Positions 1 through 64,000 of a stretch of 64,000 nucleotides of DNA are shown here, piece by piece (positions within the stretch are counted from its first letter, which is position 1; every line of letters begins with the position of its first letter). The position numbers and the translations under genes were made by a program. Below the pieces are notes generated by a model, which was not told where the DNA came from, ran no database searches, and worked only from the letters and a program-made list of their open reading frames with translations. The stretch comes from Eublepharis macularius (Eukaryota > Chordata > Lepidosauria > Squamata > Eublepharidae). The DNA is taken from positions 130,111,464-130,175,463 of the forward strand of contig NC_072796.1 in NCBI RefSeq assembly GCF_028583425.1, in the 5' to 3' direction.

Positions 1-890
1 GTGTATCCACAATAGAAGAACAAGTATAAGATCATTCACTTGAGCATCCCCATTTAAGACGCCTTGTGTGGGGAGACTCTTAAATACATCACAAACATTT
101 TCTGCAACAATGAACAAAATCTTCCCCTTCCAAATTTTACCAATAAATAATTTGGGTGTTACACCCAACAAACCATCTCAACTCACTTAATGGAAGGAAG
201 GTCTTCAACAAATCTTGCCCTTGTTCTGTAGAAGGAGAAACCAGTGGCAAAGGAACTCCAGTTGCTAAAAAGATTGGGGGGAATAAAAAAAAAAGTAAAA
301 AAAAAAAAAAGATTGGGGGGAAATTTAAACTCCAAAAACACATTGAGGGCTTGTGTACACATGCACAATCAGCAGAAATTTGTCATTCTGCATTCATTAA
401 CCAAGAAAATAAAGGAACAGTCTTGTGTGTGTGGCAGATAAAGAGTTCAGAAGATTTCTCTCCTGATGATACACACGTAACCATCTCCATCACACACCTA
501 TGAAGCTCCTCAACTCACAGAACATCTTCACACATGCTTCCATTGCTCAGTTTCTCATATCCTGATGAAGTGTGGCTGAATACTTGAACACACTCATCAA
601 AAACACGAAAGTTCTAGCTGTAGTGTTGCAATGCAGCAAATGGGATCACAAACGTGCGAATGAACTACCTGGATTCATTCACACATTCAAGTCACCTTTT
701 GCTGCTTTGGTTATCAAGAGAAGATGGTGTACTTGAGATCCAGACCAACAGACCAACTCATTCATGAAACCATTCTCTGTTCAAAGGGAATGGAAAACTA
801 CTCACTCTTTTTTCAGGACAATTTTTTTTACACTGTTGTGAATGGTCTCCCCCTTTCGACAGCTTTCCCACACAACTGGATATTTGCCTG
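1..890. other. HHLA1: HHLA1 intron or beyond, nothing recognised
   Basis: No exon was recognised. The stretch contains an A-rich tract at 284-311 between two copies of AAAAAGATTGGGGGGAA. A CCTGATGAAGTGTGGC phrase at 562 resembles a Penelope tail but does not fold convincingly. Confidence 0.5.
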
Positions 891-904
891 TTCACTTACA
901 GTGG

Positions 905-1100
905 GTATATGAAGCTGCCCTATGGTGGTAATAAGATCTGTCTAGCTGATTATTGTCTGCTCTGACTGGCAGAAACTCTCCCAAGTTTGGACCAGAAGTC
1001 TTTTAAGGTTCTTTAACCAAGGTGTTTCCAGGAATTGAACCCAAGACCTTCAGCATAGAAAGCAAGATATATACAGCCACCAGTATATGCCTTGCTTTTT
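905..1100 (-). mobile_element. tRNA-derived SINE remnant
   Basis: Worn copy of the family that on its own strand starts with a tRNA-like head and ends near GAAGCTGCC. Recognisable parts are GAAGCTGCCCTAT, TGCTCTGACTGGCAG and CCAGGAATTGAACCCAAGACC, the last being the reversed B-box region. Compare 2585-2775. Confidence 0.55.
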
Positions 1101-1111
1101 ATGCTGAAGGT

Positions 1112-1300
1112 CTCGGTTTACAAAGTATGTTATTATTATCCCCACAACAATCACCCTGTGAGGTGAGTGGGGCTGAGAGAGCTCTGGAAGAGCTAGGACT
1201 GACCCAAGGTCACACAGTTGGCTTCAAGCGGAGGAGTGGGGAATCTCCCAGTTCTCCAGATTAGAGTCATGCTGTTCTTAACCACTACACCAAACTGGCA
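1112..1300 (-). mobile_element. tRNA-derived SINE (TTGGTGTAGTGGTTAAGAG type)
   Basis: Reverse copy of the SINE seen nearly full length at 45593-45852: it starts near GTTTACAAAGTATGTTATT and ends ACCACTACACCAAACTGG. The A-box lies at the right end. It is truncated at its 3' end relative to the intact copy. Confidence 0.75.
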
Positions 1301-1802
1301 ACATTATTCTGTATTCTGCCTGCTCCCTGATTGTTTGGGACCATCCATGCAATTGTCCTCAGTGATGTCATTATATTGCTAAATCGGATTTGCTATATTG
1401 CATTATGGCATCACCTCGGCCAGGATTAGCCAAGAGAGTAATCAAGGAAGAAGGAGAAGGAGGAAGCTATAACTGGAACAGGAGGCAGTGAGCCTGAGAA
1501 TAAGGGTGAATATTCCTACAATGTATTTCAAGAAACATATCTACCATCTAGATCCTTAGATAGCAATTTTGCTTTTCAACTGAAAAATCAGTATCAAGAG
1601 TATCTGATACAACTTTAATCTTCATAAAGTCTCAAAAGTATACCCAGGAATAAATGTTGCTCCCTTTTCATTGTTGTGTCCAAAACAAGGTCTAAGCTCT
1701 TACAAGAAGACTGGTAAGAGGATAGCAATATAAAGCAACATTCCTTCATATTCTCAGAGAACCTCTATTCTTGTTTTAGCTCTTCGCACCCCATGTACTC
1801 AC

Positions 1803-2045
1803 TCGGAAATGGCTGTGTTCCAGTTAGAATGTCATAGCTTGTCACAGGTGCAGGCGAAAGCATGACTTTAGTTGCAGAAACCTCCCATTCTATTGAAACA
1901 CCTGCCTGCAGCAATGAGGACGCCTGGAAAGATGATGGTGCTGTGCTTTTCAAGCTAACAGTCTTTCGCCATGTGCTGAATTTGGGTGAGATGGTCTCAT
2001 CTCCTTTGGGGCCAATTGTCCAAGGCTCGACAGACATCTTGGGAG
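1803..2045 (-). CDS. HHLA1: HHLA1 exon 11 (probable, Ser/Thr-rich)
   Basis: 243 bp, acceptor TTTGATTCCCCAG and donor GTGAGTAC. In phase with exon 10 it reads TPKMSVEPWTIGPKGDETIS ... LKSTAPSSFQASSLLQAGVS ... APVTSYDILTGTQPFPS, open throughout. Composition fits the variable mucin-like part of HHLA1. No match to a specific human segment was recognised. The next exon was not seen in 1-1802. Confidence 0.6.
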
Positions 2046-2154
2046 CTGGGGAATCAAAGTGTACAAAAGATATTGTAGACTACAAAGCAAGCCCAACATA
2101 TCTATGTTATATACCTGTAAACTGTAAGGGTGGAATTCCCTGTTGTGAGATACA

Positions 2155-2400
2155 GGTGTGTGTGTATTATGTGCTGTCAAGTCACCTCCAACCTATGGCG
2201 ACCCTATGAATGAAAGATCTCCAGAACGTCCAATCATTAACAGACTTCCTCAGATCCTGCAAACTGGAGGATGTGGCTTCTTTTACTGAGTCGAGCCATC
2301 TCGTTTTAGATCTTCCTCTGTTCCTATTGCCTTCCACTTTTCCTAGCATTATTGACTTTTCTGCAGAGTCTTGTCTTCTCATGATGTGACCAAATCTCTT
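2155..2400 (-). mobile_element. Bov-B LINE 3' remnant
   Basis: On the minus strand the sequence encodes GRSKTRWLDSVKEATSSSLQ and FIHRVAIGWR, a degraded form of the extreme C-terminus of the Bov-B (RTE) ORF2 (compare GRQRTRWLDGITDSM and AVHGVAKSWTQL). Only the last ~240 bp are present. Confidence 0.65.
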
Positions 2401-2584
2401 AGCTTAAAAACTCTATGATGAGGGACACAGGGCTGCCATTGAAAACAGCATCCCTGTGTCACATTCTCCAGTCTTCCCCTCAAATATCACCAGCCCTGTA
2501 ACACAAAGCCTTCTCTTTGCTTTTCCCCCCACTCTGTCCTACTTCATTGAGTGCCAATGATAGAAAAACTAACAATTTAATAGC

Positions 2585-2775
2585 CTCACAGGAAGCTGCC
2601 TTATACAGAATCAAACCATTGGTCCATCAAAGTCAGTATTGTTTACTCAGACTCTCAGTGAGGCAGAGGTCTTTTGCATCACTCATTACCTGATCCTTTT
2701 CACTGGAGATGCTGAGGATTGAACCTGGGACCTTCTGGCTGGAAAGTAGATGCTTTATAACTAAGCTGCTGACAT
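2585..2775 (-). mobile_element. tRNA-derived SINE (CORE-like)
   Basis: Reverse copy. GAGGATTGAACCTGGGACC is the reversed B-box region, and the tRNA-like head (TTAGTTATAAAGCATCTAC on the minus strand) is at the right. The left end GGAAGCTGCCTTATACAGA is the family 3' part. Other copies are at 905, 17665 and 34125. Confidence 0.7.
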
Positions 2776-2831
2776 GGGATACAGTACTAACACAATAAGG
2801 GCAACCCCGAATACACTAAACCAAAGTAAAC

Positions 2832-3634
2832 AGAAGACCAAAACCCAGGGAAAAATAAATCAGTAAGACAATGATTCATACCAAAATGTGTATACAAAAT
2901 ATAATTCTTAAACACAACACAGTAATAAATCACGTGTCAGAAGGAAATTTTAAAGAACCATCTCAGTAGAGTAAGTACAAAGACCAGTCTTAATCAATTT
3001 CAACAGACTGTGCCTTCCGAGAGCAAGGAAACGGTGCTGGAAACAAAATAAATCAAGTGAAGTCCGTTTGTTCTAGAGGGCCACAGTTTACTGACCTTGC
3101 TGTGCTGAGAAAAGACTGCACTTAAGAATTGTTTAGCCGTTTTCAATTGAATAACTTTGGTGGTGTTTGTTGTGGCCCCTGATGAAATCGTGGCTAGATG
3201 AAACAAGCTGATTGATTTAATCTTGCTGGCCGCTTGTCGGGCCAACCCGGGACTGGGCTGGATCCTGGGAACCATCTGTCTGTTTCCACCTAGTACAAGA
3301 ACTAATTCAGAAGATTACTGTCTGCCAACTTGGTTTCACATTTTTGATGGCTTATGATCTATACGGATGCTTGGACCTCGAAAGGACTCTAGAACAAACG
3401 GACGTTCACTTGATTTATTTTGTTTCCAGCGCCATTTCCTTGCCCTCGGAAGGCACGGTCTGTTGAAATTGACTAAGACTGGTCTTTGTACTTACTCTAC
3501 TGAGATGGTTCTTTAAAATTTCCTTCTGACATGTGATTTATTACTGTCTTGTGATTAAGAATTATATTTTGCATACACATTTTGGTATGAATTACTGTCT
3601 TACTGATTTATTTTTTCCTGGGTTTTGGTCTTCT
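2832..3634 (+). mobile_element. Penelope-like 3' tail in inverted-repeat arrangement
   Basis: Two arms of about 248 bp, 2832-3079 and 3387-3634, are near-perfect reverse complements, separated by a 307-bp spacer. The spacer contains a hammerhead ribozyme fold (3173-3244). Penelope-like elements are known to carry hammerhead motifs and often insert with a partial inverted copy of the terminal region. The layout here reads as HHR plus 3' tail on the plus strand, with an inverted partial copy to its left. The family is inferred from the ribozyme and arrangement, because no RT is present. Confidence 0.55.
3173..3244 (+). ncRNA. Hammerhead ribozyme motif (type I layout)
   Basis: All core parts are present in order. 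Stem I is TGGCCC at 3173-3178, pairing with GGGCCA at 3239-3244. The core is CTGATGA at 3179-3185. Stem II is short (ATC 3187-3189 with GAT 3197-3199, with one extra A beside the core). GAA follows at 3200-3202. Stem III is ACAAGC (3203-3208) pairing with GCTTGT (3232-3237). C at 3238 is the cleavage-site base, so cleavage is predicted between 3238 and 3239. The match of two independent 6-bp stems and an intact core is unlikely by chance. Confidence 0.72.
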
Positions 3635-3740
3635 GCTGACATGGCAATGCCCAGAGAAATCAACCATTGATTGAAATTCCCTTATATTCTCAGCTGGTAT
3701 CCAAGAGTTTACTGCTCATCTTTTGAATGCGCAAACTCAC

Positions 3741-3995
3741 TTGGCACTGGTGGTGCTCTTGATGAGATATTGTCGTCTTCTACTGTGGTAGGAGAAGGAG
3801 GTTCCACTGAAGCTGTTTTAGTTGACGAAACGTCAGGTCCCTTCAAGACATCAGTCTGCAGCCACAAGGCAGCATGTATAGATGGACCCTCGGCGCCTTT
3901 CAAACTCATGGTCCGCAGCCACATGGGATGCTGCGTCAAAAGCATCTCGCCTCCTTTTGAGGCTCCGGTCTGCGTCCTCATTGGCATCTTTGTAG
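3741..3995 (-). CDS. HHLA1: HHLA1 exon 10 (probable, Ser/Thr/Pro-rich)
   Basis: 255 bp, acceptor GTTCCTCTTTTCAG and donor GTGAGT. Read in the phase set by exon 9 it stays open: TTKMPMRTQTGASKGGEMLL ... GPDVSSTKTASVEPPSPTTV ... SSRAPPVP. Human HHLA1 also turns Thr/Ser/Pro-rich after the NYT region, so a mucin-like segment is expected here. The sequence itself is not alignable from memory, so the call rests on splice sites, phase and composition. Confidence 0.62.
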
Positions 3996-4322
3996 CTGAA
4001 AAGAGGAACGGGGAGGCAAACATCATCTACTGCATAGCAAAAGGAATAGCTTTTTGATTTGTGTCTCTGGCATGAGATCGCTGCAAACTGTCTTCCTGAA
4101 ATCCTCCAGGCACCTCCATCACTGAGCCACAGCCCCATCCACAACAGAGGGCTGAAGCATGGCACATAGTCCGGGAATTAACAGAACATCATCCAACCCA
4201 TTTAAAAAGAGGTGACAACGTTCTTTACTACCTCCATATAAAAGAGACCATCAATCAGCTCCAAAGTCTCAATAGCCCTTGTAAGACGACAAAATGTTTA
4301 GCACTGAAGATCGCTTGCTTAC

Positions 4323-4415
4323 TTTTAAAAGTCCACATGCCTTGTGCGGTCTCACTAAGGACCTTCTCAGCATCTTCTCGCAAAGGAATCAGGCTGGGGA
4401 GGATGGAGTCTAAAT
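4323..4415 (-). CDS. HHLA1: HHLA1 exon 9 (probable)
   Basis: 93 bp, acceptor TTTCTCTCCAAG and donor GTAAGC. It joins exon 8 in phase and reads DLDSILPSLIPLREDAEKVL then SETAQGMWTFK. I do not recall a human counterpart. It is supported by splice sites, phase and an open frame. The sequence looks like a short amphipathic helix rather than the Ser/Thr-rich region that follows. Confidence 0.7.
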
Positions 4416-6030
4416 CTTGGAGAGAAAAAGAAACAAAATCTCGGAAAATGCAGCTGCTTTCTATTATGTAAAACTAGAGTACCAATTCCAACCTAGTGTG
4501 AATGGAGGAGAGAATTCCATAAGCTAAGTGTATCTTGCATAATGAAGCGCTTCCTTTTGCTATTCCTGAACTTCATGCTACAGGTTTGTTGACAGACAGT
4601 CCCCTGCCCAGGTGTTGCTATTGCTATTGTTACTATTAATAACCATTCTTGAATTATTATATGTGATAATTCTAACCTTATTTGTTCTCATGTCTATGTA
4701 CAGCCATGCCATGGTTGTCTGTTTGTTGTATTGCGTGTGCCGCAATATGCTGAAACTATACTGTCTTATTGCTAACTTGATGTGTACTCTCTCTCTGATC
4801 ATTCATAACCATATTGCAGATGTTACTTGCTTAGGATCCAGAACGGGCCTCCCTGGTTATCTTAGAGAAATATGCGAGTCTCAGCTAACCGTGACCTTGG
4901 TGTGCCTAGATGCCAGCTTTCACTACTCTTCCCAGGTGCTGAGAATACTTTATTGTATACCTGGTGCATAGTCATAACTAAATAGATTCTCACAAAACTC
5001 GTGTAGGCTTGCGTGCCAAAACCTTAAATGTCATTTAGAGCGCAGGAAAATCAATTATAGCAGAGACTGCTTGATTTGAATTGTCACTTCTGCCAAACTC
5101 CGTGACGGGGTACAGACCTGAACTGCATAGATTCTAATAAAGCTACTTTTGCTGGAACCAACATGTGTTCACTGTGGGTGGGCTTGAGGGGTCTACCTGC
5201 CAGGGACTGACATTTGTTGTGGTGGTTGGGAATTCTCACAAGACTTGTGCTGGTCTATGACCATAATAATGAAATTTGGTTTGATATGAAATTTGATTTA
5301 TTATTACTATTATTATTGAGAGGGAGAAAACCCTCCCCTTACTGTTAATTTTAGCCAGAAACAGCTGCTGACCCTAGAGTCTACACTATTCCATTTTTAA
5401 AAAATCAATCTCTTTTCATATCTGCTTTGCTCTATGCTTTGATAGCATCCTCATGTATGCCTCTAGTATATTTTATTGATGACAACCACCTGAATTCAAA
5501 CCTGGCCTAAACAGGATTGTCCACTTGGAAACCAGTCCTTCTAGCTGTCCCATTAATATCATTTTGACCTGCAGGGATTATCGGGTGATGTGATTTAGCT
5601 CCATGCCCTGGAGAGCTTCAATTTCCCATTTCTACCTATTAAACCTCTGTTAAAGGGTCAGGACATTTTTTTCAGGGCATCTGGCCACCTTCAGTTGAGG
5701 GTTTCATTCTCCCATCTGAGGTTGGCCTGGGACGTTCCCACACATTCGGGGAATGCACCCCAAGGGATTCTCCATGATGCTCTCAGTATGGTTGCCATGG
5801 AGTTATCCGGGATGTATGAGGTATGCATGAGATATAGCAAGTTTAATAAGGATGCTGAGATTTCCAGAATAGGGATGCCGTACCCAAGAATCTCCGTGTT
5901 TGGGAAGCAACAATCATCAGGCGAATGTAATCAAGATCAGCTGGAGAGGTTTCCATCCGTGCAACTCAGCTTCTGTTTTCATTCCCCAACAGCTTGATCC
6001 TGCTCATTAATATATTCAGGATATACTCAC
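4416..6030 (-). other. HHLA1: HHLA1 intron 8
   Basis: About 1.6 kb between exons 8 and 9. I see no recognisable full repeat and no exon, only short TAT/TTA-rich simple stretches around 5295-5320. Confidence 0.5.
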
Positions 6031-6117
6031 CCAGGAGATCTGACACGTTACCAGAAAACGTGTAATTAATAACAGGGGACTTCTCAACTGCTTCCCATAA
6101 ATCTGACAGATTTCTGC
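6031..6117 (-). CDS. HHLA1: HHLA1 exon 8
   Basis: 87 bp, acceptor CCTTTTAG and donor GTGAGTAT. It reads GRNLSDLWEAVEKSPVINYT then FSGNVSDLL, comparable to human GRNLSDFWEIEEKYPIINYT then FTSG. Sequons NLS, NYT and NVS are present. It is the last exon whose match to the human protein I can follow closely. Confidence 0.92.
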
Positions 6118-6370
6118 CTAAAAGGAAAAGAAAGATTCAGAAGGAACTGATGAACGAGAGCCTCCTTTCACTTCAAGGGTTGCTATCATAAGGGTCCGGA
6201 AAACAATCTTGGGGCCTCATGATGGAATCAGGTTCAGCATTGGTCTGGGTTCGTGGGAGAATGTGGACCTAACACTTGTGGGGGAAGCTGGAGGCAAAAA
6301 TGCAGCAAGCAGAAAGCCAGGTATTTATACCAGGCTTGGCTAATCCAGGAGCTTGAAACAGAATGCCTGC

Positions 6371-7631
6371 CAATCACAAAAGATGATGCTGTATACTCAT
6401 ACATGAAGAAAGCCCTGAGAATTGGCCACACAGATTTAGGTGCTGCTCTAAGCTCCCTGCTTCAACCTGTAAAAGTCCCAATGTTACCATCAGGGCTGGA
6501 CTAAGGATTGGAAGTCTGGCCCTCAGTCATTCTGGCTTAGTATAGCGTTTCCAGCTTCTAGGTGGTGGCTGGAGATCTAGGTAATTTTCTTACAAAGCCC
6601 TGCAAAAAGAAGTCCAAATACCTGGATAACGGTTCCAAAACTGAATTACTTCCCGATATTATTGGGCGCCCTGGGGGGGGAAACCCCTCCTTATGAATCT
6701 TTGGTAATATATACATAACTGGTGTTCTAGGGGACGGGTTAATTAAACCTGTATGTTCTAATTCCGTGATATATCCCAGGGCTAGTGCTTCATCCACTGT
6801 CACCTTTATTAATAGACTGATCTTCTTTACAGGATCGTTTGGGATGGGTTTATAATCCATTTCGTTGTTTAGCTGTCTATTTATTTCCTTCATGTAGTCC
6901 TTTTTATCCATCAGCACAATTGCACCCCCTTTATCAGCCTCTTTTATTATAATAGAGTCATCAGATCTCAAGTTCCTTAGAGCCATCCTCTCCTCCCTCC
7001 GTAAGTTATTGTGGGCGCTACCCCCACGGGCTTCTATGCTGCCAATTTCTTTTAATAACATTTTTTCAAAAGTCTGTACATAAGGATTGTTAACAGTGGG
7101 AGTAAAGGAGGAACGTTTATGTATGCCGGTTTCCTTTCTTGCAAGTGCATTGCCACCGAAAAAAACTCTCAGTTTGATTTGTCTCACCAACTTGAAGACG
7201 TCTATCCTGGTTTGAAAATCATTGTATCTGGGGGTCGGTACAAAGCCCAATCCTTTGTTCAAAGCCGCCTTTTCTATATCTGACAAGGTTCTGTTCGAGA
7301 GATTGACCACTAGGTCAGTCTCCCCTGTTGCTGTCAAGTCCGTCTCCCCTTGTTGTGCCGGCCCCCTCGTAAAAAACGTCCCCTGTCTTCATAGTTGCGT
7401 GTTCTATTCCCCGGGCGTACTGACAATCACAAAAGATGATGCTGTATACTCATACATGAAGAAAGCCCTGAGAATTGGCCACACAGATTTAGGTGCTGCT
7501 CTAAGCTCCCTGCTTCAACCTGTAAAAGTCCCAATGTTACCATCAGGGCTGGACTAAGGATTGGAAGTCTGGCCCTCAGTCATTCTGGCTTAGTATAGCG
7601 TTTCCAGCTTCTAGGTGGTGGCTGGAGATCT
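6371..7631. repeat. 208-bp direct repeats flanking a Penelope-like fragment
   Basis: Positions 6371-6578 and 7424-7631 are identical over 208 bp by eye, and they exactly bracket the 845-bp insertion 6579-7423. The repeated unit is single-copy intron DNA plus the first ~30 bp of a MITE that resumes after 7631. It therefore behaves as an extremely long target-site duplication, or as a tandem duplication with the insertion placed between the copies. Confidence 0.9.
6579..7423 (-). mobile_element. Penelope-like element fragment (partial reverse transcriptase)
   Basis: The minus strand has an open frame from 7337 to the insertion edge at 6579. It reads VVNLSNRTLSDIEKAALNKG then LGFVPTPRYN near its start, IIIKEADKGGAIVLMDKKDY in the middle and MYILPKIHKEGFPPPGRPII near the end. 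These are the N-terminal segment and first RT motifs of Penelope-like elements (the DKGGA and LPKIHK...GRPI boxes). The frame is cut after FLQGFVRKLP, so the catalytic YADD and GIY-YIG parts are missing. The fragment lacks both ends of the element. Losing the 3' end is odd for target-primed insertion. Confidence 0.88.
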
Positions 7632-7820
7632 CCTGGAATTACAACTGATCTCCCAGTTACCGAGATCAGTTTCTCTGGAGAAAATGGTTGTTTTGGAGGG
7701 TGGACTTTATGGTTTTATGCCCTGATGAGACCCCATCCCTCCCCAAATTCTGCCTTCTCCAAGCTCCATCCCTCCCATCTCCATGTAGTTCCCAACCAAG
7801 AGCTAGCAACTCTAGTACAA
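7600..7820 (+). mobile_element. MITE of the GGTTGCCAG / TGGCAACCCT family
   Basis: Typical interior phrases: GTGGTGGCTGGAGATCTCCTG, ACAACTGATCTCC, ACCGAGATCAGTTTCTCTGG, then GCTAGCAACTCTAG at the right end. It is the target of the Penelope insertion: the same first ~30 bp also stand left of the insertion. Imperfect terminal inverted repeats suggest a DNA-transposon derivative. The superfamily is not settled. Confidence 0.65.
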
Positions 7821-7918
7821 AAGGAACTTTGACTCTTGAAAGCTCAGAAGAAGAGACCTCAAATGCAGGCTGTAGCTAGAGATGCTCTGCCCATCTCACT
7901 TCCACCTTTTTTCCTCCT

Positions 7919-8134
7919 AGGGTTGCCACCTTCCAGATGGGCCCTGGAGTTCTGCCAGCGTTACAACTGATCTCCAGAAAACAGAGGTTAGTTTCCCTGG
8001 AGAAAATGGCAACTTCGGAGTGCAAACTCTATTGTGTCACATTCTTGCTGAACTCCCACCCCTCCCTCAAACAGTGTCCTCCCCAAGCTCCACCCTCAAA
8101 TCTCCAGGAATTTCCCAACCCGGACTTCCCAATT
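7919..8134 (+). mobile_element. MITE of the GGTTGCCAG family
   Basis: Starts TAGGGTTGCCACCTTCCAG and has ACAACTGATCTCCAG, GGAGAAAATGGC and CCTCCCCAAGCTCCACCC in family order. The right end is worn. Confidence 0.6.
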
Positions 8135-8331
8135 CCTCTAATTTCCAATCATTTCTGCACCAAGGTGCATTCTGGGAAGTGTATTTCTAAGGGCATGTGA
8201 CAGTAACAACGAAGTGTGGAGAGGAGCCTCCAACCAATGGCTTCTGTCTTACCACTCTGCTTGGCAAAGTTCAAAACCTTCCTCTAGCTGAAGTTTTTGC
8301 TGAGCAGAGTGGTAAACCAATAAGTCCAGAG

Positions 8332-10414
8332 TAGGGATGTGTGTTTCGGCATTCAGAATGCTGAAAGAATGCCGAAACAAAAGTGTTTCGGCTTCTTTCG
8401 GGGAATGCTGAAACGTTTCGGAGAATGCCGAAACGTTTCGGGTAGCCGAAAGAAAAAAGCCGAAACGTTTCGGGATTCTTTCGGCTTTCTTTCGGCTTTT
8501 CAATGGGAAAATGCCTCCGTATTCCCGGACGTCTGGGGGAGGCATTTTCCCACCGAATAAGCCCACAATTGGTGGGGACCTTCCTCTAACCCTTCTCTAA
8601 CAACCACCCAAGTTTCAGACAGATTGGACTTTGGGGGGCCATATGGCCCCCCAAAGCAGGTCCCCACATCCTCCCATAAGAAAGCGAAGGAGCAGCATAT
8701 TGTTAGCATGCTGCTGCTAATCTTTCTTCATTATTTCCTATGGGGAAAAAATGAAGAAGCAGGCTTCCTTTGCCAGGGGTGGATTTTGCATGCAAAATGC
8801 CCCCTCACCCTCAGGGGCCCTTCTCCCACCCCTCCTCCCACCCCCCACCAAGGCTCAGCCTGCTCCCACTTGGGGGGCCATTTCATGGCCTCCCCAAGTA
8901 GGTGCTCTAATCTCTACCACTGACAGCTGGGGGAGGCTTGTGTTGCCAGGGGTGGCATTTTGCATGCAAAATGCCCCCCAACCCTCTGGGGCCCTTCTCC
9001 CACCCCTCCTCCCACCCCCCACCAAGGCTCAGCCTGCTCCCACTTGGGGGGGCCATTTCATGGCCTCCCCAAGTAGGTGCTCTAATCTCTACCACTGACA
9101 GCTGGGGGAGGCTTGTCTTGCCAGGGGTGGCATTTTGCATGCAAAATGCCCCCCAACCCTCTGGGGCCCTTCTCCCACCCTTCCTCCCACCCCCCACCAA
9201 GGCTCAGACTGCTCCCACTTGGGGGGGCATTTCATGGCCTCCCCAAGTAGGTCCTCTCAGCCCCTAAAGTCCACCCCTTACAGCCCCACACAAACCCAAT
9301 TCCCCCCAGCTGCCACACACAGACCCAAATCCCCACATTAGCCCCTCACAGACCCAAATCCACCCCCACCTGCCCCACACCCATAACCCCAGGAACAGGC
9401 TGGCAAAGGCCAGCCCTCTCCCTTTGTTCCCTATGCTGGGAACTTCTAAACTCTCTTTCCCTGGGCAATTCTGCACAGCCCAGGGGTGCCACAAATGTGG
9501 GCACAGCAGGGGGGCGCACCAAAGGGCATGATAGAAGTGTACTACACAAAATAATACAACCCACTTCACCGTTTTTGACAGCAGTTGTGTTTGTGTGATT
9601 CTCTGATGTGAAGTGAGTTGTGTTATTTTTATGTAGTACACTGCTTTCATGCCCTGTTGTGCCTTCCTACTGTGTAACCTAAAGCAGTTAAGGAAATAAA
9701 GTGCTTTTGACAGCAATATTTTGGGGTGATTCTCTGATCTTAAGTGAGTTGTGTTATTTTTGTGTAAGATACTGCTGCCATGCCCTTTGGTGGGAGTGGG
9801 AGGAGGGGTGGGAGAAGGGCCCCTGAGGGCTGGGGGGCATTTTGCATGCAAAATGCCACCCCTGGCAACACAAGCCTCCCCCAGCTGTCAGTGGTAGAGA
9901 TTAGAGCACCTACTTGGGGAGGCCATGAAATGGGCCCCTGAGGGTAAGGGGGCATTTTGCATGCAAAATGCCACCCCTGGCAAAGGAAGCCTGCCTCTTC
10001 ATTTTTTCCCCATAGGAAATAATGAAGAAAGATGAGCAGCAGCATGCTAACAATATGCTGCTCCTTCGCTTTCTTATGGGAGGATGGGGGGACGTGCTTT
10101 GGGGGGCCATAACATGGCCCCCCAAAGTTCAATCTGTCTGAAACTTGGGTGGTTGTTAGAGGAAGGGTTAGAGGAAGGTCCCCACCAATTTTGGGCTTAT
10201 TCGGTGGGAAAATGCCTCCTCCAGGTGTCCTGGAAGACGGAGGCATTTTCCCATAGAAAAAAGCCAAAAGAATCCCGAAAGAATCCCGAAAGAATCCCGA
10301 AAGCCGAAAGCCGAAAGAGATTCTTGTTTCGGCTTTCGGCTTTAACGATAGAGAATCTTCTTTCGGCTTTCTACTTTCGGCTATAGCCAAAAATTTTTGG
10401 CTTGCACACCCCTA
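8332..10414. mobile_element. 2.1-kb non-autonomous hAT-type foldback element
   Basis: Termini TAGGGATGTG and CACACCCCTA are inverted, and an 8-bp target duplication (gtccagag, 8324-8331 and 10415-10422) is exact, which fits hAT. The subterminal ~150 bp at both ends are packed with TTTCGGC/GCCGAAA motifs, as expected of transposase-binding repeats. The two arms (8332-~9260 and ~9780-10414) are largely reverse complements. The left arm contains about 2.7 tandem copies of a ~174-bp unit starting at 8773, 8946 and 9121 (CCAGGGGTGG). The centre holds lower-complexity C-rich sequence and two copies of a motif around GAGTTGTGTTATTTTT. No transposase is present. Long open frames inside are by-products of the C-rich repeat. 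Confidence 0.85.
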
Positions 10415-11258
10415 GTCCAGAGTCTAAAATTATCTGGTAGCTCAGGTTTCCAGCATGGCCTTGGCAAATACTGGGAGATTTTGAGGGCAGTGCCTGGAGA
10501 AGTTGGAGTTTAAGGAGGATGAGATGTCTCTTTCACGTGATGCTCTAAGAATGTCCCCTAATCCCTGTGGTAAAGACCATAGAGTCATGGGGACAATCCT
10601 AGAGTGTCACTATGGAGGCCATTTTGAAAGCCATTTTTTCTTATTTATTTACAATTAATTTAGAAAATGTTTTTGCCATCTCTCCAGGAACCATGCGCCT
10701 TAACTTTTTGAAGATTGGGACCAAAAGCGGGGCTTTAGCAGCTGTGGATGGCACTCATGCTAGTGCTGGTTCCATTTGTGGGCTGCTGCTCATGCATTTC
10801 CATTGAAAGAGTACACCACCCCTCTGTAATTCCCTCTCCTCTAGTGCAAAGCAGGTAGATGGACTTAGTCCACAGCAATAGGCTCAATGGCCTTTGATAC
10901 TTCCATGTCTATGATGTAGTAATCATAGGAGCTGAAGTAAGTGATAAAATCATAAAATATTCCTGGATTACCACACTTTAGATTCCCTGTGGGTGTGCAT
11001 GTGTGATCCCAATACTGGAACACTTATGCCAAAAAGCCCTCTGCACACAGAAAACTAACAAACCAGGAAGGCAACACAAGAACCCAATTCCCTGGCATGC
11101 TAGTTTTCCAGAGCAGGGAGAATTTGCCATTGGTTGTCATTCAGATCTGCAGAGTCCCTTCTGAAATGGTACGTTCCACCATGAGACATTTCAAAATTTG
11201 ATGTTTGGCTCCAAGTTACAAGTTTGGGGGGGGGGGGGAAACAACATTTCACATTTAC
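10415..11258 (-). other. HHLA1: HHLA1 intron 7, left part
   Basis: The intron runs 6118-11258. This remainder holds a degraded piece of the GGTTGCCAG-family MITE (about 10447-10620) and a 13-base G run at 11225-11238. Nothing else was recognised. Confidence 0.45.
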
Positions 11259-11315
11259 CTGTGCGACCTGACATGACGCAAATATAGATACAGTCTGTGT
11301 CGTTACTGTGGCTCA
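11259..11315 (-). CDS. HHLA1: HHLA1 exon 7
   Basis: 57 bp, acceptor CTTTCAG and donor GTAAATG. It reads VSHSNDTDCIYICVMSGRT, comparable to human VNQSNESDCIFICVMTGKS. It holds the second conserved cysteine pair (DCIYIC) and sequon NDT. The downstream junction completes Gly before exon 8. Confidence 0.93.
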
Positions 11316-12315
11316 CTGAAAGAGAAACAGATGGTTGGTTGGCATCATTGAAATTCATTCAGATGGAAGGAATGGAAGCTAAAATGCAGAAATTCATTTT
11401 TAATGACTACAGCTAGGCAGGCTAACACATCAGCCGGGGAAAATGAATTTGCAAGTTGTACATCCAAGTACTGCTAGGATGGAATTTTGATAATTTTGTG
11501 GAGTGATGCCAAAGCCAGAGAGACCAATTATACAGTACCGTTCTCAGGTGCCCCAGCTGTCTAATTTTAGTGCCAAAGACATTTTTGTAGCACCTAAGCT
11601 GTCCTCCATTTTTAATGTATCTAGTGGCTGATTTCGCTCCTGTTCAGGAAGCCTTTTGTGCCGTGCTCTCTAAAAATGAAAATCTTGATCTCTATCTGTA
11701 TCCTGCCTATGGACTTCACGGCACTGCATTCAAATCTCCAGTAATTTCTCAAGCCAGAATTGGTAACTCTCCGTTCCCCACACGGCTCAGTTTAAGCCTT
11801 CTCTACTTGGGTGGGGTTTCCTGGCCCAAACACTTCTCTTTACTCAGGCTTTTATATTTTTAAAAAATTGTTTTTAATACTCTGCTTCTACTGCGAGGAC
11901 TCTTTTACAAGGATCATTTTAGACCAATAAATGTTTTATGCTGTTTTTGCTGCTCTGGCTGGATTATAAGGACTGGCTGTTTAATATATTGTTAATGTTA
12001 ATGATTTGTAAACTGTTTTAGGACTGTATCATGTTCTATTTTGTGAACTGCTTCAAGAAGGTTCTTTGGATTGCTAGCATATAAATGTTCTAAAAACATA
12101 AATACATATAAGACATGTGATGTCAGCATGATCTATATGTCCACCCTTGCTCCACTTCATTGTCTACCAGTTTTAAGAGAGTGGGAAAAACGAGATGACA
12201 TCATATCACATGTTTTGTCCACTACACCCGTGGACCGAGGAGATGACACAAGGATGCTGATTTCAGTGGCAGCTACGTGTCACCCAGTATCCCCCAATAA
12301 TGTCTCATTCCAAAC

Positions 12316-12515
12316 TACATACATACATATGTGCTATCAAGTCTCAACTGACTTGGCAACCCCGCAAGGGCTTTCGGGGCAAATAAGAATCAGAGTTGGT
12401 CTGCTATTGCCTTCATCTTTCACTCTTCCTTGGTAGTCCCTCATCCAAGTACCAACCCAACTTCCCTTCAGAGATCTAACAAGATTGAGCTATACCAAGC
12501 TACCTTCTTTCCCCC
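12316..12515 (-). mobile_element. 5S rRNA-derived SINE, degraded
   Basis: Reverse copy. GTGCTATCAAGTCTCAACTG and CGGGGCAAATAAGAATCAG correspond to the body, and AGAGATCTAACAAGATTGAG to the 5S-like head at the right. It is weaker than the pair at 33434-33878. Confidence 0.55.
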
Positions 12516-12702
12516 AACCTATTTAGCTATTATTATAAATCACAACAAATGTTCCTAAAATAGACCAGACATGTCAAAATGTTGTTCCCTTCTGCGCTCT
12601 CCCATTTGACCCAATACCGTTGCTCTAAGTGTCTCACCCTAAAGTGTCAAACTTAACAAACTGGGCCTCAAGTTTCCAATTACTAACAACTACCCATCTT
12701 AC

Positions 12703-12786
12703 CTGAGAGAATGGAAGTAGACTTGAAAATTTCTGTTAGGAAGCTGGTGGAGTTTCCAATGATATCGACCAGCAAAGCTGTAAAAT
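12703..12786 (-). CDS. HHLA1: HHLA1 exon 6
   Basis: 84 bp, acceptor TTTGTCTAG and donor GTAAGATGG. With exon 5 it reads DFTALLVDIIGNSTSFLTEI then FKSTSILS. Human has DFTALLVDIIGNSTSYLTEI then FKSTSILS, so only one residue differs. Sequon NST is present. This strong conservation fixes the gene identity. Confidence 0.96.
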
Positions 12787-13027
12787 CTAGACAAAGAAAA
12801 ACAGGGTTTTTTCTACACAGGAATACACTCATTTGATTTTTCTGTTGTTTGCAGCAGTCGCTAATACAGCCCAGTGGCAATAAGTCTTCTACATGCGGCT
12901 CTTTCCCATATTTCCTCTGCTCCAGTCCCCCAGCAGCAGCCATTCCACCTCACATCTCATTCAGGCTTTTCAGTTTTTTTTAAAAAAATTAGCAATTGAG
13001 TATCATTCTGTATCTGTACAGAGTTAT

Positions 13028-13236
13028 AGGTTTGCCAGCTCCAGGTTAGGAAATTCCTGGAGATTTTGGGGGTGGAGCCTGGGGAGGGATTTGGGGAGGG
13101 GAGAGACCTTTGCAGGGTTTAATGCCATGGAGCCCACCTTCCAAGGCAGCCATTTTTTTCCAGGGGAACTGATCTCTCTTCCCTGGAGATCAGTTGTAAT
13201 TCTGGGATCTCAACCACCTGGAGGTTGGCAACCCTA
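13028..13236 (-). mobile_element. Complete MITE of the GGTTGCCAG / TGGCAACCCT family
   Basis: Ends AGGTTTGCCAGCTCCAGGTT and GGAGGTTGGCAACCCTA are inverted. The interior has CCTGGAGATTTTGGGGGTGG and CTGGAGATCAGTTGTAATTC in family order. It is one of the best full-length copies here and lies in HHLA1 intron 5. Confidence 0.75.
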
Positions 13237-14907
13237 TCAGCTTCTCTGAATTTTTAATTTTCATTTTAAAAGGGGGGGGCTCTCTTTAGCACCTTTCATT
13301 GCAGAGATGTGCTTTTCCACAACAAAAGGGGCTAGAGAGTTTTTTAAAAACTGAAAACTGGGAATACAGAGAACCTGATACATCGATTTTTATAACAATA
13401 TTCAACTGCCTATTGAATAAACTGAAAACCCAACACAGCAGCCATCCACTCTTTTCTATTCTCTTTGCATTAAAGCAGGATCGGGAAAGACTGGAGAACA
13501 ACGGAAGAGGTGATCGCCGGGAGCAGATTTTGCCCAGACTTTCTCCTGAAAGATCACCCTGAAGCAAAAACTAAGCCCCACTTATATAAACCCAGCATCT
13601 TTCTTTGGACCTCAACCAGGGCTGGTTCTTGGCACAAGACACCCAAGTGGCTGCATGGTGGAGGACAGCAGAGATGCACCACAAGGGCTGCGTGGCTCTC
13701 AGTCCCTGGCAGTGTGGGATAGGGTTGTCAGGCTGTGTGGATGAGACAGTTGTGGGTGGGGTCATGGCGGGGCTACAACATCTTCTTCATTACTATGTCA
13801 CTTCTGGAGAAACCCTGGAAGTGATGTAGTGTAGCTCTAGGAATTGTTGGAAACTCTATGGTTTTACCATCGAGGCCTTGCAGTCCTAGTGTGGGAGGAG
13901 GTATAACTTACAGTTGTTGTCACTTCCTGAGTCAGTGCCATTGGCTGGACTACCACTGGAGCTCAGCTCTCAGCTGCCACCAGAGGACAGACATAGCATG
14001 CTTCAGGTAAGAAAGTATCTTTGATCCAGGCCTACTATGGTTGTTATCACGCGTAAATAAAAAAATGCCTTGTAACATTAATAGAGGCTTAATGGGGTGT
14101 TATTTTCTAGGAGATGTTCTTTACCTCCATGCCCTGCACAACTTCAACTGCCTATTTCCACACAATAAGCCTCTATTAAAGGGACAGGACATTTTTTCTC
14201 CAAGCCTGTACAACCTTAAGCCCCACCCTCTGCAGAGGAAGGGAGGTTTGAAGTGAGACTCATGGTGCCTCTGCTAAAGAAACTAAAGCTTCTCCCAAGG
14301 AATCTTGAGAGCTATACTGAGGGGAGAGGCAATGAAGAATTCTCAGCACTCCTCACCAAACTCCCTGGATTCTTTGGAGGAAACCACTGCAGTAGGCCTG
14401 CCAGTTGGCCACCCCCTTCTGTGTGTGCTTCCCCAGCCCCTGCCTCACTTAATGAAGGGGCAGGACTAAATCGGGGTAGGAGGGGGTCAGAGTCACACAA
14501 TGCTGTGATGTCACTTCCAGGTGAGTACCTGCAAGTGACATCATGACATCACATGACACTCTAGGAATTACCCAAATCTCTGTGGTTTTTACCATACTGT
14601 TTTGAAGATTTCCTAGAGAGCCACATGATGCTGTAAAGTGATATCAAGGTGTTAGGCGATGCCATTTCCCCCACTCTTTGCCCACAAATGTTCCTGTTCC
14701 CCCATACCTTCCTGGCTGGCAACCTTACATGAGAGTTAAACTGATATACAATGGAAAGTAAATATATTCTTAATCAAGTCATTTGCATCCCACCGCAATT
14801 CTGCACAACACCATGAAACCTATGGGTGGAATAGGCTGGGCCCTCTCCTTCCTCTCCTGTGATACCGTCTCCCAGGCTATGGCTATCAAGTGTGTTTGTC
14901 CACTCAC
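13237..14907 (-). other. HHLA1: HHLA1 intron 5, remainder
   Basis: Contains fragments of a second MITE family with the phrases GAAGTGATGTAG, CTCTAGGAATTGTTGGAAACT and GTCACTTCC (about 13790-13890 and 14500-14650), also seen at 28110, 41005, 44400 and 45110. No exon was seen besides the annotated ones. Confidence 0.5.
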
Positions 14908-14991
14908 CTGTTAAATCATTTGTCCTGTTGTTTAAGCAGTAACAGTACCTGGTGGGAAATTTAGTGGGGTCGACATTTTTCAAGTTTGAAA
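14908..14991 (-). CDS. HHLA1: HHLA1 exon 5
   Basis: 84 bp, acceptor TTCTTCACAG and donor GTGAGTGG. It reads SNLKNVDPTKFPTRYCYCLN then NRTNDLT, almost identical to human SNLKTVDPAKFPTRYCYCLN then NRTNDLS. It contains a close cysteine pair (CYC) and sequon NRT. Confidence 0.95.
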
Positions 14992-15137
14992 CTGTGAAGA
15001 AAGTAAAGGCAATGCCATGTTTCTACTTCTGAAGTATCTATTTCAGATGTCACCACATTTTTCTGCTGTGCCCACCTTTTGATATAGCTTTGCCCTATAT
15101 CAAGATACCATTATTTTAAGGAGGACATGGTTGAAAG

Positions 15138-15578
15138 CAGGGGTCATTTTGTAGAAAAAGAGCTGGAGGAACTCATTAGCATAACTCATTAGCATAACTC
15201 ATTCGCATATGCCACAACATCACCAGAAATGTGTCATTTGTATAACTGATTTGCATATGCCACACCCCCTGACATCACCTATCCTGGCTGTTTTGGACCC
15301 AATCCTGACCATTCAGGGCTGAAATTGGGCCCAAAATGGCAAAAGGGGGCTGAAAATGGCTGAAAAGGGGCCCAAAATGGTCAGGATCAGGCTGCTGCTG
15401 AGTGGGAGAGTGATCCACCACCTGTCAGAGGCCTGATCCAGGCCGTTTTGGCCCCAATCCAGGACGAAACAGGCTCAAAATGGCCGAGAGTCAGGTTGGC
15501 GGGGCCACCTGACATGTGACCTCTTGAGAGAACTGCCGGAACTGCATTCCTGTGCATTCCTCCTCGAAATGAGCCCTG
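15138..15578 (-). mobile_element. hAT-type non-autonomous element, 441 bp
   Basis: Termini CAGGGGTCATTTTGTAG and TCGAAATGAGCCCTG, with exact 8-bp duplication gttgaaag (15130-15137 and 15579-15586). The interior is built from AATGGC/GGCCAAAATGG-type motifs. It is the same family as 42585-43017 in the opposite orientation. No coding capacity. HHLA1 intron 4. Confidence 0.88.
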
Positions 15579-15734
15579 GTTGAAAGTAGATACACACCCA
15601 TGGGCCTGGGCAGGGAGGGTTATTCAACTTAAAGGGAACAACAGCAGTCAGATAAACAAATAGTAATCATTCAATGCCAGACTATCAAGGAAGGCATTTT
15701 AGAGAGGTGTTTCATCACATGGGAGCATTTCAGA

Positions 15735-15845
15735 TGGGTAACCATGTTGGTTTGTAGCAAAAGAGCAAGATCCAGGTCCAGTAGCACCTTAAAGACTAAC
15801 TAGATTTTCAGGGTATGAGCTTTGGAGAGTCAAAGCTTTCTTCCC
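15735..15845 (-). repeat. Dispersed repeat tail (CTACTGGAC / GGTTACCCAT family)
   Basis: Reverse copy: GATGGGTAACCATGTTGG, CAGTAGCACCTTAAAGACTA and GGTATGAGCTTTGGAGAGTC. The same family occurs forward at 16228-16347, 27725-27865 and 50098-50222. I do not know its parent element. The consensus CTGAAGAAGTGAGC...GAAAGCTCAT is reminiscent of a hammerhead core but is too degraded to claim. Confidence 0.6.
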
Positions 15846-16227
15846 CACATGGGATGACCACATAGGAAGAGTCTGAAAGGGTAAATTTTGGGAGGAGTTG
15901 GGATGACGCTATCATAAACTAACAGGTAATTAGTATAGCAGTGTTCTGAAGAGAAAGCGTGAAAAGAAATTACTTCAATGCTGCAGAAGTCTGGATTGTT
16001 AGAAGGTAGAAAAAAGGAAGGCAGCACATCTCTCAAAATAGTGATATATTGATACACTGGAACACTTTTTTTAAAAAGGGGGGGGGAATGGCTGAAGGAA
16101 AAAAGGTAGGAAAAAGAAAAGTGGCTCCTTTAAAAGGATAGTAGATTTTTCAATTGACAAACTTCCCCCCCCCCCCACATCTGTAATTTTCTGTAAAAAT
16201 GAGGGAAATGGTTTTCTTTCTTCCCAT

Positions 16228-16347
16228 CCCATTGTATCTGAAGAAGAGAGCTCTGAGTCACAAAAACCCTTGCTGGAATAACTATTGTTAGTTTTTAAGG
16301 TGCTCCTGAGGTTCTGTTTTGTTTTGCTACAATAGTCTAGCATGGCT
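16228..16347 (+). repeat. Dispersed repeat tail, forward copy
   Basis: TATCTGAAGAAGAGAGCTC, TTTTTAAGGTGCTCCTGAGG, TAGTCTAGCATGGCTAC in family order. With the reverse copy at 15735-15845 it brackets about 380 bp of HHLA1 intron 4. Confidence 0.55.
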
Positions 16348-16951
16348 ACTGTACAAGTCCTTTCAATTGACAGTCTGCTTCGACTCAGAAGCACATACAA
16401 ACATGAAAAAACCCTCATATCGGCAGATTTTTTTTAAAATGTGGGCTAAGTCTCAATTAACTGCCAGAGGCAAGCAATTTACCATTCAGGTGTATAAAAC
16501 CACACATTAAAAAAACCTATCGGGCTCCCGTAGCCAAAGCAGGTTACATAGCCTGTATGAAAGAGCCTTAAAAGAGGACAGTTTTTCTAAGACGATTGCA
16601 TGCTTGTGGCAGAGCACCAGGGTCATTCCAGGTCACAGCTCATTCTCTTTGTCATCACAATATAACTGCTGGCAATAAAAGGAACCCCCTTTAAAAAAGC
16701 TACCAACTAAAATAGGAGCAGAAATGGCAAAGAAATCAGGTATTAAAAGCACTGTCAAATATAATAGTCTTCATCAGGTACCCGCAGGAGAAGAGAGAAG
16801 GAAGCAGGCCTCTGAAAAGGTCGTCTACAGTTAGGGTGCCACCACTGAAAAGGCCCTGTCTCCAGGCACTAGCTGCCTGACCTCAGAAGGTCTTGAACCA
16901 GAAGAAAAGCCTCTGAAGATGGTTTCTGCGATTTGCAGATTCATACTTAAC

Positions 16952-17035
16952 TGTTGTAGACAACGATGGAAACTTTGTGGAAGGCATACGAACTGTATGA
17001 AGTGATGCTCAGCAAAGAGAAGAACTTTTTGGTAC
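16952..17035 (-). CDS. HHLA1: HHLA1 exon 4
   Basis: 84 bp, acceptor ending CACAG and donor GTTAAG. It reads TKKFFSLLSITSYSSYAFHK then VSIVVYN, matching human SKKFFSLLSVTSYSSFAFHK then FSVAVYN. The phase joins exon 3 (AAA G) and exon 5 (A + TT = Ile). The donor is GTTAAG, a weaker but normal GT site. A 63-codon frame on the plus strand here is only the shadow of this exon. Confidence 0.93.
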
Positions 17036-17664
17036 CTGTGTGGACATATAGGTATAAGTTATCAGTATGTGAACTGTCAAAAGAGAGAAAGATAGTTCCT
17101 GCATATCACCAGTTCTCTACTGTCTTAAACCAAAGTCACCCGTGGCTCTTCGACTGAGGAAGCTCTTCTCCAGTACCTTCTGTCAGGGTTTTTTTTTTTT
17201 AATTGGAGATGGCAGGAATTGAAATGGGACCTTCTACATACAAAGCATGTTTTCTGCCTCTAGGCCATTCTCTTAATATGAACATATGAAATAAGCTCAG
17301 ACTGCTTCGGAAGATTGGTCCCTCTGGCTCCGTAACTCTTTAGGGTCTCCCACTCATGTATCACTGGGGAGGTCAGGAACGGAAGATGGAGTCTTCTGCA
17401 GATGTTCTGCTTACTGAACTCTCCCCCCATACCAACCAATTATAATGTCATCCATTAGGTGTCATAAAGAAATTTCATGGAGTGTATGAAGGAGAGGGAT
17501 CGTGGTGGTCCAAAGACAGAGCACCAACTTTGCTTGCACAGAACCGCTGGTTTCCCAAGACCTTTAACAGACAATGCCTGGGATTGAACCTGTGACCTCT
17601 TGTATTCAAAACCTGCGCTTTTCCACTGAGCCGTGGGACCATCTCAGATCTTTTGAACATTCAA

Positions 17665-17985
17665 AGCTGCCTTAGACAAAGTCAGATCATTGGTCTACTA
17701 AGATTGGCATTTTTTAGGAATGACGGTCTCACCACAGGAGACAAAATACACTTGAATTACACGGGTAATTCAAGTATATTTTATAATTCAAGTGTATTTG
17801 AGTGTAATTCACGGGTAATTCAAGTGTATTTTGTCTTGTGTGGTTTGACCCTGAGTCGCAGCATTTCTCAGGCAGAGGGATACCAACACCTATCTCAGAT
17901 ACTTTACCTAGAAATATAGAAGATCGAACTTGGGACTTTCTGGATACAAAGCAGGCGCTCTTCCACTGAACTACGGCCGTTTCTC
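17665..17985 (-). mobile_element. tRNA-derived SINE interrupted by a MITE
   Basis: AAAGCTGCCTTAGACAAAGTC (3' part, left) and CTTCCACTGAACTACGGCC (tRNA-like head, right) belong to one SINE. The middle is split by the 126-bp element 17725-17850. Confidence 0.65.
17725..17850. mobile_element. 126-bp palindromic MITE
   Basis: Inverted ends GGTCTCACCACAGGAGACAA and TTGTCTTGTGTGGTTTGACC run into repeated AATTCAAGT/ACTTGAATT motifs in the centre. It is related in termini to 56633-57050 (ACCACAT...AATTACAC). Inserted in the SINE 17665-17985. Confidence 0.7.
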
Positions 17986-18058
17986 GCTGTTGTTTTTAGT
18001 AAAGTTCCAATTAGGTAAGTCTTAGCTAGGTTAGTACCTGGACTGGAGAGCCTCCAAA

Positions 18059-18740
18059 TAGGCTTGCCAGCCTCCAGGTCATACACGGTGTAATATGAAA
18101 CAAATAAGTAAGAAACAAACACTGTATTCAGGCTTAAACACTAGCTCCCAAACATCACCCAACAATACCCAGATACAAACAGGTACAATTAACAGCAATT
18201 CAAGAACAGGATGAACACAAAGTCAAGGAGATACGGGCAGCCGGTTATCAAATCCATTTTGACAATAAATCTGATCAGTTTGTATCTTGGTATTCTTGGA
18301 TGGTATACAAGTCTTCTTGGCTTCTTGTTCATTTTTTTTATATTTATTGTATTTATGTGCTTGTATCTTGACATTGTTGTATGATACAGTAGTGTACTGT
18401 TTTCAACAGAGCAACAACATCAGTCACACACAGCAGAAAGTGTATTATTTATTCAATTACATCAGACCTTTCACAAGCAATTGAGGAAACTCTTAAGAAG
18501 TTATTGGGGACTAGTGTTTAAGAATGAAAACGGTGTTTGTTTCTTACTTATTAATCTCCAGGTCATGGCTGGAGATCTCCAGGAATTACAACTGATCTCC
18601 AGGTGACAGAGATCAGTTCCCGCGGAGAAAATAACTTCTTTGGAAGGTGGACTCCACCCTCCCTAAACCCCCACCTCTCCAAGCTCCTCCCCCAAATCTC
18701 TAGGAATTTGCCAACTCAGAACTGGAAACTCTACCTCCAA
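18059..18740 (+). mobile_element. GGTTGCCAG-family MITE split by another element
   Basis: TAGGCTTGCCAGCCTCCAGG on the left continues after 18555 as CTCCAGGTCATGGCTGGAGA, ACAACTGATCTCCAGG and TGCCAACTCAGAACTGG. The 11-bp CTCCAGGTCAT occurs on both sides of the insert (18072-18082, 18556-18566). Confidence 0.7.
18083..18555. mobile_element. 473-bp TIR element inserted in a MITE
   Basis: Near its ends are ~40-bp inverted repeats: AATAAGTAAGAAACAAACAC then GTTTAAGC-like sequence to ACACTAG on the left, and the reverse complement on the right. It is flanked by an 11-bp duplication. About 20 bp lie outside the left inverted repeat and have no match on the right. No coding capacity. Superfamily unknown. 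Confidence 0.6.
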
Positions 18741-18831
18741 AAGTCCCACATTGCTCTAGGTTCTCCAAAGAAAGACCCAGAAGTAGTGTAATAAAAAACC
18801 CAGTGGTAATAGCAGGAGGAGGAGCAACTAC

Positions 18832-18912
18832 CTTTGAGAGCAGAATTTAACATTCCATTTACCAGCTCAGTCAAGTTAATCGCTGCCAGATCGACTGATT
18901 TCGCAGGCAACT
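18832..18912 (-). CDS. HHLA1: HHLA1 exon 3
   Basis: 81 bp, acceptor TTTTCCAG and donor GTAGTTG. It reads ELPAKSVDLAAINLTELVNG then MLNSALK, very close to human ELPARSIDLSALNLTELVNG then MLSRALK. It includes an N-glycosylation sequon (NLT). This is one of the best conserved stretches of the protein. Confidence 0.93.
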
Positions 18913-20115
18913 CTGGAAAAGAATAAGTTATTTCTGAGTCAGCATTACAGTGACGCCCAAGTCAGAACAAATGTCTCAACAATGCGCTTCAGTGGGAAGC
19001 TATCTTTGGTTGAGGTATGCTGCCACTTTGATACGCTCTTGCTAAACTTCCTTCACCAGAGAGAAGAAACCGAATTTGCGCGCAAGTGGCATTAATCAAC
19101 ATTCCTCCATATGTTTGCAACCCATGCTTACTCTACTGATCTGGACGAGCAGAGTTTGGCAAAGCTGCTGAATGGATAGTGGGGAACAGAGATGGTAACC
19201 ACATCCAAATTCTATGTGCTAGGAAGTGCTCTGAAAGCAGAAAAAAAATATAGAATAGGGTGTGTTCTGTCCTCATATGGGTAAACCACATGAAGGATCT
19301 CACAGCATTGCCAGTCATATTCACGAAATAAAGATGATGTCCTTCAGGCCATGATGTGCACTAAATCAAGGTTCAGACACCCTCTGCATTCATCCTCCTG
19401 AAGAAAAACCACTTCAAAATGCCCTTCATTGCCCAACTGTGATGGTCACCATGCCAACGTGCTGGTGTTTTAGAGCCCCCTAGTGGTGAGTGCAGATGTT
19501 AGTACATAAAGATGACATCCAGCTCTCATCCGGAAAATAATTGCAATAAACAGTGGCATCAAGTTGTAGCAAAAAGATTCAGGGTGCATTACTCGGACAC
19601 CCAAATGCAACTGTGCAAATTTTTCATTTTTGTTTCTCATCAGGCCACTTTGGTTCCAGAGTGTGTGTGTGTGGGGGGGGGGGGGGCAATCTTCTTGATG
19701 TTGCACCGACTCTGTGAATCCTGGTGCGATTATGTCATTTCCTGATTTTTCCAGAAGTGATATTGCACATTGGTGTGACACCTAGAAGCCCCCATAATCC
19801 TCCCCCCTGGCCTGTTAAGTTGCCCCCACCAGAAAATCACATTTCACTTTTCAAGAAAAGAGCAATGGGGGAGAGGCATCTAACATTTCAAGAGAAAATG
19901 TGCCATTCTCACACATCCACCTGGGTAATTTTCCATACTGTGAAGCAGAAAGAGAAGCAACTAAGACCCAATTCCCCGAAGTTTCATGCTTAACATAATT
20001 GGGATCCTCAGTGCAGCTGCTCGCTATCCTACAGTTTCTAATTGCAATGAATTCAGGCAAGCTGAGGGAGAACTGCTCTGGTAGCAGTATCTGAGTTCCC
20101 AATGCAAAAGTTTAC

Positions 20116-20175
20116 CTGCAGTAGCCAGCACTGCCACCCGTTCATCTTTCTTGGTTTCCACTTTCATACTTGCAG
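20116..20175 (-). CDS. HHLA1: HHLA1 exon 2
   Basis: 60 bp between acceptor CTCTTTTAG and donor GTAAAC. It reads ASMKVETKKDERVAVLATA, comparable to human KEKGVAFLATT just before ELPARS. The first two bases complete an Ala codon begun in exon 1, which places the likely signal-peptidase site near this junction. Intron 1 (20176-29947, about 9.8 kb) separates it from exon 1 and holds the full-length L1. Confidence 0.85.
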
Positions 20176-20384
20176 CTAAAAGAGATGTTGAAGTTAAGAA
20201 ACAGCCTTTTTTATTTCTTTCTAAGCACATTGTTTAAAAGAAAATTGGGCGGGGGGGGACCCAACTTATTTTAAAATGAACATGATAAAGGGGTTCTTCG
20301 GAATAAGCTTTGTGTATATGGACTTCTGTGCCTCATAGTGCTCTGCACTGGGAGGGATTAAAGAAGCATGGAAAAGTCAGGTCC

Positions 20385-21268
20385 TCATCCTCTTCCAGCA
20401 GGGAATGGGAGATCCCCTCCAGCAGCCCCTGTGGCATCACTATTTCCTGGTAGGATCCCTGCTCCCAGCCTCCACCTTCCACCACTTCTCACCTGGCTGG
20501 CAGGGAGAAAAGGCATGAGGAACGGGCCTGAGAGCCCCCACAGTTCACTCCCAAGCAGTGGTGTAGCGTGGGCTGCCAGCACCCAGGGCAACTCCTGGCA
20601 GGAGGTGGCACCCTAGTATCACACACAGAGGTATGCTCCCAGGACCGTGTGATGATGTCACTTCCGGGAAGTGACATCATCACACAGGGCATGGCTGCCC
20701 CCTGGGAGTGCTCCCATGATTTGAGCTGCTCACCTACATGTCCCTTATCTGGCAGCCCTATGGTGCAGCCGCCCGTACCACCGCTGCCTGCTCAGCATGC
20801 TCCTCAGGCAGCAGCCACTGCAGGAGGTCCAGCTCGGCGTCCAGTGAGCCAGCTGCTCTGTCGATGCAGCAGGTGGCCAAGGTGGCGCAGGGGGCCTCCT
20901 GTGGACGCAGTGTAGGGTCTCCCCAGCACAGCTCCCCCTAAAAATTTTGTGCCCAGGGTGTCTGCTCCTCTGCCCTGCCCCAGGCTATGCCACTGCTCCC
21001 AAGCACTCCAGAGCACTTCCTTGTCACACCAGAAGTGACATCATTTCTGGTGCGACAAGCGAATAAAGGCCCCCAATCTAGTGTTGGAGTGAAGGCTGTA
21101 CAAGGGCTTTCACTTCCTTGTTGTGCCAGGAATGACATCATTCTTGGCGGACAAGGAAGTGCTCCAGAGTGCTGCACGCATATGTGAGGTAAGTTCTCCC
21201 AATGCATGCACCCACCCCAAACCACCCCATTGCTTCAGTTTGAGCTTCGGGGGACCTGGCAACTCTAC
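20385..21268. mobile_element. GC-rich MITE relative split by a hAT element
   Basis: Phrases such as CACCAGAAGTGACATCATTT, GGAATGACATCATTCTTGG and GGGGACCTGGCAACTCTAC at the right end belong to the same broad class as 53741-54142 and 28495-28778. The hAT element 20556-20995 sits inside. Boundaries on the left are uncertain. Confidence 0.45.
20556..20995. mobile_element. hAT-type non-autonomous element, 440 bp
   Basis: Termini CAGTGGTGTAGC and GCTATGCCACTG are inverted and flanked by an exact 8-bp duplication, ctcccaag (20548-20555 and 20996-21003). The CAGTGG(C/T)GTAGC terminus is a common vertebrate hAT type. The interior has GTGATGATGTCACTTCCGGG palindromes and no transposase. Confidence 0.88.
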
Positions 21269-21309
21269 ACCCTATGCTCTCCTCACCAAGATCTTAAAAT
21301 AATTTACTG

Positions 21310-21449
21310 CCAGTTTTAGAGTAAGATGTAGGTCCAATAGCACCATAAAGACCAACTACATTTCCAAGAGCAAGAGTCCAGTAACACCTATAAGATTAAC
21401 AAAATTTGTGGTAGGGTATGAGCCTTCGAGAGTCAGAACTCACGTCTTT
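21310..21449 (-). repeat. Dispersed repeat tail, left partner of the L1 target
   Basis: Reverse copy of the CTACTGGAC / GGCTACCCAT family: TCCAATAGCACCATAAAGACC, AGTCCAGTAACACCTATAAG and GTATGAGCCTTCGAGAGTC. The forward partner follows the L1 at 27596-27720, so before insertion the site was an inverted pair. Confidence 0.6.
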
Positions 21450-22380
21450 AGATAACCTGCACATATTTGGACTTCCGGTTTGGGATTCATGGAGGTCTAA
21501 CGCAGCTCCATTTGCGGAGCTGACCGGATTGCCGTTTTAACCGGCCGGAGGGGTGAAAATAACCCGCGGCCGACTGCTCTCAGGCGGGGAGCAGGCAAAG
21601 AATGCTCAAGACCCTAGGGTGAGCTAGATCTCGGACGAGGGGGGGCTCTACACAAGGAGTCTCCCCCCCGATCCTTGAGGTCCCACCTTGCGACGGGTCG
21701 GCTATAATCTCTGCGGCAATTTTGGGGCCAACTCGGCTGGCATAAGACCTACATACCCAAGCTTCGATCGGGGAGGGAAGTCGAGAGGAGAATTTAAGAT
21801 CGAAACAGCGATTACAACCCGAGAAAGTTGAAGAGAAGGTAAAGATCGCTATCTCTTGAAACGGGACAGATTGACAAAAACAGAGAGGAAAGAAAGTAGA
21901 TTTTTAAACTGCAACAGACTAGTGAAAAGGAGGTGAAGACTCGGCAGGAGTTGTATTTTAAAAGAGACTAAGTTTAAAGAAGTTATTACAAAAATCGGAC
22001 TATTGTTTTGAATACCTGTGGTCTTGGAGCTGTGGGAAAAAGACACCATCGCGAGACCTGCTGTGGGAAGACGGGAGACAGGAAGTGCGTAATAACAATA
22101 GAGTGGCTGGAGGGAAGCGGCCCTTGCCAAGGGACAGGAAGTGGGGAATCGCCATTTTTGAAAGTGGAAGGGTCGTGGCTTCAGCGGAAGAGGAAGTAGG
22201 CCATCTTGGATTATAATAACATAGAGAAACCATAGAGAAAAGACGCCCGACATTTTGGATATAAAAAATTAATTTTGGCAAAGATTGGGACATTTGAAAA
22301 AAAAGGAAAACGTTTAATTATACGCCACGGAGCTGAGGAAGAGAGCAGATTCGTGGGAGCGAGCTAAAGCAAGCCCCACG

Positions 22381-23163
22381 ATGTCGAAAAAAGAGTGGCA
22401 ATCGGCAATAGAAAATTTGGACAAAAAACTTATAGACATGATGAAAGAACTTAAGGACACGAAATTGGAGCTTATTAAAGAGGTCAAAGAAGTTACACAG
22501 ACAGTAAAGTCGGAGCTGTCAGAAGTGAAAAAAGGCGTGGAAACGATTAGTAGTGAATTACAAGGAACGAAACAGAGAGTCAAAACAGTAGAAGACGCGA
22601 TGGAGAATTTAATAGAAACGCAACAAACAGAGATGAGATCGGTAAAGGGGAGGATGTCAGTTGCAGAAACTAAACACATGGAGAAGCAGCTTCGTTTTCG
22701 TGGTCTGCCAGAAGTTGAAGGGAAGTCAGCGCAAGAACAGATGACTGAGGTGTTGGCTGAATACCTGGGGAAGGAGGAGGAGGAAATTGTGGCTATCCTA
22801 GATGTGGCGTATCGTGTGAACTCGAGAATTGCAACCCAGAGGAAACTACCAAGGGATGTGATCGTGCAGTTTACAACTAGAAATATGAAAGAGAGGATTG
22901 TGACAAAACAATTTCAAGACCCATTGGAGATTGATGGCAAGACGATTATCATAATGAAGGAATTGCCCAGATCAGTGTTACTGGACAGGAAAAAATATAG
23001 AGTGTTAATTCAGACTTTGAAGGACATGAACATTAGGTACAGATGGGAGTTACCGGAAGGAGTGTCCTTTGAGTTTGGAGGGGCAAAAAAGCGTATCAGA
23101 TCTGAGCGGGAGATGGAGAGATTTATTAAGGACAATGAAAAAGACTTACCAACAAAACCATGA
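22381..23163 (+). CDS. L1 ORF1 protein (nucleic-acid chaperone)
   Basis: 260 residues. Residues 1-100 form a heptad-like coiled coil rich in Lys/Glu (KKLIDMMKELKDTKLELIKE and following), used for trimerisation in L1 ORF1p. Residues ~102-175 match the RRM-like domain (QLRFRGLPEVEGKSAQEQ). The C-terminal domain includes RDVIVQFTTRNMKERIV and IRYRWELPEGVSFEF. It is shorter than human ORF1p (338) because the coiled coil is shorter. Its stop overlaps the ORF2 start (ATGA), suggesting reinitiation-type translation of ORF2. Confidence 0.93.
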   Translation: MSKKEWQSAIENLDKKLIDMMKELKDTKLELIKEVKEVTQTVKSELSEVKKGVETISSELQGTKQRVKTVEDAMENLIETQQTEMRSVKGRMSVAETKHMEKQLRFRGLPEVEGKSAQEQMTEVLAEYLGKEEEEIVAILDVAYRVNSRIATQRKLPRDVIVQFTTRNMKERIVTKQFQDPLEIDGKTIIIMKELPRSVLLDRKKYRVLIQTLKDMNIRYRWELPEGVSFEFGGAKKRIRSEREMERFIKDNEKDLPTKP

Positions 23164-26100
23164 ATATGGAGAGTAAAGTATTATCTTGGAATGTAAATGG
23201 ACTAAACTCACCGAATAAGAGAAAAAATATTTTTCATTGGCTACTAAAACAAAAATGTGATATTGTTTGTTTGCAGGAGACCCATATTAGAAAACAGGAT
23301 GTAAAATATTTAAAATCTGGAAAATTGGGCAAAGAATTTGTAGCGGCTTCCAACAAGAAAAAAAGAGGAGTGGTGTTGTATATAAAAGAGGAGCTGCAGC
23401 CAAAATTTGTTATGAGAGATGTGGAAGCTAGATTTGTAGCAGTGGAATGTAACTGGAACTTAAAGAGAGTGTTGGTAGTCGGACTTTATGCACCTAACGG
23501 TGCAAAGGAAAGCTTCTTTGAGGACTTAAGGAAGCACTTAGACGATCTTGTATATGACCAGATAATTCTTGCTGGAGATTTCAATGGAGTGACAGATTTG
23601 GAACTAGACAAAAAGACTACAAAAGCACAAAAGAAAAGAGGATTATTGCCAAAGCTTTTTTTTGAGTTGATTCAACAAGAGACTCTCGAAGACGTATGGA
23701 GGAGAGAATATCCTAAAACCAGACAGTTTACTTTTTATTCTGCAAGGCATCTTACATTATCAAGAATTGATATGATCTGGGCCTCAAAGGACTTAGCGTT
23801 ATGGACTAAGGAGGTAGGAATAATGCCGATGGTAGGCTCAGATCACAACCCAATTATGTGGAAATTCGGAAAAAGGAGAAAAAGGAAAGCCTGGAGAATA
23901 AATGAGGACTTGTTACAGGAAAGTGAGAATATGGAAATATTGAGAAGAGAGACTAAGTTTTTTATACAATACAACGTGAATAAAGAAGTACCAACCAATA
24001 AAGTTTGGGATGCGTACAAGGCGGTTGTAAGGGGCATACTAATGGACTTAAATGGCAGAGCAAGAAAAAAGAAAGAGGAGAAAAGACAAGAGATTGAGGA
24101 GAAAATAAAAGCCAAAGAAGTACAGTTAAAAAAGAGACCAGGGAAAAAGAAAATATACCAGGAAATCAAAATTCTTCAAGAACAGCTAACAGCAATGAGT
24201 AATAAAGAATTGGAGTGGAATCTTAAAAGACTGAATCAAAAAGTGTTTGAGGGTGCTAATAAACCTGGGAAATATTTGGCATGGCAATTGAAGAAGAAAA
24301 GGGAAAAGAAAATAATAAATAAAATATGTGAAGAAGATAAAACGTACTTGGAGCAGACTACCATTAGTAGAGCCTTCTATAAATTCTATGCTAAGCTGTA
24401 TAATAAAAAAGAAGTAAACAAAGAATCAATAGCATCATATCTGGAGAAAACCAAGCTTCCAGAAATCTCGGAAGCTTGGAGAAGTAAGTTGAACAGTGAA
24501 GTAACTGACGAGGAAATAAGCAAGGCAATACAATCTGCAAATCTAGGAAAGGCGCCAGGGCCAGATGGACTTACGGCTAAATTTTATAAGACAATGGCCA
24601 ATGAACTGGCACCATTCCTAAAAGAGGTGATGAATGGAGTTTTTAGGGATCAAAGGATTCCAGATACTTGGAGTGAAGCGAATATATCATTGATCCCAAA
24701 GGAGGGCCAAGACCTGACCAACGTGAAAAATTACAGACCTATATCACTACTTAATAATGACTATAAAATTTTTGCGAAGATATTGGCGGAGAGATTGAAG
24801 GGGTGGCTCTCGGAAGTCATAGAGGAGGAACAAGCAGGCTTTTTGCCAGACAGACAAATAAGAGACAACTTAAGGACAGTGATCAATGCTATTGAATACT
24901 ACGACAAGCGTTGTGACAAAGAGGTTGGTTTCTTCTTTGTAGACGCTGAAAAAGCGTTTGACAATTTAAACTGGGACTTTATGTTTGCCACTATGGAAAA
25001 GCTACAACTGGGAGAAAGATTTGTCAGAGCAATCAAGGAAATCTATAGAGACCAGACTGCAGCAATTGTAGTGAATGATGAACTGACCAAGAAATTGACG
25101 ATTAGTAAAGGAACAAGACAAGGTTGCCCGTTATCTCCATTGTTGTTCATTTTAGTATTGGAGATTCTGATGATACAAATCCGACAAGATGAGGAAATAC
25201 GAGGAATAAAGATAAAGGACTATTCATATAAGGTCAGAGCATTTGCAGACGACATAATGTTAATTGTAGAAGACCCACTGGAGAACATGCCAAAAGTGAT
25301 AGACAAGATCAAGGAGTTTGGAGACTTGGCAGGTTTCTTCATTAACAAAAAGAAGTCAAAGATATTATGCAAAAACATGACTAAGCAGAAACAACAATTG
25401 TTAATGGAAACAACGGATTGTGAAGTAACTAGTAAGGTGAAATACTTGGGAGTTGAGCTGACTGCAAAAAATATTGATTTGTTCAAGAATAATTATGAAA
25501 AATTATGGACTCAGATAGAGAGAGACTTGATCAAATGGAATAGATTGAACCTGTCATGGTTGGGCAGGATTGCAGCAGTTAAGATGAATGTGTTACCAAG
25601 AGTAATGTTTTTGTTACAGACAATACCAATCATCAGAGACTCTAAACAATTTGAAAAATGGCAGAGGAAAATATCAGATTTTGTTTGGGCAGGCAAGAAG
25701 CCTCGAGTGAAAGTAAAAGTTTTACAAGATGCAAAGGAGAGAGGCGGAATGCAACTGCCCAATCTGAGACTTTACCATGATGCAATCTGCCTAGTTTGGC
25801 TAAAAGAGTGGATGACATTAAAGAATAAGAAACTATTAGCCCTAGAGGGATATAAAAAATTTTTTGGATGGCACGCATACCTATGGCATGACAAAGTAAA
25901 GGTCAACTCGATGTTCCTGCATCATTTTGTAAGGAGAAGTCTATTTACAATCTGGAAGAAGTATAGAACTTACCTACAAGAAGGAACCCCCTTGTGGGTG
26001 GTTCCATATGAGGTGATAGATCCGAGAGCTGTGGATAATGAACAACAATGTTTAACGTACAAAGAAATAACTAAGATTGAAGTATCTAAACTTAGAATAA

Positions 26101-26921
26101 AGACGCAAGAGGAACTATCACCTAACTATGATTGGTTCCAGTATAGACAGATTAGAGACTTATACAACTCAGACTTTGCAAAAGGGGGCATACGAACAGA
26201 GAACTCGGAACTAGAGCAGACCCTTCTTAAAGAAGACAAGAAAAGAATATCCAAGGTATACCAAGTATTGCTGAAATGGTATACTGAGGATGAGATAGTT
26301 AAAACACAGATGGTGAAATGGGCTATAAATTTCAATAAAGAAATAACAATGGAGGCATGGGAATACTTGTGGAAAACTACAATGAAGACAACGACATGTA
26401 TCAATATTAAAGAGAACATTTTCAAAATGATCTATCGTTGGTACATGACACCAAAGAAGATTGCGCTAGGGAACTTGAATACTTCTAATAAATGCTGGAA
26501 ATGTAAGAAACATGAGGGCTCCCTCTATCATATGTGGTGGTCGTGTGAGGTAGCTAGGCAGTTCTGGGGGGAAATAATAAGAGAAATGAGTGAAATTTTA
26601 CAGTTTCAAATAAATAAGAACCCAGAACTCCTGCTGCTAAACTTGGGAATGGAGGGAATTCCAGCCCATCATAGGACGTTGATTTTTTATATGACTGCAG
26701 CAGCTAGACTTTTGTATGCGCAGAAATGGAAAGTACAAGAAGTACCAACTATTGAAGATTGGATCTACAAATTGCTGTATATGGCTGAAATGGACAAGAT
26801 GACAAGAAAACTGAGAGACCTGGACTCAGGGCAGTTCAACACAGACTGGGAGAAGCTGAAACAATACCTGGAGAAGAAATGGGAGGTGGGAGGAAAACTG
26901 TGGCAGTTTGAGAACTACTGA
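23160..26921 (+). CDS. L1 ORF2 protein (endonuclease and reverse transcriptase)
   Basis: 1,253 residues, complete. The N-terminal APE-type endonuclease has its key residues: N11 (SWNVNGLN), E40 (CLQETH), D140 and N142 (LAGDFNG), and D228-H229 (GSDHNP). The reverse transcriptase follows: GKAPGPDGLTAKFY, NYRPISLLN, motif A with D595 (FVDAEKAFD), GTRQGCPLSPLLF, and motif C F695-A-D-D (AFADDIML; FADD rather than YADD is normal in L1). The C-terminus has a Cys/His cluster from residue 1112 (CWKCKK ... H ... C). All catalytic residues are intact. Confidence 0.97.
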   Translation: MNMESKVLSWNVNGLNSPNKRKNIFHWLLKQKCDIVCLQETHIRKQDVKYLKSGKLGKEFVAASNKKKRGVVLYIKEELQPKFVMRDVEARFVAVECNWNLKRVLVVGLYAPNGAKESFFEDLRKHLDDLVYDQIILAGDFNGVTDLELDKKTTKAQKKRGLLPKLFFELIQQETLEDVWRREYPKTRQFTFYSARHLTLSRIDMIWASKDLALWTKEVGIMPMVGSDHNPIMWKFGKRRKRKAWRINEDLLQESENMEILRRETKFFIQYNVNKEVPTNKVWDAYKAVVRGILMDLNGRARKKKEEKRQEIEEKIKAKEVQLKKRPGKKKIYQEIKILQEQLTAMSNKELEWNLKRLNQKVFEGANKPGKYLAWQLKKKREKKIINKICEEDKTYLEQTTISRAFYKFYAKLYNKKEVNKESIASYLEKTKLPEISEAWRSKLNSEVTDEEISKAIQSANLGKAPGPDGLTAKFYKTMANELAPFLKEVMNGVFRDQRIPDTWSEANISLIPKEGQDLTNVKNYRPISLLNNDYKIFAKILAERLKGWLSEVIEEEQAGFLPDRQIRDNLRTVINAIEYYDKRCDKEVGFFFVDAEKAFDNLNWDFMFATMEKLQLGERFVRAIKEIYRDQTAAIVVNDELTKKLTISKGTRQGCPLSPLLFILVLEILMIQIRQDEEIRGIKIKDYSYKVRAFADDIMLIVEDPLENMPKVIDKIKEFGDLAGFFINKKKSKILCKNMTKQKQQLLMETTDCEVTSKVKYLGVELTAKNIDLFKNNYEKLWTQIERDLIKWNRLNLSWLGRIAAVKMNVLPRVMFLLQTIPIIRDSKQFEKWQRKISDFVWAGKKPRVKVKVLQDAKERGGMQLPNLRLYHDAICLVWLKEWMTLKNKKLLALEGYKKFFGWHAYLWHDKVKVNSMFLHHFVRRSLFTIWKKYRTYLQEGTPLWVVPYEVIDPRAVDNEQQCLTYKEITKIEVSKLRIKTQEELSPNYDWFQYRQIRDLYNSDFAKGGIRTENSELEQTLLKEDKKRISKVYQVLLKWYTEDEIVKTQMVKWAINFNKEITMEAWEYLWKTTMKTTTCINIKENIFKMIYRWYMTPKKIALGNLNTSNKCWKCKKHEGSLYHMWWSCEVARQFWGEIIREMSEILQFQINKNPELLLLNLGMEGIPAHHRTLIFYMTAAARLLYAQKWKVQEVPTIEDWIYKLLYMAEMDKMTRKLRDLDSGQFNTDWEKLKQYLEKKWEVGGKLWQFENY

Positions 26922-27595
26922 AATATAATAAAAGTATAAAAGAGAGGGGTGACTTTACCGGGGGAGGAAGAGAAATGTGAATTTATAAGCAGTTAGATTA
27001 ATTGATTGAGATATATATAGATATGTATAGGTCAACTGATAGAGAATAATTAATGATAAGGTTTAAACATGAGGATTGACTAACTAACAATATTTTCTTT
27101 CTTTGACAAGATTTATATGCACCAAACTGAATGTATAGAAGAGTTAAATTGATTGAGTATCTGAGGAGTTATATAGAATTACCATAAAAAGTTGAAATGA
27201 GTAAAATATAGAGAACAAATCAAATTGTTTGATTTAAATGTGGGAAATTTTTATGGTTTATGATATATAGGTTTATATAGAATTATTCAAAACTGCAAAA
27301 TGGGATAAATTGTTTATCTAAAGACGTATAGTTTGGGTGTATAATAAGTAAAGGAGTTAAAGATGTACTGCTTAATATAATGGAGAATGTATATCTGTTT
27401 TAGACAGAGGAACTTAATAGAAGTAAGGGAAAAGGGACAGAGGGTGGGAAAGCTGTTGGAAGTCAACAAAAGGGGGGGAAAGGGAGGGGGTTAGAAACGA
27501 AAAATTAGGGGAAAATTGACTGTAATGTAAAAATAAAAATGTTCTAACCCAATAAAAATTTTTCAAAAAAAAAAAAGATAACCTGCACATATTTG

Positions 27596-27870
27596 AAGAA
27601 GTGAGCTCAGAGCTGTTATGAAAGTTCATACCTTACCCCAAATTTTGTTAGTCTTATAAGTGCTGCTGGACTCTTGCCCTTTTCTACTGCTACAGACAGA
27701 TTAACACAGCTACCCATCTTGATAGATTTCCAAAGTATGAGCTTTCGAGAGTCAAAGCTCCCTTTGTCTTTTGAAAGCTCATACCCTGGAAATCAAGTTG
27801 GTTTTTACCCTGCTGTTGGACCCAGATCTTGCTCTTTGACTGCAGACCAACACAGCTGTCCACCTGAAAC
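27596..27870 (+). repeat. Dispersed repeat tails after the L1 (two forward copies)
   Basis: AAGAAGTGAGCTCAGAGCTG, TTTGTTAGTCTTATAAGTGC and ACACAGCTACCCATCTTGAT make one copy. A second begins at about 27735 (AGTATGAGCTTTCGAGAGTC) and ends near CAACACAGCTGTCCACCTG. Confidence 0.55.
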
Positions 27871-28494
27871 TGTCCGTTTTAGAGTGACACCACCTGCTCA
27901 ATTTATATAGGAACCTCCTGTTGTGTTCACTTCTAGGGCCCCAGACTCATGAGTGAAGATGTGGAAGTACGAAAGTCACCCCATGTACAGAGTGTAGCTG
28001 AACAACATTTTGTAGATTCACCTGATGTCAAACTCCTGCTCCATCTCTTAGTCCCCCACCCGCAATAATTTGAGGAGTGAGAGAAAAATGAAGGAGGATT
28101 TTATTATGGTGGCACTCTAGGAATCCCTCCCATCTTTATGGTAAATACCATAGGAATTTCCCCAGTCTCTATGGTAAATACCATCGAGATTGGGGAAATT
28201 CTGAGAGGAATGCCTGGAAGTGACATCACATTCCCCTAAAACTCCACCCCAGACATTTCCACCCCAAATCTCCTAGCATTTGCCAATGCAGGACTAGCAA
28301 CCATAACGCTGATTCAGAACTTTCCAGTTGCAAACAGATCCATAACGGCAACAGATTGACAGTGAAGATAGTAGAAATTGATTTCTTTACTGTAAGATTA
28401 GCAGCTAAGGAAAGCTTTTTATGTCAATAGAAATGTGTCACTAATGTCTTCAAGCTGACACTATCTGATAGTCTCTCCTGGGTTTGTTTGACTT

Positions 28495-28778
28495 GGGGTT
28501 GTCATGTCCTCTTACCCTCCCGGAAGGAGATGGGGAGGGAACCTGGCACTTACCCAGATGATCTTCCTCCCAGCGCCGGCACTTCCGGAAGTGATGTCAT
28601 CGTGCTGGCCACCAGAATGCTCCCTCAAATCAGCCCCAAGTGAAGCGCGGGAGCATTCCCTCGGCCAGCACAATGACATCATTGCTGGAAGTGACATCAT
28701 TGTGCCCCGCCAGAAGCATGCCCGCTACAGGCTAGTCTGGGAGGTATTTTGCCTCCCAGGCCTGGACTGGCAGACCTA
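28495..28778 (+). mobile_element. GC-rich MITE with CACTTCCGGAAGTG palindromes
   Basis: Left end GGGGTTGTCATGTCC, right end GGACTGGCAGACCTA. The interior has CACTTCCGGAAGTGATGTCA and GGAAGTGACATCATTG, and matches the class at 20385 and 53741. HHLA1 intron 1. Confidence 0.5.
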
Positions 28779-28925
28779 GCTTGACTATAAAGAGATCGTT
28801 CATATTACTTAAAATGGTTTTCTTTGCCTTTACACTGGGTGGCCAAGGGGAATTTACTCCTAATGTTTGATGGTGTTTAGGTGTTTGTATTTTAAAAAAA
28901 AAAACATACAACTTCATAAACATGG

Positions 28926-29427
28926 TAGCCAGAGTGGCGTACTGGTTAGAATGTCAGACTAGAATCTGAGAAAAACAAATTTGCATCCCAGTTCTGACAT
29001 TGACGCTCACTGGGTGACTGTGGGCTGGTCACTTACTCTTTCAACCTAGACTACCTCACAGATGTACTGCTTAGGGGATAAAACGGAGGAGAGGCAGGGC
29101 TTTTTTTCTGGGAAAAGAGGTGGTGGAACTCAGTGGGTTGCCCTCGGAGAAAAGGGTCACATGGCCGGTGGCCCCGCCCCCTGATCTCCAGACAGAGGGG
29201 AGTTTAGACTGCCCTCCGCGCCGCTTGGAGGCGCGGAGGGCAATCTAAATTCCCCTCTGTCTGGAGATCAGGGGGTGGGGCCAGCAGCCATGTGACCATT
29301 TTCAAGCGGTTCCGGAACTCCGTTCCACTGCGTTCCAGCTGAAAAAAGGCCCTGAGGAGGGGGATAATGCTGTAATCTACTCTGAGTCCCCACTGTGGAG
29401 AAAAGTGGAGTATAATATATCTAAATA
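28926..29427 (+). mobile_element. tRNA-derived SINE interrupted by a hAT element
   Basis: TAGCCAGAGTGGCGTACTGG (A-box region) starts the SINE. After the insert 29095-29354 it resumes as AGGAGGGGGATAATGC and ends CTGAGTCCCCACTGTGGAG with a TAAATAAAGAAGAAG tail. The related copy at 35545-35772 is uninterrupted. Confidence 0.7.
29095..29354. mobile_element. hAT-type palindromic element, 260 bp
   Basis: CAGGGCTTTTTTTCTGG to AAAAAAGGCCCTG, 8-bp duplication with one mismatch (aggagagg / aggagggg). The centre is a long inverted repeat around GATCTCCAGACAGAGGGGAG with a short TTGG-type loop near 29226. Same family as 63246-63575. Confidence 0.78.
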
Positions 29428-29840
29428 AAGAAGAAGATCAATGTAAACCATTTGATGATCAGTGAACTTCTCTGGACCCTGGACAACAAGGCTCGCTATA
29501 GGTTTGTGTGGACACTTTGACTCAGGGGGTTGACATAGTGGGCCCACAGGCCTTGCCATTTTGGTTTTCTCAGTCTCACTGGAGGGAGTGGAATGAAACC
29601 CTCTCATTCTCCTTGTAAACCCACTGATTTAAAATCTATAATTCTGATTGGCGGGCAATATTTCTAAGTTTTGAAACGGTGCCTTTTTCCTGGGAAAATT
29701 CCAATCTTTGATTTTGAAACTGGAATATCAAATTTCAGTTTTGTCACTCATGACTAGCACGCAAAAGCAAAAAGTGTTGCTGGGCTTCTAACTTCTGAAG
29801 GAAATTTATAAAATTACTTTGAGTTAACCAGATCTGAATT

Positions 29841-29917
29841 CAGTGTTTTTGATGATTTGTGATTTTTCAGCTCCAGTTTCGGTTGGAACTGAAAAATCAC
29901 AAATCATCAAAACACTG
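29841..29917. repeat. Perfect-stem hairpin in HHLA1 intron 1
   Basis: Arms of about 30 bp: CAGTGTTTTTGATGATTTGT and on to TTTTTCAG at 29841-29870, and the reverse complement at 29889-29917 with one base missing, around an 18-bp loop. It lies about 30 bp downstream of the HHLA1 exon 1 donor on the gene's strand. No known element was recognised. Confidence 0.7.
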
Positions 29918-29947
29918 ACGTCAAGATTCACACACACTGTTACTTAC

Positions 29948-30023
29948 CCAAGCTTGAAACAAAGAAGAGACAGAAAAAGCCCAGGGATAAATTAACAGCA
30001 CCATGAAAAGGGGAGCATAGCAT
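29948..30023 (-). CDS. HHLA1: HHLA1 exon 1, signal peptide
   Basis: Encodes MLCSPFHGAVNLSLGFFCLF then FVSSL and one base of the next codon, ending at donor GTAAGTAAC. The hydrophobic core LSLGFFCLFFVSS is a typical signal peptide and matches the position of the human leader. I chose the ATG at 30021-30023 because it gives a normal-length leader. An in-frame ATG at 30126-30128 would add a 35-residue hydrophilic extension and is less likely. A hairpin sits just downstream in intron 1 (29841-29917). Confidence 0.75.
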
Positions 30024-31144
30024 TTTGCAACCGGACTTCCTTTTATGGGAACTGCCTTCAGAAAAAGATAAAAATGTAAGAAGTTCAGTACATTTCCTGG
30101 TAACAGCTTTATTGAGTAGGAGCTGCACTCTGAAGGACTTAACTCAGGAAGAGTTGCAACAGACAGCCTCCTCAGGTAGTTTTGATATATGACTCCCATG
30201 GTATGAATGGATTATTTAGTTACACAGATGCAGTTGATCTATCTGCCCTCCAAGGAGGTTGCCTGTTATATGCTCCTATGAGTCTCTGTTCTATCTTCTC
30301 ACCAAGAGGCACGCCTAGAACAACAACTCATGCAGACAAACAGAGATGGTATTCTCTGCAGACTGAATACACTTTTTAGAAGTAAATCTTTGGGGTTTAA
30401 GTGTAAAGCATGTCTCTAATTTTAACTCAGAAAAAAGTATGAAAAATGTTAATAAGGGAAACATTTTCATTAAACAGTTTGAGGATCTCTGATCTAAGAC
30501 CATCACCTGTGCTCACTCACAATCAGCTGCTGAGAGGCTCTTGATTTATTAAGGCCAAAAGGGTATCACCAAATAGAAAGTAGGACTCAAATGGAATCCC
30601 ATGTTGGGTTGGCTTTGTGACATGGGCAAAATAGCTTCTCTGTTTGGTTGGACAATTACCCTGAGCCTCCACATGATTGCCACATTTAGCAGAGAATGAG
30701 GGATAAAAGGAAAACAAATGCCTTTGATGTCTATTAATATTGTACAGAAGAATGAACAGTTCTGTCAGTCTGGTGGCTGTCATTAGTGGATCGCTTCAAC
30801 AAATGATCATGGATAAAGAGAGAGTTTTCTCAGATGTCGGAATAATTTTCCAGCTAAGGAAACTTGTGACAGCACACTACAACTCATAGAAAGTGCTGAA
30901 TGACAAGAGAAGAGAAAGGAACTCATTGAGTATACTAAGATGGTTGAAAAGGAACTTATCTTCTTGGATAATGTATGAGTTTCCACAAAATGTGCGTGTT
31001 TGATATTCAGAATGAATGCATGTTACAGAGAAAAAAATATTCTCTCAAGGATAATGAACTGTGCAGGCCTAATTTTCCCTGAACATGAATTCCCCTTTTC
31101 TTACAAATATTTAGCATTTAGATTTTGATTTATTATATTTCTAT
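30024..31144. other. Upstream of HHLA1 exon 1, nothing recognised
   Basis: About 1.1 kb of apparently single-copy sequence that should include the HHLA1 promoter and any 5'UTR exon. A possible acceptor (TTTTTCTGAAGGCAG, minus strand, near 30050) would allow an upstream untranslated exon. No CpG island or clear TATA box. Confidence 0.35.
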
Positions 31145-31558
31145 TAGAGATGGGCATGAACTGGAAAAAAAGAACCATGTGGTTCGTGGTTTGTCACATT
31201 TCACGAACCATGAAATTTCATGAACCTGCCCTGCTTTGCAAACCGGTTCACGAACCGGTTCGTTTGGTTCATGAAAACGTCACATCCAGGTCAGCAAACC
31301 GTCACTTCTGGGCCAGCAGAAGGCCACTTCTGGGTCAGCAGAAGGTCTGCAGTAAGTCCATCCCCTGTTGCCTAGGAAACTGATTGATCGGTGCCAGGCT
31401 GTCTGCAGTGACGAACCAAAAAACAAACCAAACAAACCAGCCTAAAGTTCGTGGCAGTTTGTCAGAAATGGGCTCTGATGAACTACTGGTTCATGAACCA
31501 TGAACTGGCCCAGTTAGTCACGAACTTTGGTTCATATTTCGGTTCATGCCCGTCTCTA
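31145..31558. mobile_element. hAT-type non-autonomous element, 414 bp
   Basis: Termini TAGAGATGGGCATGAAC and GTTCATGCCCGTCTCTA are inverted. The 8-bp duplication has one mismatch (atttctat / atttccat). Subterminal regions are full of GTTCATGAACC and CGAACCGGTTCG motifs, the likely transposase sites. No coding capacity. Confidence 0.88.
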
Positions 31559-31774
31559 ATTTCCATCGTGCAACTCAAGGTGATGTCCATGAAGTTCCTA
31601 AAAGGTCTCCTGATCAGGCAGACCTGGAGAACCACCTAGCTTTCATAAAATCACTGTAGCATGTACGGTCTTGTGCAATGTGCCCTCCACCCATATCCTG
31701 GTGTGTTCACAACTCTTCACAAGCATTTCTTTTTTGCTGTCCTTTTTTTTTAAAAAAAAAACCTGTTAGATGTG

Positions 31775-32345
31775 TGTGTTATGCACCATCAAGTCATTTC
31801 TGACTTGTGGCAACCCTATGAATTAATGACCTCCAAGATATCCTAACATTATCCGCCTTGCTCAGAGCTTGCAAACTGGAGGATGTGGATTCCTTTACTG
31901 AGTCAGTCCATCTCATGCTAGGTCTTCCTTTTTTCCTACTGGCTTCCACCTTTCCTATCATTATTGGCTATTCCAGGGAGTCTTGTCTTGTTATGACATG
32001 ACCAAAGTACAATAGCCTCAGTTTTGTCATTTTAGCTTCTAGGATGAATTCAGGCTTGATTAGATCAAGAACCCACTTATTTGTCCTTTTGGCAGTCCAT
32101 GAAAACTTTCTTTCAATACCACCTGAGAAGACAAGACTCTCTGGAAAAGTCAATAACACTAGGAAAAGTAGAAGCAGTAGGAAAAGAGGAAGACCTAAAA
32201 TGAGATGGCTTGACTCAATAAAAGAAGCCACCATGTCCTCCAGTTTGCAGGATCTGAGCAAGTCTGTTAATGATATGATGTTTGGGAGGTCTTTCCTTCA
32301 TAGAGTTACCATAGGTTGGAGGCGACTTGACAGCACATCACACAC
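31775..32345. mobile_element. Two Bov-B LINE 3' fragments in inverted arrangement
   Basis: The left piece (about 31775-32115) is on the minus strand and the right piece (about 32125-32338) on the plus strand. Both cover the same ORF2 end: the right one encodes KRGRPKMRWLDSIKEATMSS and FLHRVTIGWRRL. The right piece runs into a CA microsatellite (32338-32366). The fragments thus form a long imperfect inverted repeat. Confidence 0.65.
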
Positions 32346-32441
32346 ACACACACACACACACACACTATAATGCAATGATAGCACAGATGCAGCATTACTA
32401 AGGGATTGGCACATTTGTGGAGGATGGGTCCAAGAGGAGGA

Positions 32442-32695
32442 GGAGGATGACAACAACGACGATGACAACAGCAACAACAACATTCAATTTATATACCACC
32501 CTTCAGGATGACTTAACACCCACTCAGAGCGGTTTACAAAGTATGTCATTATTATCCCCACAACAAAACACCCTGTGAGGTGGGTGGGGCTGAGAGAGCT
32601 AGAAGCTGTGATTGACCCAAGGTTACCCAGCTGGCTTCAAGTGGAGGAGTTGGGGAATCAAACCTGCGCTCTTAACCACTACACCAAACTGGCTT
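32442..32695 (-). mobile_element. tRNA-derived SINE (TTGGTGTAGTGGTTAAGAG type)
   Basis: Reverse copy, near full length, from an ACAACA-rich tail at the left through AACACCCACTCAGAGCGGTT to ACCACTACACCAAACTGGCT at the right. Same family as 45593-45852. Confidence 0.85.
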
Positions 32696-32969
32696 CCAAG
32701 AGAGCTTCCAAGTACAGAGGCAGTAAAGCTCTGCGCGCCAATGCTAGGCTTCTGGGTCTGTGTTGGCTTTCAAATGCATCTGGTTGGCCGCTGTGTGAAA
32801 CGGGATGCTAGACGAGATGGATTGCTGTTGTGATCCAGCAAATCCCAAAAATGACTCAGCGGAACTCTCACGCTGGACTATACCACTTCTCTGACTACTG
32901 TGGGCATTCCTTATTAAGAGACTTCCGTCAAACCAAACCTCACACTGCAGTTGAGGAAATTCATTTTGT

Positions 32970-33070
32970 CGAAGGCTTTCACGGCCGGAGAACGATGGTT
33001 GTTGGGGGTTTTCCGGGCTGTATTGCCGTGGACCACGGCAATACAGCCCGGAAAACCCCCAACAACCATC
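32970..33070. mobile_element. 101-bp hairpin insertion, probable Penelope-like terminus
   Basis: A new insertion between 14-bp direct repeats gaaattcattttgt (32956-32969 and 33071-33084). It consists of CGAAGGCTTTCACGGCCGG followed by a perfect 39-bp inverted repeat (32993-33031 and 33033-33071, one-base centre) built on GGTTTTCCGGGCTGTATTGC. I associate this terminal sequence with lizard Penelope-type elements from memory, with modest certainty. Confidence 0.7.
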
Positions 33071-33433
33071 GAAATTCATTTTGTTTTTCAGCTTTATCCA
33101 TCCTCCAGAAAAATCCTCTCAATTTCCAAATATTTATTGACTTGTCTTATATATAAATTCCCCTCTTGTCCACTCATCCCGTCTGCTGGTTTGTATAAGA
33201 ATTTTTGACATACCCCCAACTTCTTGTCTGATTGTTGCTGCTTTATTAAGAAAGATATAGTATAAAGTTAAGTGGAGTGACGGACAAAGATCTCTGCCAT
33301 GAAACTCAGTTGGTGACCATGGCCCTCTTTCTTTCCCCGTAACCTACCTCATATGATTGATGTGAAGATACAAAGAGGAAGAGACTTGGGTATGCTGTTC
33401 TGAGCTTCTTGGAGGAAGGGAGAGATAAAAACA

Positions 33434-33878
33434 TATGATGGTGGTAGCAAGTGCCATCAAGTCACAGCTGACTTACAATTACCCTTCCCCGGGTTTTCAA
33501 GGCAAGAGACTAACCGAGGTGGTGTGCCATTGCCTTTCTTTGCAGCCCTGGTCTTCTTTCAGTGTCTCTCATCTGATTAATAACCAGCTTCAACCCTCTT
33601 TAGCTTCCAAGATCTGACCAGGTTGGGCATGCCTGGTCTAACCAGGTTAGGGTAAAAGTGTATGACGGTGGAGAGAGCCCCCAAGTCAGAGTTGACTTAT
33701 GGCTACCCCGGTGGGTTTTCATTGTAAGAGACTAACAGGTGGTTTGCCATTGCAACCCAGCAACCCTGGTCTTCGCTGGTGGTCTCCCATCCAATTACTA
33801 ACCAAGGCTGACCCTGCTTAGCTTCTAAGATCTAATGAGATGGGGCTTCCCTGGTCTACCCAAATCAGGGCAAAAGTG
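33434..33878 (-). mobile_element. Tandem pair of 5S rRNA-derived SINEs
   Basis: Two head-to-tail copies, 33434-33660 and 33661-33878, each ending GGGTAAAAGTGTATGA or GGGCAAAAGTGTATGA. On the minus strand the second reads AGAAGCTAAGCAGGGTCAGC then TTGGTTAGTAATTGGATGGG, matching 5S rRNA (GGAAGCTAAGCAGGGTCGGG, CTGGTTAGTACTTGGATGGG). This is the internal promoter region of 5S genes, so these are 5S-headed SINEs rather than 5S genes. Confidence 0.85.
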
Positions 33879-34124
33879 TATGATAAAACTGCTGTATTAA
33901 ATGAAATGTAAGTCCTACCAGACATATCTATTTTCCTTTCCTACATAATTCCACAATGAACTGCAGCCTAAGAAACCAATCATACAAACAAAAACCCTGC
34001 TTTTCAACAAACAGACATGTTTGTGGCTTCCTGGTGAGACAGTTACAAACTTCCATAGGGAAAAACACACTGTATCAATTCTCTATGTGGTCCTCTCTTT
34101 TCTATTTCTCTATCTGTTTTCTAT

Positions 34125-34312
34125 TGGGGAGCGGCCACAGCTCAATGGTAGAACACAGAATGTCCAATCGATGGAAACTCCAGTTAAAACAACCAGGAAG
34201 TAGGAGATGGGAAAGACCTTTGCCTGAGATCCTGGAGAGACGCTGCCCATATGTGTAGGCAGTACAGACAATGACGCACCAAAGATCTGATTCGGTACAA
34301 GGCAGTTTCAAA
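34125..34312 (+). mobile_element. tRNA-derived SINE, forward copy
   Basis: GCGGCCACAGCTCAATGGTAG is the tRNA-like A-box head. GAGATCCTGGAGAGACGCTG and GATTCGGTACAAGGCAGTTTC form the body and 3' end. Same family as 2585-2775. Confidence 0.75.
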
Positions 34313-34325
34313 ACCCTACCACCAT

Positions 34326-34830
34326 TCTTCTACATGCTGTTAGGGAGAATATAATATAAGATCCCAGCTGGGTCAAATCAGTAGTCCAGCATTCTGTTTC
34401 ACACCATGGCCAACCATTTGCCCTCAAGGACCATTAAACCTGGCACAGAGGCCAAGATCTTCTCCTGAAGTTGCCTCCTGGCATTGGACTTCAGAGATTT
34501 GCTGCCTCTGAACAAAGAGGTTCCTTTTAGTCATTATGGCTTGCTATTGATGGACTACTCCTCCAAGAATCTGTTCAGTTATCTTTGAAAGCCATCTATG
34601 CATGTGGCCATCCCTATGTCCACTGACAATGAGTTCTACAATTTAATGACTCATGGAATAAAGAAGTACTTCCTTTAGTCTGCTCTGACGTTACTGCACA
34701 TCAACTTCATTGGGTGCACCCAAGTTCTAATATTATGAGGGAGAAAGAAAAATCTTTATCTATTTTCTCCACCTCATGAATCTTCACTAATGTATCTATC
34801 TAATTCTGAACATTACCTCATTTATGGATA
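34326..34830. mobile_element. CR1/L3-like LINE 3' remnant
   Basis: AATAAAGAAGTACTTCCTTT, CAACTTCATTGGGTGCACCC, AAGTTCTAATATTATGAGGG and CCACCTCATGAATCTTCAC match, in order, the old amniote CR1/L3-type 3' region. No coding part remains. Confidence 0.5.
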
Positions 34831-34964
34831 CTTAAATTTAGAGATTGGGCCATGTACGGACAAGACAGATCTGTCAACAAACCAGAAAAAAACTAGGTTT
34901 GTGGACTCTACCATCTATAAAAAAGTACATTGGGAGTTTAAAAGCCCAAAATAATAAAAGCTGT

Positions 34965-35050
34965 GTCTGTAGCTTTAATTTAATTTAATTTATTGTATTT
35001 ATATTCCGCCCTCCCCGCTTTCGCAGGCTCAGGGTGGATAACAGAATACA
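34965..35050 (-). repeat. LINE-tail fragment (CCGCCCT..GCAGGCTCAGGG)
   Basis: Reverse fragment TTCCGCCCTCCCCGCTTTCG with GCAGGCTCAGGGTGGATAAC and an AATTT-repeat tail. Sister copies lie at 36020-36110 (reverse) and 36405-36480 (forward, running into an ACAT microsatellite 36485-36532). Parent LINE not identified. Confidence 0.5.
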
Positions 35051-35544
35051 AATATACACATCATCAAAAACACCTTAAAAAACACAATCATCTCATCTAC
35101 ATCTATTACATATAAATAATTTTTTTTAAAAAATTAAAAGCAGCACATAGCAAAAGTTTAGTGTATCACACAGTGGTGTTACCAGAGCAAATCCATACCG
35201 TAATAATAAGTGTGGCAGCAGCATCTGCGTTCACATGGGGGAATAGTTTAACCCCCCCTCCATGGGGGGGGGCACCGCCCAGCATCAGCCATATGAGAAA
35301 TGAGTGCCCTCTTAGTGGCCATTGTTAGGCAACCACAGAAGTCCTGCCAGATTTCAAGCCTTGGTTTCTGTCAGGGAAAGTAGGAGGAGGGGTCAGGGCC
35401 CTTTCTAATGTTGATTTGGCCTTTGAAGGACTCGCCAGGGCAAGGCCCAGCACCAACCACTGAGCAATTCGTTCCCAAACAACTTGTATGATTCACTCAG
35501 GCCTGACTGCTTGCTACTGTTCAGTAGCTGCCACCCTACAAAAA

Positions 35545-35772
35545 TCAGTGTGGCACAGTGGTTAGTGGGTCAAACTAGGTTCTAGGAAATCCAGGAGTCA
35601 ATCCCCACTCTGCTGTAGAAGCTTACTGGGTAACCCTTTGGCCAATCACACAGTTTCACCCTAACCTACCTCACAGGGTTGTTGTGAGGATAAAATGGAG
35701 GAGAGAAGAATGGTGTAAGCTGCTTTAAGCACCCACTGGGGGAAAATGTGGAATATAAATGAAGTAAATAAT
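35545..35772 (+). mobile_element. tRNA-derived SINE
   Basis: CAGTGTGGCACAGTGGTTAG (A-box), CAGGAGTCAATCCCCACTC (B-box region), CTACCTCACAGGGTTGTTGT and an AATATAAATGAAGTAAATAA tail. Full length or nearly so. Confidence 0.8.
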
Positions 35773-36484
35773 TGATACATGTAGCAGAAAACAGTAGGCA
35801 GATTAAAGCTAGATTGGTTGGTGGGTGGAGGAGTAGGAAGGAAGAGCAACGTTGTACACTGCTTTTATTTATTAGGTTTAAACAAACAAACAGACTTTTC
35901 ATTGGCAAAGCCCTGTTTGTTTGTTTCATGGGCTTCTTATATCATTTTTAAATGCTATATACCATTTTTATGCTGTAGACAGAAAAATGAGCACCAATTT
36001 TAACAATATTTCTGAGTTTCATTAATATGGTTTATTTATTTATTTATTTTCGATTTTTATTCCGCCTTCCCCACATTTCCAGCAGGCTCAGGGCGGATTA
36101 CAAATACATCGAGGTTAAAATATATAAAACAGTTATTATAAATTAGCAACCATAAAAACATCAAAATTTACAAAGTTTAAAATACATAATATATGGATTC
36201 AGGGATTTGTTCCAGGGGGTTTGTCTGCAGTTTCATCCCAAGTATGGAAAAATTGCACTTTTGAATTGAAATGGTCAGAATCAGCAACAGTCTGTGTTGT
36301 ATGTCTTAAATATTTATGTGGTTTTCTTGGTTTTAAAGCTATATGTATTTTAAATTACTATACCGATTGTAGATCCAGAGGACTTAGCCGTGTTAGTCTG
36401 TAGTACTGATTGTAATTACCTATTGTAATCTGCCCTGAGCCTGCTGATGCGGGGAGGGCGGAATATAAATTGAATTAAATAAAT

Positions 36485-36532
36485 GCATACATACATACAT
36501 ACATACATACATACATACATACATACATACCT
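36485..36532. repeat. (ACAT)n microsatellite
   Basis: About 12 perfect copies of ACAT/CATA following the AATTAAATAAATG tail of the LINE fragment at 36405-36480. Confidence 0.95.
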
Positions 36533-36630
36533 GTAATGTCTATTGTCGTGGCCACCTTGTGGAATGGCCTGCCTGATAAGATTAGGAAGGTTCCCAGTCT
36601 CCTAGCTTTCTACAAACTATGCAAAACTGA

Positions 36631-36800
36631 ATTATTCAGGAGAGCTTTTTAAATGTAGGTTGGCTTATGAAATGGTTCGGAGAGATGCTCTGGAAAAAAG
36701 GGAAAAGATTGCAGATTATTCAGGAGGGCTTTTTAAATGTAGGTTGGCCTATGAAATGGTTCAGAGAGATGCTCTGGGAAAAAGGAAAAAGATTGCAGAT
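36631..36800. repeat. 84-bp tandem duplication
   Basis: Two copies of ATTATTCAGGAG(A/G)GCTTTTT to GATTGCAG start at 36631 and 36715 with few differences. They are part of a retroelement-like stretch that begins near GGAATGGCCTGCCTGATAAG (36562). Confidence 0.85.
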
Positions 36801-39800
36801 TATACTACCATATACTGGCTCTTGCTGAAACCTCTGTTGCATTGTTCATGGGATGTTCGAGCCATAGTTCATATTGGCTTACACTATGTAATCTGCCACA
36901 TTGAATATAAAGGGACTCAATACTCGATAGAACTGAGTTGCACACTTCACAAATATTTATATCTCATGCTTCCTTTAAAGAAGATATTGTCAGGAATAGA
37001 ATTCGACATATCCCAGTGAAGAGCAGAACTAGAGAAGACTCCAGTATATTTTCCCCCCGCCAGGCAATCAAACAATGGACCAAAAAACACATGGCAGTCA
37101 GAAATCCATCATCATATCTCCTATTGTTTCAAAATATTAATAGCAGCTATGGGGGATTTGTACAGGGACAATCGTACAGGGTTAACCCTTTCCCTCCTCC
37201 CGTGATGTTTTCCTGATGTACCCACCATATAAGTACCTGTACATTTTCCTCTACAGAGCAATTGTCAGTTTGGGGAAGGAGGTGGCATCAGGAAAGTGGT
37301 CAAACCCACAGCCTTCTTCCTACTTAGAGTCTCTCTATACGAGACATCTGACACTTGAAGAACACATGTCAGTTGATGCAATGGTGGCCGGGAAGGGTAG
37401 TTTAAAAAGATAGAGCTGGCAGCAGAGCAAAGGATTTGTTCTACACTGGAGCTGTGAGAAGGAGTTGTGAAATGCCAGAAGGGAAACTTCAGCCCACTAT
37501 AACTTCTCCAGGTCCAAGCCTGGCTCTGGAAGGCAGCTCCAGCCCATTTCCATTCCTTGCTGGTGTCTGGTTGCGATCCCATACAGTTTTAGACTGGAGG
37601 GGTGAAATTGACAGAGCTTTGGGGGAGGTGAAGATGAAATTAACAAACCCTCTGAGGAGTAATCTCCGCTGGCTCTGTCTTTTTAAACTTTCCTTCCTGG
37701 CTAATATTGTGTCTCCCTACACTGGACGAACACACGCCAAGGCATCTTGTGTAGAGAGACTCTCAGCTACTAATATCATTGAAGAAAACCTTGAAAGTTC
37801 AGCTAGTCGATTTTCCACTGTCATGTCTCTTTTGTGAAGATTCTCTAAATTAAGAAGCAGAATTCTGTGTTATAATAATACAGGCAAGTCTGATCAAATC
37901 AAATTAATCATTAATCCTACAAGCTATTAAAGTCTAATAAATTGTGTTTGGGACACTGTCTACCTTCATACAGAACAGACTGGAATCAAACATCACTAAC
38001 ATTTCCACCCTGAACATGTTTGTGTACATTTATACAATTTGTTAATTTATTGGTTTTAAATTTGTATACTGCCTACTTTTAGCAGAGAACCTGGGAAAAA
38101 ACACAATAGATTAATACAGTAATACTGTCATGTCTGCATCCCTGCATCCATGTCATTGTTTTAAGTGTTGAACCATTGCTAATACTGTGCCTTGATTTCA
38201 GGTTGCAAATGTTCTAAAGATTTCAGGTTGCAAATGCTCAAATCATCACTTGCGTTTCTCTCCCTCTACCAGTCTGAGAACACAGCTGTGGTATCTCTTT
38301 CTTTGCAGTTCACTGAAATGACCTTGCACTGTCTGAGATGTTGCTGTTTCTTTTAATGCCTTTTTGTCCTGTCTAGCTAAGCTCCAGAAGAAGTTCCCAG
38401 ACTCCTTCCTGTGCGATTCTGTGGTCTAGGTGGAAGGGAGGGAAAGTGTTTGAGTATTTAGAACTATATTTTCTTCAAGTCTCTATTCCTATCAAGGAAG
38501 CATGTACTGCTTGGATGCTTGCTTGCTTCTGAGTAAACCTATGGACATATATAAGGAAAGAACTGGATTTCTGAATAAAAACCATTTAACCAAGAACCTG
38601 TGTCTTGCTGCAATGGTCCAGGGATCTGTCCGCCATATCCTGTCATCCATAGCCTGACAAATACCATTGTAACCAATGAAATGTAATGCCCCATGAAATG
38701 CATTTTTAAAAGAGTAGTGTCAGTTCTCTGTTGATTTTTTAAAAAGCTTTAAAAAGTTATTTTGAATAGTTGAAAATTCAAAAATTGTTCTTTTATAAGT
38801 CAGTGATTGTTGTTGTTGTTGTTGTTATTGATCACTATCAGGTAGATTTGGGGGGCAGTGGGTGTAAATTAGCTGTCAGCACTGACATTGTCTGTGGCTT
38901 TTAAAGAGTTTTTTTTAAAATTCCACATACTGGTGCCAGTCAACTTAGTTGGGACAGTACTGTAAAGGGAAAACAAAATGCCTCATACTTTCCGAACTGA
39001 AGTTGTTTGGTTTGATTTTTTAAAAAGCTTTATTGTAATCCATTTTACACTTGACTGGAAGTGGGACAATGTGTTTGTAATGACAACCTAAAAGTTAAAC
39101 TCCCTTCTCAATCTTTTATCATTCAGTTTTAAAGCAGATCTATTAAACGTACATCTTAAGACCATGCAGTATCTTTTAAAATGAATATACGCTGGATTCC
39201 GTGAGTTTTTGACCAAACTTTACATTCAACAAAATACGTGAGATCAGGGCTAATATGTTTAAAGGCCGTGACATTAGTCCAATAAATTTCAGCAGGAATA
39301 AATCAGCTTAAATGTCAAATAGGTAAACTGAGTTAATATTTTGGTTTACTGTAATGGAACCGTTACATTCAGTCAGATTAAATTCTTCTGTATTATTGTA
39401 ACTTAGCAGGCACATCAGGTTTAAAAAGGCATAAAACTGGTCGTGGCACTGAATGAAACAAGTAACTTAAAATATTTTCCCTCTCTCTGCATCAAATCAG
39501 ATACCAAGTGCCCTCCCACAATCTTAACCATCAAATAAAGAGGGGCTTTTCGGAATGTAAACATAGAGGGAGATCTCATTGGAGATCTAGTTCCCTGTTT
39601 CAGCTCAGATCCAAACTGAAAAAGGCCTGTATCTCAAGCATATTTATAAAGAATAGGCAGCGGAGTAAAAAGATTCTTTTCTAGACTCTAAGGACACCTG
39701 ATTCCCACCCTCGGCCCCCAACGCAGGAAATCTTGGAATTTTGAAAAATCCTACTTTCAAATCGTAGTCTGTTACCACTTATCATTCGGGTCCGGTCTCT

Positions 39801-41000
39801 CGAAAGGGGGAATAACTTTGGGGGTGTTTCCAACAAGAGCTGCATTTTGTTTCAAAGTGATGCAAGTTTCTGTCTCCCGTTGCCCGCTATCTATGTATCT
39901 TTTAGTATTGGCTTACCTGGCTTTTGCAGAAGGGGTTGATACACTTCAGCGAGCGTCAATCGGCCAAGGAGGTTATCACACACTTTTTGATGAAAGCCCG
40001 ATAACCTCAATTTTTTTTTAAAAAAAAGGCAAAGCCCATGCAAAACAGAAAGCATCAATCCCAAAGGGACGCAGGACAAGCACAGGGCAAAAGTGAAATG
40101 CTCATGGCACAACCACGAGGGATTTCCTTCGTGGGATGACTTAGCAGGGTGGGAAGGGAAATGACATTTGGCAGCATTTACTTGCCCTGAAAAATAGAAT
40201 GGAGCGGATTGTCTCCCCCACCCCCCTTTAAAGGGACAGGTTCTTTCAGTGTCATTAGAGAAATGTCACTTCTGACAGTGAAGAGTTGACCTTGGAAAAT
40301 GTCTGTGGCCCCACTGATGTTTTGTTTTGCTCTAAATAGCCGCCAGCCAGCACCGTATTATGACTTGCCTGATATTTGATAACCCAGGCTGACAAAAAAC
40401 GCACTTACAGTACCGTTTTAAGAAGTCTCACACTTCTACGTTTAGTGAAACTGATAGGTTTGGAAAGGTGTAACTCTAATTATAGTAGAACCATTTTAAA
40501 AAAATCAGACCGGACTGCCATCTCCTGCTGGGAAAATTCCTGGTGATTTGAGGGTGGTACCTGAGGAGGTATTTTTGCTTAAAATTGGCTGATTTCCCCC
40601 CTAATAATCAGGTAGTGCCATATAAAGATTGCAATATTCCTAACATCACAGTATTTGAGTTCCTGCAAATCAAGGGTTATTTGTATGGAATGATATGGAA
40701 AGGTTTTGTTCTGGGACCTATATCAAAATTTGATAACTAGTTATTAACATACGAGAAGCTTTTTTTTCCAAATAGGCATACTGTTTTATTGGATGTGATG
40801 CATAAACTTGAACAAAAGTTTCTTATAAGATGGCAAACAAAGGGGGAAAAAACCATTGGGAATGCCACGGATAATACATAAGGTTGGTAGGCCAAGCTGG
40901 CAAGCGGTAGGATGGGTGGAGGCAGGGACAAAGAGGCATGCATGCTGTGTCACTGATGAAACAATATCACTTCTGAATACAACTGAGCAGTAACAAGAGT
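36801..41000. other. Intergenic, mostly unique sequence
   Basis: No gene seen. The part 37380-37840 carries pieces related to the MITE at 48449 (AACAAACCCTCTGAGGAG, TGGCTCTGTCTTTTTAAACT). A TTG microsatellite lies at 38807-38826. From about 38050 to 40500 no repeat was recognised, which makes this the longest repeat-poor stretch of the interval and a candidate for regulatory DNA. Confidence 0.4.
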
Positions 41001-41756
41001 AAGCTCTAGGAATCTCCAGAAACTCTATGGTAAACCATAGAGTTTCTGGTTATTCTTAGAGCTGCCTTTTGTCACTTCCGGGTTATACCCAGAAGTGACG
41101 TAGATATGCGCAGTGTTACAGTTTTTCTTTTTCATTTTTCTCTCAGTACCACTTTGAGTGGTGGTAGGCATAGGATCTTGCAAGCAGGATGCCTCCAGCC
41201 ACAGTGGGAGGCCTGGCAAGCCTAATAATACAAAGTGGACGTATATCTTTACTTACAGACTTACCTTTAGTTTGTCTTTTCTTTAGAAAAAACTTGATGA
41301 AAATGATTGAGAGGTGACATTGAACTCTTTTAAGGCCGGCAAAGAGCTCTAATGCTGTAAATACTAAAGTTCTGGTTTTGTGCAGTAGACAAGACTGACT
41401 TCTTCCACATGTAGTGGACATATACACATGCCTCGAATTATTGGAAACAAGGGGTGAGGATTATATCAACCAGGTTGTTAAAACAAATTCCCTACAAACC
41501 AAAGACATGACTGCTGAATTATGTACCCAACATCCCTAGAGATCTTCAAATGGTAGCCTTACGCATTATTAATGCTGCCAGATTCATCTTTTCCTGGAAA
41601 TGGAAGCCAAAGGCATGCCCAAGATTCCATATTTGCTATTGAAAGTAAAAGAGATCCACATTTTGGCAACAACAATAACAACAGCAGCAATAACTCGAGT
41701 TATGAAAGGACCAAAAAATTCCAACCCAAACATCTGATGGACTATGATAACATCAA

Positions 41757-41975
41757 AGAAGAAGAAGAAGCCATCAAGTCACAATCAACTTATGGCTACC
41801 CATCAAGGAGTTTTCAAAGCCAAAGATGGGCAGAGGTGGTTTGTCATTGCCTTCTTATACACAGAAACCCTGGTCATTTTTGGCGACCTCCAATCCAAAT
41901 ATTAACCAGGGCCAACCCCACTTAGCTTCCAAGCTCTGTTGAATTCAGGCTGGCCTGGGCTATTTAGGCTACTGG
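41757..41975 (-). mobile_element. 5S rRNA-derived SINE
   Basis: Reverse copy: GCCATCAAGTCACAATCAAC, GAGGTGGTTTGTCATTGCC, TTAACCAGGGCCAACCCCAC, TTAGCTTCCAAGCTCTG. The 5S-like head (AGCTAAG...GGTTAATATTTGGAT on the minus strand) is at the right. Confidence 0.75.
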
Positions 41976-42584
41976 CAAACTCAGTGGCTTACCAAAAAAA
42001 ATTCAGTATTTTATTCTGACTGGATTCAGTGAGTTATATAGAGGATAGAACTGAAGACAAGTAGAATTAAGATTGTTGATTGTTTATATTGTTTTTATGC
42101 TTAAGTGGACAGTAAGTGACGGGTAAATCTTTTGATGATGTACTTATTTGGTAAGTTCACATTCCTTTTCTATGTTTTTTGGCATTGTTGTAATTTGACA
42201 CATTTTAACTTTTTTTTTTTAAATCAAGTCAGGTCTGATGGGTGCATCATTGTGCCAACATGGAAGATCCTTCAGTAGCAAAGTCCATTTTCCCAGTGTT
42301 AGGGAATTTCTATGACTCCTATTCTAAAAGACCTATCTATGAGCATTTATTGGAGTTGACCTGCTGCACAGAAGGCAAAAGTTGCTATTTGTATACTCTG
42401 GTTTCTCTTCAGATTGATTATTTGTAGGCAGATTCCTTCCTGGTGCAGTGGTTGAGTAGGGTTAGAAAGCCCTATTGCAAGGACAGTTTCTCTCGTTTTG
42501 AGTTTGTACTCAAGGATTTACCTTGGCTAAACACTCTCTCAGGAACACACCCAAGATTCCTTTGTGGCACCAGATATGGAACAT

Positions 42585-43017
42585 CAGGGCTCATTTCGAG
42601 GGGGAACACGCAGGAACGCAGTTCCAGCAGTTCCCCAAAGAGGTCACGTCAGGTGGCACTGCCCACCTGACTCTCGGCCATTTTGGGCCTGTTTCAGCCT
42701 GGATTGGGGCTGAAACAGCCTGGATTGGGCCTCTGACGGGCGGTGGATCACTCTCCCACTGAGCAGCAGCCTGATCCTGACCATTTTGGGCCCCCTTGGG
42801 GCCATTTTCAGCCCCTTTTTGCCATTTTGGGCCCAATTTCGGCCCTGAATGGCCAGGATTGGGTCCAAAACAGCCAGGATAGGTGATGTCAGGGGGTGTG
42901 GTATATGCAAATCTGTTATGCTAATGACACACTTCCGGTGATGGCAAGGGGTGTGGCATATGCTAATGAGTTATGCTAATGAGTTCCTCCAGCTCTTTTT
43001 CTATGAATTGACCCCTG
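42585..43017 (+). mobile_element. hAT-type non-autonomous element, 433 bp
   Basis: CAGGGCTCATTTCGAGG to CTATGAATTGACCCCTG, with exact 8-bp duplication tggaacat (42577-42584 and 43018-43025). The interior has repeated CCATTTTGGGCC motifs. Same family as 15138-15578. Confidence 0.9.
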
Positions 43018-45592
43018 TGGAACATGTTTATATTACAGAGAGAGTTTACTGTCTTGTCAATCAGACTTGTTTTGTGTCATGTGTCTCCTGAAGAATTTGA
43101 TTCTGAAGAATTGTTTGTATCTAGTTTTGTATAACAATTTTATCTCTTTTCCGTATACAATCAACTTTGGAAAGTATGTAAGATTCTCTGCTATGGCTGA
43201 TCTTTACGCATGTGTCGGAGCATGGCACTGCATCTGGGTTTTATTGTAAACAAAGCTCATTAATTCTTTATGGATCACTTTTGGTGTCTTAGTTAATTGT
43301 GGGTGACGACTGTTGGGAAACGTAATCTGGAACGCAGAGTACCTTTAAAGAAATTTTTCCTTAACACCCAGCTTACCTGTTTCCTTCCGTCTGGCAAGAT
43401 CCCTTCCTCATCTCCCTAACTATGAGGACTACTCAAATGGCCCTTTTCACAGCCTGCATCTGCTGAACTGGATGAGGAAAAAAAGATTCTCTATTGCGGA
43501 CAGATCTTGATTAATTGTGGCTTGAGAGAAGCATCCTTTGCTGAGACATCTAATCGTACCCCCTTGGAGGTTATTGTTCCTATTGACCCTTGCTTAATAT
43601 TTCATCAATTGGTTTAGAATGAAAGCATCCATAATAATGACCTATCATAAGCCTCTCCATCTGAGGAATAAAGGGTTTCCCCGGGATCCTGTCCAAACTG
43701 TTTGATGTTCAGATACGAAGGCAATTTGACTTTCAGCAGGATGTACATAACACATTTGGGGCTTTGCAATTTCAGCTGCACCAAAGTGATTTTCCACTAG
43801 ATTGTCAGTTTGTTCCGCTCCAGCCAGAATACGAGAAACTTTATAAGGGCAATAATGTCCCATCTCCCCCCTCCCCCAATGGAAGCTAGGTTCAGATGAA
43901 TCAGGTCAGGCATTTTCTCAGGGATATAGCCTTTGGGCTTTTCTGTGCCCTGGATCAGGAATGTTTCAATCAGAATTGAAATGACAAGGGGAAAATGAAG
44001 AAAAGAGTAACACAGAACATCCAAGGTCAGGAGCTCACAAATCATTGTTTGTTTTTTGTACTGCTTTTCTTATTAAAATTCTAGGGAGGGATGAGGTGTG
44101 CTATTAAACCAAGTACTTCAGATTTGAAGTGAAATGTGTACCACGTATGCAGTGGGTCAGGAGCCACATGTGGCTCTTTGACATGTCACCTGTAGTTCTT
44201 CTGACCACTGTTCCCCAATCTGGCACCTGCCCATGTTTCAAGCAAGTTGGCAAAGCTCTTGCCTTATGGGGCTTCAAGTTGACAGTTGGCTACCAGACCT
44301 TCTGCTATAGTGGAAGTCTCCTCCCAGTAGTTTCATTTGCCAACCATGGCAGGAGAAAAATTACAACCCCACCCCCCAAACCAGTGATATCAGCTATGTC
44401 GTGAAGTCACTTCTGCAGAAATCCCAGAAGTGACATAGGGTAGCTCTAGGATTTGCCAGAAACTCTATGGTTACTGGTGGGGGTGGAGGACTCTCTGCCC
44501 TAAGCTCCTGTTGTCTGCTGCAGCTCCAAAATCCAGTGGGGAAAAATAAAAAATGGTGGCATCACAGACATGATATTTCTGGGGGAAACCTAGAAGTGAC
44601 AGTGGGTAACTCTAAAAATTGCTGTAAACTCTATGATTTAATAGGACTGTTAGACCCCACTGGTAAGCGGAGAGAGTGGTATAGGCTGGGGAGTGGTGGA
44701 TGTTCACCTTAGTTGTCATTGCATTAGTGCACACACACATTCAAATGCAAATGTGCCACTGCTGCTCCACTATGTCATCACTTCCAGTACAACCCAGAAG
44801 TGATGGCATTTTTGCTACTTTTGAGGACGATTCCTAAATAATCAGGCCCAATGCAACATTTGCTTCCAGGTCACACCAGAAGTGACATTATCAGCTAAGG
44901 ACACAGGCATCCTTGTGCCCATTTCCCCAGCCTCCTTGCCAGGTTCCTACAAACAATGAAGTACAACTGGACCACAATGTGAATGTTAGAAGTACCAAAT
45001 GGCAGGCAATCTCCAGGCAGCCTGCATCCTTCCACAAATCAGCAGGCAAAGGCTACAATTCCCAAGAGTTTGCCCACCATTAGTGAGAAACCTAGCAAGC
45101 CTATAGTTTTATCATAGAGTTTCTGGCAGTTTCTAGAGGTAACCACCAACACTTCCAGGTTTTCCCTGGAGCTGATGTGATCACACCCACAATGCTGCCC
45201 CCGTCATGTCCTTGCCCCCAACCTTCCTATCAGTTGCCAGGCTCACCCTGACAACTCTTGACACAGCAGAACTTTGCCAATCTCAGGAGATGAGACTGAG
45301 CTTGACAGATCAAGAATCTAATTCACTATAAGGCAACTTTCTCTGTTCGACCACCTCCTGGATTTTCCTGTCCCCCCAGTGACGGTTCTGTTCAAATCAT
45401 GACCGTTCCACCCTGCACAGATAACTCTGGTGAGAAACTACAGGATCTCCCTCTCAAATTCAAATTGTCTTCTCAGAAACCACACAGTGCAAAATGGTGC
45501 TCATTCTTAGTGGTGTTATTGCACCAATACACTTGTTTAAAAATGAGGCAACTGTTGCTCTGCTACAGTGCAGGTGAGTGGAAAGAAGATGA
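43018..45592. other. Intergenic, no gene seen
   Basis: Contains several fragments of the MITE class with AGAAACTCTATGG, CTCTAGG and GAAGTGACA (about 44400-44480, 44585-44650, 44765-44900, 45105-45250) and otherwise unique sequence. Confidence 0.45.
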
Positions 45593-45852
45593 GAGCCAGT
45601 TTGGTGTAGTGGTTAAGAGTGTGGGACTCTAATCCGGAGAGCCGGGTTTGATTCCCCACTCCTCTGCTTGAAGCCAGCTGGGTGACCTTGGGTCAATCAC
45701 GGCTTTCTCAGAGCTCTCTCAGCCTGGCCCACCTCACAGGGTGATTGTTGTTGTGGGGATAATAATGACATACTTTTAAACCGCTCTGAGTGGGTGTTAA
45801 GTTGTCCTGAAGGGCAGTATCTAAATCAAATGTTGTTGTTGTTGTTGTTGTT
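45593..45852 (+). mobile_element. Near-intact tRNA-derived SINE with GTT tail
   Basis: GAGCCAGTTTGGTGTAGTGG then TTAAGAG holds the A-box, and GAGCCGGGTTTGATTCCCC the B-box. The body has CTGGGTGACCTTGGGTCAA and CCTCACAGGGTGATTGTTG. The end is CTGAAGGGCAGTATCTAAAT followed by (GTT)n at 45832-45852. A good reference copy for the reverse ones at 1112 and 32442. Confidence 0.9.
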
Positions 45853-47756
45853 AATACAGAAAGTATGTATTATAATTGCATGTACAAATTATGGTAATTA
45901 TTCTGCATTTGATGAGCACAGAGCCACTCCTAGATACTTTCTAAGTGGACATAGTAATGTCCTTCCAAGAGGCGCATGAAGATGCTACTTTGGAGGCGCA
46001 TGAAGTGTTAGTGTGAGAAAAGGTCCCTAAAAGCCCCTTGTTGGAGTCCACCAACCATTGTTATCTCCACTTATCATTGAACTCACTGTGATAAGAAGAC
46101 CCATTTGAAAATGAAACTCACTACACTGAGAATAATTGAAATTTCTATTTTATTTATTAAGTGGTGCAGGTTTTTTTTAAAGACAGAACATAAAAAAACA
46201 GGTAAGAAGTATTATTTGCATAATATATATATATATATATCTTGAAATAAACATATTAAAATTGTTCAAATGTTAGACAGTGCTGGAATATAAATTACAC
46301 ATACCGTTTAAAAATTACAATAAATAATATTAGAAAGAGCACTAAAGGCCACTTGTATAAAAATTGTGTTCCCTTGTCAGCCGGAATCTGAAAAGCATCT
46401 TGGTAGCATGGAGAAATTACTTGAGTGAGCAAGGCACAAACAAGTTATAAAGAACGATAGGCCATAAGCTAGAAAATAAAACACCGGTGATCGTCGGACA
46501 TGAAGACTCGTTCAAAAGAAATGGATTGCACTTTGCAGCAAGACAGTGGGGTTAACAACTAGGATTCTGATCTGAGAACTTACCCTAGTCAGCGATTAAT
46601 TCTCAACCGGGGTTATTATACTTTGGATTTAGCGGGGGCTGAAGGGTTAACAGTATTGGCTCCACTCACTGGATGACTTCCACCACTGCAGACAAAGGGC
46701 TCTTTAACCCCTTCCAACCCAGTGCAAACAGAAGTCCATTTAGAACGCAAGTCTATTGGAAGAGGCTGCCAGATTTTTAATTTTTGTACTTTGCCTTGCA
46801 GTTTTAGGTGCTGTTTAGATCAGGGATGTTCAACTCTTTTGTCATGGGACCCAACTTTGTTTGGTCTTGAGTACTGTGTAAATGATTACAATATGAAAAA
46901 AAGTAATACACGATCCAACTGCAAAGAATTGTAAATACTAAGAATTAATACTGATCAAATTGCTATTAATAACTTAATTAGTATTTAATGAATTTAATTA
47001 GTATTTAATGAGTTTGTGATCTCTGATATAAAGAACACACTAAAATAATAAGTATCACAGACACCAGGGCTCAGCAAAAGTCATTCTTAAAGTTCACATT
47101 TGGTAGGAAGAAGATAAAGATCCCTTTACCTAGATTTCGGCTCTTGCAGTGGTAAGTCTGGGACAAGTTGTTTATATATTTATTCATTTAGGGTACTTAT
47201 TAGTTGCATTCTGTGAAATGCTCATTAACAGTTTATTACATTTAGTAATCCTTAAGATTGGAGGGGGGTTATGTTCAGGGCTGGATATAGCCCCGGGTAT
47301 ATCTTCAGTCCTCAACACTTGTTCTTGCAAGGGTGTGGCACTGATTCTAATGGGGTTGATCCTACCACTGTTCTACTGAACAGAGTTTTAACACCTTTCT
47401 CCAGCTTAAGCTGGGGCGTTAAACTTTGTTCAATAGAACAGTTCAGCCTGGGCTCAATTGGCTCCTAGCTGCTGGCAGCACAAGAGAATGTGATGGGCAT
47501 AACATACCAATGACCCCATCTATTGCTATTCCACCAGCAACTGGAGTCCACGGCCCCACCTAGGTCTAAGGGGAGCACTGTGGATGCTTGCCTGGGAGCC
47601 CAGCAGTAGCAGGTGACAGAAGGAGCTTGCTTGGAGTGACTATCTTTCTGTATAAAAGGCAAGCCGTGTTGGCGACGACACATTTTTTTTCCTGGTGCAT
47701 CTGTGAAGGAGCACCAAGATAAAAAGTGCATTGTGGCCAATGCAGCTTAAATGGGG
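45853..47756. other. Intergenic, mostly unique sequence
   Basis: No gene seen. An AT microsatellite lies at 46225-46240. 46140-46170 (TTTTATTTATTAAG) offers AATAAA signals on the minus strand that could end a long KCNQ3 transcript, but this is a guess. Confidence 0.35.
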
Positions 47757-48053
47757 AGAAGGCCAGGTGAGCTGGCCCGTCCCTCTGGAGGGCGCCACTG
47801 CAGGGGGAGGCCAGATGAGCCAGCCTGTCCGTCTGGAGGGTGCTGCCATGGGGGGGAGGCCAGGCGAGCTGGCCCCATCCCTCTGGAGGGCGCCACTGCA
47901 GGGGGGAGGCCAGACGAGCCAGCCCATCCCTCTGGAGGGTGCTGCCATGGGGGGGAGGCCAGGCAAGCTGGTCTGTCCCTCCAAAGGGCCCCCCACAGAG
48001 GGGGAGGCCGGGTGAGTTGGTCCATCCCTCTGGAGGGTGCCGCTGCGGCAGGA
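47757..48053. repeat. 49-bp GC-rich minisatellite, six units
   Basis: Units begin GGCCAG or GGCCGG at 47761, 47809, 47858, 47908, 47957 and 48006. Two variants alternate (TGAGCTGGCCC-type with GGGCGCCACTGCAGG, and GAGCCAGCC-type with GGGTGCTGCCATGGG), giving a ~98-bp higher-order unit. The period is not a multiple of three, and the lack of stops creates long meaningless open frames on both strands. Confidence 0.9.
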
Positions 48054-48448
48054 AGCCCAGCATTTCTGGGTTTTCTAGGGCCCATTTTTTTAAAAAAAAC
48101 GGGCTCTGTTGCTAGTATACGTATAAGTAGCTACGGTCACAGTTTCAGAGTCTAATACTAAGCATATTTCCCCTGGCTGCATTTACACATCACTGAATAT
48201 TACACCACTGTGGCAATAGAGCAAATATTCACAACTAGATTATCCTGTGAGGACACGACAATCAAGTTCCAAATGGCTGAGACAGCAACCCAGTTTCCCA
48301 TGGTGGGTATACACAGCCCTGGAAGGAAGTCTTATTGCAATCAATGGGACTTAGTCCCTAATAAGTTTGCAGAGGCCTTAGAATCTTATTCTCTGTTTGT
48401 CTTTACAGTGCTCCTGTTATAAGATGGGTTTGAAAATGCTCTTCATTT

Positions 48449-48822
48449 GAGAGCCAAGCTACAAGAGACGAATTACACAAGGAGAAGCACGTGAAGGGGG
48501 TGGCACTGTTAGCTGGGAAGCTGAGTTTGAAAAGAGTTTGGAAGTCTTTGTCAATTTCCCCTCTCTACAGAGCCAGGTAGATCATGCTCAGAGGGTTTGT
48601 TAATTTCCTCTTTGCCTCTGGAAGGCTCTGTCAGTTTCACCTCCCCTTCTAAGAGGCCAAGAGGAAATAAACAAACCCTCTGAGGAGCCATTTTTGCTGC
48701 TTTGTAGAGAGGGGAAATTGACAAAGCCTTCCGATCTTTTAAAACTCAGCCTCCCAGCTAATACTGCGATTCCCTTCACGTGCTCCTCCTCGTGTAATTC
48801 GTCTCTTGTAGCTTAGCTCTGC
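48449..48822. mobile_element. 374-bp MITE with ~35-bp terminal inverted repeats
   Basis: Ends GAGAGCCAAGCTACAAGAGA and TCTCTTGTAGCTTAGCTCTG continue inward as ACGAATTACAC and GAGAAGCACGTGAAGGG on both sides. The interior repeats TTTGTCAATTTCCCCTCTCT in both orientations. No clear target duplication and no coding capacity. Confidence 0.75.
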
Positions 48823-49387
48823 GGTAGGCGCTAGAGCTGCCATTGCATTTTACCATATGTGAACCTGGGGGCTAATTTGGAGGGTCTGAAATACATGTTG
48901 GTAGGAAGATGAAATAATTTCATCGCTGCTGTGGTATGTCTCCATCCCCTAGTCTTCCAGGGGCTGCCAGTTCTAGGGCGCTTCAAAATATCTTTTGCCA
49001 TCACCGAATACTGCCAGAACCCAAATTTCAAACAGAATGTGTGAGGTCCTTGTACATATCTGGCCTTGATGGCCAGATAGAAAGGTTTAAATTTCAAGCC
49101 TCTTTCCTTGATGTGTTTGTTTTCTACGTGTAGAGATTTCCTCGCAGTAAAAGTATTCAAATACAGATTCCTGCATTTTCTTTTTGAGATGTTTGAGTCC
49201 ATTTATGCATTAACCAGGAAAAGTGGCTTCAGATATGTGAAGCCACTTTCTTACTAAGAATGGGGTTAACCTCAATCAGGATTGTTCCACTGAGTAGCAC
49301 TTAGCCCTTTAGTATGTCAACGTTAGAAAATTAAGCATCCCTCAAAAATGAGGCCTTCTTGGATATCTTAATTAAAGAAAAGCATCA

Positions 49388-49955
49388 TTTAATGAGAGAG
49401 AAGACAATATGGAGCATTCTTTAAATACGAAGCTCAGATTCGATCAGAATCTTCGGCCTTGTACTGTCTACTCTGTACAGCGGCAACTCCCTGGGGAGTT
49501 TTCTTTTTTACTTTGGCTTGATTCAGATGAGCCCCATGGTGCAGAGTGGTAAGCGGCAGTACTGCAGCCCAAGCTCTGCTCATGACCTGAGTTCGATCCT
49601 GGCGGAAACTGGATTCAGGTAGCCGGCTCAAGGTTGACTCAGCCTTCCATCCTTCCGAGGTCAGTAAAATGAGCACCCAGTTTCCTGGGGATAATGTGTA
49701 GATGACTGGGCAAACCACCCCGTAACAAAAAAAAGTCTGCCAAGAAAACATCATGATGCGATGTCCCCCACATGGATCAGTAATGACTCAGTGCTTGCAC
49801 AGGGGACTACCTGTACCTTTTAATGAGAGAGAATATGGAGCATTCTTTACATACAGAGCTCAGATTCGATCAGAATCTTTGGCCTTGTGCTGTCTACTCT
49901 GTACACTGGCAACTCCCCAGAGAGTTTTCTTTTTTACTTTGGCTTGATTCAGATG
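49388..49955. repeat. ~140-bp direct repeats flanking a Sauria SINE
   Basis: 49388-49529 and 49818-49955 are the same sequence (starting TTTAATGAGAGAGAA, ending TTTGGCTTGATTCAGATG) with a few substitutions and a 4-bp indel. They abut the SINE on both sides without gap, so they behave as an extremely long target-site duplication. Confidence 0.88.
49530..49817 (+). mobile_element. Sauria SINE, near full length
   Basis: tRNA-like head AGCCCCATGGTGCAGAGTGG with B-box GAGTTCGATCCTGGCGG, then CAAGGTTGACTCAGCCTTCC, GTCTGCCAAGAAAACATCATG, TCAGTAATGACTCAGTGCTTG and an ACCTTT-type tail. These are the signature parts of the squamate Sauria SINE, mobilised by Bov-B. Confidence 0.92.
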
Positions 49956-52150
49956 TGTGCAAGCCAAGGTTTGACACTATATGAAGGAGACTTGGAAGCC
50001 ATGGGGCCACCAGCTTCTTTATCCCTACCAGGAGCTACTTGGTAACTTGCTGGATTTCAGCAAGCTCTAGTTAGTCATCCCATCTAACAAAATATAGGTT
50101 GTGTCTAAAGATGGGAACTCTGAATCTCAAAAGCTCATACTCTGAAAATCCTCTTGGTCTCTAAGGGGCTACTGGACTCGAATCCTGCTGTTCTATTGCA
50201 GACCAACATGGCTACCCACCTAAAAATATAGCTTATATGTATCCTCTGAGTCAGAACTTCAATTCATGTTTTGTCCTGGCTTGAAATCCTGATCTTCTAG
50301 GCAAGCATAGTTTGCAGCTTCAGATTTACCAGTTAGCTGAAAACCGAGATGCAGCAAGCTACCAGAGGGAAGGAAGGAGAGCGAATCGAGCCCATTTCTA
50401 TCCCATAAAGGTAACATCCAATGTTGCAAGTCAGGTTGGAAAATTCCTTGATGCACCTCCTTCTAATGCAAAGATTGCCACTCCTAGAAAATAAAAAGCT
50501 CCTGATCTACACTGCTTCCACACAGGGATTTTTCCTCGTGTGGAATGCACAAAGTATCTGCAAGTATTAAAGGGGAATGTTCACATGACATTGAGCTCGT
50601 TCTGAACATAACTCGTATGCTTCCTGAGGATTTCCCTTTTAGTTGCGAGGAGGGGAAAAAAACTTGTTTCCCCCTCTCTGGTAGAGCAGTCCAACACAAG
50701 ATAGAGTTCTTTGACTCTGGGCTGCCAAATTAAAAGATGGCCCATTATCAAGGAAAGAGACGCCATTCAAATTGGGAGATTCTACATAGTTCTGCACTAA
50801 TTGTGGGGTGGGAGGGCTGATTTTCTTTAAGAAACTTGCTGTTTGGGATGGAAGAGTGAAATCCTCTAGAAAAGCCTTCTTCCTTCAGCAATAGTTTATG
50901 TCTTTTTGCAGCCATTGTTTTCTTTCTGCTCCTTTGTTTTTACTTGAAAGGGTATCTTCAGTGCATGATCCCAACCAATCAGGGATCACATTGTGATGGC
51001 ACAATCAGATTGGTCTATGCGACAGTGTGTCACTGAAGGCAAAAGAAGCCTCCCCCATTACTCTAAACTTGAATGGGAGACAAGAAGGAACATTGCCTCA
51101 TTGACTAGAGAATCTGGCTGATTCGCCTACCTTGCAGGGGTGTGTTGGCAGTTTCATCACCTACTAGTGCTATTGTCAATCAAGACTTCCACTCCAGTCA
51201 AGCTCTGGCTATGCATGATTATCCATGCACATTCCAGCTCACATTGTGACCCAACTAGTTAGCACTGTGTGACTGGATTGTGGCACGGGAGCAAAGGCCC
51301 AGCTGCTTTTATAGCAGAGATGCACTTTCGTTCCAACTGCATATGCCACCCTTTACGAAACACAATCACCCACTTTCACAAAGGGATGCAAACAGGTCGT
51401 CACAAAGTGCACATTTTTCAGAAGACATAAATGTTCGTGGAGTGCATGCTTTCAGCTCTTTGTGAAGTCCGCACTTGAATGTTTTGATCGCAGCTGACCA
51501 GGAGGTGGGTTTGTTTGTGCGGCAAAATTCCCTTCCAGCTCCTAGATAACCGAACAGGAATATCGTTTGGCCATTCCTGCTCTACAGAACGCTTCCCTGT
51601 CCTATCACATACGGAATTAATGCTGCTCTCGCAATTGTACCTGATTTCTAAAGTGGCAGTGCAGTTTAGCTGATGTGTAGCTGTATATACAAAGCGTAGC
51701 CCAAGATTTATACTTTTTGAAGCCCATTGATGTCTGTTCGGCTGCTCTTCAAGCAAAGCTGAACTCAGTGGCCGGTGCATTGCGGAGGCCATTTTGTGAC
51801 GATAGTAGCATTCATACGTAGAGATTTCAAGCGGGCTCTACTTGACAGCCGTACCACACAACCCGGCTCTCACTCAGCCTCCTAAATTGTTTTACTGTGT
51901 GTTTTTGGCCATGGACAGAAAACAGATTGAAGGAGACTATGATAGCTGCCTCAAAATAGAACAGCCTTAGTGGAGAAATATAACTGTATCCACAAGAGAA
52001 TGACCTTAAGCTGCCTGAATCGCTTTTTCCATGTGCCTCATCTGCAATTCAAAAAATATATTTTAAATCTGATAATGGTTCTTTTCTGCATTCTGTTCCA
52101 CCATGTACCGCTGACAAATCCTAGATATAAAGGGATTTCGGTACCACCTG
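49956..52150. other. Unique sequence, possibly distal KCNQ3 3'UTR
   Basis: Apart from a dispersed-repeat copy at 50098-50222 and a short hairpin at 50515-50550 (TTCCACACAGGGA / TCGTGTGGAA), nothing was recognised. No gene seen. Confidence 0.35.
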
Positions 52151-52352
52151 GGCCAATTCCAGACGGCCCCCCGCCTCGTGAAACGTCGCGCGTCGTCGCG
52201 CGTCGTCGCGCAGAAAACGCGAAATATCGCGTTTTCTCGCGCGAGTTTTGCGCGACGTCACGCAAAACTCGTGCGAGAAAACGCGATATTTCGCATTTTC
52301 TGCGTGACAACGCGCGACATTTCGCGAGGTGGGGGGCCGTCTGGAATCGGCC
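52151..52352. mobile_element. CpG-rich palindromic MITE, 202 bp
   Basis: Almost one long hairpin: GGCCAATTCCAGACGGCCCC at the left, its complement at the right, then CGCGCGTCGTCGCGC, AAAACGCGAAATATCGCG and a centre GAGTTTTGCGCGACGTCACG. Flanked by CTG on both sides. The centre resembles that of 58008-58198. The CpG density is extreme for this region. Confidence 0.82.
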
Positions 52353-52737
52353 CTGGTTCCTTGTCCACAGACCATGTACAGATATATTTCAATCAAAAAG
52401 GAGGATAAGAGGGACGTCATTCCCCTTGTCATGGTTAAATAAATCCATTTTCCCATTTCCAATTGTCTTCACAAGGACATCACATGAACTTTCATCACAC
52501 ATGATCATATGCTAGCATTTCCCACCATGTTATGGAATGACAAAGGCAGCGTCGTCAAGTTAAAAGCCAAGATGCACAACATTCTTTTATGGTCACAAAG
52601 GAAGTATCAGACCAGTATCATGGATCATGATGCCACAGCTGTTCTCAGGAACAGAAATTTGGTTAAATTAAATTAGTCACATTTCTAGGAGGTTGGATCC
52701 AGCCAGCTTTTTCACTCAAATCGCACTTAATTCCCCT

Positions 52738-53009
52738 CCTTACGACACGGCTTGGGTCTGTGCAGATCTCACAGTGCTGGCTTAAGGTTGACTCAGCCTT
52801 CCATCCTTCCGAGGTCGGTAAAATGGGTACCCAGTTTCCTGGGGGTAAAGTGTAGATGACTGGGGAAGGCAATGGCAAACCAGCCCATAACAAAAGTCTG
52901 CCAAGAAAACGTCATAATGCAACATCCCCCCATGGGTCAGTAATGACTCGGTGCTTGCCCTTTACCTTTACCTACCACATGGCTTGGGTCTGTGCAGATC
53001 CTACAGTGC
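52738..53009. repeat. ~39-bp direct repeats flanking a truncated Sauria SINE
   Basis: 52738-52777 and 52971-53009 share GGCTTGGGTCTGTGCAGATC and the flanking ACAGTGC with a few differences. They directly abut the SINE 52778-52970. Again longer than normal SINE target duplications. Confidence 0.82.
52778..52970 (+). mobile_element. Sauria SINE, 5'-truncated
   Basis: Begins at TGGCTTAAGGTTGACTCAGC and continues AAATGGGTACCCAGTTTCCT, GTCTGCCAAGAAAACGTCAT, GGGTCAGTAATGACTCGGTG and CCCTTTACCTTTA. The tRNA-like head is missing. Confidence 0.9.
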
Positions 53010-53740
53010 CCAGCATAGCCTTAATGGTTTCGTGGGACCCGTTCTCTTTTTTCACCAGCAAAAAAGCTGTCTGTATCCAGCCTGGGGACTGTACTTAACA
53101 TGGTGGTTTCTTGTATCTTGTCACATGACAACCATAGTCACAAGTTCAAAGAACATCCCATCCACACTATATATTCCTTCTTTCCATCTTGCGTGAATAG
53201 CATAAATATGTGAAACCATTTAGGGACAGCTATTACAATGTTGGTAGCATACCACTAGATGATAGCATATTACCGAGATCGTTCATACCCAGAATGCTTT
53301 GCACGGGCAAACCTATGGTAATGATTCTGGGCCATGGGAACACTTTGCCAGTGACCACTGGCGGAAAAGGAGCAGCATCTCATAAGCAACCAATGACTCT
53401 GCTGCGATTCCAGCACCTGTCCACAGAGATAGTCTTACGGCTGTGTGCTCAGTCCTCCGTGATTTATGCCTGGTTCAGTCACTTATCAGGATAGTGAGGC
53501 AATCTCATTGTTAATTGAACCATGCTCCTTCCCCTTCACAAATATAAGCCCTTTAACTATGACATTTTGTGTACTGAAATCTATGTGCATACAGGCCCAG
53601 ACATATACCTGTGCATGAGCATGAGCTTGCTAGCATAGATTTTGTGCAAATGCAGTGGGCTGGATCTTCCACATTTTTTGCTTGATGGTGCCCAGTTTCT
53701 CTCCTCATTTCAGTCTCCACCACATGGTCCCACCACTGTC

Positions 53741-54142
53741 TAGGGTTGCCAGGTCCCTTGAGTCCCCCGGCAGAGGACTGGGAACCTGGTACTCACCCTC
53801 CACTCTCTCCTGTGTCCCTTCTCGTGCACGTGCATAGCACATGCGCGCTCCCAGCATGCATGATGATGTCACTTCCAGGAAATGACATCATCACATGGGT
53901 CAAAGGGCAGCCCGGCGTGCGCTCCTTCACTCGCCAAAGGGCTGAATTGCCCCCAAAGGCCCAATTTGGCTCAAAACAAGCCCATTGCAGGGCGTGTGAG
54001 TGCACCATGGCAGGGTGCGGGAGCATGCCATGCAGATGGGGGGCACCCCAGGGGCGCACCTCCTGCTGGCCAGGTAAGTGGGGTGGGGGGGAGGAGGTGG
54101 GAATAGGGGATCCCCCACCCTGGGGGAGATTGGCAACCCTAC
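53741..54142. mobile_element. GC-rich MITE with TAGGGTTGCCAG / CTGGCAACCCTA-type ends
   Basis: Left TAGGGTTGCCAGGTCCC, right GAGATTGGCAACCCTAC. The interior has GATGATGTCACTTCCAGGAA and ATGACATCATCACATGGG. No coding capacity. Confidence 0.72.
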
Positions 54143-54538
54143 AGCTGACCCTATTTGGTGGTTAAAAAGGGACTCATTCTACCTCTTTTACCAGCAGAAA
54201 ACGTGGTACGATCCAACCCACAGTTCATACATGCAGGCTCCATCTCGGAGATCTGGAACACCAGATTGTATCCAACCACCTTCACCGGTGGTGGGAAAGG
54301 GAGGAGAGAGTGAGAAAAACAAAAAAAAAGCTGTGCTGTGGAAGCTGCGGATCACGGCCCCTGCATGAACAAAAGCCATGTGTGACACGATTGTAATAAG
54401 GAGGAGAATGGGGGAAGAGGGAAGGGAAAGTTGGTTGGGCCCAATCCAATGCTTTCCTAGCATAGGGACGGAGTTTGTACAAGCAAACTTCAGACATGCG
54501 TAGACTGCATGCTCTCATACTAGTGGTCACATATCCAG

Positions 54539-55072
54539 ACCCAAAGTGGATATCCACACTCAAGGGCCTCTAATAGAACATTCTAATATATGAAACATTA
54601 TAAAGATTTTGAATTTTTAAAAATATTTTTAGTAATTTAAAGTGACCTTATGCATATAATATTAATAAATACGTAAGTTACAATCTCATACAAAACTACA
54701 ATTTATTACGATGTCCACTAGAAGATGCAAGGATATGGAATGGAACATTTGAAAGGAAACACGCCAAGTAGCAAAGTTCATTACATCAATATCACAGCTT
54801 CTTAGAGAGTTAGAAGAAAGTTCTTTTGTTTATGGGTGCGAAGATGCCTGAGCCTTTTAAATGTTCCGTTGTATATCCTTGCATCTTCTAGTGAACTTTG
54901 TAATGAATTGTAGTGTTGTATAAGATTATAACGTACGTATTTATTAATATTATATGCACAAGGTCACTTGAAATTACTAAAAATATTAAAAAATATTCAA
55001 AATCTTCATAATGTTCCATATATTAGAATGTTCTGTTAGAGGTCCTTCGGTGTCGATATCCGCTTTTGGTTT
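54539..55072. mobile_element. AT-rich foldback element, 534 bp
   Basis: Arms 54539-54756 and 54853-55072 are reverse complements with scattered differences, separated by about 95 bp. Recognisable in both: GGATATC near the outer ends, AGAACATTCTAATATATG, ATATAATATTAATAAATACG and AGAAGATGCAAGGATAT. No target duplication was found by eye, and no coding part is present. Confidence 0.8.
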
Positions 55073-55339
55073 GGCTGCTGATACTACGGGAGTTTTTGTT
55101 TTTTTCTAGAGATCACATATCGGCAGGGGCTTCTCCTCTTATATTTATAACTGCATCTGGAGAAGGCGACCAGGTGCTCCACGTGGATCCTGTGCAAGAA
55201 GGCCTGATTTATTATTCCCGTTAAAAATATTAACTAAAATGAATCAGGGAAAGGGCTTGGCCTCTATGCCCTAACTGTTGGCTCTCCAAGACAACTGGTT
55301 GTCCACTGTGTAAAGCAGATTGCTGGAGCAGATGGACCT

Positions 55340-55540
55340 AGGGCTGTCAACCTTCAGGTGGGGCCCGAAGATCTCCCAGTTACAAATGATATCCAGAGAA
55401 CAGAGAACAGTTCCCCGGAGGAAAGTGGCAGCTTTGGAGAGTAGTTTCTATTGCATTACATCTCTGCTGAACTCCTTTCCTCTCCCCAAGCTCTGCCCCC
55501 AAATATCCAGGAATTTTCCAAGCCGGAGTTGGCAACCCTA
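55340..55540 (+). mobile_element. MITE of the GGTTGCCAG / TGGCAACCCT family
   Basis: TAGGGCTGTCAACCTTCAGG to GGAGTTGGCAACCCTA, with GAAGATCTCCCAGTTACAAA and ATATCCAGGAATTTTCC in family order. Confidence 0.7.
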
Positions 55541-56632
55541 GATGAGCCATTGGTCTTTGATCCATAGGGCTTCCAGCACTGCCTTAACAAATGCTGGATA
55601 GATTTGGTAGCATTTAACAGAGTCTGAGGATGATGTGATGTCACTTCCAGGTGATCCTCTAGGCTGCCTCCTTTAGTCTCTGTTGTCTTTACTATAGAGA
55701 CTATGGGAAGTTCCTAGAACATCATTATGTGGAGGCCATATTTTTCTCTTGCTCCTCCATTCCTTAGAGGCAGGAAACTGGGGATAGGGACAGGTAATTT
55801 GCCACACCGGCCAAGTCAACAGGAGGCCTACTAATCCAGCAAAGCTCCTCTTACATTCTTAACAAGGTCCTTATGTTACCAATGGAAGGGCACTCTACCA
55901 CTAAGCAATTTGCAAAACTAGCCAAATACGTGTCTGGACCAGGCATTATCCTCTGCAAGGATGTACAAGACTCCCAGGTAAAGAATAAGCAAACACCAAT
56001 GCCATTCCCTTACAATGATCATATAAGTGAGCCCCCAAAGGGCCAGGCCACGGGTATAAAAGGAGGAAGGTCACATAACTTTCCCTTGAGGATTTCAAAG
56101 TAATTTATACCTCAATGCAATCCTATATGGTGAGGTATAATTAGCCCCATTTTACAGATGGGAAAACTGAGGCACAGAGAAATTAAGCCATTCATTTCTG
56201 CCTACTGACCAGAAGAAACTATCAGAAACAAATCATAGGAGATACCAGAGCTGTTATTCCTTTTGTGCGACCCGCTGGTTGAAATCTTGGCACCACTGAA
56301 ACCCAAAGCAAAACCGTTGCTGGTCACCACAAGAAGAGGGCGCCCCCTCCCCCTTGCTGCGTCCAAGTGGACACCAGTTTGCTTTTTAAATTTTGTTTTG
56401 GTAGTAACAGGAGTAGTTGAAAAGTATGGCTCGATTGCAGTTGGCTAATGTTTTCCAGCCAGTCCCATAGGAATCATTTTTTAACAATTAAAATAGGAGA
56501 TCCTCCAGGCTATTCCATAAAATTCATAGATGAAGTTGAAGTGGATTAAAAATTCCAGGAGACTCAATTGTAAAGAATGGCCAAAAACTATTCTGATTTG
56601 CAGGCCATGTCAAAAGAAGGAAATATTGTAGA
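55541..56632. other. Intergenic or KCNQ3 3'UTR, no gene seen
   Basis: A fragment of the GAAGTTCCTAG / TCACTTCCAGGTGA MITE class lies at about 55630-55730. GCCCCATTTTACAGATGGGA (56142) is a common old-repeat phrase. Otherwise nothing recognised. Confidence 0.4.
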
Positions 56633-57050
56633 CTGAGAGCCGGACCACATGATACGAATTACACGCGAATGACACGAAAACTTACTTACACATGTTCCAA
56701 CATTGTTTTCAACTACACGCGCCAGGACTGTAGGACCTCCACCGGACCCGTGTTCACGGTGGCATGGGTTTTCTTCGCGTACCTCCAAGATATCCCATCA
56801 TGCATCTCCACTTTGCACAGATAGGAAGCGGAAGATATAGGAAATAAGGACGCTCTGCATTGCCGACTTACTGATCATGACTGCATACATGCACCGTTGC
56901 AGCTACACTGGAGCAGAAAATTTTGAATGTGTACCTGGACCAGGACACGTGCTCATCAACAGAATGCTGGACACGGGCATTTGGGGTAAGACAGGACTCC
57001 TGACACTCGCTCAGTCTCGTGTAATTCGTATCGTGTGGTTTGACTCTCAG
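56633..57050. mobile_element. 418-bp MITE with ~30-bp TIRs
   Basis: CTGAGAGCCGGACCACATGA then TACGAATTACACG at the left, and the reverse complement CGTGTAATTCGTATCGTGTG then GTTTGACTCTCAG at the right. The termini resemble those of 17725-17850 and 48449-48822 (GAATTACAC). The interior has an open frame of no evident meaning. Confidence 0.78.
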
Positions 57051-58007
57051 ACAGAATACACTTCAATATATGCTCAGTTGGACGGCAAGACAAGTGTCAC
57101 CTATGACAGAGATGCCACTGGGCCCATCTGTGGATCTTCCTTCCTGCTGAAGACCCTTGAGCCCACTGGAATGTCAGAAGAACCTCAGGAACAATATAAG
57201 GGGCAACATCGGTGTCTGCAGTAGGAGAGGGGAATCGGTGAAAATCGCCACCCTCTTTTTTTGAAGGCTTAAATGCCCTCAAATCTTTGTGTGGTTGGAT
57301 ACATGCCACGATGCACATGAAAATCCCATTGAAATCAATGGCTCTTAAGAGCACAATGAAGCGTTCAAGTATCATAGAATTCCATGTAATCTAGGGCCAA
57401 TTCACATTTATGGAGGCAGGACATTTCCCTCAATGGAGCAGGTGTTCCTTATTAGCAGTGTTGAAAATGTGAAGCAGAGAAATGGGCACCCAAATACACA
57501 GTAGGTACATGATAGGTGTTCACAGCCAATGGCAACTCTCGGTGTATGACTATGGCAGGTGCTCTAGTATTTGAAGATTCCTGTCTCTGCATCATGCTCG
57601 ACATATGTTCCCTACATGAAACATAGGTATAAGTGCATCAAGCATGCCGGTGTCCATAAACTGTTTACTATGACTTCAGCCACAGGTGACAGAAGAGCCT
57701 CATAACCCAGAAAATGTGTGCATAAAAATTCTATGTAGATCAACGGAACTCAAGAGAAAATGCTTCAGAGCCACTGAGGTCAGTGAGAACGAAGCTCATA
57801 GGCGATGGAAGCATTGGCACAAACCAGAGAGCATTAGCCATATCTAAGCCCCACTGAAATACACAAAAATGCTTAAGTCCTATTGAATGCAATGGGATTT
57901 CCGTGCATCCACTCTTTATGGCTTAACACACGTAAGTAAATTCAATCAAGGGACATCCAAAATATTCAAGCAAATGAAAGTTTGGGTGAACGGAATTAGT
58001 ACACATA

Positions 58008-58198
58008 GGCTGTTTCCACACTATTCATCTTCTTCCGGAATGCTGTGGAACATGGCAAAAAACCTGCGGAAGATAGCGTCTTCTCACGCAAGTTTTGTGC
58101 GACATCGTGCAAAACTCGCACGAGAAGATGCTATCTTCTGCGTTTTTTTTCACCACGTTCCACAGCGTGAGAAGAAGGTGAGTAGTGTGGAAACGGCC
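58008..58198. mobile_element. Palindromic MITE, 191 bp, next to the KCNQ3 stop
   Basis: GGCTGTTTCCACACTATTCA at the left and TGAGTAGTGTGGAAACGGCC at the right. The inner arms are GAAGATAGCGTCTTCTC and GAGAAGATGCTATCTTC, and the centre is AAGTTTTGTGCGACATCGTG. Flanked by ATA on both sides. Its centre is shared with 52151-52352. Probably transcribed within the KCNQ3 3'UTR, where it would fold into a long hairpin. Confidence 0.8.
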
Positions 58199-58715
58199 AT
58201 AATTAGAACAGCATGGACTGAATGGATAACCAAAGTTTTAGACTCTGGGGAACATCTTTGTAAACATACATATATATTCTGCAAAGGGCATTTGCTCTGG
58301 AAACAAGTTTTTGATTTTGCTCTGCTTACAAAAACGTAGCATGTACCACTCGTATGTCTTTGTCCGGCATCGACCCAACTGTCAGTTATGCCGAATAATA
58401 CCGCTTTCGCTATTTTTTAAAACCACCAAAGAAATTATCTGTACCGTTTAATAGTGTAAAGTCATGCAAAACCATGCTCAAAACTAAGCTGTTTAGTTTT
58501 GGCAGCATGAACAAAACCGCATTTAATCAGCCGTATGAAATGGTGCAGAATGACTACCACTAAGACCAGCATGCAGTGCAGCCATTGGTGTGTTTTTTTG
58601 TTTTTTGTTTTTGAGCTAGGAAGCTTTGGGCGTATAGTGAGATATACAAAGTTTATGTTTACATTATGAGAAGAAGCCAGCCAGGGACTCCCCACCCCAC
58701 CCTACCTGGAGAATT
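58199..58715 (-). other. KCNQ3: Probable start of KCNQ3 3'UTR
   Basis: Sequence directly after the KCNQ3 stop codon, without a recognisable repeat except the palindromic MITE just left of it (58008-58198). Mammalian KCNQ3 transcripts carry 3'UTRs of many kilobases, so the UTR here may run several kb further left and include that MITE. I could not choose a polyadenylation site: several AATAAA matches exist on this strand. Confidence 0.6.
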
Positions 58716-59444
58716 TTAAACTGGCTTATTGGAAGGGGTCCATACCGAATCAGAAATCCCATCCCCGGTTGAAGACAGAGGCATAGAGCCACTGGGTGTA
58801 AAGGGGTCAGTATCGGTGTCCGTTTCACCCTCTGCTAAATACCTCTTCTCTTTCATCCAACTTGAACCACCATTTGGCCCAAAAGGGAAATCTTCTTTGT
58901 CCTGGGAGATGCTGAATCCACTTGGTGAGCGTTCAAGTTCCTCATGGTTGACAGAGAGGAGGGACAATGGGGTATCGCTGTCTCTTGTCAAGCTGGGTTT
59001 CTGCCTTGAAGAGAATCTCTCTGTGTGAGGACTACGGAGGTCTCTTGGAGGCGACTGGTAGGAAATGTGAGGGTCAATGAAAGTAAGTATAGGCAACATT
59101 GTTGGCCTCTCTGGGTATGACGTTGAGAATGGCGCGGGCGGCAACCTACCAGAGTTTTGATTGGACAAGGGCAATGGAAATGGGCCGCTATTCCGGTCCT
59201 GTGTAGAAAAGCCAAAAGGAGTAACTTTGTTCACTGGAACTTGATGGAAGCTTGGAGGCAATTCATGAATGGAAGGCTCAGAGTACTTGTAAAGGATGGA
59301 TTTCAGTTCAGAATATCTGTTGTCCTCGGCTAGGGATGCAAGATCTTTAGGAGGGCACACCTCTGTGACCTGGACTTGCAGCTGCTCTACGTGTTGCATG
59401 TGCATATCGACTAAAAAATCCAGTTTCTTCCCCATGTCGTGAAC
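58716..59444 (-). CDS. KCNQ3: KCNQ3 last coding exon (C-terminal tail)
   Basis: This exon encodes the distal cytoplasmic tail of the voltage-gated potassium channel Kv7.3, which with Kv7.2 forms the neuronal M-current. It opens after a splice acceptor (TTTCAG, minus strand) as [18 protein letters not shown], the second half of the helix D coiled coil used in tetramer assembly. The middle is Ser/Pro-rich and variable. The last ~90 residues closely match the human protein as I know it ([39 protein letters not shown]) and carry [13 protein letters not shown], the ankyrin-G anchor that places KCNQ2/3 at the axon initial segment. The protein ends SNKPV where human ends SNKPI, then TAA. About 242 codons. 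The reading is open throughout. The 3'UTR should run leftward from 58715. Confidence 0.97.
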
Positions 59445-61090
59445 CTGAAAGTGAACAAGCGTCAGACTGAAGAACGGCGAAGTGTCAAAAGTCCAGTAGC
59501 ACCTATAAGACTAACAAAATAGTGGTAGGGTAGCTTTGGTTAGGGTAGGGTAGCTTTGGTAGGGTAGCTTTGGTGAGCCATAGCTTACTCCTTCAGATAC
59601 AGCTAGAATGTGAGTCCATCTGTCCTTATATCTTGGAGAGAGGAGTGATTACAGAAACCAAATGATAATGGCTGATGAACGACAAAAGCCAGGGTGATTG
59701 AAAAGGATGCTACTGGACTCTTGCTCTTTTCCACTGCTACAGACAAACTAACACGGCTACCCATCTTGATGTAGGGTCAGTTTTTCAGTCAACAATGCAA
59801 ACATTTTCTCCAGTAGGGTTTTCACTTTCAAGTTTTACAGCTTCCCATTGGGAAAAATCACAACACAAGTCCTACATCACTCACATCTTACCACTTCTTT
59901 GTGGTGAATTTCCATTTCATGGGCTGCAAACTTTTATAAACACCGTACAACATGGCTCCCTAAGGGATGCTCACAAGCAAGGCAAGGTAGAGAAGAGAGT
60001 CAGTGTGGCACTGTGGTGGGACTCAGCTCAAGGAGAATTAGATTCAAATCCCCATTTTCCATGAAGCTCACTGGCCAACCTTGAGCTACTTGCTCTCAGG
60101 GTGAGCAGCCTCATAGGAATGTGAGGCTATAGTGAAGGAGAGGACAAACATGTATGTTGTCCTGAGCCTTTTCAAGGAAGAGTGGGCTATGTAGAGATGA
60201 GAGCCGAATGATAAACTGAACTATCACCCACTTATCTTCAGCATTTGGCTACCAGTTGCATCCCGCCTTCCGAGCATAGCAAGTTCCTAACTGGTTGCGA
60301 TGGCTCATAGGCATCGATAAAACTGTCTCCGCCTGAATCAGGCAAATCCATTTTAAAGGAATTGCCACAACTGGCTCTTGATCAACTGGTATAGTGGATC
60401 AATTAGAATCAACTATACATTAGGAAAGAAGCAGAGCGAGAGGGGGGTGAGGGTGACAAAAGGAACAGAAGTGGAACTTGGCCGAAATTTGGATTCTACA
60501 CCCAACAGAGTGGCATACTATTGGGATTTTTGCAACTGTCAGATAGCTAGTTAGCAAGTGTCAGATAGCTAGTTAGCATAGAACCACTTAGGCCTCGAGT
60601 AAATGTTCCCACCATAGAAATGGGAGTCTTTAGTTCTAATGAAGGAATCTAGGCTAGTCTATTGGATGAACCAGTGTATTGGGGGGCAATTAACTAGGAA
60701 CATATTCTAAAGTTTTATTGCTCTTTGTTCAGTATCAATCTCTTAAGTTTCTATCTCTAAGCTCCTAGTCTAGCCATCAAGATTTAGCTAGTTAGATATT
60801 TGTTATTTTCTTACCAAATGTACCCTTTTTCCTGTTATGTAGTAAAAGTATTTTTCTAGAGCTAAAACTCCAGACGTCTGTCTACTTATTTCCAATGCGC
60901 TAATAGCAAACGATGCTACTTTCTTGTCTCTTTTTAATTCTTACCACCAACACAGACCCTGAAGTCAATAGGCTGAATAGAATGGAAATTTAGGATTGCA
61001 CTGTAGTCAATCCTGACAGAAGCAAATTGTCTGTACAAGGAAGATACACTCCAAAGAAGGCAAAAATGAACAAAATCTGAGAATTCATAC
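59445..61090 (-). other. KCNQ3: KCNQ3 last intron
   Basis: A 1,646-bp intron. It holds a repeat copy at about 59463-59770 that includes short tandem copies of TAGGGTAGCTTTGGT (around 59525-59575), a worn tRNA-type SINE (59996-60190) and a 21-bp tandem duplication around 60537-60580. No other exon-like sequence was seen. Confidence 0.7.
59996..60190 (+). mobile_element. tRNA-derived SINE, worn
   Basis: GAGTCAGTGTGGCACTGTGG head, GATTCAAATCCCCATTTTCC B-box region, CTCACTGGCCAACCTTGAG and GTTGTCCTGAGCC. Related to 35545-35772. Confidence 0.6.
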
Positions 61091-61175
61091 CTGTCTTTCG
61101 ACTCTGACAAATTTCCCCATCATACTTTGGTCTTCGGAATCTACTGTGGATGCTTTGGCTATGTACGGGTCATTC
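61091..61175 (-). CDS. KCNQ3: KCNQ3 penultimate coding exon (helix D start)
   Basis: An 85-bp exon with canonical sites on the minus strand (acceptor TTCAG, donor GTATG). It encodes [20 protein letters not shown] then KFVRVERQ, matching human KCNQ3 [20 protein letters not shown] and [22 protein letters not shown] begins the helix D coiled coil of the subunit-interaction domain and reads in frame into the last exon ([11 protein letters not shown]). The first base completes an Arg codon split with the preceding exon. Confidence 0.96.
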
Positions 61176-62999
61176 CTGAAAATGAAGAACCATACCCAGT
61201 TTAGAGGTACGCAAAAGCTTCCCTATTCTTTCCATGAATATTTCCACCTTACCGATAAGACTATTGCACTTCATGCATAGTAACAATGAGGGAAAGTGGT
61301 CCCCAATACACACTAAACAAAGGAGGAAATTCCTAAGAGACCACTAATACAATAATGAAGATTGTCTCAGTATAAATAAATACAATTTATAGGTCAAACC
61401 AAGTACAGCGATATTTCCTCCTCTGTTTAGTGTATTGCACTTCATGTCCAAGTGAACTGCAAAGAGACCAGCTGCTGTGGCAAGTCCATCAATCAGACCT
61501 AACTAATATGTATCCCCTTCGCTACTGAATGCCAGCGCTTTCAGTGCAGAAGAGTTCATTCCCACACAGTAATTCCCATACTGTATGCTAGGAGATGCTA
61601 GTGCGCAGCAATAGACTTGCCAGGGCCCGGAAGCAGATCTATCATTTAAGTCAATAAAAGGCTCATATGAACCAAAGCATTCATCCACATAGGAGGTGGC
61701 CCGATGCGCCTGTGCATGATTCACTCTTTGTGCCTCACATCTTTCCAATCAGTCCCCAGTAGGAGTATACGATTCAGAAACGTCTCTGCATCCAACGAGA
61801 CTGAATAGTTCAATTGCTTTTGAATACAGAGATGGGGGGGAAAGCATGTCCCAATCAACGTCAGATACAGAAACAGGAAAGATGAACAATTTCGAACAAA
61901 CCTTACCTACTGGAAAAGTAAAGCTTTTCAGGTGCAAGAGCCAAATCTGCTTCCAATGCTAATTCACCAAAGAAGTCAGATTCAGTTATACAAAACCTGG
62001 GAGACACTGGACTAGCTATTTGGCTTCTTTTCTGATCTATCCCGCCCTCATCAGCATTCTGCATTAAAACCACAGAATGGCTAGCTATTGTACATCCTTT
62101 TACTGTAACTACCACTCTTCATAGTTCTCCACTCAATTGCCCACTGATGTAGCCACATGAGGCTGGGTGTGGAGAAACGCCTTTCTGTTTGTGGAGTTAA
62201 CTTTCTATGGGCTGCAGAGGGGAGGGGCCAGTTCTGGAGTGGAATGTGATTGGAGGGAGAGCGAGTCAGTTGGTGGAGGGGAGTTGGGAGTTGACAGTTG
62301 GTGGCTGGAGAGTGGAGGGAGGGATGGCTCTGAGGGGAGAGGGAGATCTAAGGTAACCCCAGGTATCAAAAGATTGGGCCTGCCCCACACAACATCTAAT
62401 TAGGGCATGAGGGAGATAGAGGAGGGGTTTCTTTTTAGTTTATATTATTCCTTCCGTTCGCTGTATATTTACCTGTGCATAGTTAGACATTAAATAAATG
62501 AGTTTTGGAATTGATGAAGGAAGAAAGCTCTTCTGTTCCACATAGTCCCCCAACTGCTTGGACCCACTAGCAGAGGAGGGAGGTTAGGAGGCTGTCCCAC
62601 CTAACCAGGACCCCATACAGGGACAGTGGTGGCAGCAACTATCCGGAGACGGGAGACAGCCCCTTCAGGTGCCTGGCCAGAGGCGAAAAGGGAGGGGTAG
62701 GCCGAGCGGGGTCTACCAGTGGGAGGAAAGGCCCCGTTTTGCCACACTGGGCAACAGCATTTGAAGATCCAGGAGCTTCCTTCCTTTGGGGAGTTGACAG
62801 CCTCCACATCCCTTGCCGTGCAAGAGTTATTAAATCTCTAGATTCCGTCTGGCAATAATGTGTTTTCCCCCAGCTAAGCAGCAATAGAATCCCATAATCA
62901 GCACCTGTCACCTTCATCGTGTTGGCATCGCTTGGATGCAAAGAAAGGACAGAAATTTTGATGTCTGTTACCAATGCTCTACAAACAGGATAACATCAC
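61176..62999 (-). other. KCNQ3: KCNQ3 intron between the 102-bp and 85-bp exons
   Basis: A 1,824-bp intron. It holds a small inverted-repeat element near 61302-61433 (ends AATACACACTAAAC and GTTTAGTGTATT) flanked by a repeated ATTGCACTTCATG, and a possible LTR fragment at about 62150-62640. No additional exon was recognised. Confidence 0.6.
62150..62640 (+). mobile_element. Possible LTR-retroelement fragment
   Basis: An LTR-like stretch with a polyadenylation-type ATTAAATAAA near 62490, followed by TGGTGGCAGC near 62627, a phrase common just inside LTR elements. Only one copy is visible and no coding part is present. The family is unknown. I treat it as an old fossil, and the call is weak. 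Confidence 0.25.
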
Positions 63000-63101
63000 C
63001 TTGGAGACTGTTGCTGTGAAGGGTAAGAGAACGTCCCTCCCTTTTGAGATTTCTTATGCTTGGGAGTCGATGGTGGCCCAGGAGCAAAAATCATATCGAC
63101 T
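63000..63101 (-). CDS. KCNQ3: KCNQ3 coding exon, helix C to D linker
   Basis: A 102-bp exon with acceptor CCTTTCAG and donor GTGATG on the minus strand. It reads [20 protein letters not shown] then [14 protein letters not shown], close to the human linker ([30 protein letters not shown]). The first base completes an Arg codon, as expected after human KYLQTR. The lizard version has one extra Gln in the QQQ run. The next upstream exon is not in the remaining 900 bp and must lie beyond the window. Confidence 0.95.
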
Positions 63102-63245
63102 CTGAAAGGAAAGAAATTGGACCAGATGAAAGAACATCCATCCAACCATCCATCCATTCATTCCGTTTATAGCTTGCCCCCATCCCAAAAGGGCTTGGGC
63201 AACTAACAACAAGCATCACCAAACATCTGACTACAAGGACTTGAT

Positions 63246-63575
63246 CAGGGCTTTTTTTATGGGAAAAGAGGTGGTGGAATTCAGTGAGTTGCCAACACAG
63301 GGGGCAACTCTTGGCAGGAGGTCGTGCCCCTGCTACCACAAGCTCCCAGGACTACACAATGACGCCACTTTGGGTCAGCTGGAACAATGGGGGAGTTTAA
63401 ATTGCCCTTGGTGAAAATGGTCACGTGGCTGGTGGCCCCGCCCCCTGATCTCCAGACAGAGGGGAGTTTAGATTGCCCTCCGCGCCACTCAGGGGGTGGG
63501 GCCACCGGCCATGTGACCATTTTCAAGAGGTGCCGGAACTCCATTCCACCGCGTTCCAGCAGAAAAAAAGCCCTG
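63246..63575 (+). mobile_element. hAT-type non-autonomous element (CAGGGCTTTTTT family)
   Basis: 330-bp element starting CAGGGCTTTTTTT and ending AAAAAAAGCCCTG, flanked by an 8-bp duplication with one mismatch (gacttgat / gactcaat). The 8-bp target duplication and CAGGG termini fit hAT. The interior is a partial palindrome around GATCTCCAGACAGAGGGGAG, shared with the copy at 29095-29354. It lies in a KCNQ3 intron. Confidence 0.75.
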
Positions 63576-64000
63576 GACTCAATCCAGGAAAAAAAATGAC
63601 ACTGATTTATTATAACTATGATTAGTTTGTGCAACTGCACGGTCTAGTTGGTATCCCAGCGTGCACTGAAGGCGGTACCAGAGGACAAGCCAGAATTGCC
63701 CTCAGATGTCCACATGAGAAACAATGGTTAAGATTCTGGTTAATAACACTAACCCAAGTTCAGCCCATGGTTTCTGATCCCCATTTGGCAGTCCCTAAGG
63801 AACTGTAGTTAGTGGAGTGGCCTACATTCAGATAACCACATCTGTCATCTATCAATCTAGCCCTCAAAATTTGAAGCGTTCCCCAGCCTAAGGAGAGGTC
63901 TTCTGACTTGCGTAGAAAGCCAGCATGTCTAGAGGCCTGAGTGTCAAGAGTCGGATCTAGGAGATTCAGGTTCAACTCCCCGCTCCCACCCCCATCATAG

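Follow-up and report, generated by a model that had tools for sequence, protein, structure and literature searches.

The structure at positions 6371 to 7631 of the window (by which we mean the whole 64-kb stretch of Eublepharis macularius DNA that was analysed) was very probably produced by host repair rather than by the integration of a Penelope-like element (PLE). We would put the probability of this at about 0.88. Two identical copies of a 208-bp target sequence lie flush against an 845-bp internal piece of a PLE, and each new junction has an overlap of 2 bp, while PLE insertions elsewhere in the genome have duplications of 10-16 bp. What the window most likely contains is a young scar of host repair that took in part of a PLE, which is mostly an ordinary kind of structure. 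The arrangement of the reading frames in the parent element is more novel.

The duplicated target and the PLE fragment

The left copy of the duplication is at 6371-6578 and the right copy is at 7424-7631, both given on the plus strand. A direct comparison within the window finds them identical at 208 of 208 positions, as the initial annotation had claimed and at exactly its coordinates. The match ends immediately at both sides, without one extra base, and the copies abut the 845 bp between them (6579-7423). A repeat finder also returns the pair (as family D3), with four added columns that include a mismatch. In a search of the genome (2.24 Gb in 72 contigs), the entire 208 bp was found at only two sites, both of them in the window. 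Farther along the window, at 8490-10300, there is a long imperfect inverted repeat that encloses a 175-bp tandem array and comes with GAATGCCGAAACG-type short repeats, and at 36631-36798 there is a tandem pair of 84 bp whose copies are 94% identical.

Before the insertion, the target was most likely one 208-bp stretch whose end lay inside an old repeat, to judge from alignments of the flanks. The right-hand break falls within an interspersed repeat, roughly 219 bp long and with ends that resemble inverted repeats, that genome search and alignment place at about 7596-7814 on the plus strand. A query of 7424-7900 returned 43 rows from the genome, with the best 40 of 3,958 candidates scored; among the matches listed, two are the places in the window, 38 run across 7631/7632 and cover most of the repeat, and three are short pieces. 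The right copy continues unbroken into the downstream flank, and the left copy has its right edge cut within an interspersed repeat, so these alignments clearly indicate a right border that predates the event. On the other side, a query of 6171-6578 found 11 places: two in the window, eight that match the last part of the query over a mere 30-46 bp, and one over 6317-6379. That last stretch, on the plus strand, is dispersed sequence that matches locus L035 over 63 bp at 79% identity (E = 1e-5 against the genome). The match spans the border at 6370/6371, with just 9 bp of it inside the duplication, and on the basis of this single weak match, the left border is probably ancestral. Because older repeats cross both outer borders, the site probably held one copy before the insertion, and a single ancestral 208-bp copy is strongly suggested. 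We rejected two readings of the pair as parts of an element: as an LTR, because the right copy runs on into the dispersed repeat, and as a PLE pseudo-LTR, because the 208 bp are target sequence and not PLE.

Between the copies, 6579-7423 is an internal PLE fragment with its sense on the minus strand. The insert alone matches no Pfam family, and against PDB it hits only three unrelated chains (E 0.34-0.51). We compared 6371-7631 to the genome and obtained 43 matches (the best 40 of 248 candidates scored), which are the window itself and 42 others. Among the matches listed, 41 of these 42 start at query 207-210, which is the insert's PLE-3' edge to within 2 bp, and the other one sits in a rearranged locus, L022. 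The insert is 97.4-99.7% identical to 10 stretches in nine fetched loci (L009-L015, L018, and L021, which counts twice); rows below 96% identity were excluded, and L011 and L012 count as parts of one insertion. All 845 bp are covered by four of the ten stretches.

The initial annotation described the insert as an internal piece of a Penelope-like RT that lacks both element ends, including the 3' end, and we agree. The matching copies carry RVT_1 in their second frame and GIY-YIG at the C-terminal end. The insert's 3' side ends in the RT region, its 5' side starts within frame 1, and a 13-mer from near the PLE 3' end of young copies was not found in the window. Nor was there a second match to the insert or its frame elsewhere in the 64 kb. 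Single-protein queries of viral_contigs and genome_contigs, which reach close relatives only, returned no relative of the fragment.

Integration, repair, and age

To see how these elements insert, we read 20 stretches of 10 kb, which represent 19 insertions (a single insertion has one end in L011 and the other in L012). Target duplications of 10-16 bp were found in 12 of the 19. They are 14 bp in L009, L013, L018, L021, L025, and L023 (for one of the two right borders tried); 15 bp in L010 and L024; 16 bp in L015, L016, and L011+L012 (visible with the two combined and in neither separately); and 10 bp with filler in L014. The search gave chance matches only in L017 and nothing in L020 or L022, and a 14-bp match in L019 was discarded because it lies within the aligned element; the test covered all of the insertions but L026, L027, and L028. 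Seven of the 19 have no listed value. The initial annotation had given a few to about 20 bp as the normal length of target-site duplications. Eight of the loci contain head-to-head inverted pairs with their 3' sides outward, some of them trimmed (L009, L013, L015, L016, L018, L021, L024, and L025), and so does L011+L012. Such pairs would fit priming of reverse transcription on both strands. In the in vitro work of PMC11167929, the PLE protein of Anolis cleaves each of the two strands and extends it, and its reverse transcription begins internally. For rotifer PLEs, the accessible portion of PMC3846280 gives target duplications of 8-10 bp, or none. We also note that the insertion in L025 (about 1829-8070, with its 14-bp duplication) appears by eye to lie in the same kind of dispersed repeat as the target in the window.

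A long duplication is absent from all 12 of the insertions that were measured. Because their duplications are 10-16 bp, 208 bp is not the usual integration of these PLEs, and a 208-bp duplication around a fragment without its 3' end does not fit the PLE integration seen here. The initial annotation had allowed for an unusual integration mode, which would need cuts on both strands 208 bp apart and an internal start of reverse transcription. The Anolis protein does cut both strands and initiate internally (PMC11167929), and the left border reads GTGATTG/GC on the minus strand (the slash marks the breakpoint), a loose fit to the ATT preference. However, the start in PMC11167929 is about 111-118 nt into the ORF, while the 3' edge of our fragment is deep in the RT region; the right-hand break, GGAGATCT/CCTGG, is not AT-rich; and PLE copies in this genome have their 3' sides outward and, where measured, the short duplications. 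Given also that 41 of the 42 matches listed reach the PLE-3' edge and that 0 of 12 duplications are long, we find an unusual mode scarcely credible.

The junctions point toward repair instead. On the plus strand, the left new junction has the microhomology CT at 6577-6578 (source ...AAACT/AGGTAA, target ...AGATCT), and the right new junction has CA at 7424-7425 (source ...ACTGA/CATAG, target CAATCAC). AAACT/AGG was read in source copies L002, L004, L005, L006, and L007, and TGA/CATAG in L002, L004, and L005. Because of these overlaps, the position of each breakpoint is ambiguous by 2 bp, and the length of the PLE-like stretch may be given as 845 to 849 bp. By a simple calculation, overlaps of at least 2 bp at both junctions would arise by chance with a probability of about 0.024, so the two microhomologies are no more than moderate evidence for repair. 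Combined with the missing element ends, they fit break repair with fragment capture. That both overlaps involve real source copies also argues against an assembly artefact in which the flank was repeated beside the insert. Furthermore, the 64-kb window contains no N, and the genome assembly has 72 contigs. We regard an artefact as very unlikely.

We suggest that a germ-line break was made by two cuts, one on each strand, with an offset of about 208 nt. The host would have filled in both ends, each of which would then retain the 208-bp overlap, and an 845-bp mid-element piece of a young PLE, either cDNA or genomic DNA, would have bridged them, perhaps steered by the CT and CA overlaps at its two ends. 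We favor this fill-in version, though by only a little over even odds: staggering of the break, fill-in, and end joining are all steps that we infer from the anatomy. Fragment capture by break repair is itself a known kind of event. The available text of PMC4516963 describes retrotransposon pieces, truncated at both ends and with microhomology, that were captured at breaks in zygotes, as well as one natural captured fragment that has 2 bp of microhomology on either side. Similarly, tandem duplication through the fill-in of staggered breaks is described in the part of PMC8355091 at hand. Some features of these reports count against the fill-in version: the overhangs given in that part of PMC8355091 are 43 bp, shorter than our 208 bp, for which these reports offer no precedent, and the captures in the available text of PMC4516963 have no duplication or a short one (4 or 10 bp). 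Class 2 templated insertions, which lack a target duplication as far as the accessible text of PMC5110952 goes, count against it as well.

The initial annotation had proposed capture of a cDNA piece during repair of a break with very long staggered overhangs. Capture is supported by the absence of both ends, the 2-bp microhomologies, the single-copy look of the target, and the short duplications of PLEs elsewhere. The piece may have been cDNA or chromosomal DNA, and the duplication may have come from 208-nt overhangs or from template switching.

Replicative template switching (of the FoSTeS/MMBIR type) would yield identical anatomy if copying went to 6578, jumped to a PLE for 845 bp, and returned 208 bp upstream. 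The 2-bp microhomology at both switches would be in keeping with this, and many young PLE copies exist as templates. On the other hand, it needs two switches, with the return landing within 208 bp. (Other rearrangement at the locus was assessed only via the repeats in the window.) We consider template switching a possible but rather unlikely account. We prefer fill-in with capture because both of its parts have direct experimental precedent, as described in the accessible parts of PMC4516963 and PMC8355091.

It is also conceivable that a 208-bp tandem pair arose first and that a later break, exactly at its junction, took up the PLE fragment. The window does have short tandem duplications (36631-36798 and about 8872-9221), but the insert is exactly flush with both copies, and a break at that very base would be an unneeded coincidence. 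Because the flush fit speaks against a pre-existing pair, this two-step origin seems improbable. Finally, repair could have copied the 208 bp across the insert, and the available portion of PMC2671141 describes the copying of nearby DNA during repair in vertebrate genomes. We set this aside, as the copy would have to begin exactly at the PLE border.

How old is the scar? It had been called recent because its copies are identical, and this holds if a bound is attached: 0 differences in 208 bp allows a pairwise divergence of up to 1.4% (95%). Relative to all 10 source stretches, the insert has two private substitutions, at 6642 (where the source copy has a CpG) and at 6855. This is 2 of 845, or 0.24% (95% 0.03-0.85%). 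A third difference, at 7053, is common to L011 and L012, which are two of the seven stretches that cover it. Substitution rates in squamates are near 0.8e-9 per site per year, and a SINE-like sequence in the window would be in keeping with a squamate host. At this rate, the private changes of the insert would correspond to an age of some 3 million years, and at most about 11.

Two frames in the parent element

In L009 and L011, the PLE has two frames that overlap at -1, not one ORF. The canonical PLEs described in PMC11167929 and in the accessible portion of PMC3846280 are single-frame, and additional ORFs are described for the Athena/Terminon PLEs of rotifers in the available part of PMC5408684. 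Frame 1 has about 220-250 codons from its first Met, and no Pfam family scores over its cut-off there. Frame 2 has about 752 codons and contains RT and GIY-YIG, and in L009 and L028 (both examined) its first Met does not come before residue 106. In L009, RVT_1 in frame 2 scores 30.8 bits (cut-off 29.6) and GIY-YIG (PF01541) in the C-terminal piece scores 27.6 bits (cut-off 22.6), though GIY-YIG is absent from the list if the whole frame is scanned at E up to 0.1. We found no hammerhead ribozyme at the Rfam gathering score in five loci, and a search of L028 3200-7700 that admitted E values as high as 1 gave nothing from Rfam; a minimal form of the hammerhead may escape both searches. Both frames are open in several copies, and many other copies are broken farther downstream.

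The captured fragment includes the overlap. On the minus strand, it carries an open fragment of frame 2, from the start of the RT frame (6579-7388, the same frame as L009 4643-6916), and the end of frame 1 (7334-7423, with the stop TGA at 7336-7334; coordinates transferred from L009). Within the overlap, frame 1 reads CGT TTT TTA, which is T_TTT_TTA in the phase for a -1 slip. This heptamer, at 7370-7376 on the minus strand and at L009 4655-4661, is a candidate site of -1 ribosomal frameshifting. At 17 of 18 sites in the fetched loci, an A comes after a run of six T, as counted by a motif search that required the T run and a following GAGGGGG and that missed sites without them; the exception is L013, where the run is five T long and a deletion lies close by. 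The TGA of frame 1 comes 14 codons after CGT (counting CGT) at 16 of the 18 sites and after 3 codons in L022 and L013. The heptamer is the sole in-phase one within frame 1 of L011 and L028, the two copies tested. Slippery heptamers occur inside frame 2 too, with four in each of two sequences tested, which counts against a slip at this one.

We compared subfamily A (L011 for frame 1, L009 for frame 2) to subfamily C (L028). Before the slip, dN/dS is 0.062 with a saturated and rough dS of 2.4, from an alignment that takes in a poorly matching N-terminal part; in frame 2, dN/dS is 0.049 with a dS of 1.9, also saturated and rough. Across the opening 16 codons of frame 2 there are four nucleotide differences, a level reached by 4 of 737 stretches compared (itself included), and across the closing 14 codons of frame 1 there are three, which 8 of 187 stretches reach. 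Folds of 49 nt gave no stable close stem downstream of the heptamer, and long-range pairing after it is weak and without two-sided changes; both results count against a slip.

We think it likely, from these sequence comparisons, that this is a gag/gag-pol-like lineage of PLEs: frame 1 would be translated, a -1 slip would occur at U_UUU_UUA, and the RT/GIY-YIG frame would follow, in an arrangement kept across subfamilies at a dS near 2. Besides a ribosomal slip, slippage during transcription of the T run and splicing are alternatives. In the open-licence literature, as judged by its listing, we found no report of frameshifting in a PLE, and one may be in print elsewhere. If we are correct, then a conserved -1 frameshift would let some PLEs control how much of a separate N-terminal protein they make relative to polymerase, as many LTR retroelements do.

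Comparison with known systems

As a repair scar, the structure is clean and can be dated, and its source family and its target are both identifiable. It also implies that a very long direct repeat around a piece of a retroelement need not indicate a new mode of integration. Fragment capture in mouse zygotes, as described in the available text of PMC4516963, is similar in that internal retrotransposon pieces without ends are captured with short microhomologies. Those captures are mostly of LTR retrotransposons, with no duplication or one of 4 or 10 bp, whereas ours is a PLE with 208 bp. The staggered-break tandem duplications in the part of PMC8355091 at hand, which also cites a study of natural insertions in rice, share a flanking duplication from the fill-in of offset cuts; here, in contrast, the copies are separated by a foreign 845 bp, and their 208 bp exceed the 43-bp overhangs. 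Class 2 templated sequence insertions (PMC5110952, in its accessible text) likewise use a distant sequence as a patch and have the marks of end joining, but they come without a target duplication, unlike the 208 bp here. With PLE integration (PMC11167929; PMC3846280, in its accessible portion), the scar shares only the PLE sequence: it has neither a PLE end nor a short target duplication.
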